From contig JAVTLE010000008.1 in NCBI GenBank assembly GCA_033439295.1, forward strand, positions 1,860,001 to 1,924,000: 64,000 nucleotides of DNA, given 5' to 3'. Under the pieces are notes generated by a model that did no database searches, was not told the origin of the DNA, and saw only the letters and a program-made list of their open reading frames with translations. Source of the stretch: Deuterostichococcus epilithicus. Taxonomy: Eukaryota > Chlorophyta > Trebouxiophyceae > Prasiolales > Stichococcaceae. The stretch's first letter is position 1; every line of letters starts with the position of its first letter. The position numbers and the translations under genes were made by a program. Of the stretch, positions 1 to 64,000 are shown one piece after another.

Positions 1-3000
1 TAGAGTTGGGCAGGGGCTCGTCCCAGAAGGGGTCCGCCGTCATGACTCGCCGTTGACACCGCGCCCATCTGCACAGGAGGACTGAAGCGTGGGGCACGCT
101 ACGCCGTGCGTGTCAACCAGACTTTCATGCGCCAGCAACTTCACATCGTGTGAAATAGGCATTCCTCCAATGTTTGTGTAGAGGCATCAACTGCGTACCC
201 AAAGTAGAGCATGAAGTGGTTTACGATCTGCAGTGGCACAAGACGGCATGCTTTGAACTGAGAACAAATTGGAATGGCACGGACCAGTAAATAGGACGAG
301 CAGAACTTCCAGGTCAGAATGGCATCCGTTATATTGAAGCTTCGTGTCCATTGTACTCCACTCACCGGCACAATGTAGCTCACGATCAGAACACCAGTAG
401 CACCGGTGACCGCCAGCGTCTGCGACACAGCGGCTCAATGGGTCAGCGCCGTAAGATGATCGGCACGATCCATGCATGTGGCAGCACAGTCTTCAAGGTG
501 GCGGCGGACGCACGGCAGGCATGCACCCTCGAGATCGGAATGCGGGCTTCGGTGTCCATCCAGCCAGCACAGCACAAGCAGGCGTGTCGGTCAGGGCTGC
601 GGGCTGCACCTGGCCAGAGCTGCTAGGGGCGAGCAGGCCCACAAGCAGCATGATGATGGTGATGACCGCCACAAGGAAGACCTTGCGCAGGAACGGGCGC
701 TTGTCGATCCGCCCCGGCAGCCAGGCATCCAGCACCTGGCGCGTCGGGAAGACGATGGGCGGCAGGCTGAGCGCCAGGTATACTGCGTGCAGCAGAATGG
801 GTAGGACGGCTTCAGCAGGGGTTTGGGCGTTATGGCAGAGGCTGCCTTTGCGGGCGAACGCAACTTGAGCAGTGCTCCGGGAGCGCAACAGTACAAGTGG
901 CATCCACAAGCTTCCAGCAGCTTGGTGACGAAGAAGGTGGGCATGTGATGCAGGCTTCCAGCAAAGCTTCAACAGCTATCGTTTTCACAACCGCTGCGTC
1001 ACAAGATGGTCAGCACCACGGGCGGGGCAGAGCAGGCGGCCCGGCAGGGTGAGTGTCGCACGTGCAATGGAGATATTGATGAAGGCCTGCACGTTATTGT
1101 TGCCCAGGTCGTTCTCCAAAATGTTGCCCGATGTGTCCGCACCAAACCAGGCCGCGCCAAAGAAGCCGATCAGCGCGTCTGCGGATGGAGTTGTGAACTG
1201 TTGCGGGATTCGCTAAGAGCACGGCCCGGGGCGAGTACCGAAGGAGGGACAGCATGCACACAGCACAACGTCTTCTGACAGCGAGTGGACAGGGCAGAGG
1301 GGCAAGAGAGCAACAGCTGAGCATCTGCGCACATGTGATGAATGCAGCGCCTGCGCATAGGAGGGGACGGCACGTTAGAGCAATAGAGGCTTGCTTCCAG
1401 CAGCGGTGCAGTGTCTACGACTCCCCCAGCAAAGGAGGAAAGGGCTGCATGGCAAGAGCACAGGGCCTAGCAACTGAAGCAGCGTTGTCACCCATGATGG
1501 TGAAGCCGACCGCCCACGACAGAATCCTTTCGCCATCCCTCCCGTTCTGTTGTGCACAAAGATGGCACATTCATGAGACCGCCAGACGGCAGGAACGCAT
1601 GGCATGGATGCAGGGTTGCACATGTAAACATGCACTCCGTGCACACCCAGATCCACCTACCGGCATTTCGATGAGCATAGGCAGCATAACCGGCTGACTG
1701 CAAACAGAGGCAGACAAGTTGTCGAATCCTTTCTTTCCCACCCAGATGTTCCCTGAGTCCTTTCCTTGCACAATGAAACCATCTCCAGAGGCTTTGGCGG
1801 TGCGCAAAGCAGCACTCACATGTAGAATGCGAAGCCAAGCGTGGAGATGCTGTTGACGATCCCATCTGCAGCAGGAAAGGAGAATTGGATAAGCACGCGT
1901 CTCCTCGGCTCTCCAAGCCGCATCTCGAGGCAGCAGAAGCAAAGAGTGCTACATCCTGAAGTCACTGCGCACCTTTCGAGCCAAAGCCGCTGACTTCAAA
2001 CCCGTCAGGGATTGCCGGTAGGGACCGAATGATGCACTGGACCATGATCCAAACCTGCAGACATGCATTCGAACGTCACCGCCTTGAGCAGTAAGTATTA
2101 CAATTGCAAGACAAACAGCCGTCAATAACGCACCACAAGGAAGATGACGAGTGCGAAACCCACGACGCCTGCATAGTCGAGCTGCATCGCAAGATGAAAC
2201 TCGTGAGAACTCTCGACATGAGTACGGACTATTGCTCGGCCAAAGTTGACACTGGTGTCGTGAACGGCCGGCTGATGGCACATCAGTTAGAAGAAGCGAA
2301 GCTCTCACCGATGTCAGGTTGTTCAGCAGGCATAGCGGGCAGACGATGACCAGGACACAGATCACCATCAATAATCTCCCGCTGCCATTCGTCAACGCCC
2401 TGGCCCCCACGAAGGATGACACTCTTCAGCTTCACATCACCTCTTGCGGCAGCAGTCTTACCCCATCCAGCCACCAGCCACCAGGAAGGCATCAGCCACT
2501 AGGCATCACAGGCATGAGCCACCACAGGAGCGGCAACCATAGAGGAACTGTTCTGCCATCTCGGCATGGAACTGACTCACTTGGGTGGCGTTGAAACCTT
2601 CAGCAATCCCACCGAGAATGCCTCGCCGATCTGGGACACGCCACCGGCAAGCGTGCCCAGCAGCAGGATCACGATGCCAAATTGGGAAATGAACCGCCAG
2701 ATGGGTCCACCGACCTGGGAGCAATGCAGACGTCTTTCCGTTAAATCGTGAATGATTGTGACAAGGGCGTCAGGTGGCAGCATATAGAACAAGGGTTGGG
2801 CGCAGGAGCAGGCGAAGGCGGCACCGCATAGCTCAGCGTGTCGTAGTCGACCGTCCGAGTGATGCGGCACTGCCTCAGCAGCAGGACGCTGGTGTAGTAG
2901 TTAACAATTGCAATCAGGACTAGCAGAAAGAATCCTGGACGCGGGGACACAGCACACAGGTTCAGTGGCGCCGCGGCAGAGTGCCAGGCAAGCGCGGGCT

Positions 3001-3840
3001 GGGCTTGCGGCTTCCAGACGCTCAGCTTCCAGGCAACGACTCGGAGTCGCATGCGCAGCATTGCACGTCCAACAGGCAAGGCTTACCAGCACAGATGCCC
3101 GTCTCCGCAAATGCGCCTGCCGCAGACGAACAGGAGGTTGAGAGGAAATCAATAGGATGTTCGAGGCCGCCCGTGACTCGGCATGCATTTCGAGCATGCT
3201 TTACGGTTTTGGCACAGACGGCAGAGGCCTATCTGAGACCCAGCACTTGCTGCATTTCTGAATTTGGTGGGGTATGATGCAATCAGCAGCCTCACCTGAG
3301 ATAACAAGCACAGCGCTTCCCATGATGCCCAGGATGAGGGTGGCTGTGGAGCTGAAGAGCGCATGTTTATTGGCCCGTGGGCGCAGCACCTGCACATCAG
3401 CCGCGCAACGCATTCACAGGCATTAAGGTGACATGCACAAGAAGCCATCAGCCGCGGCCCCCTTTACAGCCAAGGCATGAGGTCCTGCACATCAACGCGG
3501 CCGTCCGATCGCCGTGAGGCAACCCTTCACATGCATCTCTGTCCTAGTCAGGCAGCCCTCCAGCTAGGGCAACCAGCACATGACACAGCGCCAATGCAAT
3601 GGCTGCGCCAGCTGTACGAGGCCCGAGAAACAAAACAAGTATCCGTGTTATGGCCTGGACTATAAGTGGCAGCAGCAGAGATGGCTGTACCGCATCGGCG
3701 TCCGGCTGTGTGGGTGCATCGAGCAAACCGAGCGGTACAAGCGGAGCTCCGAGCTCAAGCGAGCTCGGCTCGCCGCCGAGTAATGGTGTCACATAATACT
3801 CGGAATGCAGCCGCGCCCGCCGCAGCGGCGAAGAGTTCAT
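1..3840 (-). CDS. AAAP/SLC38-type amino-acid transporter, 3' end beyond window
   Basis: Multi-exon membrane transporter of the amino acid/auxin permease family, expected to move neutral amino acids across the vacuolar or plasma membrane. The start ATG is at 3840 and a soluble N-terminal exon runs to about 3698. Recognisable membrane exons follow: 3389-3296 (ends ILGIMGSAVLVISG), about 2935-2826 (FFLLVLIAIVNYYTSVLLL, then a TVDYDTLSYA block), about 2727-2590 (QFGIVILLLGTLAGG), about 2395-2320 (LLMVICVLVIVCPLCLLNN), about 2180-2110 (YAGVVGFALVIFLVV), about 1866-1810 (ISTLGFAFY), about 1700-1667 (VMLPMLIEMP), about 1555-1495 (GFTIMGDNAASVA), about 1200-1040 (FGAAWFGADTSGNILEN) and about 430-350 (TGATGVLIVSYIVPVSG). 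These match the family order, including the xGATxxxxxxYIxP block near the last helices. The end of the protein (WDEPLPN near position 10) appears to continue past base 1. Exon edges are approximate and substrate specificity cannot be read. Confidence 0.8.
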
Positions 3841-4576
3841 TGGGGCGCGCGAACGCGGATTTCATATCTGTGTCCGTGTGCCAGCCAGTTATGGAACTCG
3901 TCAGACGTTTCAATATCGAGGTCTGTGCCGAAGGGCGATCGGGGAGACGGCAATGCAGTAGGCTGGTTCACCTGCTTGGCGGGCCGCTTGGCGGGCACAG
4001 CAGCCTCCATCCTGCGAAGTCAGAGCCTCAAAGGTCCGTCAGGGGTGGCCCCGCTCGCGCGTCGGTGCAGCGCCGTCAGGGAGCGCTGCGCGGAAAATCC
4101 AGCCACGAATGATGTACAGATTGCAGACGCCTCGATTATGGCTGGATCCGGCAGGGAGTCAGCCGCTCGTCCACAAGCCAGCCAATGTTACACACTCAGT
4201 CATAATCCGACGCACGTGGACCTCAAGGCCACGAGGCAGATCCAGCTGTGCAGGACGCCCCGGCTCCATTTGTGCACCTCTACTCAACTCTTCGCGTGTC
4301 CGGGAGGCCGCCGGACGCACACTGGGCGCGTCAGCGTTGGTTTGTGCTGTGAGGACTTGGAAGCACAGCAACTTCACAGCTCTTGGAAAAGTCCACAAAT
4401 TGGACAGCGTCTTGCCGCCGCTCTCGCGGCGTTGTTTCGTCAGGCATTCTGACTGGCACTTGCCGGGCGCGTGGCAGGCCGTCAGCGTCCGTTCTAGACT
4501 CAAGCCGCATACCGCCGTCCTCCGTGGCGGAGGCGGCGCTGCGGGTCATTCTATGCCCCAATCAATAGGAGAGGCC

Positions 4577-4828
4577 ATGGACGTCAAGGTGCTCTTCTTT
4601 GCGCGCAGCCGCGAGCTGACCGGCTCCTCGGAGGCCACGCTCAGCGTGCCGCCCGGTACCGATACCGCGGCACTGCCGGCGCTGCTGCTGCAGGCCTACC
4701 CACGGCTGGAGCAGGTCCTCGACAGCTGCCTGCTGTCGCTCAACTTGGACTACGTAGACGCCGAGGCGCCCAGGCCGCTCAAGGCCGGCGACGAGGTGGG
4801 CGTCATCCCGCCGATCAGCGGAGGGTGA
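4577..4828 (+). CDS. CNX7: Molybdopterin synthase small subunit (MOCS2A/CNX7, MoaD-like)
   Basis: Single-exon 83-residue ubiquitin-fold protein. The C-terminal Gly-Gly is activated as a thiocarboxylate and gives sulfur to precursor Z (cPMP) to make molybdopterin in the cytosol. The start MDVKVLFFARSRELTG and the end DEVGVIPPISGG with terminal GG directly before TGA are diagnostic, and the length is right for the family. Another in-frame ATG lies at 4553 (adding MPQSIGEA). The one at 4577 was chosen because family members start just before the first beta strand. The large subunit (MoaE/CNX6) is not in this window. This is the only intronless protein gene recognised here. Upstream (3841-4576) no other gene was recognised. 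Confidence 0.93.
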   Translation: MDVKVLFFARSRELTGSSEATLSVPPGTDTAALPALLLQAYPRLEQVLDSCLLSLNLDYVDAEAPRPLKAGDEVGVIPPISGG

Positions 4829-5600
4829 GGCGGCATGTGGTGGTGCGCTCGGCCTGGCAGCGCTGTTATGGGAGCACCAGCGTCCGCGCAAGCAGCAAAG
4901 TGAGTCCTGCTGTGCAACGCATGCTTTCCTGCGATCATCATCTCTGAGAGTGCGAGCCTGCACTGGGGCAATGCTGGTTCACACTGCACTGTCTTGACTG
5001 CAGGGTTACAGGGCCATCGCAAAATCGACGCGCTTAACGTGCAAGTGCATGCTTGAAGCGGGTGTCACGACAATCACCGCCCGGATGGGGCCAAGTGCAC
5101 TCAGGCGAGCCTCGACCAGAAAGTGCAGGCGTACATTGCTCATGCAGATCATGCTTGTGTCCTGGCAGACTCAATTGTACAGACTGCAACGGAGACAAAG
5201 CACACAGAAGATGCTGGCTTGGATCACACTTTGTTGAGCTCTGGATTGGTGCCGGTGTACCAGGCATATAGATATTTGAGATTATCTGTCTGTACGTACA
5301 GCCGCCACCCTTTCGCGCACACCCCAACCCCACGGTGACCAGACCCTGCCTGCTTCAGCTGCTTTATGCGCTGATTGTGTGCATGCCTGGCCGACCCCGC
5401 TTCAGTGCATTGCACCAGCCGGCGCTATGATGCCCCCCTCTGGAGAGAAAGAAACGCCAGGGTACGGGCACTACACAAAAGGTCTATGCAACTGGTTGAG
5501 TGACTCATTGGTAGACAGGGCAGGCAAGAACCATTCCATGCACACATGCGTGCAAGGGGCCTTCACTTCAGACCCGAAAACCCAAAGCCCTTTACGATAC
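4829..5600. other. No gene recognised
   Basis: The stretch after the molybdopterin synthase stop codon has no convincing coding exon on either strand and no RNA gene that I recognise. It probably holds the 3' UTR and promoter sequence. Confidence 0.5.
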
Positions 5601-5638
5601 AGCTTGCCCATACAGCCGGCCCCCGTCGCCGTGCCGCG

Positions 5639-6740
5639 ATGGTCGCCGGCTCACTCGCCGCCGCCCTGCACATCGCGTACTCGCTGACGCAATCCTGCAT
5701 GTCTGCGCTGCGTTGGACCTCGTGACTCGTTAAAGCTGCCGGCGCCGCAGTCGCCCTGGACTGCGTCCGTCTGCATGGCGTGGCGCTCGTGCATTCACTT
5801 GCCGCCGCGCCGCAAGCCGGTGCGGCCGGCCCCCCTGCATCCAGTCCCCGTCCCCACACCCCCACGCACAGGGACAAGGGCCAGGAGACTGGACATCACC
5901 TCTCGCGACCCTGGCCGCCATCGGAGCCGTCGTCATTGCAGTGTGGGCGTCCAGGTCCTGCACCGTGCCCAGTCGTCTGCCCCGCTGACGCTGCCGCCGG
6001 CATCGCCGCCGCCGCCGCCAGCGCTGCTGTGGCTGGGCGCCATCTCGTGGTCAGCATCGAGGCGGGTGTTGCCGGCGCTCATGAGCGCTGCGCAAAGCGC
6101 CAGCCCTCGCGACGCTGCGTGCCAGGATCGCCTTCACATCGCCAGAGATGCCAAGGCGCGCCGCAGCATCATCCAGGCCCACAAGCACGGCTGTGTCGCG
6201 GTAGCAAAACATACTCTCGTCAGCAGTGGTTATGCATGCGGTTGCTGTACCTGTGGTTTCGTAGTACACCGCTCTGCAGAGGACTCTGCAAGGAGCGGTT
6301 GAACAATGCAACATCCCTGAGCGTGTGTCATTCGTTACAGGTTGCCTTCATGTGCATTGCAACCTGGTCGTAGCGGGGATTAAGGCGGCCACCCGATTGC
6401 GGCGCCCTCCGTCATCGAGCTGGCGGAACATGATGGCGGCACATGGCTGCACAGTGCACGCTTGGGTGCAGGGCAGGTGGACCTAAAGTTCGTCAGTGCC
6501 GCCAGCGTTCGACAGCGGGCGGGCAACAAGGGCTTGTGGCGGACCTATGACGCTCGCCGGCGCCGTGCTCTCGTGTGCCGGCTTGCAAGTGCCGCCCGTC
6601 ATCATATTATGCTGGCCGTGGTCCACTCCGAATTGTTGCAGCTGCGCCCGCAGCCCTGTGGTCTTCGGCATGTGCATGCGATTCATGCGTGTCGTACGCG
6701 CGCCTGTGTCATCAACAGGCCTGGGATTGGTGAGAAGCCG
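5639..6740 (+). CDS. Possible multi-exon membrane protein, unresolved
   Basis: Several plus-strand stretches have strongly G/C-ending codons and hydrophobic character: MVAGSLAAALHIAYSLTQ from 5639, LATLAAIGAVVIAVWAS near 5905-5955, ALLWLGAISWS near 6025-6060, and LAGAVLSCAGLQVPPVIILC near 6547-6610. They look like membrane helices of one protein, but I could not join them into a reading frame or assign a family. The minus strand also reads open here (for example DTAVLVGLDDAAARLGISGD near 6130-6200), so strand choice is uncertain. Confidence 0.25.
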
Positions 6741-6929
6741 GTTGACGCAGCGCCGGCACGACGGAGGTCCTTTCGGTGCGCTGGTTGGTTGATGCTGGCC
6801 AACCTGGCACACACTCCACCAGGGAGCGGAGGTTTTCTTCCGGCAGAGCAAAGCAGCAGCAGGGCAAATGCAGGCGGCCCGCACTTCCAAACATGGTCGC
6901 CGAGGGCACTGATGCTAAGGAAGGCGTCC

Positions 6930-7414
6930 GGATGCGCCGCTGCCACCCTGGCCGCCAGCAAGAAAAACCCCGCCCGGTAAACCGTTGTGGCGGTCGTTCG
7001 GAAGTACACTTTCCCATCCTTCTCCATCCTCGGGATGTACCTGCGACCGTATCTCTGCACGCGCGGTCAGACCCATCCTCAACTGGAGAGAGGCTGTGCA
7101 ATCTATTAGTCGGTGTCTCTTGTATGTGGCAGGCGCGTGTGGGTGACTAGGTGGCGGACGGGGAATCACTGTTCCATCAGATTATTGAGCGTGTGCTGCA
7201 AGGAGATCTGGTTTCCGCGTCCAGTCCGGTAGGTCGCGTGGCTGGCGGGTGGAGTGCCGCGACTCACTGGCGTCGGAGCAACCTGCACCGGGACGCCTTG
7301 CCCCTGCCGAAGCGGCGGCGCCGGCTGCTGCGCCGCGGGCGGGGGCGACCGCTGCTGCTGCTGTTGCTGCTGCTGCTGTAACGACTCTCGTGGCTGCTGG
7401 TGCCTATCTGCCAT
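6930..7414 (-). CDS. Possible gene with polyglutamine N-terminus, function unknown
   Basis: An ATG at 7414 opens an exon with a short Gln run encoded by CAG/CAA repeats (7349-7380), then Pro/Gln-rich sequence ending in HTLNNLMEQ. A donor at about 7176 (GAACA|GTGATT) would join in frame to an exon at about 7045-6940 reading YIPRMEKDGKVYFRTTATTV, then a hydrophobic AGFFLLAARVAA. No family was recognised. Without splicing, the frame stops at 7166-7168, giving an 82-residue product. Read this as a candidate only. Confidence 0.3.
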
Positions 7415-7519
7415 CCCGCAACTGATGCGGCGATGCCTGCTTATGGCCGCGCGTGTCGCAGCTGCCGTCTGGCACTGACCCCACTGCGACAGTCGCGTTT
7501 TATGGGAGAAAGGGAACAA

Positions 7520-8265
7520 GCAACTGGACGAGTCGCTGGAGTTTAGGGCACTTCCTCACGTGGTTCGAATCGGGGAATTAGTTTGTTGGCTGGGGGGGTT
7601 CCGGTGTCGAGTCAACTGCTGTATGTCGAACTTTGTCAAACTTCTATCCAAGCGCAGAGTTCTGCGCTGCGACGATTGAGTGGCTTCAGCTAGGCATTTC
7701 CGCGTGGCCTTCGCGTCCCGCAGCCTTGCCCGGCTCGCTGACTGAACGGCACGAATCCAGTGCCTGGGTGTGTATGCCGCCACTAAATTCCTCCGCGCCT
7801 TCCCGCCAATGCGTGCTGCACGACATTGATCGAGACCTGTCGCGCAAACCACTGCGCGCGTCCAGTCTCGCTGTTAAGATTGCTACTCCATACTGGTACC
7901 ACTGCTTTGCAAAGCGTTCCGCATCGTTCGGTAAGCAGTTTGGGGTCCAAGGCCGATCCGAGGCCCAGGGTCCGTGCCTTGATTGCACGTCGTCGCTCAC
8001 ACACACAGTGCTGTGATCTTGTGCACAGAATTGAACTGCCTAGGCAATCGCTGCTTCGAGGCGCATCACGCGAATAGGATTCCATTTGCCAACATCGGCT
8101 GCAAGTCTGCAGTCTCGCAGAAGGCCAGCCGGTACCGAAAGTCGGCTGTCAGTCTATATGCGGTCAGTTTCGGGCACTCAATCGATCCCGATCGTGGCAC
8201 TGGTCTGCCAATCACGTCGCATGACTATACTGTGACGCCTGCGGCTTTCCATCAGCCAAGCGAGC
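7520..8265. promoter_or_regulatory. Intergenic stretch upstream of the GT61 gene
   Basis: There is no convincing coding signal on either strand. It lies between the start of the possible polyQ gene (-) and the GT61 start (+), so it probably acts as a divergent promoter region. That is inferred from position only. Confidence 0.35.
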
Positions 8266-11200
8266 ATGGCAGTCGAAGGCAAGCCCGGCAAACGGCGGAA
8301 CTCGGACCGCAAGCATGCCGAGACGGTCAGCGACACGATCCCTGCAAGTCCGGAGGCCGCCAATGGCCGCCGCGGCGCCAGCCAGCAGAACGGCGAATGC
8401 TCACCAGATACCCGTCCCATCAGCCGCGATGGCGACTTTGGGCCGCCTGCAGCTGCAGCTGCGACGTCCAAGACAGCTGTCGCGCCGTCCAGGGCCCTAC
8501 AGCACACCAACAGCAGCTCGAAACGGCAGAGGCAGTCCTTGCGGCTGGTGACGCCATGGCTATGGCAAGCAGCTGCCATGCTGGGCATTGCGGTCGCCAT
8601 CACCGCCCTTACAGGTGCACCGTTGCATGCATATGAAATCTGGTCATGACGCAACCCAGCATCCGCCATGTCAACACACGATGTGCGCTGCTTCCATCAA
8701 CATGTGTGTTCCTGACACAACCTGCGGTTGCACGAATTGCAGGCATGACAGCACCCGGCAGCGGCGCGCAGGGCGACAAAGCGAGCCTACAGCAGGTCTA
8801 CCAGCGCAGCACCGCACTGGCGCGCGGCCCCTTCCCGGCCGGCTGCAAGTGGCGAGCGGTGTCGTACCAGGGGCAGCCCTCGGAGATGTGGGACGTGCGA
8901 GAGTACGAGTACTGGGACGTTCGGCGCGGTCGCTGGGGCCCTGAGCAGCCGGCGGCGTGCGTCGTCCGCGGCGAGCAGAAGACAGAGGAGTGAGTGGCCG
9001 TGCTCTGCATGTTCGCTGGCAGACTGGCTGGAGCAGCCAGCCGGCGATGCAGTCACTGTAGCGCCAGCATTTCGTCAGTATCAGCCCTGCCCGCGCAGAG
9101 GTCCTGCCGTGTCTGGGATGAAGCCCGCCTCAGCGTCTGCGAAGTGTGAGAGCTGCACCTGCAACCTGAGCCACATTCTAAGCCTGGCCGCCTTGCATGC
9201 AGGACCGTGTGGAAGGACGGCTCACCGCGCACGGAGGTCAACTGTTCCGCCAGCCACTGCATGTACGAGAAGCTGTGGTGAGACTTCCGAACACAAACCC
9301 CCAAGCTGTCTGAGCCGCTGATCAACGACCAAAGACAACCATGCCTGCCGACCTTTGTGTGGACCATCAACCACCAGGCAAAGCTGGGCAGACTAGGCTG
9401 GCTGAAGCGCCTGCCGACTCTGTGCGTGCATGCACCTGGCGAATGTGCAATCACAGCTTGAGGTCGCAGACAGCCAGCTCTGAGACCAGGCAACCATGGG
9501 CTTGCAGGTACAACAATGGGCGCTTCTACCTCTTGGTGGACGGTCCAAATGCTGTGGTGCGCACACTGTTTGGAATTGGGAATTTGGAATTTGGAAAATT
9601 AACTATGACTACTTTGGATGGAAGCCCTGAACGATACGGCATTCATCTGTGCGCAGCCACACCCTCATGTAGTGCTTGCTACACTAGTTAGATCTCAGCG
9701 CACGTTGACATGCTCCTGGCTGCACCTCATGACGGCTGCAGAACGACACTCTCGAGCATCCTGCCGTCGCAGGAGAGCTGGAAGAAAATGCGCAACCAGG
9801 ACCTGCACGTGTTGCATGTCCCGCGCCGCATGGCGATGCCGGAAGACAAGGTGCATGCAATCCGCTGCGTGCAGGAGAGCTGGAAGATGACCCGAAACCA
9901 GGACCTGAACGTGCTGCACGTGTCCGACGCCAAGGCGTTTGCCGCCGGGCTCGACGCCCGCGTGGTCTCCGGCGACACCCTCATCTTCGACTTCATCTAC
10001 TTCCTGCACCCAGTGCGCATGGGGCCGCCGCTTGTTTTTCACGGCTGCCGCCCTGCTCGCATCTGCACTGTTCGATGTGCAAGTGAAGTGTCCTGTTTGT
10101 GCTCCCTGAGCAGTAGCCTGCTGTGCAGATCACCGCTCCTGCTCACAGGGCGGCCGGCTGCACATAGAGCGGCCACCTCTTCTGATCGTTTTGACCCCCG
10201 TCTTCCTGCCGCGCAGACGGCAATCGGGCACTGGTGCGAGATGATGTTCCCGCTGTACTCGATCCTGCGCACGGAGCCGGGCTTTGCGCGCCCGGCGGCG
10301 CAGTTCGTGCTGCTCCACCTCAAGCGGTCGCACCTCATGGAGTGGGTGCGAGCGGTGGTCGCGGTCACGCTGGGCGTCGCGCCGGGCGCGCCGCTGCCGC
10401 CCATTGTAGTGCAGGCGGAGCAGCCGGACATAATGCTGCAGACGGGTGCGCGGCAGTCAGCCAAACCCACAGGGTGTTGCAATCGGTGTGTGCGACTGCC
10501 GCGTCATGGTGCATGCTGGTGTCTACCAATGCGCCGCAGGCAGCATCGCGCTCTGCACACACAGTGCAAGCATTAGCGCCAGCTTGGCATGTCAGATGTG
10601 ACTTGCACGACAGAAGAACACAGGCAACACAGATGAGTCGAGCCTCATTGCCGGCCCCTAACCCTGGCGCCGCGCAGTCTCCTCGTGACCCTGAATTCCA
10701 AATCGCAGTGTCGCCGCTGGAGGGGTATGCGCCGCACGAGTGGGTGGTGTTCGAGCGCGCCCTGGTGGTGCGGGACCTGTTCACCGGCGGTACCCGCACC
10801 TTCCACTCGCAGCCCGACGCGCGCGACTTCCGGGCTGCGCTGTACCAGCAGTACGGTGAGAGCTGGCGTCCTTCTGCTTTACCTCTTGTTCTGGTTATTA
10901 CAGATGACGAGTCGCCTGATCGACCGGGTTCGTAGGGAACGATGGGCTGCATAGCATTGATGCGGGAGCGCTTTGGACTCTGGCACTTGGCGGCCGCTGG
11001 GGCTGTGGCTGGTGCCCCGGCCGCCCGCCCAGAGCGGGACAGTGTGATGGAGCTCGATGGAGCCGGAGAGCAGGTTTTCGACGATCTGGGACTTGTTCTC
11101 GATGCGATGTGCACCTGCTGCACAGTGGGATACAGGGTGAAAGCGCTGGTGCTTTCCTGCTTGCAGACCTACCGCCGCCGGTGCCGCAGCCGGCGCCGCC

Positions 11201-12765
11201 ACGCACCATTCTGTTCCAGCGCAAGCGCGCCAACCGCCGGATCCTCAACGAGCATATGTTCCTGGACGTGCTGCGGGAATTCGGCGAGGTGCGAACTTTC
11301 GATGGAAAGCTGCGGAAGCGATACTGGTCAGGTCCCTTGGTGTATGAATGCTGGTGGTTTTTGTGCCGCCTCTGTCGCCTCACCCTCTGCTTTCCTGGGG
11401 AAACCAGGCAGCGCTACACTCCGTAAGCCGAAAATTAGGTTGCCATCCATTTAGGTTGCGGCATCACGAACCGCTTTGTCGTGGTCCCACGTCGATCCTG
11501 CTTCCGCAGGTCGCGGCAGCGGAGCTCGGAAAAGCGGCTCCTTCTGACGGCAGCTGGCGGCGCCCGGCCCCACGAGCACTGTGCACCCAGGAAATTCCTC
11601 GTGCTCGCCCCGTCGCGTTCCAATCTTACTGAATCCTCACTCACGAATCGCACAGGTGCGGGTGGCGGAGTTCAATGAGAGCACCTCCTTCCGGGAGCAG
11701 CTGGAGGCCGTGTCCGGTGCCGGCGTGTATGTGAGCGTGCACACCAGCAACCTGGCAAATGCGCCGTTCCTGCGCCCGGGGTCCGCCGTCGTAGAGCTCC
11801 TCCAGCGCAACTGGGTGTGGCACGACCTGGACAAGAGCTTCCAGGTGGGTTTTCTGCAGGGTTTCGGTTCACAAGGGGCAGCCGCCCAGCCACTGCCTAT
11901 GACAGTCTGGAGCTTTAGTCTGTGTCGCGACCGGGAGCCAGTCAACGAGCGCGCAGCAGCGCACCTGCGTCGGAGCAGGGCCCCAGTAGCCGTGCAGCTG
12001 GCAGCTGAGCCAGGTGACCCTGCAAGGAGCTACGAGGGATTGCGCCGCGCGGCAAGAGCTGCTTCGACCTCTCCACGTGCCACAGTCTCGGGTGGTGGAA
12101 GGTAATCGCACCCTTCCGCTGCTCTTGAGATGCCGGAACCTCTGAAGCCCTGCTGCCGCCTGACAGGTGCAAACGGAGAGCATGGGGGACATACACCACT
12201 ATGCGTGGCGGGCGCGGCACCGCAACCAGACGGCGTACATCGCGCCGCGCGACGGCGAGCGCTTCGGCTCCTGGACCAAGGAGCAGTGCGCCACCGAGGA
12301 CTGTGTGGAGGTGCGGGTTTCGTTGCGGGACGCTGGGCTCCGTCTCCGGTTTCGTCCCGGGAGCAGCTGCACGAGCAGGCACCGCGACGCAGCTCAGGGG
12401 CTGGTATGTGACGGGGTTGTCCGGCTGGCAGCCTCCCTCCGAGATGGCTGCGGCGTCACGGCCGCAGGGAGCCACTGCCAGCCCTCGGCGCGAACGCGCA
12501 GCACGATGACGTGTGATCATACCAGCCACAAGCTCAAGAGGGCGATGTGCGGAGCGTGATCGACAAGTGTGCCTGCATCTGTCATACTGACAAGGCCCCT
12601 AGCCCGGAGACAAAACTGCCTCACGTCACTGCTTTGCAGGCGCACACCAACGTGGACGTCATTGTCAACCTGGAGGAGGTTCGCGCGCTGCTGGCAGACA
12701 GGATGCCGCGGGTGTTTGCCGCCGCCAGCGTCGCCGACGCCGCTCTGCCGTGGCCGCCGCCCTGA
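8266..12765 (+). CDS. Family 61 glycosyltransferase (GT61/DUF563), Golgi type II
   Basis: Multi-exon gene for a type II membrane glycosyltransferase. Starting at ATG 8266, about 95 soluble residues precede a single hydrophobic segment (LWQAAAMLGIAVAITALTG, near 8563-8620) that would anchor the enzyme in the Golgi with its catalytic part in the lumen. Later exons carry: about 8760-8990 (GPFPAGCKWRAVSYQGQP); about 9870-10020 (FAAGLDARV, LIFDFIYFLHPV); 10216-10440 (IGHWCEMMFPLYSILRTEPG, LLHLKRSHLMEWV); about 10700-10855 (VVFERALVVRDLFTGGTR); about 11178-11330 (PPRTILFQRKRANRRILNE); 11656-11845 (HTSNLANAPFLRPGSAVVEL); 12168-12310; and the last, 12640-12765. The NLANAPFLRPGSAVVEL block is the GT61 hallmark, although the usual HGAGL is replaced by VHTSNL. 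Plant family members transfer xylose or arabinose. The donor sugar cannot be inferred here. Confidence 0.85.
9765..9930 (+). repeat. Tandem duplicate of an exon start inside the GT61 gene
   Basis: Two similar stretches, 9765-9830 and 9865-9930, both read CAG|GAGAGCTGGAAGA at a splice-acceptor-like junction and translate as ESWKKMRNQDLHVLHV and ESWKMTRNQDLNVLHV. They are 102 bases apart, a multiple of three, so one open frame crosses both. The second copy leads straight into conserved GT61 sequence and is likely the real exon start. Confidence 0.8.
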
Positions 12766-13382
12766 CCCGGGAAAGCGCCACCGCACCGGTTGTCCGCGGC
12801 GTCTCGCACTGCTGGCACCGTCACACTTGAAGTAGCCGTTGCGAGCAGCTGTCAAAGGCCGATGTCTGAGGGCCCGAACCCTAGAAACGATTTGAGGATG
12901 TACAATAGTGGGAGTCGCCTTGTGTCAGCAGCGTATTGCAAGAACTCTGTCTGCCGATTCCGAGAGAGTGGTTGCGCTCTGTCCGCAACAGGTTTGTGGA
13001 CTAGTGCTGCCCGCGGGCATTGGACCAGATGTTGCTGTGCCGACGACGGCGGCCTCAACCCTCTCTCAAGCCCTAGTACCTCATGCGCTGCTGCCGGAGA
13101 CAGAATGACCTCCCAGCCGATCATCTGACGTTCGACTCGCCTGGATGCGGCTACATCCTAGCATGCCTCCCCACCAACAATGGCAATGCTGTTCGCCGGA
13201 CCCGTGAGATTTTTGCACAGCGCCGCTGATGACAGTTCAAAACTCGCTCTGTCAGGGGGCAGTGAGACTGTTGTTGCTGACCACCACCCGGCCGGCTTGT
13301 CCCGAGCTCTGAGCTCGACTGAAGGCAAAGGGGTGTGACAGCAGCACAAGACAGCCCCCGCCGATCCACGTCTGGGCAGCTA
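12766..13382. other. Tail-to-tail intergenic region
   Basis: It lies between the stop codons of GT61 (+) and RNase J (-). No exon or RNA gene was recognised. It should hold both 3' UTRs. Confidence 0.5.
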
Positions 13383-16300
13383 TCAGTCGAACGCCAGGTC
13401 ATCTAGTGGCGTGCCGGCCTGCTCCCGGGGGTTTGCCGCTTTGCGCTGCTTCAGCATGCCCTCCGGCACGGGCTGCGACGGCGGCGCCACCGGCTGCTCG
13501 CCCGTGGACGCCTGCGCAGGACGAACGCATGTTCTTGCGGCAGCACCACTTGACGCTTGCACAGGGACACTCACAGCACAGGTGCCAGCCATCGGGCTGA
13601 CAAATCAGCGCACTTCCACCCGCCCTTGCCTCCTCCGGCCCAGCGGCACCCGCATTGCCTCCTTCGAAGCCGTCCACACGGCCTGGGTGTACACAGCAGT
13701 GCCGCGAGACTGCTGTTGATGGTCGAAGCCCCACCTGCTGCTGCTGCTGCTGCTGCGGCGCCGCCTTTTTGAGCGCCACGGGTGGGCGGCCGCGGCGGCG
13801 CAGCGGCGTCGTGCCCGCGTCCGTTCTGCCGGGGCTGCCGCCGCCGCTGTTCCCGCCGGGGCTGCCGCCGCTGCTGCCGCTGTCCTGCTGTCGCCGCCGG
13901 CGGGCGCCGGACGACTGCTGCAGCTCTGCCAGCCGCGCCTCGGCCTTGGCCGCCACGGCCGCGCCCACCCTGCAGCAGTCGAGGGTTATCGCAGTGCAGC
14001 CCGGTGGACAGGCAGAATCACACAGCCAGGCACCACCACCACTGCATTGCCACCCTGGTGAGCTCGTCAAAAATCTACATCAGTGGCAACAATTAAGACA
14101 GCCGACCAGGGGGGCGCACCGGGGGTCCTGCTCGTGGGCGAGCACAATGACCTCGGGGCGCTTCTGGTTGTAGCGGCGCGCAGAGTTGCGCAGCGCCGCC
14201 AGCACCGCCCGCTCCACCGCCGGCAGCGTTGCATCCGGCGGCAGCTGCAGGTGAGGGACAGAAAGATAAAACACCCTTCAGGAGGTCGCACATACGACTA
14301 ATTTCTCTTGCAAAGGTGCTGAGTGAATGCCGCCAGCACCGCCCCGCTATAGCTGCGGTGCAACCTTGAAATTTCAAACCTGTGGTAGCTGCGGGGCACA
14401 CGCAACCTTCGCTTTTTGGTTGGCAAAGGCGGTCCGACAGGCACTCGGCTAGATCTTGCAGACGGGTGTGGCCATACTGCACTTGCGTGGTGTCCACACA
14501 CCACACGGAGGCAGGGCCCTGCAGGCGTGCCTGCCACCGCAGCGCCCTGCTGAGCCGACCGCACTGCACAGGTCGCCCAACAGGTGGTCGCCTGCCCATG
14601 CAGCAGCCTCCAGTCTGGACCAGCTCGACCGCCCCGGAGCACTCGGGCCCTCACCTTTGCCACGGCGGCGGTGGCAGCGCCGTGCAGCTCCTCCAGCAGC
14701 CGGTTATTGTCGACCCACATGCCGCGGGCCAGGATCCGCACGCGGCACCCCATCCTCCGCGGCGAGCCGGGCTGCGGCAGCAGCAAGGGCAGGGTCTGGA
14801 AGAACGCAAGACGCCACACTCCGCACTGGAGTGAACTCGAAGAGAGCGGTGGACTTTGGTCGCGGCCGGGCGATGCAGCCGCTGCACGCGGGCCTGCAAG
14901 GCACACGGCAAAACAGGCTGGAGGCATGCATCACGAGCACAGCGGCTTGGCAGCTTGAGACCCTCTTGCACCGGCAGGGTACACCGTCCCGCCGGGCGCA
15001 CCTCGTTACCGGGCGCCTGGCGGTTGACGTCGATGTCCGCGACGACGACGCCCTCGTTGGCGAGCACCGCCCGCATGTCTATGTCCATCTCCTGCTTGAT
15101 GCCCGTGCCCTGTGTGCGTGGAGGATTTAGGGTTTCAGGTGCTTTTGGGCGGCACTTCAGGGACGATTTCTGGGCGTTTGGAGAGTCGACCTGGTTGTGC
15201 CGAGCGAAATGCAGGCAGCCCCTCGGCAACGTGGCGCGCCAGAGCTGCGGAGACGGCATGGGGGCGGCGGCTCCTGCCCACACCGCCCGCGACAGTGCCC
15301 AGTGAGCGCGGTGCCCGGGGAGCGCGAGTCTGATGATTGTCTGGTGGCTCGGGGTGTCTCACGCTGTCGAGGGGCAGGCGAGCAGAGGGACAGCAGACGC
15401 TGGAGGGGGACGGCAAAAGGCCGCAAGCAGAGCCGTCCACACACACCTTGGCGCCGTCGTTGTAGAACTCCCGCAGGTCAACGTCGCCCAGCACCTGCAG
15501 CGTGCCCGTCGGCTGGCCCCCCAGCACGCCCACCGCCTGCTGCGCGCGGCCCATGTCGCCGTCAGTGCGCGGCCAGAAGGGGTCCTGCTCCTCGGGTTTC
15601 TGCTCCGCCGGCGCTGCTGCTGCTGGCGCTGCTGCTCCTGCTGCCGCCGCCGCGCCACCTGCAGGCGACGTGTGCATGTGGAGTCGGGCCACGGAGACGA
15701 TCCGAGATCGAGCACTGGGATTGCCTGCGGAGACCGACTCGCTGAGACCGGCTCACGTGCACAGGGACGCAACGTGAACCTGCTGCTGAGCATGACCGCG
15801 GACAACAGCGCCCCAACGGACGCCAGCACACAGCATGTGACCTGCTGCTCGTGCGCACCAACACGGAGCACACTTGCGCTTGTGCAGGACGAAGGCGGCC
15901 AGTGCCTTGCATGCCACTCCTATTCTCGTGCAACCATCTCCTCGATCCATGACTGACCTCCCACACGCGCCTGCTGTGGTGGGAGGTGGTGCGATGGTCC
16001 ATTTTCTGAGATAAAAATAATAATAAAATAAAAACCATTTTATTTTAAAAAAAGTGATTGATGGGTGGGGAGGCGCACCGTCTGGCACAGGCTCCCGGTT
16101 GGGCTTGCGCCAGCCGAGCGACAGCGTCTGCCCGTTGCGACGGTCCGCAACGCCCAGCATCTGGCCGTTGCGGATTACGCTGGTGAACTGGCAGCCGAGG
16201 CTTGCCGCCAGCTGCGCGTGCTCGCAGAGGAACGCAAACTCGCCGTGCACCGGCAGGAAGTGCTGCGGCTTGACCAGCTTCAGCACCTCCTCCAGCTCGT

Positions 16301-19300
16301 CCCTGCGGGAGAGCACAGGTGGAGGTTGTCAAGCGCATGCACGAAAGTGCACCGGCAGGGAGGCGCTGCAGATTGACCCGCGTCAACACCCCCTCCCACC
16401 CTCGCCCGTCCCACGGCGGGGTTGTGCAAGTTGCCGCGGCTTGACTGAGTTCAGCACTCCCTCCAGCTCGTCCCTGCTTTGAGTGCAGGTATGAGCCCGA
16501 GCGTTGCCAAGGAAAAGCTGCAGCCACACAACCAACCGGCATGCATGTGGAATGAAGTGCTTCGTCGACACAACCAAGGGCGAAGCCTGCAGATAGATTG
16601 AATGGGGCCGCGCTGTCAGCAGGACTGATCCCCCTTGGGAATGCGCAGCACGTGCAGCGCGGCATGGAGCGCAGCATGCCCTGCTGCTCGTGGTGTTCCG
16701 GCACTGAGTGATGGCGCTCAGCCCACCTGTAGGCGTGGCCGGAGGCATGCAGGCGCTCTTCCCGGCCCCACGCAATGTTGGCGCCCAGCGACGACAGCCG
16801 GTTCATCATGGCCTGCACCCTCGGTTCGTTGCCTGGGATCACCTGTCGGCAGACAGTTCATTTTTTGTCTTTGTCATGGCGACATCTGCGTGACAGGCAG
16901 TCAGGCGGGAAAATGCTCCCCTGCGGCACCAAGTCAGAAATGTGCTGTGTCGAGCCCTGGTCAACAACATATCGTCCAGGCGGCCGAAGAGCGTTGCGGC
17001 GGCGGCAAGGCTGGGGTGTGATGGGCAGCGGCAACCGAGGGTCACCTTCGCAGAGAACATGATGAGGTCTGTGGGCCCCAGCTTCAGCTCTGGCGCTGAG
17101 TCGAATGATGCCCGATTGAGTGCAGCGCGCTCCTCCCCCTGCACGCACATCGACTCTACCTTGGCTTTCTCGCTTCGAGCACAGGCAAGAACTGAGATCT
17201 CCTGGCGCAGCGTGGCACCGTAGTCCTCGTTCGTTCTGTTTTGTCAATTCATCGGTCCGAGGGGCACGAATGGCTCGTGGCATTCGCCAGAGTATAGATG
17301 TCTGAGATCCGTCCTTGCAGAAACCTCCATCCTCTGCTGGCACTCTGGCATCAAATGTCTGCAATTGCGTGCAAGGTGCATGTGCTGTGCGTCTCCGCGA
17401 CTGCAGTTTGCAGCTTACCATAGCATAACGGCAGGCAGTCTGGCAGATCAGAGCAGGCAGGTGAATTGTGCGAGGCGGACATGTTGCACACTTGCCTGGG
17501 AGCCGGTGCACACGACCAGCATGGAGGAGGGGTCGTGATCGGACAGCTCCGAGGGGGGGACCAGCTCCCGCGGGTCGAACGGAGCGCGGCCGTCGCGCCA
17601 CGCCGCCTCCAGGTACGTGGTGAGGCTCATGCCCATGAAGCAGATCTTGCGGCCCGCAGCGTCAGCCGCCTTCTTCACGCTCGCCAGCCTGGCGGTTTGT
17701 GCGCCGGAGAGCAGCTCAGGCGGTGCTGTTCGAGCTCACGTGTGGGATCCCAGAACGGCAGTGCTGCGATCCGATGACTCGCCGTTGGGGCTGCAGATGG
17801 CATCTCCAACTGAGGCACCAGCGTCAGCAGTCTATCGTGAACGTGGCACACACGAGAGCCAGTCCAGCAGGCGCTCCAAGACCCCACCTGTGCAGGTTGG
17901 AGGCGAACTGCGTGGCGATGACACGGCCCCTGCCATTGTGCGACGCCACGCGGTTGATGATGGCCTGCTGCACTGTGGACTCGCTGATGGTGCGCCCTGG
18001 CGACAGCACGTTGGTGGAGTCGCTCATGAACAGGGTCACACCCTCCCGCCCTGCGCGCAGCAAGGGCATCGAACCGTTTGCTGTCTGACCTGCCATACCT
18101 TGCGCTTGCGCTTGAGCCCGTCAGCTGGACATCAGGACTTGGTGCAGCAGCAGCACCCAGCCTGCCCTGGACGGTGAGCAGGCCGACATGACACGAGGAA
18201 ACCAGTAAATGCACGAGTTCTCCGCCTTCAGATCAGTCTGACGTCATGGTGGGAGGGTCAGGGCAGTCGGGGGCACACCCAGGGCCTCAAACATCTCGCG
18301 GTCGAACATCTCGCCGTCGATGGGGTTCTCGTCGATTTTCCAGTCCCCCGAGTGCACGATGGTGCCCTGGTCGCAGCGAAGCACGAAGCCGCAGCAGTCG
18401 GGTATCGAGTGCGTCACCCTGATCGGCTCGCACCTGCGCGGCCAACCACCCGAGTCACATCTCTAGAGGAGGAACTGCTGTAGTGCTTGCTCGGCAGATG
18501 GGTGTTGGTATATAAACCTCCTCGTCTGGCTGCTGCACTCCGGCACATGCTTGTCCTGCGACAGCCAGTGCTGGGCTGCTCCTCCTTGGGATGCGACACG
18601 GGTGTGCGGTGATTGAGCAGGCCACTGCGCAGCAACAGAGCGCCCCAGGTGCAGATGGGAGCCAGAGAACACGCACTCGAAGGGGCCCAGCTGGAAGCGC
18701 TGCCGCATCTCCAGGACGTGGAAGCGGTTGGGGTTCCACATGCTGTACTCCGCCATGCGGCGCTGCACCAACTCCATCACGAAGCTGGCCGCATACACCG
18801 GCGTCTTCGGGTCCAGCGCCGGGATGACCTGTGTACAAAACGACAATAGATAGATTCAAGAATTTTATTGAAGAACTGCAGAATGGCGGCACGCCCTGGC
18901 TGCCTCAGTCGTGGATGCAGGCCGGCGCATGCCGGTCCCGAGCAATCCAAACACAGCAGCAGCTCACGCAACGGGACCGAACGTTGACGTGGCCCACGCC
19001 GGCCGCCGGCATCTGGTTGAGCATCAAGCATCGTCATCCAGCGCTGCATGTGAGGATCCCAGTCAAGCATGCGTGAGACGCCATCTGACCAGTTGCGGTG
19101 TCAGCTCACCCAGGGCATGGCGCCGATGTGGTCCTCGTGCGCGTGCGTGATGATGACCGCCTCGATCTTGTCCTTCCACTGGTGCAGGAACGCCGTGTCC
19201 GGCAGGATGCGCTGCATGCCGTGGTCTGTGAAGCTGCATTGCGCGCATGGATGCACTGCTCAGCCTCCCGCAAGTCTGTCGCAGGACTTGCAGCGAAATT

Positions 19301-20359
19301 TGTTCTGTCGAGCAATGCTGCGGCGCAGCAGGCCAGACACAGCAGTTCAGCGTTTGCCAGCATGCCAAGGCACCCCAGGATTGCTGGGATGACCAATCCT
19401 ACGACATGACATCAGTACTTGACAAGCACATGGACAGTACTCAACTAGCGCTCTCAGAGCATTGCCAAAATGCTGCAACGAGCCGGCTTTCTACCTTCAC
19501 GAAACGGAGATGACAACGTGAATTACTAGGCAACGCACTCTGGGAACATGAGGCCGGCGTCCACCATGATGTAGCGGTCTCCGACTCCAATCAGCATGCA
19601 GTTCATGCCAATCTCCCCCAGGCCGCCAATCGGCAGGATGCGCAGCGGCGGACCGTCTGTTGACGGCGGCCCGGGAAACTTCCTGCGGCGCGGACATGAA
19701 TGGAAAGGTGTTGATATATGGCAGATGCTATCAGCTGTTTGTATCGTGCATGCTAGTAGATGCGAGGGATCATGTAGGGCCACGATCCTTGACGTAGACG
19801 ATGCTGACTCCCGCTCACTCCAACACTGTCATTCACCTGTCGTTCAGCATCGGGCTGCGCAGCGCAGTCCCCAGATGGCTGCGCCCGTCGCTCTGCCTGT
19901 ATGTCGACCGCCGCCGCTGCTTGAGGGCCCCGTTGCCATTGCTATTGCCGCTGCCGGTCCTGCCCTGGCCGCGACCGCCCTGCGAATGCCCGCTGCCGCC
20001 TCGTCCGCCCTCTGCAGCATCGGCAGCACCCATGTCCCGCTGTCGGACACCCATGCCGCGCCGCAACCTCCGAGCTTGAGCTTTTGAGATCGTCAAACAG
20101 CCTCGATGCAGCAAATAAAAACATTGCAAAGGATACAGCGGATCACATGCGAGACAGTGCATGCACATGCATGCACCTGCACGAGCTCTCGGAAATATCT
20201 GTCACGCAATGCTGCTGTGGTCCTACCTGAGCGACACAGCAGCCGCAGTGATCGCGTCAGCGGCAGCCTTCGCCTCAATTGAGCAACTAAAGGCTGCTCT
20301 GCATGTCCTGCACACGCTGCGCTGCCCAGACACCGTTCCGGAGTGCCAAAAGCCGCCAT
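13383..20359 (-). CDS. RNJ: RNase J, probably plastid-targeted
   Basis: Metallo-beta-lactamase/beta-CASP ribonuclease (5'-3' exo- and endonuclease) that processes and surveys plastid transcripts. The ATG is at 20359. Exon 1 (to 20228, donor CAG|GTAGGA) is rich in Ala, Arg and Leu like a plastid transit peptide. Catalytic blocks, N to [14 protein letters not shown] and [10 protein letters not shown] (about 19660-19550), [14 protein letters not shown] (about 19160-19115), NRFHVLEM (about 18740), [15 protein letters not shown] (about 18360-18310), [20 protein letters not shown] (about 18030), [10 protein letters not shown] (about 17640), [16 protein letters not shown] (about 16840), HASGHAYR (about 16745), [19 protein letters not shown] (about 16265), EFYNDGAKV (about 15470), [10 protein letters not shown] (about 15040) and [12 protein letters not shown] (about 14230). 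All metal-binding motifs are intact. The C-terminal tail (about 13990-13383) is low complexity, with a Gln run and an [14 protein letters not shown]-hook-like motif. I see no GT-1/trihelix domain like that of land-plant RNJ. It is divergently arranged with the oxidoreductase gene. Confidence 0.97.
16008..16056. repeat. A/T-rich low-complexity island in an RNase J intron
   Basis: About 50 bases of almost pure A/T (ATAATAATAAAATAAAAACC, then TTTTATTTTAAAAAAAG) interrupt otherwise GC-rich sequence just downstream of the PVHGEF exon. It may be a small insertion or slippage product. No element was recognised. Confidence 0.6.
16255..16484 (-). repeat. Decayed copy of an RNase J exon start within the preceding intron
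   Basis: The exon encoding [15 protein letters not shown] starts at about 16303 after acceptor CCCGCAG. About 170 bases upstream on the transcribed strand, 16484-16428 contains AGCAG|GGACGAGCTGGAGG and reads [15 protein letters not shown] before diverging. The copy keeps its acceptor AG. It looks like an old tandem duplication spanning the intron end and exon start. Confidence 0.85.
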
Positions 20360-20795
20360 CGCTGCGATACTCTCACCGTCCCGCCGCGTACATTGAGCAC
20401 CAGAACATCCTGAGCTGCATATCTGCAGGTTTGCGCTCAGCAGTGAGTGACTCTAGTGTGTAGTGTTTGCCAGAATTGCACAGCCAAGTTCGATTTGTCT
20501 ATGGGATTAGCTCGGGGCGATTAGGTGCTTTGATAGCGAGGGTGTTAGTTGTTCAGTTGCTCGCGAGGGGCAACCAGCTTCGTCATTGCGTAATTGTCAT
20601 AAGCGAGTTGTGTTACAACTTGTGAGGTCAACTGCAGAACTTCGCAAACGATGCAAATCCCAAACTTTCATGCATCACGTTAGTGCTGCGACGATATTTG
20701 AACCTCAGACGCTGCGGAAGCGTTGGTTGAACACAATCCTCGCACAACTCCTCGTGTTAAGTTAGCCCGAGTGAGGTTGAAAGTCATCATCTGTC
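20360..20795. promoter_or_regulatory. Bidirectional promoter region, RNase J / oxidoreductase
   Basis: 436 bases separate the two divergent start codons. It is less GC-rich than its surroundings, with no coding signal. Its promoter role is inferred from the head-to-head arrangement; no specific element was recognised. Confidence 0.45.
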
Positions 20796-23165
20796 ATGGC
20801 TCCAATAGAACAGACAGCCGTGCAGGTGGTCGGCAAAGGGGAAAACTACCACGAGGTGCTGAGGGTAGCGACGCAGCATGTGGTGCCGCCGGAACAGGGC
20901 GAGGTGCTCGTGCGCGTCCAGCTCAGGCCCATCAATCCAGCAGATGTTTACAAGATACAGGGCAAGAACCCTGTCGACAGCCCGTTTCCCTGGACACCCG
21001 GCAACGAAGGTGCGCATGGCGCCACCCGGCAGCCATGTTGGCGGCGGCAGGTGCCGTAGCTATGGGTGAAGGCATGCATGTGCATTTGCTCTCATGCACA
21101 GAGATCACTGTTCACACACACACACACAGGCATGGGAGTGGTGGAGGAGAATGGCGAGGGCGCGTCGAAGTTCCGGATTGGCCAGCGGGTTGTGGCTGCA
21201 TCCTGGCCTGGCCACGCCGGCGTGCCAGCCAACGGGCGGCCCTTTGGCACCTTCCAGCAGTACCTGGCGGTGCCTGAGAAGGACCTGGTGCGTTCGCGGT
21301 CCATTCCATGTAATCCTCCCATATAAATCACAACCATGTTCGTTTGATCCGGGTGCCAGAATGCAGATTGCTACAGCAGTGCCAATTCATGTATTGCAAG
21401 CGCGCCATGGTCTGCCGCTGCCTTCGCCGCATGAGTGTGAAATACGGCCAGCATGCGGTTGACAGTCTTGACCACAGCACTTGACATACGCCAACGACAC
21501 ATGGCACTGCCTGCAGCTGGCGGTGCCTGATGAGCTTGACGACGCGTCGGCGGCACAGTTCTTTGTGCGCCTTTGCTTTTCCCTTGTGCTGTGACCGCCG
21601 CCCACCTTGCTGCATTTCGCTGATCAGCTGCCTGACCTTGCCGGCACCAGAATCGCCAGCATCTGCCGAGTCCGCACCGTGGTCGCTGCAGATCAATCCC
21701 ACGACGGCATATGGCATGATCCAGACGCTCGACGTGCCCAAGGGCGAGTGGCTGCTGCAGGTGATCGTGTGCTGATTGAGGTCCCAGCCGACTGGCTGAT
21801 GTTGATCTGATGTCCTGGGTGTCCCATCTCTGAGACCGCTCATCAGGCGCATACGAATGAACACAGCGCGCATGAACAACATGTCAGCATTGCATTGTCC
21901 TCTGCACTGCAGTCAGCTGCCGGCTCAGTGGTCGGCCGCACCACCATCGCCATCGCCAAGCGCAAGGGCATCCGCACCATCAACCTTGTCAGGCGTCGTG
22001 AGCAAGTCCAGGAACTGCTGGACCTCGGGTGCACCTTCCTGTGCAGTGCAGCTCTCCTGCACCAGGTCCTCTTACAAAGCCGATGCGTGCCTGCTGCTCC
22101 AGCGCAGCACCCAGGGGTCGCCCTGCCCTGTCTATGCCGCCTCGACAGCTTGTGTTTCATGTTGGACCTCTGCACGCCCCGTGTGCAGGGCCGACGAGGT
22201 GATTTGCACCGCCGACGAGGACGTCAAGGGGCGGGTTATGCAAATCACAGAGGGGCGAGGCGCCTACGGCGCAACAGGTGCCTCCTGCTCGAAGAATGCA
22301 TTAGAACAGTTGTGTGCCAACGTCTGGACTGCACCTGTTATGGGCAATGCAACGCTGCTGATACGATGTACCGTGATAGCAGTCAGCCCCTGAGCTGGTT
22401 TCCCTGGCAAACAGATGCTGTCGGCGGGAAGATCACGACGCAGATCATCGCCTCCCTGCGCAAGGGCGGCACAGGTACTTACCGCAGCTTCAACCAACTG
22501 CCGTCGCCTCCTGGGCACCCATGCTCCCAGGCGCATGTACTGGCGGCTGCTGCGCTGAGAATTTAAAACCCTCATCGCCGGGTCACTTGCCAACCAATCA
22601 TCTCACCAGCTGTGTGTCTGCCGACAGTGCTCATATATGGGCTGATGAGCGGCGGCGACGGTGAATACGACATCCTCGATCTCCTCTATGGCGGCAAGAC
22701 AATAACAGGCACGAGTCGTCTGCTTCAGCAAGCCGCACAGTCGATGTTACTTTGCAGCTCAGCCACACCAGCAGATGCAGGCGCCAGCATGCTGATGCTG
22801 TAGTCACTCGTGTTGGAACAGGGTTTGCGGTCCTGCGATGGACGCCGCAGCAGAAGGCCGCCGGCACCTGGGCAGAGCATGCAGAAGAGATCATGAAGGT
22901 GTAGAATGTGCCCTCTCACTCCCGCTGACTCTGGCCGCATGAGGTGGTGGCTGACATTCCTGTGCCCAAATGCGGCCCTCCTCCTTGGTTGCGCTGGTGG
23001 ATGCCTCACACAGGTCTAAATGTCGCCGTGTGAACTGCGTAGCTGTTCTTGGAGGGCGTTATCAGAACGCCCGCCGGCAAGGTATACCCACTGGAGGAGG
23101 CGGCCGACGCTGTGGAGGAGTCCATGCGCCATGGCAAGGGCGACAAGGTGCTGCTCAAGGGGTAG
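20796..23165 (+). CDS. MECR/quinone-oxidoreductase-like MDR-family reductase
   Basis: Medium-chain dehydrogenase/reductase, NAD(P)H-dependent. ATG at 20796; last exon ends RHGKGDKVLLKG, TAG at 23163-23165. Blocks: LRPINPADVYKIQGKNP and TPGNEG (exon 1); MGVVEENGEGASKFRIGQRV (about 21133-21192); GTFQQYLAVPEKDLV; LAVPDELDDASAAQFFV (about 21518-21568); NPTTAYGMIQTLDVPKGEW (about 21694); AAGSVVGRTTIAIAKRKG (about 21913), the Rossmann dinucleotide site; INLVRRREQVQELLDLG; ADEVICTADEDVKG (about 22193); TDAVGGKITTQIIASLRKGG (about 22412-22471); VLIYGLMSGGDGEYDI (about 22628). The order is closest to mitochondrial 2-enoyl thioester reductase (MECR/Etr1). But there is no presequence, and the catalytic Tyr of that enzyme (QGxY motif) is Asn here (QGKN). 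It may be a quinone or enone reductase rather than a fatty-acid synthesis enzyme. No zinc-binding residues are evident. Confidence 0.85.
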
Positions 23166-24139
23166 GGTCTAGAGACGCACCATACCAGGCGCAGCTGGGG
23201 CTGGTCTTTTGGCGAGGCTGGTTGGAATGAAGGAGGCGGCAGTTCAAATCTTGCAGAGGTTCACGCACTTCCACAGACGCGCTTCCAGCATTGTGCCTTC
23301 GTGAGCTTGCCACCAGTGTCAATCTAGTGCTGGCACACAAAGCCTCCTACCTATGTGTAATGGACGCTGCGGCATGCTAAGTACATGCGAAATCAACCTG
23401 CTGTTTGACCGCTTTGCTGTGGTACTGGGCTTGTGAGTTGGGAGAGTTCCGATGGAGAGCAATGTCGTATAGTCTTATAGGCTTCGTATAGGACCTGCGT
23501 ACCAGTTACTCTGGTACACCAAACGATCCTCTGCGAACCTTACAGTTGCGCTACCGAGCAGCAATAGAAAATCTCAACCATCGTGTCAAATTCAACGTGA
23601 AACTACATGTACGCCCACACGATGCATGGCATCTCCCAACGATGTGCTTGCCTCTCTCTGATTGATGTCCCAGCTTACCAACTTCGCCTACAGGAGCAGC
23701 CATATGACCACGACGTCAAACGGCGGCCGATTGCGATCGCGTTGGCAAGCTTGGCCCACACTATGCCAAGCCTCGCGAATGCTACATACATATAGATACA
23801 CCTGATGATTCGCTCCTGGTTTGATCTGCGAGCAGTCTGGCCCTCCGTTGATTTCAGTTGCACCGCAGCGCCGACAGCACTGTTGTCGACTCTTCGAGCT
23901 CAAACCTCTATCAAATCTCTCCGCTTGACAGTCTGTCCTTGAGGCGTTATGGATGCCAGCTCCTGGTAGGCTGCGGAAGAGCCTGGACGCCTAGCCGCTC
24001 CGCCCAGCACAGCGAGGCGGGCGGGACGGTGGCCTCGAGAAGGCCCTCCCCGCCTCCCAGTTGCGGGTCTCAGGAGAGCCCCTCCCGCTGCGAACCACAC
24101 CCCCAGCAAGCTGTGCCTTGGCTCGTTGTTGGACTTTCT
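23166..24139. other. Tail-to-tail intergenic region
   Basis: It lies between the oxidoreductase (+) and DUF3700 (-) stop codons. It is AT-richer than the neighbours, with no exon or RNA gene recognised. Confidence 0.5.
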
Positions 24140-26463
24140 TCAAAAGACGGTTGAGGGGCCGTCGCCGCCGCTGAGGTCCAGCTCCGACGCCACGCGGTAC
24201 ACCGCGCCGCACATCGCGCCGCGCGAGTTAATGCGAGGCACAGCCTACAGTCCACCACCCAGCACGGTTCAGATGGTTGACACCTTGCAGCTTTGAGCAT
24301 GATGTCGAAGCGTGCCGCAGACATTCCATGAACAGCGCAGCCAGACTTCCCAGTTGGCTGCGTCCAGGCTCGCCTGCTGCAGCAAACACTCGCAAGAATG
24401 CTGACCACCCCGACTCTGCATACTTGCGAGCCCAGTCCTGCAAGCTAGAGCTGCACGGGTGTCCGGGCATGCGCTGAGCTGCCGCCAGAAAGTGCACAGT
24501 GGCATGTGAAATGTTGAGGGCGGCGCGGCCCGCACCCGGACGGCGCGGTAGGTGTGGTCGCGCTTCTCCACAAACGAGCGCACCTGCCCCGGCCACAGGT
24601 CGCCCGGCATCACCCACCCTACAGCAACAACCGAACCCTCATCAGATTTGCGCAGAGGAGGCCTCAGCTCGCCAGGCCGGCCGCTGCAGCTCCGGACCCC
24701 GACAGAGCACTGCATGCGGCTGCAGACCTGCACGCCGCTCGAGCTGCCGAGTCAGGGCAGGAGTGGCAGCTTCCATCAGCGGCTTCCGCACCAGACCAGG
24801 CCGATCGTGAATGCCGCAAGGCGGCGCACCCTTCTGGCCGGTCTGCACGGCGCGGGAGGTGCCCGTGGAGGTGAACAGGGATCCGGCCGGGAACTGGGTG
24901 GCGGTCGGGCGGCAGCCGTCCTCCAGGTCCGACAGGCGGCTGCCCAGCATGAACCGCTGGTCAGGCGTCAGGCCCCTGCGGGGACACCGAGGGTTGTCAA
25001 AGTCGTGCTTTGTGCCGCAGTGCTCCGCTGCCAGCTGGCTGCCCAGCATGGACTTGCTGGTCCGGCCTTGGGCCCCTGCGGGTCCGTCAGAGGGGCTCGA
25101 TGTGAAGTCCTACGATTGGCTGTCCAACATGCAATTTGAGTGTTTTCAAGTCACGGCACGAGCTGGGGCGACATTGGCAAGCCAGGGGGGCCGCCGACGG
25201 CGAGTGCAAACGTCTGGCCGTCTGCACCAGCCTTGCAGGCGCAATGCAGGGGACATGCACAATTGTGAGCGACAAGGAAGTAAGCCACCCAGGCCCACAA
25301 GACACACCAGAACAGGGGCTCGCCCTTGGGGCCGCGATCGCGGGCGGCCAGCACGCGGCGCTGCCCTGCGCAGTGTAGCAGACTTGCAAATCGAATCGAA
25401 CCGAATCAAAAAACAACTCGGCCACAGGACTGGTGATGTCCAAATGCGGCGAGCACCATCTTGGCATTGCTCCACTTGGAGGTTGAGTTCCGCAAGCGCG
25501 CCTGCATCGTAGATTATCCAGGCGAAGCGGCCCTGCGTGTGGGCCAGCGATGCCAGCGCAGCCGGCATAGTCTTGTCCGCGGCACACTCCTGCAACCAGT
25601 GGAGGCGATCATGAGCGTTGCGCAGGCAGGCTTGCATGTCACTTTAGAGCTAGATGATGGAGGCGGGCAACGATTCCGATCACAGCTGGACAGCTGGACA
25701 GCGAGAGAGGCTGACACGCTTTGCACACCCAACAGAGGAGACGAGCAGCGATTCGACAGCTGGAGGCCACTGCTGCCAGAGAAAAAAGGAATCTTCAATC
25801 CTCGACCGGCAAACGTTTTGCAGGATGTAGCGGCCGCACCTTGAAGGTCTCGTAGAACTTGAGCAACCACGTCGCATCGTTGTCGCCAGCCCCGGGCTCC
25901 GGGTCGCCCCTCACGAAGGCTGCGGCCATTGGCATAGCACAGTTGTCGGTCTCATATGTATTCCCATTGCCACTGCACTACGACGACATGCTGCAAAGAG
26001 CATGCTTGATCGAGCATGCTCTTTGCATGCTTGATCGAGCATGCTCTTTGCATGCTCGATCAAGCATGCAAACAGAACTCCAAGCACCTCTGACTTCCTC
26101 AAAGCAAACAGAAGTCTGACAGGATGCAGGTAGGTGGAGGCAAGGCCTCAGCAAGCCCACCATCGTGCGCGGAGGCCATCATGTTGATGCCGGGCCACTC
26201 GGTCACCTGCGGCCGCAAATGCGAGAAGCAACTCTGACATGGCGTGCAACGTTTCGGACGCTGTCAAGGCAGAAAATGATGTAGACAAGCGACAGCGTCC
26301 GTCGTGCAAAGGTTGACGCCGACCGCACCTCGCCGGCGAACATGGCATGCACGCCGTCCTGCTCGGCGTAGTGGCAGTACGTGCTCGGCTGGTACGCCCA
26401 GTTGATGCCCTCGGCAACCGCCAGCTGGACGGGCAGGTGTGCCAGGCGCTCCTGGCTCAGCTT
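24140..26463 (-). CDS. DUF3700 protein (aluminium-induced/TSJT1-like), 5' exon not found
   Basis: Plant-type protein with an Ntn-hydrolase/class II glutamine-amidotransferase-like fold (DUF3700, AILP1/TSJT1 group), usually stress- or auxin-responsive; its biochemical activity is unknown. Exons on the minus strand: 26463-26329 (KLSQERLAHLPVQLAVAEG to MFAGE), about 26207-26158 (VTEWPGINMMASAHDG), about 25925-25849 (DNDATWLLKFYETFK), about 25600-25510 (GRFAWIIYDA), about 25360-25300 (VLAARDRGPKGEPLFW), about 24985-24850 (QRFMLGSRLSDLEDGC, QFPAGSLFTSTG), about 24615-24510 (GWVMPGDLWPGQVRSF) and the last (RINSRGAMCGAVYRVASELD, TGA at 24142-24140). The FAWIIYD, ARD-G-PLFW and C-x(6)-FPAGSLF blocks and the terminal VPR-like motif follow family order. 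The first listed exon begins after an acceptor (GTGCAG), so a short exon with the start codon lies upstream and was not identified. Confidence 0.75.
25999..26068. repeat. Palindromic repeat in a DUF3700 intron
   Basis: A 25-base unit (GCATGCTTGATCGAGCATGC plus TCTTT) occurs twice in tandem, followed by the same 20-base core inverted (GCATGCTCGATCAAGCATGC). Each core is itself close to palindromic, so the stretch can form alternative hairpins on either strand. Confidence 0.9.
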
Positions 26464-27551
26464 CTGCACTTTCAGGGGAGGTGGTGATAAAATCCAGGCG
26501 GAAGGGCGGGGACCCTTCCAGACCTCCTTGCGATCACAGCGGGTCGGCGCAGCAAGCTTAATTCAAGAGCCTGGCCACACGACCTGATGATAACCACACG
26601 ACCTGATGATAATGACTTTGAGCAGGCGAAATGCGCTCGGATGCAGGATTCAGGCATCACTACACGGCACACCAGGCTGTTGGTGCGCTCCATTTCAGAG
26701 GAGGTCCTCCGCAGGTGGTCATCCTGCAGCGTCTCCGTCAGTCCCAACGGCGGCCTGGCGGTGTCTGCAATTTGTGCACAGATCATGTGGCGGACCCTGG
26801 AGGCTTTCTGCTGGCACCGAGCTTGATGCCACCGGAACCACACTTTCCAATTAGATTTGCTGGAACAACCACGCTGATACGCACGCAGCAGACTCCGCGC
26901 GATAACAGACGGCTGAAGCGCCAAAACAGGGCAGGTCGGGGCACGCCAGGTGATCAAGGCGCTGCACCGTCCACCGCAGCGTTCGGGCTTTCAAATCGGC
27001 CTTTCAGACCTTGACAAACACCCACCCGGATCGAAGATGCAGAGCATGTGCATGGCGACCGCGCTGCGGGGCTGTGTTGTCGAGTCAGCAATGAAGCCTC
27101 GGGGTTGGGTGCGTGTGGACAACCGGAGGGGGCTGTCGCACAGAATAAGACGTATACAGTTTTAAAAGCGTCCTTGAGGATCAGCTGGGCGTGCAAGTGA
27201 AACATGCTGCACGCCCGGAAGCCGTGAGAGGGATGCCCCGATATCAAAGATCTCCTCCGAGACCAGATTTCCGGAACCCCAGCAAGGATGCTGTGGCAAC
27301 ACTTCTCACGGCCGACCAGTCCTTGGACCAATCTTCGCGTTTCAGTGGTGCCGAGAATCAAGAGCCGCTTTGGCATACCCGCTCACAGCTGCTTTGCAGC
27401 CTGTCTTGCGGTGTCAACACCAGGAATTCGGGTATCGAACACTGGCTGATCAGGCGGGGACGGGCTACGCGTAAGCTATATCACCAGCATATGCCCTTTT
27501 GACCTCGCCTTCCCAGTCTTGCAGCCGTTGAACCTGGCAGCTGCGGCAGTC
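26464..27551. promoter_or_regulatory. Divergent region between DUF3700 and the WASHC3-like gene
   Basis: About 1.1 kb between divergent genes. It should contain the missing first exon of the DUF3700 gene and both promoters. No conserved coding block was recognised. Confidence 0.4.
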
Positions 27552-28289
27552 ATGGCCGCCAGTGGCGGCGCGGTGGCGGTGCCGGACCAGAAGACCCTGG
27601 CACTTGTCAACACCTACATCGTCAGCGTGTCGCGTGCGCTGAACGACTTTTCCGTGGGCTGCGAGCAGTCGCTCAGCAAGGTAGGCTGTAGGCGCTGTGC
27701 ATTGAAGGAGCGCTGCATTGCAAGCGGATGCGTGATGCATGCCCACATTGCCGCTGTACTCTGAGCCACGCTAGACTAGTCTTGAACTGTGATACGCACT
27801 CACCGACCGACGAGGGACGCGCAGCACCTCGACCTGTTGAGCATCTTGTCGCAAGCTTGAGTCACCTGAACATCCTGTGCCGCCTTGTAGGTGCAGACCA
27901 GCCTGCAGGCTGCCGAAGTGCGGCTCTCGCTACTGGAGGCGCAGCTGGCCAGCGCAGCGCTACACGGCCTTGCGGCGACAGCTGCCCAGCAGCTCGACTC
28001 GCGGACGTCTGAGGCAGGAGCTGCAGCGGCGGAGTCAACGCCGGGAGAGTCTGAAGGCAATATCTCAGGGGCTGGCTTGGCAGCTGGGGAGCATGATGGG
28101 GACACAGCGGCGACCGTCATAGACGATGAACCGGCGTTGAGAAACACAGCGGCTGCGGCGGCGCCTGGCGGGGGGTCAGGCGCTGAGGCGCCGCAAGCTC
28201 TGAGCGGAATTGCGGGTTCACATGATGCTGGAGCATCAGAACTGCAGCAGCGCAGGATAGATATCGAGGAAGAGAGCCCGCGCGCTTGA
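27552..28289 (+). CDS. WASHC3(CCDC53)/BRICK1-like coiled-coil protein
   Basis: Two exons (27552-27680, donor AAG|GTAGGC; 27891-28289, acceptor TTGTAG) give a 175-residue protein. Residues 8-70 (VPDQKTLALVNTYIVSVSRA, then NDFSVGCEQSLSK, then LQAAEVRLSLLEAQLAS) match the trimeric coiled-coil signature of WASH-complex subunit 3, with its FLN-F..CE..L pattern and I..E..L..LEAKL heptads. BRICK1 of the SCAR/WAVE complex has a related shorter coil. Both complexes activate Arp2/3 actin nucleation. After the coil come about 100 low-complexity residues (Ala, Gly, Glu, Ser). The C-terminal DPRYARYxKM motif of WASHC3 is absent, so family choice is uncertain. Upstream in-frame sequence has no better ATG. 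Confidence 0.5.
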
Positions 28290-28741
28290 TAGGATCGAGT
28301 TGGAGGTCTTTTGAAGTATATACCTCTTCGCGCTGCATGTCGCTGCAGAGAGTCGCGCACTTGATACGCGGCTTGTTCTCATGGGTACACGCGGCCCTCT
28401 CTGTCAAGGGGACTGGAGTGCTGAACATCTCAGCAATCGGTGTAGGCTTCTGGGCGTCTTCCCGAACAGCCGAGCACCGCCCTCGCAGAACCTTTGACAT
28501 CTGGCAGACCTAGCTATGCTGTACAGGCTAGTACGGTGGATTAGGGCTTGACCCAATTTCTTGCAGCACACTGCTCCTCGCGAACCTGTGCAGACTTTCC
28601 GTGATTGAACCGTATTCGCGATTCGCATCCCGCAGGCATTGCATCCGCGAAGAAGCTTTTGGAGCCTTGGTTTTTACGGCGATCACCACGCGTCCATTTG
28701 CGCATCACCAATCCAAAGCTCGTGAGCAGCAGGCATTTCGG
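28290..28741. other. Short intergenic region
   Basis: It separates two genes on the same strand. No additional exon was recognised. It likely holds the 3' UTR of the WASHC3-like gene and the RAB5IF promoter and leader. Confidence 0.45.
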
Positions 28742-29743
28742 ATGTCATCCGACGTGCAGCACAAAGGCAACGGCGCTGCCAAAGGAGGGGCTGCAGTGCA
28801 GCGGCAGCAACGCAAAAAACGCATTCCAGCCCTCTTGCTTCAGGCACTTGCTATCAACGAGGCAGACGGCAAGGAATGGGAGCAGGTATATATGAGAAGC
28901 TGATTCGATCTCGTGTCAGGTCGACTCTCTCGTCACCTCACATCGCACCGGCGCCGCGGTCTTTGCACATGGACGCATGTGGTCTCCTCCATGTCCATGC
29001 ATGCTCACAGTAAAGGGAGGCATCCGATCAGAACATGCGGTCACCTGCAGGACGAGCTGCTGGACTCATTGTACTGGCTGCGGCAGCTGATCTCGGTGCT
29101 GTGCGGCCTCATCTGGGGCGCCATTCCGCTCACAGGGCTGTATGCCTTCCTTGGGTGCGCAATCGCCGCCACAGCAGGCTCCGCACCGCGAAAGCATGGT
29201 CTCCTGAGCTGCATCGCCAGCAGAGGCTGTCAGCCGGGCACGCAATGATGCGGCGGGCGTGGCGAACCGGACGAGCTCCACTAGAGCCCTGAAAGCTAGA
29301 CGCTGCACAGCTGAGAAAGAACGCCTCCTGGCTGATGCAGGTTTTTGGCGGTATTCTTTGGGGTCATCCTCGGGTGGCTCAGCCGACAAGGGTGAGTGCT
29401 GGTCATCTAGCATGCCAGCACCGCTTGTGGATCGTGGCGCATGCACTTGCAGCACACAGCCTCTGCATCTGTGGCTACCGTGCCATGAGTCGGTGCTGGC
29501 ATTCGCAGGATTGACGCAGAGGACTATGGCGGCACACAAGTGGTGCGACTGCATGCCCGGCGCTCACCACTGTGTCGAACTCAGGGTGGCCATGCTCATC
29601 TGCTGAGTGAGCGTTACACACGGAGCGCCATGTGTGTGACCGGGTCCATCATCTGACTGCAGGTGCACGCAGAGGGGGTGCCACCAGCGTTGGGGACATT
29701 CACGCTGATTTGGGTCGTCACCCATACAATATTGCATTCGTGA
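28742..29743 (+). CDS. RAB5IF: RAB5IF (C20orf24) family membrane protein
   Basis: Five exons join cleanly: 28742-28885, 29051-29154, 29341-29391, 29509-29539 and 29663-29743, giving 136 residues, almost exactly the human length (137). Conserved blocks are DELLDSLYWLRQLISVLCGL with IWGAIPLTGLYAFLG (first helix), FLAVFFGVILGW (second helix), IDAEDYGGTQ (human IDEEEYGGTW), and EGVPPALGTFTLIWVVTHTI at the C-terminus (third helix). The family acts in the ER: the human protein is part of a chaperone complex for multipass membrane-protein biogenesis and was first named as a Rab5-interacting factor. All introns are GT-AG. Exon 4 is only 31 bases, a microexon supported by the conserved sequence. The N-terminal 48 residues are basic and poorly conserved. 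Confidence 0.94.
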
Positions 29744-30006
29744 CGTGAGCAGCAGGAAACCTCCGTTGACGGCATTATCTGAAAACCATGCCATCAGTGG
29801 TGCAGCTTCAATCATCTGCCAGAATGGCTGTGGGCCTGAAATTTGAGCAGGACCTGGAATGCACATTGGCATGCTGCGGCAGTGCAGAGTTAGACCATGC
29901 CGCATACAGACGAACATCTTCTCAACATGCGATCTGGGTCTCGGTATGAAAGCTTCAGAGAAACGCCATCGCCTCAGGTCGTTCATTTGGCAGCCACCCA
30001 CATGAA

Positions 30007-33000
30007 TCAGCAGACACGCAGGCTGTCCAGGATGTCTACAATATCTATCACTGTGTCGCCCTGGCTACCATCTGCCAGCACATGCTGCCGCAGTTTTGCG
30101 GCAAGCATGCTGCTGCCGCTGGGTGCGTTGCTCTTCCTGGGGGGCCTTGCAGCTCTGACTGGGTGTCCGTTGGCGGTAGCGGCCGTCACAGCAAACAGCA
30201 CCCGGTTGACATCCTCCTGCACCTCCACTGCATGCACCTGCGTCCATTTATCCACCACGTGATGGGCTAGGTCATGAGACGGGGCTCTCCAAACGACCAC
30301 GGCGGCGGCACGACTAGCGCAGAAGCTGCTGCAGCAATCAACAGAGCCGAGCACGGACGGCATCCCTTCCACTCAGGTACATGCAGCACCACCAGCAATG
30401 AAAGCATGCTGTCATCTCGCTGCCGCACGAGCGCGCCTGCTGGAAGACGCCCTTCAGGGCCGTGACAGCACCAGCGAATGCCGCATCGGAGCGCGTCACG
30501 CAGTTGACCGCCAGCACCCCGCCTGGCGCCAGCGCTGTGCTCGCCTGACAGTGACGCGAAGGCGTATTGGTGAAATCCACGGTGCAACAAAAGAACGCAA
30601 GTGGGCGTGACATGTCGGGTCGCCGGCAGACTCTGTCCAGGCATTGCCACCATGCCCGGCAGCTGGCAGACCGCTCCGAGGTTGGTTGGGATGACATCGG
30701 CGCCCACCCGCTGGAGGAAGTCTGCCGCCAGGAAGGCGGGCGGCGGGCAGGACATGGCCAGTGTGGCATCGCCCGAGCCGGCGTCCACGATGATGACGTC
30801 CCAGCAGCCAGCAGGCGCCTCTGCGACGGCGGCCAGACCATCCTGCACCCTCACCTTCGCAACACAAGCAGATCGCGTCAGACGCTGCGCTGCACTCTGG
30901 ACTGCCACCAGCACGGTGGCACAGGGTCGGTGGTCCGATGATATGCCATGCCCAAGGGTCACGCGCGCTGATGCCACGGACGACAAGGGCATTCGTCATC
31001 ATGCCACGCGGCCGGCCGTGCGGCAGCCGTCTCTGCAGATTCCCCGCCCTCGCTCCAGGGGAGGTCGCTCGGCACATATCTCGACATCCATTTTGGGAGA
31101 ACGACTCCTCACCTGCAGGTGCTCCCCCTCCGGCAGCCCAAAGTGCCGACGCGCCAGGCCCACCACGACAGGGTCCAGCTCTGCGGCAGTCACCGCCAGG
31201 CGGCAAGCCAGCGCCAGGAAGGCCGGCAGGCCGCCGCCACCGAGGCCCACCACAAGCGCCGCGCCGCGACCGCCTCCGGCTCCAGCCCGCGTCGCCACCG
31301 CGCCGCCTGCACGCGGACGAGCACTGCAAGCTTCTGGGAGAGCTGTGGGCTGGATGGTGCGTGGTATGCCATCGCATGTGGCAGCGCAAGGGTTGCCTCC
31401 AGGCCTGTGTGGAACACGCGCCGGTCGCAAGACTTCTGCATGGCGAGCTTTCGCAACCTGCCCATGTTGAGCACTGTGTCGGGAAAAAATGGACGCACTT
31501 GCGAGGGACAGGCCGGCCACGATGGCCTGGTGGTACTCGCATGGCAGCTGCCCGTGGTCCACCGCCGGCCCCGCCGCCTCTGCGGGTCCTGTTTCCCCGG
31601 CCGCCTCTGCCGCCACATCTGCGGAGGGGGCCGGCTGTCCTGCTGAGGCCGACTGGTGCTGCGATGCCGCTGGCTGCTGCCTGCTGCCCCTGCCGCCCTT
31701 GCCGCCTTTCTTCCCAGTCCGCTTGCCACTCGCAGGCTTGGCCGGCTGCGGCGTGGGGGGGTGGGCGGGCGGGGCCGCGATGACTGCCTCCGACTGGATG
31801 AGGTTGCGGTTGTCCACGAACACCATGCGCCGCAGCACCTGGTGCCAATGGAAACTGGAATCCTTACGAGACGAGCCACGTAATCATGATGCATCGGCGG
31901 CGCAGAGCAAAGCCACGTTTCCAACTCCCTGGGGATGCTCGCGAGCCGCCTCCTCTCACGTTTGCGTGCGCCCTCGCCCCGTCGGCGCCGCCTCCCGCAG
32001 CGTGGCGTCCGCCACCGCGACGCGTCCCGACGGCGCCAATTCCTGCTTGGCCATCTGTCCCTTGACAGTGTCAATCTTTCAAGGTCCAGCTTCCCGTCCC
32101 CCCTACCTTGCTGGCGCCGCCCTCCTGGAGCGTGACATCCTCCACGACGATGGGGCCTGACAGCGCCGATTCCGCCTCAGCCACCCGCACGCGCTGTCCG
32201 ACACCCTCGCCTGCCGTCATAAAGGGTATGGTCTTGGGCGCCGCCCGCGCAAGCGCCGGCGCCAGCGGCAGCACCAGCGGCGATAGCTCCGCCTGGAATG
32301 TGACCATCTTTCATGTCCCATGTGAAAAGGATGAAATGTCCCAGGGCACATCTGTCGAGGTGCTGCAGTTGCATGTGGTGCCAGCAACAGCATGTAAGCC
32401 CACGACGCGCATGCCGCCAGCATGCAGCAATGTGAAATATCCTGAAGCGTTGCCAAGAATATCATGGCAAGATTCCTGCTGCAGTGGCCTACGCGGAGTC
32501 CTTCAGATGGGTGCAACCCATATAAGCAAATGCATGCGAGGCAATGTACTGAGGCCTTGCAAATAACTGGTGGTGCGTTGCAGACATATGTAGTTGAGTT
32601 GCAGATATATATTGGCAGGACTGCTGCTGCGCCGGCGCATGCCGGTTCCTTTGGATACTGCCCACATGCTGTCGGCGTGCAGCAATCCTGGGCAGTGGAT
32701 TGGGCAGTATCTCAGGCGCTGCAGAATACTGTGGCAGGACTGCTGCTGCGCCGGCGCATGCCGATTCCCCTGAATGCGCCCCAGATCTTGCCGGCGTGCA
32801 GCAGCACAGGGCAGTGTTCTGGCGCTGCCAGGAATGTGGCGGCAGGATTGCTGAGGCAACACGTCAGACCTCGTGGCTCAGCCTGAGCTGAGACACAAGC
32901 CAGGCTGCAGACAATCATGCCAGATCTTTCCGGCGGGACGCACAGCCGGCATGCAGAAGCGCATCGCCGCTGCAGGGCGCCGAGCACGGTGCTCTAGCAG

Positions 33001-35516
33001 ATGATCCCATGTCAGCATGTGCATCTCATGGCAGCACTGAGGACAGGAGCCTTTAGACTGAAACAAAGCTCAGCTGGAAAGTCTGCAACGACACCTGCAG
33101 GGTGGCGAGGTCGCCAAACCGCTGGCCGCGGCCCAGGGACACGATGATGACGCGGCGGGAGCCACACCCCGCCGCCACCTGCTGCTGCCCCTCCGCGGAC
33201 GCAAAGAGCCACTCGTGCTCGCGCCCCTGCGGCGCGCGGCAGCGTCTGAGCCAGACGAGTTGCAGCAAGACAACACGCAGCACAGCGTTGCCAGATGCTT
33301 CTCCGGCTCAGCACACTGCAGGCGGACTTGGTCGGGGCACGCTGCCTCACACTGGTCACCCCGCCCGCGCTTCGCCGTGCCCCAATGGCATCAACACGCA
33401 CGCCACGGGGAAGGGCACCTGCGGCACGATGAAGACGCCGCAGTCGCGCGAGGCCCGGGCGGCCGCGTCGGACGCAAGATCCACGACCGCCGCACGGAAG
33501 CGGGGCGCGACTGCCGCTGCCGACGCATCTCCGCCGCGGCTGCAGCCAGAAGGCTCCGCTGCCGGCACAAAGGCCTTTGCGCCTGCGGTGGCCTCGAGCT
33601 CCAGGCGGCCACCCGGATGCAGGTCTGAGAACGCGTCAGGGGCCGCGCCGGCGGGGATGTTCGCGCCTGCGGCGGCCCGGCGGGCGGCGGCGGGGGGTGC
33701 GCCGGCGGCGCCAGCCGCCCTCGCAGCATTGGCTTCCCGCACCACCTGGAGTGAAGACACACAGATTGTGAGTTGAATACGTCAGGCAAGGCCAGCTCCG
33801 CCCTGTGTGTTGCTCGGCTGCCCCATTGCTCTGCAGTCGCACAGGCTCGACTTATCTGGCAACCCATTGGTGACCATTGGTGAGTGCGCCAGCCGATATT
33901 GCAGCAGCAATCGAGGTGTGCTGCGTGGCGCGCCTGCACAGCAGCCGCCAGCTGCTCCGCATCTGGACCGCCCGCTGCTGTGCTGAACCTCAGCTCCACA
34001 GGCGGCGCGGCACCGGCCTCTGCGAGCTTGGGGTCGCGCTGCGCAATAACGAGCAGCGGCTGCAGCGGCGCGCGCGCCATGTCGGGCGGTGGCGGCGGCT
34101 TGTGGATCTGGATCCGCCAGCCGGCCGCCAGGCTGGCCAGCAGCGTGCCTGCAAGGTCAAGTGAGGTCATCATGTCACCACAGCCCTGATGCGGTTTCGT
34201 TTTCAGGGAGCTGCAGACAGAACCCACTTCGGCCAGGTTCGCGAATGCGACCGTGCAGCACTTGCCGATTTCGGTCGTAGGATGCGAGCCAGCACGCAGA
34301 CAAGCGACAAGGCGCGAGCACTGGCGCATCAGGGGACTCTGGGGACGCACGCAGGACGTGGGACTGCGCCAGCGTGACGCAGGCATAGGTTCCTGACTGC
34401 GGGTCTGCCACTCGCGCCACCTCCGCCAGAAGCCTGGCGCCTGCGAACCGCACGGCAACTGACCCGCTGGGTGAGCTGCTCAGCGACTCACATCGTCAAG
34501 CAGCTTCGGGCACTTTGTGTGATCATTGCACTTCCGGCTCGTACATCTTTCAGGCAGCTACACCGGGAGCAGGAGGCTGTTTGCACCCGGGACAGCGACC
34601 ACCGACCGGGCGGGCAGGGTGGCTGAGACAGGCACGCGCGTCACGGGCACCTGCAGAGTCTGCGTCGTCGCCCTCGTCACCCATGAGGGCGTCGAGACCG
34701 CCCTTGTCAAACGCGACGTCAAAGGCGCCGTCGGCAAACTGCACCGCCGCACACACCGCATGAAGTCATGACAGGTCAGCTCCGCATGTCCTCATTGCCG
34801 CAGCATTGCGCAAGCCCCACGCGGACCATACGTTGCTGGGCAGTGCTGCTGAAGAGAGCAGGTCTGATAGGCATGCGTGCAGTGATCATACGGCCGGCCA
34901 TTTTGTCAGGGCCGCACCTTCAAAGCGGTCATGTCCATGACCTGCCATCGCATGCGCGGCCGCTGCCGTAGGTTCTTGCGCATCATGTCACGCACCACCG
35001 ACGCCACGAAGTCGATGTTCGTGATGTCTTGCAGCCCATCGTCGTACCTATGGGTCACGGAGCAGGACTGATCGCGAGCAAGGCGCATGAGACGGCCGCT
35101 GGTGGTCCCGCCGCAGCATGATTGATGCACTAAGACGCGCGGCACACTGTCTCGCTCCTCAACCGACCGATTCGATGACTAAGCTTGTGAGTTCAGCAAG
35201 CCGCCTCACATGTCTGCGGACAGCTCGGAGTTGCCGCAGCCCAGCATCAGAATGCGCTTGCCGGCGCACAGCGGCGCCGCCAGCGGCTTGAGCTGCCGCC
35301 AGTCGCCATACCTGACAGCAAACGTGTTGAGACTTGGCGTGGACATACCTGACATTATTTTATACTCGAAAGATCTCATTTCAATCACTGAGTCCAGCAA
35401 CAAGGGCCAGCTCACCACTCGAAGGCGCGGTCGCCGCGGCTCTTGAAGAAACCTTGCCAGAAGGTGTTGGACCGAAAATCTCCAGTATCCTCGGGCACAA
35501 GACCATTATTTGACAT
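30007..35516 (-). CDS. METTL13: METTL13-type eEF1A lysine/N-terminal methyltransferase
   Basis: Two fused methyltransferase domains. In animals the N-terminal domain methylates eEF1A Lys55 and the C-terminal domain its N-terminus. The ATG at 35516 gives MSNNGLVPEDTGDFRSNTFW, then FFKSRGDRAFEW. Domain 1: ILMLGCGNSELSADM (about 35270, SAM motif I); DITNIDFVASVVRDMMRKN (about 35030); MRWQVMDMTALK; FDVAFDKGGLDALMGDEGDD (about 34730-34670); LLAEVARVADPQSGTYACVT (about 34440-34380). Then a long Ala-rich segment (33750-33420) and EWLFASAEGQQQVAAGCGSR (about 33215). Linker: IPFMTAGEGVGQRVRVAEAE with SGPIVVEDV (about 32240-32130); MVFVDNRNLIQSEAVI (about 31830). Domain 2: PCEYHQAIVAGLSLA (about 31545), LVVGLGGGGLPAFLALACR (about 31250), AELDPVVVGLARRHFGLPEG, VRVQDGLAAVAE, DVIIVDAGSGDATLAMSCPP (about 30800-30740), GVLAVNCVTRSDAAF (about 30530), and the last exon starting VHAVEVQEDVNRVLFAV. 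Stop at 30009-30007. Confidence 0.93.
32400..32860. repeat. About 118-bp tandem repeat (3-4 decayed copies) in a METTL13 intron
   Basis: The block GGCAGGACTGCTGCTGCGCC is at about 32615 and again at about 32732, each followed some 60 bases later by a CGGCGTGCAGCA motif (about 32674 and 32793). Weaker copies lie at about 32410-32490 (GCAAGATTCCTGCTGCAG) and 32832-32855 (GGCAGGATTGCTGAGG). The period is about 118 bases. No coding frame is kept. Confidence 0.85.
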
Positions 35517-36070
35517 GCTTGGCTGGCTGCAGGACCGCTCAGAAGCGCAGGCTCGCACAATATCACAGCATGGCAGCGGCGGCCGTCACCATTGAAGAAG
35601 TCAAATTATCCTCGCCGAATTTGCGCGCATCAATGCAGGCTGCAACCCAAGCACGTCTGCAGCTAGGTGCTGAGTCTCCCGAAATCTGACTGAATCGCTG
35701 CTGCGCTGCGCCTCGACTGTGGCCGTGTGGCGTTAGACCCTTTCGGGGCACGTGAGGTTCCGGAGTTGGCCGGCGCCAACCAGGGCTGCAGCGACGAAAA
35801 GCTTGGCAATCACTTCAACGTTGCACCAGTTGATGCAAATTTGCTTTCAAAAGAGCCTTGCACGGCCGGAGCGCCGCGGTTTGGGTGTGTTCACTTCGCA
35901 GTTTCCGCCAGAGCAAGTCCACGTGCATCGACCGAGGCCACCCTCAGTGCAGCTGACCCCTTTCAGGAGGAAAAGACACTAGTGCTGACTGAATCAAACC
36001 CGCAAGCGCGCTCAGATACTGGCAGCAGCCGCAGGCTTAGCGGCGTGCCGCCGCGCCGGCTGCAGCCGCA
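35517..36070. promoter_or_regulatory. Bidirectional promoter region, METTL13 / RLP24
   Basis: 554 bases between divergent start codons of two translation-related genes. No specific element was recognised. Confidence 0.45.
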
Positions 36071-37383
36071 ATGGTAAGACTGCTTGGCACTTGTCGAGCA
36101 AACGGAGGTTGCCCGCAATCACAATCTTTTGTTCGATCAACGACATTCACTCTCGCTTGCTGCAGCGTCTGGAGAAGTGCTGGTTTTGTTCTAGCACAGT
36201 CTACCCAGGTCATGGCATCACCTTCGTGCGCAATGATGCCACGGTGAGGAGACCAACCCCCGGCGCGCATCGCCTGCTGTGTACTGCACGATACACATTG
36301 CCAGGCGCCTCCCTCTGGCTGGCTAGCGGCTTTTCAATTACAAACTCGACCGCACCGGAACTTAGGATTGGCCGCCGCAGGTCTTCAAATTCTGCCGCTC
36401 AAAGTGCCACAAGAACTTCAAGATGAAGCGCAACCCGCGCAAGGTGCGGTGGACGAAGGCCTACCGCAAGCTCGCGGGCAAGGAGCTGGCTGAGGTGCGC
36501 CGTTTTCCGACTGCTGGCGCACACACTGTGTTGCCTGGTCTTGCTTCAGCTTTGTAGACTCAACAGACCTGCAAGGCAGAGGCTGTCGTTTTGCATGCTG
36601 CTTCTCATGAAGGTTGAGACATGCGGAAGTGTGTCGAGGGCGGTCACCTGAAAGAAGAGGGTCATGGCTGTTGTGAACGGCGGCAGGATGCGACCTTTGA
36701 GATGGAGCGGCGGCGCAACCGACCGGAGAAGTACGACCGGCAGCTCATGCACAAGACGGTGCAGGCCATGCAGAAGGTCGAGGAGGTGAGCTGCTTTCGC
36801 TGCCATCAGCACCGGCCTCTCGCTGACTCGGGACGATCATGCAGCCACGGGCTGCTGCCACTCCTGTCCGAGCTTGACCTGCACATCAGCGGCTGATTTC
36901 TGCGCAGCGAGTGACACGTGTCTGCTTGCTGCGTCCAGGTGCGGGTGAAGCGGCAGGAGCGCTTCTACGAGGCGCGCATGGCCCGCGCGAAGGGCGCGCA
37001 GGTGGCTGCCGAGAAGGCCGAGCTGGAGCGCGACATCAGCCTGGTGAGCACATGCGCCCGAAGCTGCCTCATTCTCTGCTTCTGGTTCATCTTTTGGGTT
37101 TTGTATTACTGCTGCTGTTGCTTGGCCGCCGCTGCGCCTGCCGCAGGCGCCTGCTGCAGAATGGCAGATGAATCGGCGTCCAGCGCTGTGCAGCACCTCG
37201 CTTCCAGGCAAGATTCAGCGACGTGCCGCTGTGACGCGGAGTCGCCGTCTCGTGACGACTCTCTGTGGTACACGACAGGTGCGTGCGCCGGACGCGCTGC
37301 GGGGCAATGCGGCGGAGGGGGACAAGGTCCTGGTGCCGGTGGAGGAGGCGCCGCAGGAGGCGGAGGAGGGCATGGCGGAGTGA
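36071..37383 (+). CDS. RLP24: Ribosome biogenesis protein RLP24 (RSL24D1)
   Basis: Nucleolar L24-like placeholder protein of pre-60S particles, later exchanged for eL24 in the cytoplasm; yeast Rlp24 recruits the AAA-ATPase Drg1. Exons: 36071-36073, 36166-36243, 36381-36494, 36687-36785, 36939-37043 and 37279-37383, giving 167 residues (human 163). Sequence: [20 protein letters not shown] with the Cys-x2-Cys zinc half-site; [20 protein letters not shown] with the second Cxxx[70 protein letters not shown] and an acidic tail. The first coding exon is only the ATG itself, immediately followed by donor GTAAGA. All introns are GT-AG. It is divergent from METTL13 and tail-to-tail with SMC3. Confidence 0.97.
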
Positions 37384-38020
37384 TGCGCGAGGGGGGCTGG
37401 GGGTCCGTGCCGTTGCCTCACCGCGAATCGCTGCGGAGGAACCGCCGCAGGCGGCAGCGGCGCAGCAGAGTGAAGATTGAGGGGCTGGCACTATATCGTC
37501 AGAGTTTATTTTGCAAGCGCCCAGCTGCGGCGGCGGCTGAGCAGCGCCGTCGTCGATCCATCGCAACACCAGCTCAAGGGCAGCAGCAGACTGGCAAGGC
37601 CGACGTGTTGTGAACCCACCAGGATGCAGTCCACCCGCGCCACGCAGACGGACAGACCTTGTCGTTCAGTGGCTCTTTTGCCAGAGGTGGCCAGAGGTGG
37701 CCTTTGCTGCGTTTGCGGATGATCTTTATTCTGGAGCCAGCGTCCAGGATGCGAGAAGCGTTCCGAAATTTGTTGCCAGATGTGCCAGTCTTGCGCCGGG
37801 TGGCAGTTCAAGATGCAAGCTGTGTGACGAGGCTCGCCCCAGCATCCACAGAGGCAGTTTGCCTCCTGCGAAAGCTGCCTTTCCCTAACAAAATCACTTG
37901 CACGCTGCTAGTGCCCAACATCGCAGCTTGGAGTCCAGAATAGCGGCGATTCGCGACAAACTCTACATCTGTATACATGTTGTAGACGGCGGCGGACCCG
38001 TGGCTAGCGCTGTTCAGCCC
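37384..38020. other. Tail-to-tail intergenic region
   Basis: It lies between the RLP24 (+) and SMC3 (-) stop codons. No conserved coding block was recognised. It should contain both 3' UTRs. Confidence 0.5.
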
Positions 38021-47708
<9,688 letters not shown>

Positions 47709-48179
47709 GTTGCCCGGCGATCAGAACGGTGACAACATGAGCCAGCAGACTGTCATGAGCATCTTCGCGGTGCCACAAGCTGATAACGGCAGCACTTGCT
47801 GCTCCTGCGCCGCGAAGCAGCTTCTCAAATTGAACTGGGCGTTCAAATGTGTGGCGGAGTCACCGGCTTATCTGGTCAGAATGTTGCAGCTGCTGCCTTC
47901 TAATAAGCGATCTACGCTATCACCAAAATCAGCAGTTGCACGAGCAGGTCTCTGCGACAGCTTACCATGCTGCCTTCGTGAAATGGAGGAGGGACTCGGC
48001 GAGCAAAGCACGCCACAGCACGCAGGGTTCCTATGGCTGTTGAAACATGCCAATAAACCTAATCCCACGTGGGATCGCCCTTTCAGGGTAGAACACCCAG
48101 AAAACACATTTGACTCCAGCATGACACCTCCTCCGAAATGTAAAGCTGCAACACTGCGAATATCGGAATGCATTCCCTC
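47709..48179. promoter_or_regulatory. SMC3 upstream region
   Basis: 470 bases between the SMC3 ATG and the stop codon of the next gene on the same strand. It should hold the SMC3 promoter and leader. No coding block or motif was recognised. Confidence 0.4.
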
Positions 48180-49930
48180 CTAGTGTCTGTTGCCATCGAG
48201 ATGCTGTTGCGCGTGCTTCAGCGTCGCGGTGGCGACCGCATGCCAGCGCAGGGCCAGCTGCTCCGCCTTCAGGGATATCGCGCCGTTGGGGTGGCGGCGG
48301 AGGCGCCCAATGGTGGGCGAGACGTTGGTGGCTTCCAAGAGCTGCAGCGACGCCTGCAGTCACTGAAATACACTATGGGCATGTGTTGCCGGCCACGAGC
48401 ATGTCAGAGCAGGCAAGCACGCAAAACACTGTCACAGCATGAGCGCACCTCGCCGTAGCTAAGGAGCCTGTCAAGCAGGCCAGCGGCTTCTGGCGCCGAC
48501 AGGCAATGCTGCGGCTGCATGCCGCTCAGCATCGCCTCATTGGTGACGAGGCCTGCAGTGCCAGCAAAGGACGTTGGCCCCCGCCTTGCCGGGTCAAGGC
48601 ACGACACATAATTTGGCTCGAAAAATCTTTTTCCTGCCTGGGACTTAGAGCCCGGAATCCAACAGCCAATACCTGATAGTCGCTCTCCGCACTCTTGGAA
48701 GTCTGCCAGTGTGGCTTCGTCTGGCGTGTCAGAGATCCATCGTAGCAGTGCCACATCTGCCTGCTGGAATGCTGCCTGCGGGGCGGCGGCCAGGGAGTTG
48801 ACAGTCCTCATCGAGCTGAGTCTCAGCAGACGCATGGCGGAGACTGCACCAGGACGTTAAGCAATAGACGACTGCGACCTTACCAGCGCCTCTGTTGTAG
48901 GCGGCAGGCAGTGTGCACACTGCCGCCGGCTGTGGGGCTGCGGCTCACTCGTGTCCTGATGCGCCCGCAGGTGTACTTTCTTGCCCGCCGCACGGCCGCT
49001 GCCTCCTGCAGACTCGGGCCGCCGCTTTCGCTTGCCACCCTGCAGCAGCACAGCAATGCAGAAATGAATGAACATCAGAGCTCGCACTCCAGGCGAAGCA
49101 ATTGCGAACCTGTCTGCACCTGCCCTGACCAGGCGACCCACCTGCGCATCTGGCATTTGTGCTGAAAGCTGACTGATGTCGATTTGCGGCAGGCTGCTCT
49201 CCGGCAGGTCTATCGCCACTTGCCGCGCTCCCAGCTTCTCCAGCCAGTTGAACACTTCAGTCCTGCATCGTGAAGTATGGCTGTCATTCCAGACTCGATG
49301 CTGCCGTTGAGATGCATAGCTGCTGCCGGCAAAACACAGGGCACACGCACTGAGGAGACTCCATGCAGCAAATTCCATCAGCGCACCTATTGGTGCACTT
49401 CAGCGGAACTGGATCGTGTCCCAGCACTTCACCCAGATCGGTCTGGCTCGTGTAGGTAAAGTGACCGGACCCTCGAGGATCGACCCCCACGACCGCCAGG
49501 TGGCTGGCGCCGGTCATGTCCTGCGCGCAGGTTCAGCAGTCGATCGATGCCTAGGAATGCTAGAATTAAGGGCCCTGGGCTTCGTCTCATTCCCAAGGCA
49601 GCTTTCAGCACAGCTACGCTCAGACATGGCCGCACCTGCGCGAAGAAGAGAACGTGCACGGGGCGGTCTTTATCCTGGAGCCGCTGGATGCGGTGGCTGA
49701 CGAAGCGACCGTTTTGCGGCCTCGGGGGCCTGCACATGCAGAAAAAGCGAATCGGACGCGTGCGCCTTCCTGTCGGGCTTTTGAACATTTCAGCTTGGAT
49801 GCCTGGCGGCAGTCGCTGCGTCTCGAGGCTCTTTAAATGTTGAAGGATTTGCATGATTCGCAGGCGGACCCAGCAACACCGTTGATGGCATCGCATCAGT
49901 CGAGGCACAACAGCTTGCGCGCGCCGCACC
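48180..49930 (-). CDS. Protein with C-terminal TFIIS N-domain (LW domain)
   Basis: The last exons encode LSAPEAAGLLDRLLSYGEV, then ASLQLLEATNVSPTIGRLRR, HPNGAISLKAEQLALRWHAV and the end QHLDGNRH (TAG at 48182-48180). This matches the TFIIS N-terminal domain (LL-L, T-IG--V--L-KH, A--L---W), a helical bundle used by transcription elongation factors (TFIIS, Med26, IWS1, elongin A). Upstream exons (about 49520-48900) read VVGVDPRGSGHFTYTSQTDL, EVFNWLEKLGARQVAIDLPE, a basic stretch GGKRKRRPESAGG (possible nuclear signal), and QADVALLRWISDTPDEATLA. I do not recognise the N-terminal part; it resembles parts of plant TFIIS-N proteins of unknown function. The start codon was not found and the 5' limit given is approximate. 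A nuclear transcription role is inferred from the domain. Confidence 0.7.
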
Positions 49931-50507
49931 TGCCTTTCTGGATCATGCTCGTTATTAGGTTTTAGAGTTTCTCTTGTAGCTCAAACACGCTGGGAGATGC
50001 TCAAAGCCAAGATTCAGGCTTCCTCGTCAGGTATTGCAGCCGCGTCACTGCATGCGATGTAACGACACAGTGCAGGCGGGCTGCGTCGGGGGGCGATTTA
50101 CGGTGGTGTAGGACTCCAGGTCGCAGTGCCCATCGAAGCAATCGCACTGACCGCTTGAGCTTGACAGGTTCGTGTTGCGGCTCTGTCGCTGCATTTGTGC
50201 ACCTGTCGTTGCGTTCGAGGTTGCGATACGGAACAGTACGGTGACTTCAGCCAAGGTTTTACGGGCAAGGGGCACAAGGGGACGGTAGCAGCAGCTCTCC
50301 TTGGGCGCAGAAGCTGATTGTTGGCGCCGCGGCGTCTTCACGCAGTTTGTGTGCGCAATTCAATTCATCTCGAGCTCAAGAGGTTTCCGTTAGCGGTGCA
50401 CATCCTAACGCCAATCGCAGCAACGTGCTGATTTTCCTCAATTGCAGCAGGGTTATTACGCGTTTCTCTCGGAAAGCGATCAGCTTGACCCATAGAACAC
50501 AAGAATC
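49931..50507. promoter_or_regulatory. Divergent region, TFIIS-N gene / HISN5
   Basis: It lies between divergent genes and probably also contains the first exon of the TFIIS-N gene. No conserved block was recognised. Confidence 0.35.
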
Positions 50508-51947
50508 ATGTCCTACGCGTGCTTTCAGCGCAAAACCAGCATCGCCTGCAGCACAAGCTCCGCTGGCAGCCGGTCAGCACGGCTCATGTCACGCCTGGTA
50601 CTGTGTCCGGCACCACAGCTCCAGCAGCCCGCTGTCAGGTCAGCACGGCGAAGGCAGCTAGCGCAGATATGCGCTGTGCTACAGCAGGCGCCTGCACCCG
50701 CTGCAACTGGTACGCATGGTGGTGCAAGCCATGCTTTGTGCGGCACAGGTTGCTGCGCTCCGCAGCGCTGAGTGTGCGATTTACCTGTCTGCAGGGCAGC
50801 AGCAGGCGAGGTCAGCATCTGTGCAGCGGAGAACCAACGAGACGCAGGTCGACGTGTCCATCAACCTTGACGGCACGGGCGTCTGCTCAGCGGAGACGCC
50901 TGTGCCGTTCCTTAATCACATGCTGGACGTGAGCGCCTCTCTGTCTGCTGCCTTGTGCTGTGTCTTGAACTTCACGCTGCCTGTTGGCGCTGGTCTATGA
51001 CAGCACGTTGTGCTGACATCATGGAGATTTCGTTAGTGACACCATCTTGTTTGTCCGCGGCTGCAGCAACTTGCTTCGCACGGGCTGTTTAACGTCATCG
51101 TGCGGGCAGAGGGTGACACCTGGATCGACGATCACCACACGTGCGAGGACATCGCGCTGTCACTCGGCACCGCGATCTCACAGGTGACCAATTCTTCTGG
51201 AGCAGATTGTCTCAGCACATGATGCCAGACCTGTATTCCGAGGTTGTGTTGAGATCGGATTGTGACGGATCAGATCATGATTTGACGCTGATCAACCTGC
51301 GCCCCCACAGGCACTGGGCGACCGGAAGGGGATTACCCGCTTTGGCGACTTTTGCGCGCCCTTGGACGAGGCGCTCATCCATGTCGTGCTGGTGAGCGAG
51401 TGAAGGCAGGCTGGCAACTGCAAATGATGTCAACGACTCATGTCTTATGTATGTACATGCATCCAGGCATGCGTCCCTGCGAAAGTGCCACAGCATTGCA
51501 GCTGCAATTCACAGTTCACTTCAGCAGCACTATCTAGGGTTTGTGTACAAGGATCTCGTTCGGCATTCCAGCTCCATCACAGAGAGTCCTGCCAGGCTGC
51601 GTGATTTCTGCAGCATATGCTCTGGAGGGCTCTGCATATCTTAACAGGACCATGTGTCTGTCGCCGCACAGGACCTGTCGGGCCGGCCGCACCTGAGCTT
51701 CGATGTGGACATCCCCACCGAGCGCATCGGCACCTTCGACACACAGATGGTGGAGCACTTTTTTCAGTCGCTAGCCAACACCGCGGGCATGACGCTGCAC
51801 ATCCGCAAGCTGGACGGCCACAACAGCCACCACATCGTGGAGGCCACCTTCAAGGCCTTTGCGCGGGCACTGCGCGCTGCCACCGAGATCGACCCGCGGC
51901 GGCAGGGCATGATCGCCTCCTCCAAGGGCGTCCTCACGCAGCAGTGA
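50508..51947 (+). CDS. HISN5: Imidazoleglycerol-phosphate dehydratase, plastid
   Basis: Sixth step of histidine biosynthesis: dehydrates IGP to imidazole acetol-phosphate, in plants in the plastid. Exons 50508-50709, 50795-50928, 51067-51183, 51311-51391 and 51672-51947 keep frame and give 269 residues, the plant precursor length. The first about 75 residues ([20 protein letters not shown], rich in Ser, Ala, Arg and Gln) look like a transit peptide. Enzyme blocks: [51 protein letters not shown] (first metal motif), [70 protein letters not shown] (second HHxxE motif), SSKGVL. Both HHxxE manganese motifs are intact. The usual FLDHML is FLNHML, and IPSSKG is IASSKG. Confidence 0.97.
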
Positions 51948-52184
51948 AATAATTTGCGGTGGGCCGAATACAGGTCATCGGCTCCTCGCAATGAGGAGCA
52001 CGGGTGTTACGCTGGGTATGCGAACATGTGCCACCAGCCTTGGCAACCGAGACTGAGGCTTGAGGAGTGAGGACAGTGATCATATCTGTACATTCACGGG
52101 TTGTTGGGTGCCTTGCGCATTTGGTTTTTGCACACTGGTTGCTGGCTGCATCTGAACCGCAGCTGAAGGTCAATTTGGGCTGTT

Positions 52185-53178
52185 CGATTCACAACAATGG
52201 CCGTTCGCCAGGGGCGAGACGCTAGTTTTTCGTCGGTCGAAAGGGGCCAAATCAAAGGGGAGCAGCCAGGTCGCTAATAAGGCTGGCCGAGGAATGACAG
52301 CACTGAACACCAACCTGTGGCGAAAACGGCTGCAGCACGACACATCGCAACATGCAGCAGCTGGTATGGCATGCTCATTCTAATATGATCGCAGGACTCA
52401 TACAGATGGCAAATCAGCACGTTCCAGGCCACTCACGGCTCGGGTGAGGAAAACATTTATGAAATGTGCATCAGCGTCAGCGCGACGTGAGTTCCCAGGC
52501 CGAAAGTGCAGAAGCACTTTTGACGTCTGCTGAAACGAGCAGGCGCGATTTGCCGCATGCAGCTCGGCAGGCGAGCATCCCCAGCTTGGACATGAACAGC
52601 CCCCCTGGTACTTGGCAGGTGGGCGGATAAACCTACCCACGAGCGGAAGCTGGGCGAAAGTTGAACTTTGCCCGAAATTGTCCGCCGTGATTGATCCCTC
52701 CGAAACACCCCTTATGCAACTTGCTGCAGCGCGCAGCGGCTGCCAGCTGCAGCAGCTGTGCAACCTGCCAGCGGAGCGCTCTGCAGCCCAACGGCTTCTG
52801 AACTACGGTCTGCGTCTGGCGATCGCGATTACCACACTCGTTATAAGGGTGGTTTCATAGGACGGGTGTGCTTCCCCGTTCTATGGAAAATCGTACTAAG
52901 GGCGCGGAAACGATTCTAACGTCAACTCGCCAAATATTAGAACGCCGGCTGCCGGGGCGCCGTTCGCACGGCCGGCTGCAACGCGAGGCGTCTGCCTCAC
53001 GCAAGGTTTGCAGACTGTCTCAAGGAACAGCTGACGGACCACGGAAGGCCTGAAGACGCAGACTGAAACCAGCAAAAGGCGTATGAGGTTTCCCGTCGAC
53101 GACTCTTAGGGTTTACTACGGCCAGGCGAGAACTTAAGAGCATAAGTTTGAATCACCGAAGGTGATTAGACGAAATTC
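52185..53178. repeat. About 1-kb repeat, copy 1
   Basis: It starts near ACAACAATGGCCGTTCGCC and ends near GTTTGAATCACCGAAGGTGA. It shares its whole length, with indels, with the copies at about 57370-58313 and 58343-59358. Shared landmarks are CAGGGGCGAGACGCTA at the start, GCAACATGCAGCAGCTGG, TCTATGGAAAATCGTACTAA (52882-52901), CGGCTGCCGGGGCGCCG, ACGACTCTTAGGGTTTAC, and a terminal hairpin. The terminal hairpin is decayed in this copy (GATTAGAC instead of GATCAAAC). A plus-strand frame (52868-53053, reading SMENRTKGAETILTSTRQIL) is conserved between copies but may only reflect DNA similarity. No transposase was recognised. Confidence 0.9.
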
Positions 53179-53740
53179 AGTAGTCCGCATACCAGCCCTT
53201 GCGCACGCAGCGTCCTAGCTTGGACACTCGGCCTAGAGGCTCGACTTTGCTTCAGTGTTCCGCCGCTTGCCGCCGCACCCTCGCTTTATTGCTAACCCCC
53301 TATCTGGACATCCAGATTTCAAACCATCCATCTTGTGCAACTGCCGGGCTTGCCGATGGGCACAGCACGCTGCCGATTGCCAATTCAGATGGCAATCAAA
53401 CATCGGTGCTGGATCGAGGTGCTGGAATCTTGCATTGCTCCTCATCTACCCATAGCTTTGCGCCTTTGCCCACACCACCACCGCGCCCAGCGCTGTGGCG
53501 GCCGCTACGCACATGCGCAGTGCGTCAATCGGGCCTTCGGCTGGTGGCGCAGCTAGAAAGACGCCGTTCGCTGCTGGCGCGCTGTCGTTCGCCACTGTGC
53601 TGGGGGGTTGCTGCCGGAACGGCATCGTCACCGGCGGCTTCGTCCGCCAATGCTGGGGCTTCCTCTGTCATCACCTGTGAAAATGTGAATCCAACACTGA
53701 TGGACAGGGCATCAGTGGTGTGCGGTGTGTGAGCAGAGTG

Positions 53741-53786
53741 TGTGGGGTTTGGAAGGGGGTTGGGTGGTGATGTGATGTGGGGTTTG
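53741..53786 (-). terminator. C-rich tract after U4 (putative 3'-end signal)
   Basis: On the transcribed strand AAACCCCACATCACATCACC follows the U4 3' hairpin directly, then more C-rich sequence. The U5 gene has AAACCCCACCCC at the same position and U1 has ACCCCGACCCCC. The role in snRNA 3'-end formation is inferred from this shared position. Confidence 0.5.
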
Positions 53787-53933
53787 GAGGGATACAGCCG
53801 AAGCGCCCTCCGTCCAGAAATTGTCAGAGGGCCGAGGCCACAATGACGGGGATTGGATTTAGTTTTCAACCAGCAATAGTCGCGTCTCGGTTAGACCTCA
53901 TTAACTGCGACATTGCCCCAAGCGCAAAGGTAT
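53786..53933 (-). ncRNA. U4: U4 spliceosomal snRNA
   Basis: The transcribed strand starts ATACCTTTGCGCTTGGGGCA and continues with the 5' stem-loop kink-turn (CAGTTAATGAGG ... CCGAGACGCG) bound by the 15.5K/Snu13 protein. Next come CTATTGCTGGTTGAAAAC, a central region, an Sm site (CTGACAATTTCTGG) and a 3' hairpin GGAGGG-x(17)-CCCTCC with CTTCGG in it. The length of about 148 matches known U4 RNAs. The U6-pairing sequences (stem I GCTTGG-type and stem II at the 5' end) are present. Its ACCCATAAC upstream element is at 53991-53999. U4 holds U6 inactive in the tri-snRNP. Confidence 0.95.
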
Positions 53934-53990
53934 CCTACACACACGAAACCGAGAATATGAGAGGCTTTGCCCGCGGTCGGCACTGCCCGA

Positions 53991-53999
53991 GTTATGGGT
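53991..53999 (-). promoter_or_regulatory. snRNA upstream element of U4
   Basis: ACCCATAAC on the transcribed strand, about 58-66 bases before the predicted U4 5' end. The same nine bases precede U5, U1 and U2. Confidence 0.75.
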
Positions 54000-54009
54000 T
54001 TGGTGACGT

Positions 54010-54880
54010 GAGACATTGAGTCCCAGCGTCGTGGGCGCTTTGCTAGATAGGTACCTAGTATAATTTCTTGCTCCAATGGTGACAATTGAGTCGTAGACCT
54101 TTCTGTGACACCAATGCATCCTTTCGCGGGTCGGCATTAGAGAGTTCGTTCAACTCCGCAGCGCAGCAGCCGAGAGTACAGAGAGAAGCTGTGGCAAACT
54201 CCCAAGCGGTAGAAGGGCACTAAACCCTGCGGGACATCGGCAATAGCAGCATAGTGCCGCGGAGCTATGCCACACGCTCTGTGACGGCGTCCACTAATTG
54301 ATCCTCCAGCGGCATCCAAAAGGTCAATTTGCTCAGCACGTTGGATGTTGTGCGGCGGCAGATGCAGCGCCGCCTGCCACTACACAACACCCAACAGCTG
54401 CGGATCATCCGGCTGATCGCGCCACAGTTCAGCAGGGCAATTTTTTTATTCGCCACAGTTCAAAGAGAGCGCCGACATGCCCTCTTCTAGCAAGCCCCTG
54501 CGCCAGCTCTGCAGGCTCACCTGGGTCTGGCTGGCGGCCGCGTCGGTGTGCAGGCTGGAAAGCGGCCCTCGTTGAACGTCTTTGGGCACAGGTCCACGTC
54601 GGCGCGCCGGGTGCAATGCTACCGCACCGCGGTGCAGTCCGCGCATGTCGCTGCTAGTTGCTCATACTTCGCTGAGCCTGGGTTGTAATGTCGTGAAAAG
54701 TAGAGCACATCTGTCAGGTCAGTGTCAGCGGCATGTGATTGACCCCAACCGTTTCCGCCGCAATGCATGTCACCCTAGTGCATTGCAGCGTATTCATCGC
54801 CATGGCACACGGGCAGCTGATCGGTGCCTAACGCTTGCGAGAGGTTCGACAAGGGAGTGTTCCGAAAGGGAACACGGTGG
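54010..54880. other. Spacer between U4 and U5 genes
   Basis: No protein exon or known RNA was recognised. The sequence has several short inverted repeats (for example TAGGTACCTA at 54047-54056). It could hide another small RNA, but no ACCCATAAC element lies inside it. Confidence 0.4.
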
Positions 54881-54926
54881 TTGGGGGAGGGGAAGAGGGG
54901 GAGGAGGGGGGACGGGGTGGGGTTTG
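54880..54926 (-). terminator. C-rich tract after U5 (putative 3'-end signal)
   Basis: Reads AAACCCCACCCCGTCCCCCC on the transcribed strand directly after the 3' hairpin, then more C-rich sequence. Compare the U4 tract. Confidence 0.5.
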
Positions 54927-55041
54927 GTGCCGACAGGCACAGAAAAATTTTGGGAAATACGGCTTGTCGAAGACAGCGCTCGGAAATCTTTAGTAAAAGG
55001 CGAAAGATTTGTACGGCAACAGAGCTGACCTCGCCGTTGGT
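54924..55041 (-). ncRNA. U5: U5 spliceosomal snRNA
   Basis: The invariant loop 1 region is intact on the transcribed strand: AAATCTTTCGCCTTTTACTA then AAGATTTCCG (about 55012-54982), the U5 loop that aligns the two exons. Flanking strands ACGGC and GCCGT close the long stem. Then follow an Sm site (AAAATTTTTCTG, about 54952-54941) and a 3' hairpin GTGCC-TGTC-GGCAC (54940-54927). The 5' end was set at about 55041 from the closing stem and the spacing to the upstream element. Length is about 118. It is followed at once by an AAACCCCAC tract. Confidence 0.94.
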
Positions 55042-55098
55042 TTAACCCGAAAATATGCCAGGTAACATTCCAAGCGATTTTGGCTGTTGGGGTGACGG

Positions 55099-55107
55099 GT
55101 TATGGGT
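55099..55107 (-). promoter_or_regulatory. snRNA upstream element of U5
   Basis: ACCCATAAC on the transcribed strand, about 58-66 bases upstream of the proposed 5' end. Confidence 0.75.
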
Positions 55108-55697
55108 CAAGATGTCCCAACTTCTGTGCTGTGGTTCTCGCGACAAAGCTACAATTTCGACTCCAAACAGACTCAGACCATACACGCATGTCGTTAGCGT
55201 TGAATATTCTTTCGCGATGCAATGAGATGACGAGAGAGCAAGCACTTGTACGAAGTGACGAGCTGCCGCCATGAGGACGTTGCCGCACCGCAGGCCGCCG
55301 AGGAAGACCGCCATCGCCACTGCAGTGCACGAGACCGAGCAGTGGCGAGACCGGGCTGGCGAGTAAATTTTTCCACTTGGTGTTTAAAAGACTGTCTTGT
55401 CAACAACACACATTGCAGGCGTGGGCGTGCTGTAGGCTCTGATGCCAAGAGCATATACGGNTAACTAAGCGCCGCTGCTGCGGCAGGCTGTGTGGGGGAA
55501 GAGAGGTAGCAGCGGGGGCCGTGCGGGGTCAGCGCCAGTGTTGGCGGATTAAAGTGTGAGCCCGCTGCTGCAGCGTCGCTGGGCACAGCCGCGTTTGCGG
55601 CAGGCNTGGCAGAATTACACAGCTGCGGTAAAGAGGTTGCTCTGACACCGTGCCGCGGCCAAGCCATGAAATAAGGAAGCTATGCTGAAATATGTAG

Positions 55698-55765
55698 TGT
55701 GGTGGGGTGGGGTGGGGTTGAGGTTGGGGTTGAGGATGCGCATGCGCAAAACCTCGGCCTACTTC
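55698..55765 (-). repeat. Orphan copy of the U1 3' hairpin plus C-rich tract
   Basis: The transcribed-strand sequence TAGGCCGAGG-TTTTGCGCATGCGCATCCTC then AACCCCAACC closely matches the U1 3' hairpin (TAGGCTGAGG-CTTGCGCATGCGCATCCTC) and its following tract. No U1-like body lies upstream. It is a partial duplication, perhaps a U1 pseudogene remnant. Confidence 0.8.
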
Positions 55766-55837
55766 AATCATGGACGCCATGCAAACCCCGCATTGTTAGC
55801 CTGGATGAAATGCTAGGTGCAGATTAGCCGTTTGCAG

Positions 55838-55880
55838 CGTGGGCGGGGGGGAGTGGGGGTGGGGGGAGGGGGTCGGGGTG
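55838..55880 (-). terminator. C-rich tract after U1 (putative 3'-end signal)
   Basis: ACCCCGACCCCCTCCCCCCA on the transcribed strand follows the U1 3' hairpin at once, then continues as a C-rich run. Confidence 0.5.
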
Positions 55881-56041
55881 CCGAGGATGCGCATGCGCAA
55901 GCCTCAGCCTACCATAAATTATTCCGTCGGAACGCAGACTTGCTACGACCATAGAGCGACCGCAAGCAGAGTGCAAGGCGAGCAGTCAACTCTACCGCCG
56001 ACCCCTTCGTGATCAGGTCGAACGGCCGGACAGGTAAGTAT
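55880..56041 (-). ncRNA. U1: U1 spliceosomal snRNA
   Basis: The transcribed strand starts ATACTTACCTG, the invariant 5' end that pairs with 5' splice sites. Stem-loop I has loop GATCACGAAG (U1-70K site) closed by CGACC/GGTCG. Stem-loop II has loop CTTGCACTC (U1A site). The Sm site is AATAATTTATGG (about 55923-55912), followed by a 3' hairpin GCTGAGG ... CCTCGGC. The length of about 162 is canonical. The upstream element ACCCATAAC lies at 56104-56112. Confidence 0.96.
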
Positions 56042-56103
56042 GCTGTAAACGAGTTTTCAAACAGGACTTCGATCGATGGTTAGATGCATCTCCCAAACGA
56101 CCA

Positions 56104-56112
56104 GTTATGGGT
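56104..56112 (-). promoter_or_regulatory. snRNA upstream element of U1
   Basis: ACCCATAAC on the transcribed strand, 63-71 bases upstream of the U1 5' end. No TATA box is evident between it and the RNA. Confidence 0.75.
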
Positions 56113-56405
56113 TAGGGGTGCTGCACATGACGCTTGCCAGCAGGCGGCTTGTGGCAGGCCTTGACAGCGTGCAGGCATACAGGATATCTAGCAGCAATTG
56201 AGCGNGGCTTTGTAACAGCCAAGCCGGCAAGCACGTGCAAAGACTGCTCACCAAATTGTTTGCGCATCTTGGATCTTCGACTTGCCGCCGCCAACGCTGT
56301 ATGCCAAAACTTAGCCAGTTGAGCACTCAGCAAGCAAGCAGCTGAACAACCCAATGCCTGCAAGTGACTTTCTGATCACGATCTGATCATCATGGCCACA
56401 CCTGC

Positions 56406-56510
56406 AGGTCGTCATGAAAATCGGATGACTCTACGGCAGCAGGTCGTCATGAAAATCGGATGACTATACGGCAGCAGGTCGTCATGAAAATCGGATGACT
56501 ATACGGCAGC
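56406..56510. repeat. 35-bp tandem repeat, three copies
   Basis: AGGTCGTCATGAAAATCGGA plus TGACTCTACGGCAGC repeats three times without spacers. Copies 2 and 3 have TGACTATACG instead of TGACTCTACG. Each unit holds a small inverted pair (GTCAT ... ATGAC). It lies in the spacer between U2 and U1. Confidence 0.95.
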
Positions 56511-56710
56511 ACAGCCGTCGCAACAGCTGTCGATGTGCTAGAAGGCAGCGTTGCCAATGCAGGTCCTAGCTCTCCAGGGTGACACCTGCAATGGGTATAA
56601 AGGTTTCAACTCCAAGCCCCAAAGTTTGCGGCAGCTGAGAAAGATCTGCGGCGTGGCGGCACAAGAACTGCCACCCGCAGGTGGATTGGGCATGTTGAGG
56701 ACACGCATGT

Positions 56711-56766
56711 GAGAAGGAGGGGGGGGGGGTGGCGGATATGGTTTTGGGTGGGGGAGGGCTGCTCGG
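56711..56766 (-). terminator. C-rich tract after U2 (putative 3'-end signal)
   Basis: Starts ACCGAGCAGCCCTCCCCCAC after the terminal U2 hairpin on the transcribed strand and continues C-rich to about 56711. Confidence 0.45.
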
Positions 56767-56951
56767 TCATGGCTGTAGTGCAGTGCCATGTCCAAGCGGG
56801 CAGGTCCGACCGACGCAAGCGTCGGTATGGTNGAGCCTACCGCCCAGAAAAATTCATTTGATCGAAACGGTTCAATGAACCGATATCAGCGATCAAACTG
56901 ATAAGAACAGATACTATACTTGATCTTAGCCAAATAGGCCGAGAAAGGTAT
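56766..56951 (-). ncRNA. U2: U2 spliceosomal snRNA, variant branch-recognition site
   Basis: The transcribed strand starts ATACCTTTCTCGGCCTATTT, then GGCTAAGATCAAGTATAGTA and TCTGTTCTTATCAGTTTGAT, diagnostic for U2. Stem IIa/b (CGGTTC-ATT-GAACCG type), an Sm site (AATTTTTCTGG, about 56854-56844), a perfect stem-loop III (ACCGACGC/GCGTCGGT) and stem-loop IV (CATGGC-ACTGCACTACA-GCCATG, the U2A'/B'' site) complete it, at about 186 bases. The branch-point recognition segment is ATAGTA instead of the usual GTAGTA. One undetermined base (N, 56832) falls between the Sm site and stem III. The upstream element is at 57013-57021. Confidence 0.95.
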
Positions 56952-57012
56952 ATTTGAAACTGTGCATGCCTGACTGTCATGGTTCGGGAGCAATAGCCCG
57001 CATACGCCTCGA

Positions 57013-57021
57013 GTTATGGGT
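57013..57021 (-). promoter_or_regulatory. snRNA upstream element of U2
   Basis: ACCCATAAC on the transcribed strand, 62-70 bases upstream of the U2 5' end. Confidence 0.75.
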
Positions 57022-57369
57022 GGAACCTCATGCCTGATGTGTGGAGCTGCGCCTGTTCCTTGCCTTTCGGCCAGCATGCTTCCGGTGGCCATGGGTTTGG
57101 CAACTCAATTTTCTAGTCACGTATGTATTGCACTGCAATGTCCGGGCACACTGCGACAATTCCCAATCATCATGCGAGTGCCGCTCTTGACCACATGGGC
57201 TGGGGCCGTGGGGCGCCAGTGCGGCGGCACCAAGACTCCATTGAATACAGCCGCCAACTTGCTCTGTGGCTCAGCACACCAAAGAAGGCGATCCTGGCGG
57301 CCACCTGGCACGCTTCAGATGTCTACAGGGTTGGCAACACTGATCCGTTGATCATCTGATCCGCTTGCC

Positions 57370-58313
57370 CATAACAATGGGCGTTCCGCGTTCGCCAGGG
57401 GCGAGACGCTAAATTGAATGTCAGTCGAAAAGGGCCAGCCAGGTGGCTAATCAGGCCGGCCGAGGGATGACAGCACTGGGCNGNGCAGCACCCTGTGGCG
57501 AAAACGGCTACAGCAGAATGACACGTCGCAACATGCAGCAGCTGGCATGGCATGCTCATGCTAGTACGATCGCAGGACTCGTACAGATAGCAAATCAGCA
57601 TGCTCCAGGACACTCACGGCTCGGGGTGAGGAAATGCATGACGCAGCGTCAGCGCGACGGGAGAGCCGAAAGCGCTCGCACATCAGTGCAGAAGCACTTC
57701 TGACGTCTGCTGGAACGAGCACGCGCAATTTGCCGCATGCAGCTCGGCTGCCAAGCATCCCCAGCCAGGCACAGCCAGGAGGATGGCTGGGGATTCAAAA
57801 GTCCTTAGTTATCCCCCGTCATTGATCCCTCCGAAACGCCCCTTATGCAACCTGCTGCAGCGCGCACAGCGGCTGCCAGCTGCAGCAGCTGCGCAACCTG
57901 CCTGCGGATTGCTCTGCAGCCTGAAGGCTTCCGAATCACAGTCTGCGTCTGGCAATCGCGAACACAACCCTCGTTAAAGGACCAGAGGGGTTAGGACGGG
58001 TGTGCTTCCCCGTTCTATGGAAAATTGTACTAAAAGCGCGGAAACGATTCTTACATCAACTCGCCAAATCTTACGACGCCGGCTGCCGGGGCGCCGCGCC
58101 CACGGCCAGCCGCAGCGCGAGGCGCCTGCCTCACGCAAGGTCTGCAGACTGACCCAAGGAACAGCTGACGGACCACGGAAGACCCGAAGCCGCAGTCTGA
58201 CACCGGCAGAAGGCGGAGGAGGTTTTCCGTCGACGACTCTTAGGGTTTACAACGGCCAGGCGGAAAATTTGAGTGTACAAGTTTGAATCATCGAAGGTGA
58301 TCAAACTAAAAGC
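57370..58313. repeat. About 1-kb repeat, copy 2
   Basis: Starts near ACAATGGGCGTTCCGCGTTC and ends near GAAGGTGATCAAACTAAA. It aligns along its length with copies 1 and 3 and holds two undetermined bases (57482, 57484). Middle part (about 57775-57830) is shorter than in copies 1 and 3. The plus-strand frame 58002-58286 corresponds to that of copy 1. Confidence 0.9.
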
Positions 58314-58342
58314 CAGAAAGAAAGCCGCAGCGTGAAGTCCCA

Positions 58343-59358
58343 CAAACAACAATGGGCGCTCGCCGGGGTCGAGACGCGAGTTTGATCAGATCGCTCGAAA
58401 GGGGCCAGTCGAAAGGGGAGCGGCCAGGTCGGTGATAAGGCTGGCCTGCCGAGGAATGACAGCACCGGGCAGCACCCTGTAGCGAAAACGGCCACAGCAA
58501 AATGACGCATCGCAACATGCAGCAGCTGGCATGGCATGCTCATCCTCATATCATCGCAGGACTCATACAGATAGCAAATCAGCACGCTCCAGGACTCTCA
58601 CGGCTTGGGGTGAGGGAAAAATTCAAGAAATGCGCATGAGAATCAGGGCGACATGAAGTTTCCACGCCGAAAGCGCTCGCACATCACTGCAGAAGCCTTT
58701 CTGACATCTGCTGGAACAAGCAGGCGCAATTTCCCGCATGCAGCTCGGACGGCGAGCATCCCCACCTTGGACATGAACAGTCCCCCTCGTACTTGGCAGG
58801 TGGGCGAGTAAAGTTACCCACGAGCGGAAGCTGAGCAAAAGTTACACTTTGTCTCAATTTTCCCCCGTTATTGATCCTTTCGGAGCGCCCCTTTTTGAAC
58901 CTGCCGCAGCACGCAGCGGCTGCCAGCTGCAGCAGCCGTGCAACCTGCGTGCGGACCGCTCTGCAGCCCGAAGGCTTCCGAATCACAGTCTGCGTCTGGC
59001 ATTCGCGGATATCACCCTCGTTTTCATGCCTAGCAATAAGTACCCAGAATCATCCCCCGTTCTATGGAAAATCGTACTAAGGGCGCGGAAACGAGTCTTA
59101 CATCAACTCGCCAAATCTTACAACGCCGGCTGCCGGGGCGCCGTTCGCACGACCAGCCGCAGCGCGAGGCGCCTGCCTCACGCAAGGTCTGCAGAATGGC
59201 CCAAGGAACAGCTGACGGACCACGGAAGACCCGAAGACGCAGGTTGCCACCGGCAGCAGGCGTAAGAAGTTTCCCGTCGACGACTCTTAGGGTTTACTAC
59301 GGCCAGGCGGAAAACTTGAGTGCATCAGTTTGAATCACCGAAGGTGATCAAACTAAAA
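58343..59358. repeat. About 1-kb repeat, copy 3 (tandem with copy 2)
   Basis: Begins about 30 bases after copy 2 ends, so copies 2 and 3 are head-to-tail. It starts ACAACAATGGGCGCTCGCC and ends TTTGAATCACCGAAGGTGAT, CAAACTAAA. The terminal hairpin is best preserved here: GTTTGAATCACC and GGTGATCAAAC pair with one bulged base around a CGAA turn. The plus-strand frame 59064-59333 corresponds to those of the other copies. Confidence 0.9.
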
Positions 59359-59388
59359 TGCAGCTTGCTGCACATGCATCGGCCGCTC

Positions 59389-61054
59389 CTAAGCATAGAC
59401 GCCTGCCGTCACACGCTGCCACTGCAGTGCCGCGACTGCTGCATTCACGCTGTGCAGCACTAGCCGCGCAGCCTGCAATTGCAGCGGCCCGAGCGCATGC
59501 GCTGGCAGCCAGTCCTCTGCGCTGTACAGGGCCGCATACCGCAAGTTGGCGCTGACCGCCATGAATGCCGCACGCCGCAGTGCACTTTGCAGCACGTGGG
59601 CAGGCTGCTGGCGCTGCGTTGATGTGGCTATGTCGTGCACAATGCTGCTGCCGCCCGCTGCCTTGTGGGCTTCTGCAGATTGTCCTGAGCTACCCAAACT
59701 GATGGCGCTCCCAGCCCATCCGCGCCGAGTCGCAGCAAGCCGGCGTGCTGTGATGCTGCCGGCGCAGCCTGTGCCCAGGCCGACTAGGCCCAGGCCGAGC
59801 CCCTGTCGCATCAGCCGCTGGAGGATGGCGAGCAGCCCTGGCTTGCCGCCAGAGGCGGCCGACACTGCCCTGCACGGTCCAGAAGTGGCTGCGTGTCGCT
59901 ACAGACTGCAAGCTGAAGTGCATCATAGGTGGGACGCAATGCATGGCTGGCGCTCATTTGAGCGTCATCCTCACAGCAGCGCTGTGAGTGTCTGGAATTC
60001 ATCAAGGGCAGATGGCAGGCAAATGTGTTCAGGCAATCCCATGAAACACATACCTGAGCAGGACCGGCGGCAATGTCTGGCTGAAACCGCCGTGGTGCCT
60101 GAGAGTGATCGTGTCCGCTCGCACGCGCCTTGAGAAAGGCTCGCTGGCGAAGCCGAGCACCAGGGCGTTCAGTAGCGACACAAACACCTGCCAGTGAACA
60201 GTGAATGCCAGCAACAATCAGCGTCCGTTCGACATCTGCTCCAAGTGCGGGGTTTGCAGCGACATTGGCAACAGCGGGTAACTAGGATTCATGGCAGCAT
60301 GCTCATAGAAAGGTGACCGGAATGCGCCTCGCCTGGCTGGCGACAACCTCCGAGCGCTGCAGCGATTCGTCCGGATGCGTCGCGGCGTTGACGCCCAAGA
60401 CGGCGGCGACGTCCATGCCGCCTGACGCGACCACCTTCCACACGAACCAGGGGTCCGCCTCCAAACGCGTCCGCACGCCGATGGCGACCCTGAGTGCAGA
60501 GCATATGGCAGTACCTCTCAGATGACTGGAACGGATGAGGGTCGTATTGCGTCTCGTGTGTTCCCTTGGCACCACTAAGCAGCAAGTCGAAGCCATGCGT
60601 CTGGAACCTGCTCGAGAGATGGAACTTGCCTGTCGAAGGGGCTGCCGGCTGCCTCCTCGCCGTCATCATGGTTGCCGCCTCCGCTGTCCCCTCCTCCGCC
60701 GCCGCTGCCCTGGGGCGGCTTGCCGCCGCCACCGCCCCAGCCCCAGCCGCCACCGCCATCCCCACCGGTCTCCGTTTGCGGTCGCGGCTGGTGCTGGACC
60801 CGCGTCACTGGTGCCTCGTACGCTGTGGCATGCATCCTATGCTCTGGCCGCCCTCGTCGGGAACGGCGCTCAAGGGCTGGCTGCTGCAGGCGCTGGTCAC
60901 CATATCCCCCTTGAAAGGCTGCACAGAGCTGCGCCGGTTGCTGATGCTGCCCAGTGGGAGCCAGCCGCGCGCAGCGCGGGCGCGCCGGCGCGGCCGCAAT
61001 CAGCTGCGGCGCCCGCGCCGCGCTCTCAGCTGCGCGCGCATCACACAGCGGCAT
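59389..61054 (-). CDS. RETICULATA-related (DUF3411) plastid membrane protein
   Basis: ATG at 61054. Next come about 50 Ala/Arg-rich residues (possible transit peptide), a Gly-rich stretch (WGWGGGGGKPPQGSGGGGGD, about 60740-60690) and DUF3411 blocks: RLEADPWFVWKVVASGGMDV (about 60472-60410), VFVSLLNALVLGFASEPFSR (about 60189-60130), GLGLGLVGLGTGCAGSI (about 59805-59755), and a final exon ending ANLRYAALYSAEDWLPAHAL, RLVLHSVNAAVAALQWQRV and TAG at 59391-59389. The order and the terminal NLRY-E---R--N---A--QW pattern match the RETICULATA/LCD1 family, plastid envelope proteins affecting leaf and plastid development in plants. Their biochemical function is unknown. Its start lies 15 bases after the stop codon of the next upstream coding sequence on the same strand, in the same frame. 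Confidence 0.78.
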
Positions 61055-61069
61055 GCGTGTGGCGCGCAC

Positions 61070-61407
61070 TCATGCGTCCGGCTTCTTGACCGCCTTGTTC
61101 GGCTCCTTGGCTGCGGCAAGCTTGAGCGTCTGGACGGTCGACTGCACCTCCTTGACGTTCTTCTGCCGCGTGCGCTTCTGGGTCTTGGTCAGCGGCGGCA
61201 GCCCCCACTGCCGGTTGTGAGAGGCTCAGCGTCAGTCACTACTCTTATGCCGTCAGAACATCGGTTGGCCTTGTCGGCGTTCATGCAGCATGCATGCTCG
61301 GCCGCCGGGGCAGCGCAGGGAACTTCAGCATGTTCACTCACCGGCTTGTTCCAGAGCCGGCCGCCGGTGTTCTTGTACACGATGAGCAGAGGCCTGGAGA
61401 AGAACAT
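61070..61407 (-). CDS. Small basic protein, family not recognised
   Basis: Two exons, 61407-61342 and 61207-61070, with donor CCG|GTGAGT and acceptor CGGCAG, encode 67 residues: MFFSRPLLIVYKNTGGRLWN, then KPWGLPPLTKTQKRTRQKNV, KEVQSTVQTLKLAAAKEPNK and AVKKPDA. The first exon may extend further, since the frame is open back to an acceptor at about 61429 (TTGCAG|ACAGAG), so an earlier start exon is possible. Basic, Lys/Arg-rich and compact, it could be a mitochondrial ribosomal or other RNA-associated protein, but I do not recognise the family. Strong codon bias and clean splice sites support a real gene. Confidence 0.55.
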
Positions 61408-61429
61408 GGGCAGGCGATGCTCTGTCTGC

Positions 61430-61958
61430 AACGGAATCCGGCTGTGTGCTGGAGCTAATCCGACTGCTGCGTCCTGTTTGCCTGCTCTTATGCACTAGCG
61501 CGGCAAAGACCAGGAGGGAGATCTTGTTGGAAGTTGCAAGTACATGCTGGACGCTGGGGGTTTGCAGGTGTGAAGTTGGCGGGTCAAATGATCATCTGGC
61601 GAGTCTGGGCAAGTGCAGGCAAATGACAGGGCACAGGTCACAGCTTGAAGCTCACACCGTGATTACATGTACGCAACTGTACAACAGGCTTGCAAATCAG
61701 CCTGGCTCAGTTGTCTGCGAGCTAGCCTGCCTTGGTCTCGCGACGTCTGCCGAGACGCGTTGAACGTCGATTCCACACGCTTGGCCCCCTTCAGTGTGCC
61801 GACCGATGCCAGCCTGCAGAACTGAGGATGATTGCACCGTCTGGTGTATCTCGTAACAGCTTTCTTGGCCCTCGGTCCTTGGCATAGACAGCCAGAAGGC
61901 AGCTTGTGTTGTACCAGCATCCACGGTCCATACCCGAAAGCCCAGAGAGTGTGCCCCT
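61430..61958. other. Region upstream of the prolyl hydroxylase
   Basis: No conserved exon was recognised. It may contain a first exon of the small basic protein gene (-) and the promoter of the hydroxylase (+). Confidence 0.4.
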
Positions 61959-64000
61959 ATGAAGGCTGGAGTCCTGCTCGTGCTGCTGCAGCTGCTCGTC
62001 CTTGCTTCAGGTGTGTTTCGTACCGTGTTGTCATGTGCGCCGCTGAAGCTGGCTTACAGGTGCGGCAGGCTTAACTGCATACATTCACTCTGTAGGGGTG
62101 CAAAGGTCGACCGGAAAGCGGGGCGCCCCTGATCCGGATCATCCCTGGTGAGTCCTCAACTGCTTGAAGGTGGCAAAGGTGCATGCTGGCAGCATGCCAC
62201 TGGAAATGGCGCGTTGGTGACGTTGGCGGCAGTTGCCATTGAGGTTGTGCCACTCGACATCTCTGAACATGGAATGCATGGCGAGAACCACCGTTTCAAA
62301 CGAACTGCTCGCTCATCTCATGTCGTGGACATTGTCGTCAGGGCGGAGACCATCAGCTGGCATCCCAGGTGAATGCAACATGTGTGCCGTGCTGTGGCAT
62401 TGGGCTGCACTGTTCATCATGTCAGTGTCCATGATATATAGCTCGAGCAAAACAGGATCCCTTGCACCTGGACGTGCGCAGGGCACAGGTCTTTCACAAC
62501 TTTATGACGCCTGAGGAGTGCGATCACATTGTCAAGGTCGCTCGGCCCATGGTACGCTGCCATGGCTGCACGTGTTGACTCTGAGCGCCGCGAGCAGGAA
62601 CCTGGGTCCTGAGCTACCTGAGCGACACGAAGCAATCGAGCTGTTGTGTCTTTAATTCGACAGATGCGGCAGTCGACGGTGGTGGGAGCCGGAGGCAAGA
62701 GCGTCACAGACACAATCCGCACCAGCAGGGGCACCTTCCTCGGGTGAGGAATCCTGCCTCTTGGCTGGCGAACTTGCAGGTCACGCTGCACGCACGACCG
62801 AAATCTGCACAGCTGTAGCTGGTTGGTTGCCATATTAATCGGAGACTGCCATCGGGAGCGGCAGGCGCATTGCTGGTATTGCATTCGAAGTGTGTGGCTC
62901 GCGCAACCGTCCTCATGGCAGGATGCAGCAACCCGTCTCCCCTGTGCTGCCTCCCAGGCGATATAAGGACGAGGTCATCGGCCGGGTGGAGGAGCGCCTG
63001 GCACTGTGGACGCACCACAACGTCAGCCACCAGGAGGATATGCAGATCCTGCGATATGCTGACCTCCAGAAGTACGGTGCGTGACTGTGTACGATATCGT
63101 GCTGTCTGCTGGCTGATCATCCGAAAGCCCTGTTCCACCTGCTGCCAGGCGGGCTGCTGAGCTACCATCCTGGCAATCAAGGGCGATGTTTCAAGTGAAG
63201 CTGCAGCGCCCTGCCCCAGGACATGCCGCGGCTGCAGCCCTTGACAGGCGGCGTGTAGCAGCAGGGCGCCTTGTGACGTATCTTGTCAGCGGCTCTGCCT
63301 TTCAGTCAACAACGAAAAGAAGCGATTCACATCAAGTTTGCAGGCGTGCACATGGAAGTTTCTGGTGGATGGCCCGCCGCGGCCGGCGACAGCGCTGCTG
63401 CAACACAGTGGCCCCCAGCGAACCCCTTTGCACCCTCTGACATTGACAGCCAACCCCGCAGGCGCGCACATGGATGTGCTGGTGGAGGACACCCCCCGCC
63501 TGGCGATGATGCTGAAAAGTTGTTTTTTTTGCACCGTTTGACATCAGCAGCCAACCCCGCAGGCGCGCACATGGATGTGCTGGTGGAGGACACGCCCCGC
63601 CTGGCGACGGTGCTGCTGTATCTGTCGGACGTGGGGGAGGGCGGCGAGACCGCCTTCCCCAGCAACAGCGTGTGGGCGGACCCGCGCCAGGCCAAGCGCT
63701 TCGGTCCCTTCTCCGAGTGCGCGCAAGGCCATGTGGCCGTCAAGCCCAAGAAGGGTGCGTGCGGTCTGCCCGGCAGCTCTGGGAACACTCGCTCAAGTCC
63801 CTGGCTGACATGGGCAGGCTGTGCTGTGGACTGAAGCCATTAGAAGCGTGCTTCACACACGGCGCGGGGCTGGCCGCAAACATGCTCGTGCCTTCCTGGT
63901 GTCTGCCCCTTGCTGGTCGGGCCTGCGCTTGATTGAAAGGGGTGCTTGGCAGAAGGTGGCGTCGCGCAGCAGCCTGCTGCCATGCACTGGACTGTTCATT
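61959..64000 (+). CDS. Prolyl 4-hydroxylase (2OG-Fe(II) oxygenase), 3' end beyond window
   Basis: Secretory-pathway prolyl 4-hydroxylase that modifies cell-wall hydroxyproline-rich proteins. Exon 1 from ATG 61959 is a signal peptide or anchor ([18 protein letters not shown]). Later exons: AETISWHPR (about 62343-62369); [20 protein letters not shown] (62488-62550); [20 protein letters not shown] (about 62676-62742); [20 protein letters not shown] with [12 protein letters not shown] (about 62962-63077); then [37 protein letters not shown] and [10 protein letters not shown] (63563-63755). Fe(II)-binding His and Asp of HxD are present (HMD); the distal His and the 2-oxoglutarate Lys exon lie beyond the window. 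The joint KYG/AHMD restores the family's QKY--H-D spacing. The first exon start of this domain is present three times (next entry). Confidence 0.92.
63339..63635 (+). repeat. Triplicated exon start in the prolyl hydroxylase gene
   Basis: Acceptor-like CAG followed by GCGxGCACATGGA occurs at 63344, 63462 and 63563. The last is the functional exon (reads [20 protein letters not shown]). The middle copy matches it through GTGGAGGACA and includes about 30 bases of upstream intron, then diverges into a T-run (63522-63529). The first copy is older; in a shifted frame it reads [14 protein letters not shown]. Spacings are 118 and 101 bases. Confidence 0.92.

Follow-up and report, generated by a model that had tools for sequence, protein, structure and literature searches.

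The genes for the U2, U1, U5 and U4 snRNAs lie head to tail, in this order, on the minus strand at positions 53786-56951 of the window, by which we mean the whole 64,000-nt stretch of Deuterostichococcus epilithicus DNA analysed (GCA_033439295.1, contig JAVTLE010000008.1, positions 1,860,001-1,924,000, forward strand). In no other set found are all four genes full-length, and this one forms part of a block that is present at five copy loci and whose outer edges lie largely at the termini of a dispersed 1-kb repeat, here called R. In the reading that we consider probable, an ancestral block of independent units would have been copied from R to R, most likely by recombination.

Genes of the window block

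All four genes gave end-to-end covariance-model matches above the curated Rfam cut-offs (E values from 7e-29 to 1e-10; Table 1), with scores near the top of each family genome-wide. This bears out the identities, order and strand given in the preliminary description, and the models did not score the loci as pseudogenes, an outcome that the same description had named as speaking against it. The distances between successive 5' ends are 910, 1003 and 1107 bases; the first had been given correctly, while the other two had been put at 1000 and 1108. U6, which had been noted as not seen, has no Rfam match in the 64-kb window, and its two genes are on other contigs. Between 52000 and 59500, R included, only five Rfam matches were obtained beyond the four snRNAs, all below cut-off, and a search for tRNA genes found none. 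The U4 gene probably ends at 53786, as had been proposed, because GGAGGG and CCCUCC can pair to close a hairpin at the end and all nine U4 copies retain the additional sequence; the extended fold is no more stable than shuffled sequences (z 0.33, last 45 nt).

The core segments of these RNAs are ACUUACCUG in U1, loop 1 in U5, UUUGCGC in U4 and GUAGUA in U2, together with the Sm site. In the window the first three are intact and Sm-like sites are present in all four genes. A doubtful alternative is that the window set is partly non-functional, or carries base errors, and that the RNAs are made by other loci, near-identical snRNA gene copies being present elsewhere in the genome. It draws on the window U2, where A replaces G at position 35 (window 56917) and gives AUAGUA in the segment that pairs with the branch site, the GUAGUA being kept in all seven other U2 matches. 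It also draws on the ambiguous bases, all six N of the window falling within 55461-57484, inside the block, and one of them in the U2 gene at 56832, and on position 2 of U4, which slightly weakens pairing with U6 (-25.5 versus -27.7 kcal/mol in three other copies). However, the four scores are near the family best, the four promoter elements are exact, U1 has the majority base at every position when compared with seven other copies, and U5 is identical to that of the C12:4654847 block. A cluster of pseudogenes finds no support in the covariance scores, with some room left by the U2 core substitution.

Table 1. Features of the snRNA gene block and its surroundings (window coordinates)
Feature	Position	Strand	Remarks
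U2 snRNA gene	56754..56951	-	Rfam RF00004, 141.5 bits (cut-off 46)
U1 snRNA gene	55880..56041	-	Rfam RF00003, 113.5 bits (cut-off 69.5)
U5 snRNA gene	54925..55038	-	Rfam RF00020, 74.1 bits (cut-off 40)
U4 snRNA gene	53786..53931	-	Rfam RF00015, match 53800-53931, 98.5 bits (cut-off 46); likely terminal hairpin to 53786
Upstream element of U2, CACCCATAAC	57012..57021	-	start -71
Upstream element of U1, AACCCATAACT	56103..56113	-	start -72
Upstream element of U5, GACCCATAACC	55098..55108	-	start -70
Upstream element of U4, AACCCATAACT	53990..54000	-	start -69
U1 3' stem-loop fragment	55732..55762	-	in U1-U5 spacer; also in sister loci
35-nt tandem repeat	56404..56511	+	3.1 copies, in U2-U1 spacer
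R copy 1 (R1)	52191..53175	+	outer block edge, U4 side; 3' terminal hairpin altered
R copy 2 (R2)	57373..58310	+	outer block edge, U2 side
R copy 3 (R3)	58346..59357	+	tandem with R2; nearer to solitary R copies

Promoter elements and clusters in the genome

Each of the four window genes has a separate exact copy of VACCCATAAC about 70 bp upstream, a C-rich 3' flank and no TATA box. Since every gene has its own element, the four look like independent units, presumably of Pol II type, and an operon-like polycistronic unit is not borne out by the sequence. The element is found at -69 to -73 in 23 of the 30 over-threshold U1, U2, U4 and U5 genes of the 46.8 Mb genome searched. The U6 and U3 genes have a TATA box near -28, with the element at -64/-65 in three of the four, namely both U3 genes and one of the two U6 genes; the second U6 combines TATA with a variant element. 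The form RACCCATAACY occurs 56 times in the genome, against 25 for a reversed control, and 26 of the 56 matches are at snRNA or U3 loci (five of these at broken or orphan copies). VACCCATAAC looks like a USE/PSE, a putative USE/SNAPc-type promoter element shared by U1, U2, U4, U5 and U6/U3; judging by these motifs, the same element plus a TATA box would serve the presumed Pol III genes U6 and U3.

Land-plant snRNA promoters contain a USE and a TATA box, and the polymerase is set by their spacing, whereas in vertebrates the TATA box marks Pol III. The alga resembles land plants in having one upstream element in Pol II-type and Pol III-type genes alike, placed about 5-9 bp closer to the start in U6 and U3 than in U1, U2, U4 and U5, but differs from them in that the latter four lack TATA, which is nearer the vertebrate rule. 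One genome offers a clean promoter contrast, element plus TATA (U6, U3) versus element without TATA (U1, U2, U4, U5), that bears on the evolution of polymerase choice under plant-like and animal-like rules.

A single-locus reading is ruled out by the presence of at least eight heterotypic clusters, which together hold 22 of the 30 over-threshold genes. For 30 genes in 46.8 Mb, about 0.07 pairs of different type are expected within 5 kb and 22 were observed, and over-threshold members of any one cluster share a strand without exception. These are heterotypic snRNA gene clusters, closer than chance and on the same strand. The Rfam check of window and genome that had been suggested earlier thus upheld the window set and added further clusters. 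A second four-gene set in the order U2-U1-U5-U4 is at C12:2855534, where the 5' end of U4 is scrambled. The others are U1-U5-U4 (C12:4654847), U1, split U5 and U4 (C18:3428613), U2-U1 (C6 and C13, one in each), U2-U4 with 5S rRNA beside it (C7:552139) and U1-U2-U4 (C9, with a below-threshold split U5 on the opposite strand).

Along the lines of the preliminary description, the set might be kept together by function, with the snRNA ratio set through a single chromatin domain or contact with a nuclear body. Such co-regulation would suit the remnants of the head-to-tail U2-U1-U5-U4 order retained in diverged copies, and an exact element that is commoner in clustered (20/22) than in solitary (3/8) over-threshold genes. 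However, every gene carries signals of its own, one or more of the four are missing or broken in seven of the eight clusters, and the element persists in three genes that stand alone, two for U5 and one for U4; linkage is therefore not essential, and we regard this explanation as unlikely. What we favour as a starting point is an ancestral head-to-tail U2-U1-U5-U4 block, of which the window would be the best-preserved copy found. Its order is one that we infer, because the genes of C9 are arranged differently and include a split U5 of opposite orientation.

Repeat R and the copying of the block

R is a frequent repeat, and 37 of the 47 matches listed span at least 900 of its 1012 positions. 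Outer block edges coincide with R termini at nine of ten ends, that is, with the 5' terminus of R1 in five of five blocks and with the 3' terminus of R2 in four of five. Several copies are incomplete: R is missing from the U2 side of the C18 block, R2 of the C4 (L041) block consists of the last 410 nt only, preceded by some 735 nt of unrelated sequence, R2 of C12:4654847 lacks the first 207 positions, and in L033 the 5' end of R1 is degraded. The outer 300 nt of R1 are 82-92% identical between blocks, more divergent than the cargo and without a sharp breakpoint. At C12:4654847, R1 and R2 are 94.8% alike and closest to each other in the middle, a likeness that could be later gene conversion. 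The blocks might result from ordinary segmental duplication with R, being so common, incidental at their edges, but this is very unlikely in view of the nine coinciding ends and of outer flanks that have no mutual BLAST match between different blocks at 1e-5.

Inside the block, spacers are 85-94% identical to the window, and in the R-bounded loci the unbroken U1, U2 and U5 genes, and likewise the C18 and C4 copies of U4, share 98-100% identity with it. The RNA genes may be held near-identical by selection or gene conversion as the spacers drift, and both deletions and insertions, the latter in U5 and U4, would make copies decay. The U5 insert lies inside loop 1, with a 6-bp target duplication, and had no Pfam match in the three frames tested of 17 listed; the two frames tested of the U4 insert gave one match only, which was sub-threshold.

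The ends of R were read in 20 solitary copies, five of them in full. LTR retrotransposons have TG...CA ends and a 4-6 bp target duplication; R begins with AACAATGG, ends with CTAA and has few direct repeats, and an LTR is ruled out. Helitrons, a candidate origin of R, begin with TC, end with a hairpin and CTRR and insert between A and T. R has a 3' hairpin and CTAA, but its 5' end is AACAATGG and the base after CTAA is mostly A or C, not T. Flanks were compared for 19 solitary copies and four two-ended blocks, C3b being left out as its 3' end was not recognised. Three of these 23 end pairs showed matches, of 13, 11 and 10 nt, with 7 nt or less in the rest. The 13-nt direct repeat is on both flanks of the C12:4654847 block, the only one of the four blocks with a clear repeat, and the others are at solitary copies, where the 11-nt match (C12a) is ambiguous because the sequence concerned matches C19a as well (12 nt). 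Among mismatched flank pairs used as control, a match longer than 8 nt was seen in only one of 506; it measured 12 nt and involved two R copies that adjoin the same other repeat.

In the scenario that we favour, two direct copies of R came to bound the block, and the R-to-R unit would have been copied to at least four further sites, most likely by recombination between R copies, for instance when a circle of cargo and one R entered a solitary R. Points against this scenario are the missing, truncated or degraded R copies at block edges, the divergence of the outer part of R1, the clear direct repeat at one two-ended block only, the different order in C9 and the substitution in the window U2. 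Direct composite transposition appears less likely than this and is improbable in itself. In that case the machinery moving R would have mobilised R1, cargo and R2 in one step, the altered 3' hairpin of R1 letting copying run on to the 3' end of R2, as might be expected from the GGTGATTAGAC that replaces GGTGATCAAAC at the 3' end of R1 in four of five blocks, from block ends at R termini and from the 13-nt repeat. However, the termini cannot be assigned to any one class, target duplications are missing from most copies, and the mosaic R copies of C12:4654847 favour recombination: the inner end of R1 resembles R1 of other blocks and the outer end of R2 resembles R2 of L041 and solitary copies.

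A tentative extension of recombination between R copies, which we hold to be somewhat doubtful, is that this alga's Pol II snRNA genes move through the genome as one cassette. A circle made of the block and one R would exit by R-R recombination and re-enter at a solitary R, so that R would act as a docking site by which the set is renewed and spread, and copies would be broken by insertions, among them that of a mobile element specific to U5. To our knowledge, the movement and homogenisation of snRNA gene copies are poorly documented. Since the edges of five related blocks are defined by repeats, and one block has both mosaic repeats and a duplication at its flanks, the route is testable.

Linked snRNA genes in other organisms

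The earlier statement that snRNA genes as a rule are scattered or form single-type arrays was too strong, since mixed linkages have been published for Arabidopsis, fish and Drosophila. According to the portions of these sources used here, Arabidopsis has seven U1-U4 clusters and U2-U5, which in the authors' view arose when an ancestral cluster was duplicated and some copies remained solitary (PMC545797). As in the alga, mixed genes are closely linked in a fixed order; however, there are two gene types per cluster, U1 and U4 are 180-300 nt apart, and no edge repeat comparable to R is mentioned in the portions used. Different Pol II snRNA genes are likewise linked in fish (U1-U2-U5 in Soleidae, and U2-U5) and in Drosophila (U1-U2, U2-U5 and U4-U5), as described in the parts drawn on of PMC3464664 and PMC4696792. 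In Solea 5S rRNA is also linked, which recalls the 5S rRNA beside C7:552139, but the fish U2-U5 units form tandem arrays whereas those of the alga are dispersed single blocks.

Dada DNA transposons, as far as the consulted part of PMC8869645 describes them, insert in genes for snRNAs and tRNAs. In the alga, the element within loop 1 of U5 resembles them in its small-RNA-gene target and 6-bp duplication and differs in the missing Pfam match in those three frames; the term "U5 snRNA" is absent from the Dada paper. In the portions covered of PMC545797, PMC8869645, PMC4640811, PMC4696792, PMC3464664, PMC4494063 and PMC6461891, a scope mostly outside the subscription literature, there is no report of a four-gene single block. 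Heterotypic snRNA linkage is already known from plants, fish and flies; what is new in this alga is the complete set and its R-bounded dispersal.

Genes of the block and their promoters

The 64-kb window contains exactly four RNA genes above the Rfam cut-off, all on the minus strand, and these matches bear out the coordinates, order and strand given in the preliminary description. No U6 was found in the window by the Rfam search; two U6 genes lie elsewhere in the genome. The U4 RNA probably extends to window position 53786, judging from the sequence: this 3' stretch is kept in 9/9 U4 copies and contains GGAGGG and CCCUCC, able to close a hairpin, although the predicted fold of this end is no more stable than those of shuffled sequences. 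The window U2 reads AUAGUA as assembled, versus GUAGUA in the seven other U2 matches; the altered base is at a position where branch-site pairing is expected. All six ambiguous bases (N) of the window fall at 55461-57484, within the block. N are also found in 6/7 sister clusters and are absent from 10/12 single-gene loci, and could possibly represent unresolved copies or haplotypes. The neighbouring imidazoleglycerol-phosphate dehydratase gene encodes a protein 84-85% identical to those of Apatococcus and Myrmecia, and 99% identical to one further database protein; on this single protein the genome looks like that of a trebouxiophyte-like green alga. At 63427-63615 of the window a 101-bp unit is tandemly duplicated; the surrounding gene resembles, by eye, prolyl 4-hydroxylase.

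Each window gene has its own VACCCATAAC element, starting at -69 to -72. Of the 30 over-threshold U1/U2/U4/U5 genes, 23 carry this element at -69 to -73 (20/22 clustered versus 3/8 solitary). Exact TATAWA at -40 to -15 occurs in 0/24 element-bearing promoters of these four types (one from a split U5), and in 4/24 when one mismatch is allowed; one promoter has TATATT at -41. On their 3' side the over-threshold genes are followed by C-rich sequence (48-72% C over 60 nt), with no T run. In both U3 genes and in the C14 U6 the element lies at -64/-65 and a TATA at -28 to -30; the second U6 has a TATA and a variant element. Such features would divide the snRNA and U3 genes into Pol II and Pol III types, and the U6-type promoters of the U3 genes suggest that these are Pol III-type. 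In land plants U3 is Pol III-type. RACCCATAACY has 56 genome matches versus 25 for the reversed control; 26 of the 56 are at snRNA or U3 loci, five of them at broken or orphan copies.

Coordinates of the features discussed
Feature	Position	Strand or orientation	Remark
U2 snRNA	window 56754-56951	minus	Rfam, end-to-end match above cut-off
U1 snRNA	window 55880-56041	minus	Rfam, end-to-end match above cut-off
U5 snRNA	window 54925-55038	minus	Rfam, end-to-end match above cut-off
U4 snRNA	window 53800-53931	minus	Rfam, end-to-end match above cut-off
R1	window 52191-53175	direct with R2	flanks block, U4 side
R2	window 57373-58310	direct with R1	flanks block, U2 side
R3	window 58346-59357	tandem with R2	
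U1-U5-U4 cluster	C12:4654847		
U1-(split U5)-U4 cluster	C18:3428613		
U2-U1 clusters	C6 and C13		
U2-U4 cluster	C7:552139		5S gene 1.3 kb further on
U1-U2-U4 cluster	C9		its split U5 on opposite strand
U5 inserts	L040:4664-6898 (C18); C9:2022724-2024945		2.2-kb copies, 97% alike
U5 insert	C6:776996-777190		insert ~320 bp; first 200 bp common to 2.2-kb element
Fourth U5-element remnant	C7:564743-564871		adjoins U5 promoter
U3 genes	C14:1319475-1319701; C18:1867759-1867983		U6-type promoters

Conservation and decay of sister copies

The window corresponds to C7:1860001-1924000. Covariance-model counts, which are lower bounds for this 46.8-Mb genome of 21 contigs, gave over threshold at least 8 U1 (10 listed), 8 U2 (8), 9 U4 (9), 5 U5 (5) and 2 U6 (2). 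Of the at least 30 U1/U2/U4/U5 genes, 22 lie within 5 kb of another type, forming 8 clusters, in each of which the over-threshold genes share one strand. Among the clusters found, only the window and C12:2855534-2859551 join all four types, both as U2-U1-U5-U4, and only in the window are all four genes full-length.

The spacers of the four sister blocks (L033 at C12:2855534, L034/L035 at C12:4654847, L040 on C18, L041 at C4:1946366) are 85-94% identical to those of the window (BLAST). Identity to the window rises to 98-100% in the U1, U2 and U5 genes that are unbroken, and likewise in U4 on C18 and C4. In the two C12 blocks U4 reaches 96.1 and 95.5%, because of altered 5' ends. That the genes exceed the spacers in identity points to selection or gene conversion acting on the RNAs. 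Older clusters have genes at 92-98% and keep vestiges of the same order.

In L033 the U4 has lost its 5' UUUGCGC (U6 duplex -11.8 versus -25.5 kcal/mol). In L034 it is interrupted by a 2.1-kb insert (L034:6938-9072) with a telomere-like start, TTTAGGGTTAGGGTTTAGGG, and TGCGCTTGGG at either end. U5 is split on C18, C6 and C9 by a mobile element at the identical site in loop 1, with CGCCTT at either end; one additional genomic match exists besides these loci and the remnant, and the element looks U5-specific.

Repeat R at the block edges

The block is bounded by one dispersed 1-kb repeat, R, which starts with AACAATGGGCG and has at its other end a hairpin followed by CAAACTAA. With 40/70 candidates scored, at least 47 matches were listed, at least 37 spanning 900 or more of 1012 positions. 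Homology between blocks ends at the R1 5' terminus in 5/5 copies (degraded in L033) and at the R2 3' terminus in 4/5; R2 is reduced to its last 410 nt on C4 and lacks its first 207 at C12:4654847. The terminal sequence of the C18 block matched no other locus compared, and the outer flanks of different blocks did not match each other. The ~109-nt stretch adjoining R1 (window 53177-53285) is itself a dispersed repeat, with more than 30 matches elsewhere.

At C12:4654847 the two outer flanks have 13 nt in common, AAACGAAATTGAA; those of the three other two-ended blocks have 2-5 nt. Around 19 solitary R copies one pair shares 10 nt, one 11 nt and the remainder at most 7; among 506 mismatched control pairs one reached 12 nt and the others at most 8. 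The 11-nt match is ambiguous, as it sits within another repeat, from which the 12-nt control match also stems. At C12:4654847, R1 and R2 are 94.8% alike, and the inner end of R1 is closest to R1 of other blocks. This fits recombination through R, possibly with a circle integrating at a solitary copy; possible alternatives are gene conversion and direct transposition.

Two of 15 dispersed 5S rRNA genes (C5:2434510-2434628 and C6:770435-770553) are close to R copies, at distances of 144 and 467 bp, and another adjoins the C7:552139 snRNA cluster. R may favour small-RNA gene neighbourhoods.

Probable origin of the linkage and known clusters

We infer from sequence that four independent Pol II-type genes would be expressed to supply the spliceosome, their linkage being a probable legacy of an ancestral block whose spread the edge copies of R would have assisted through recombination. 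Our literature search found no description of all four snRNAs in one block or of R-bounded copies. Mixed snRNA gene clusters are described for Arabidopsis (PMC545797) and for fish and Drosophila (PMC3464664, PMC4696792).
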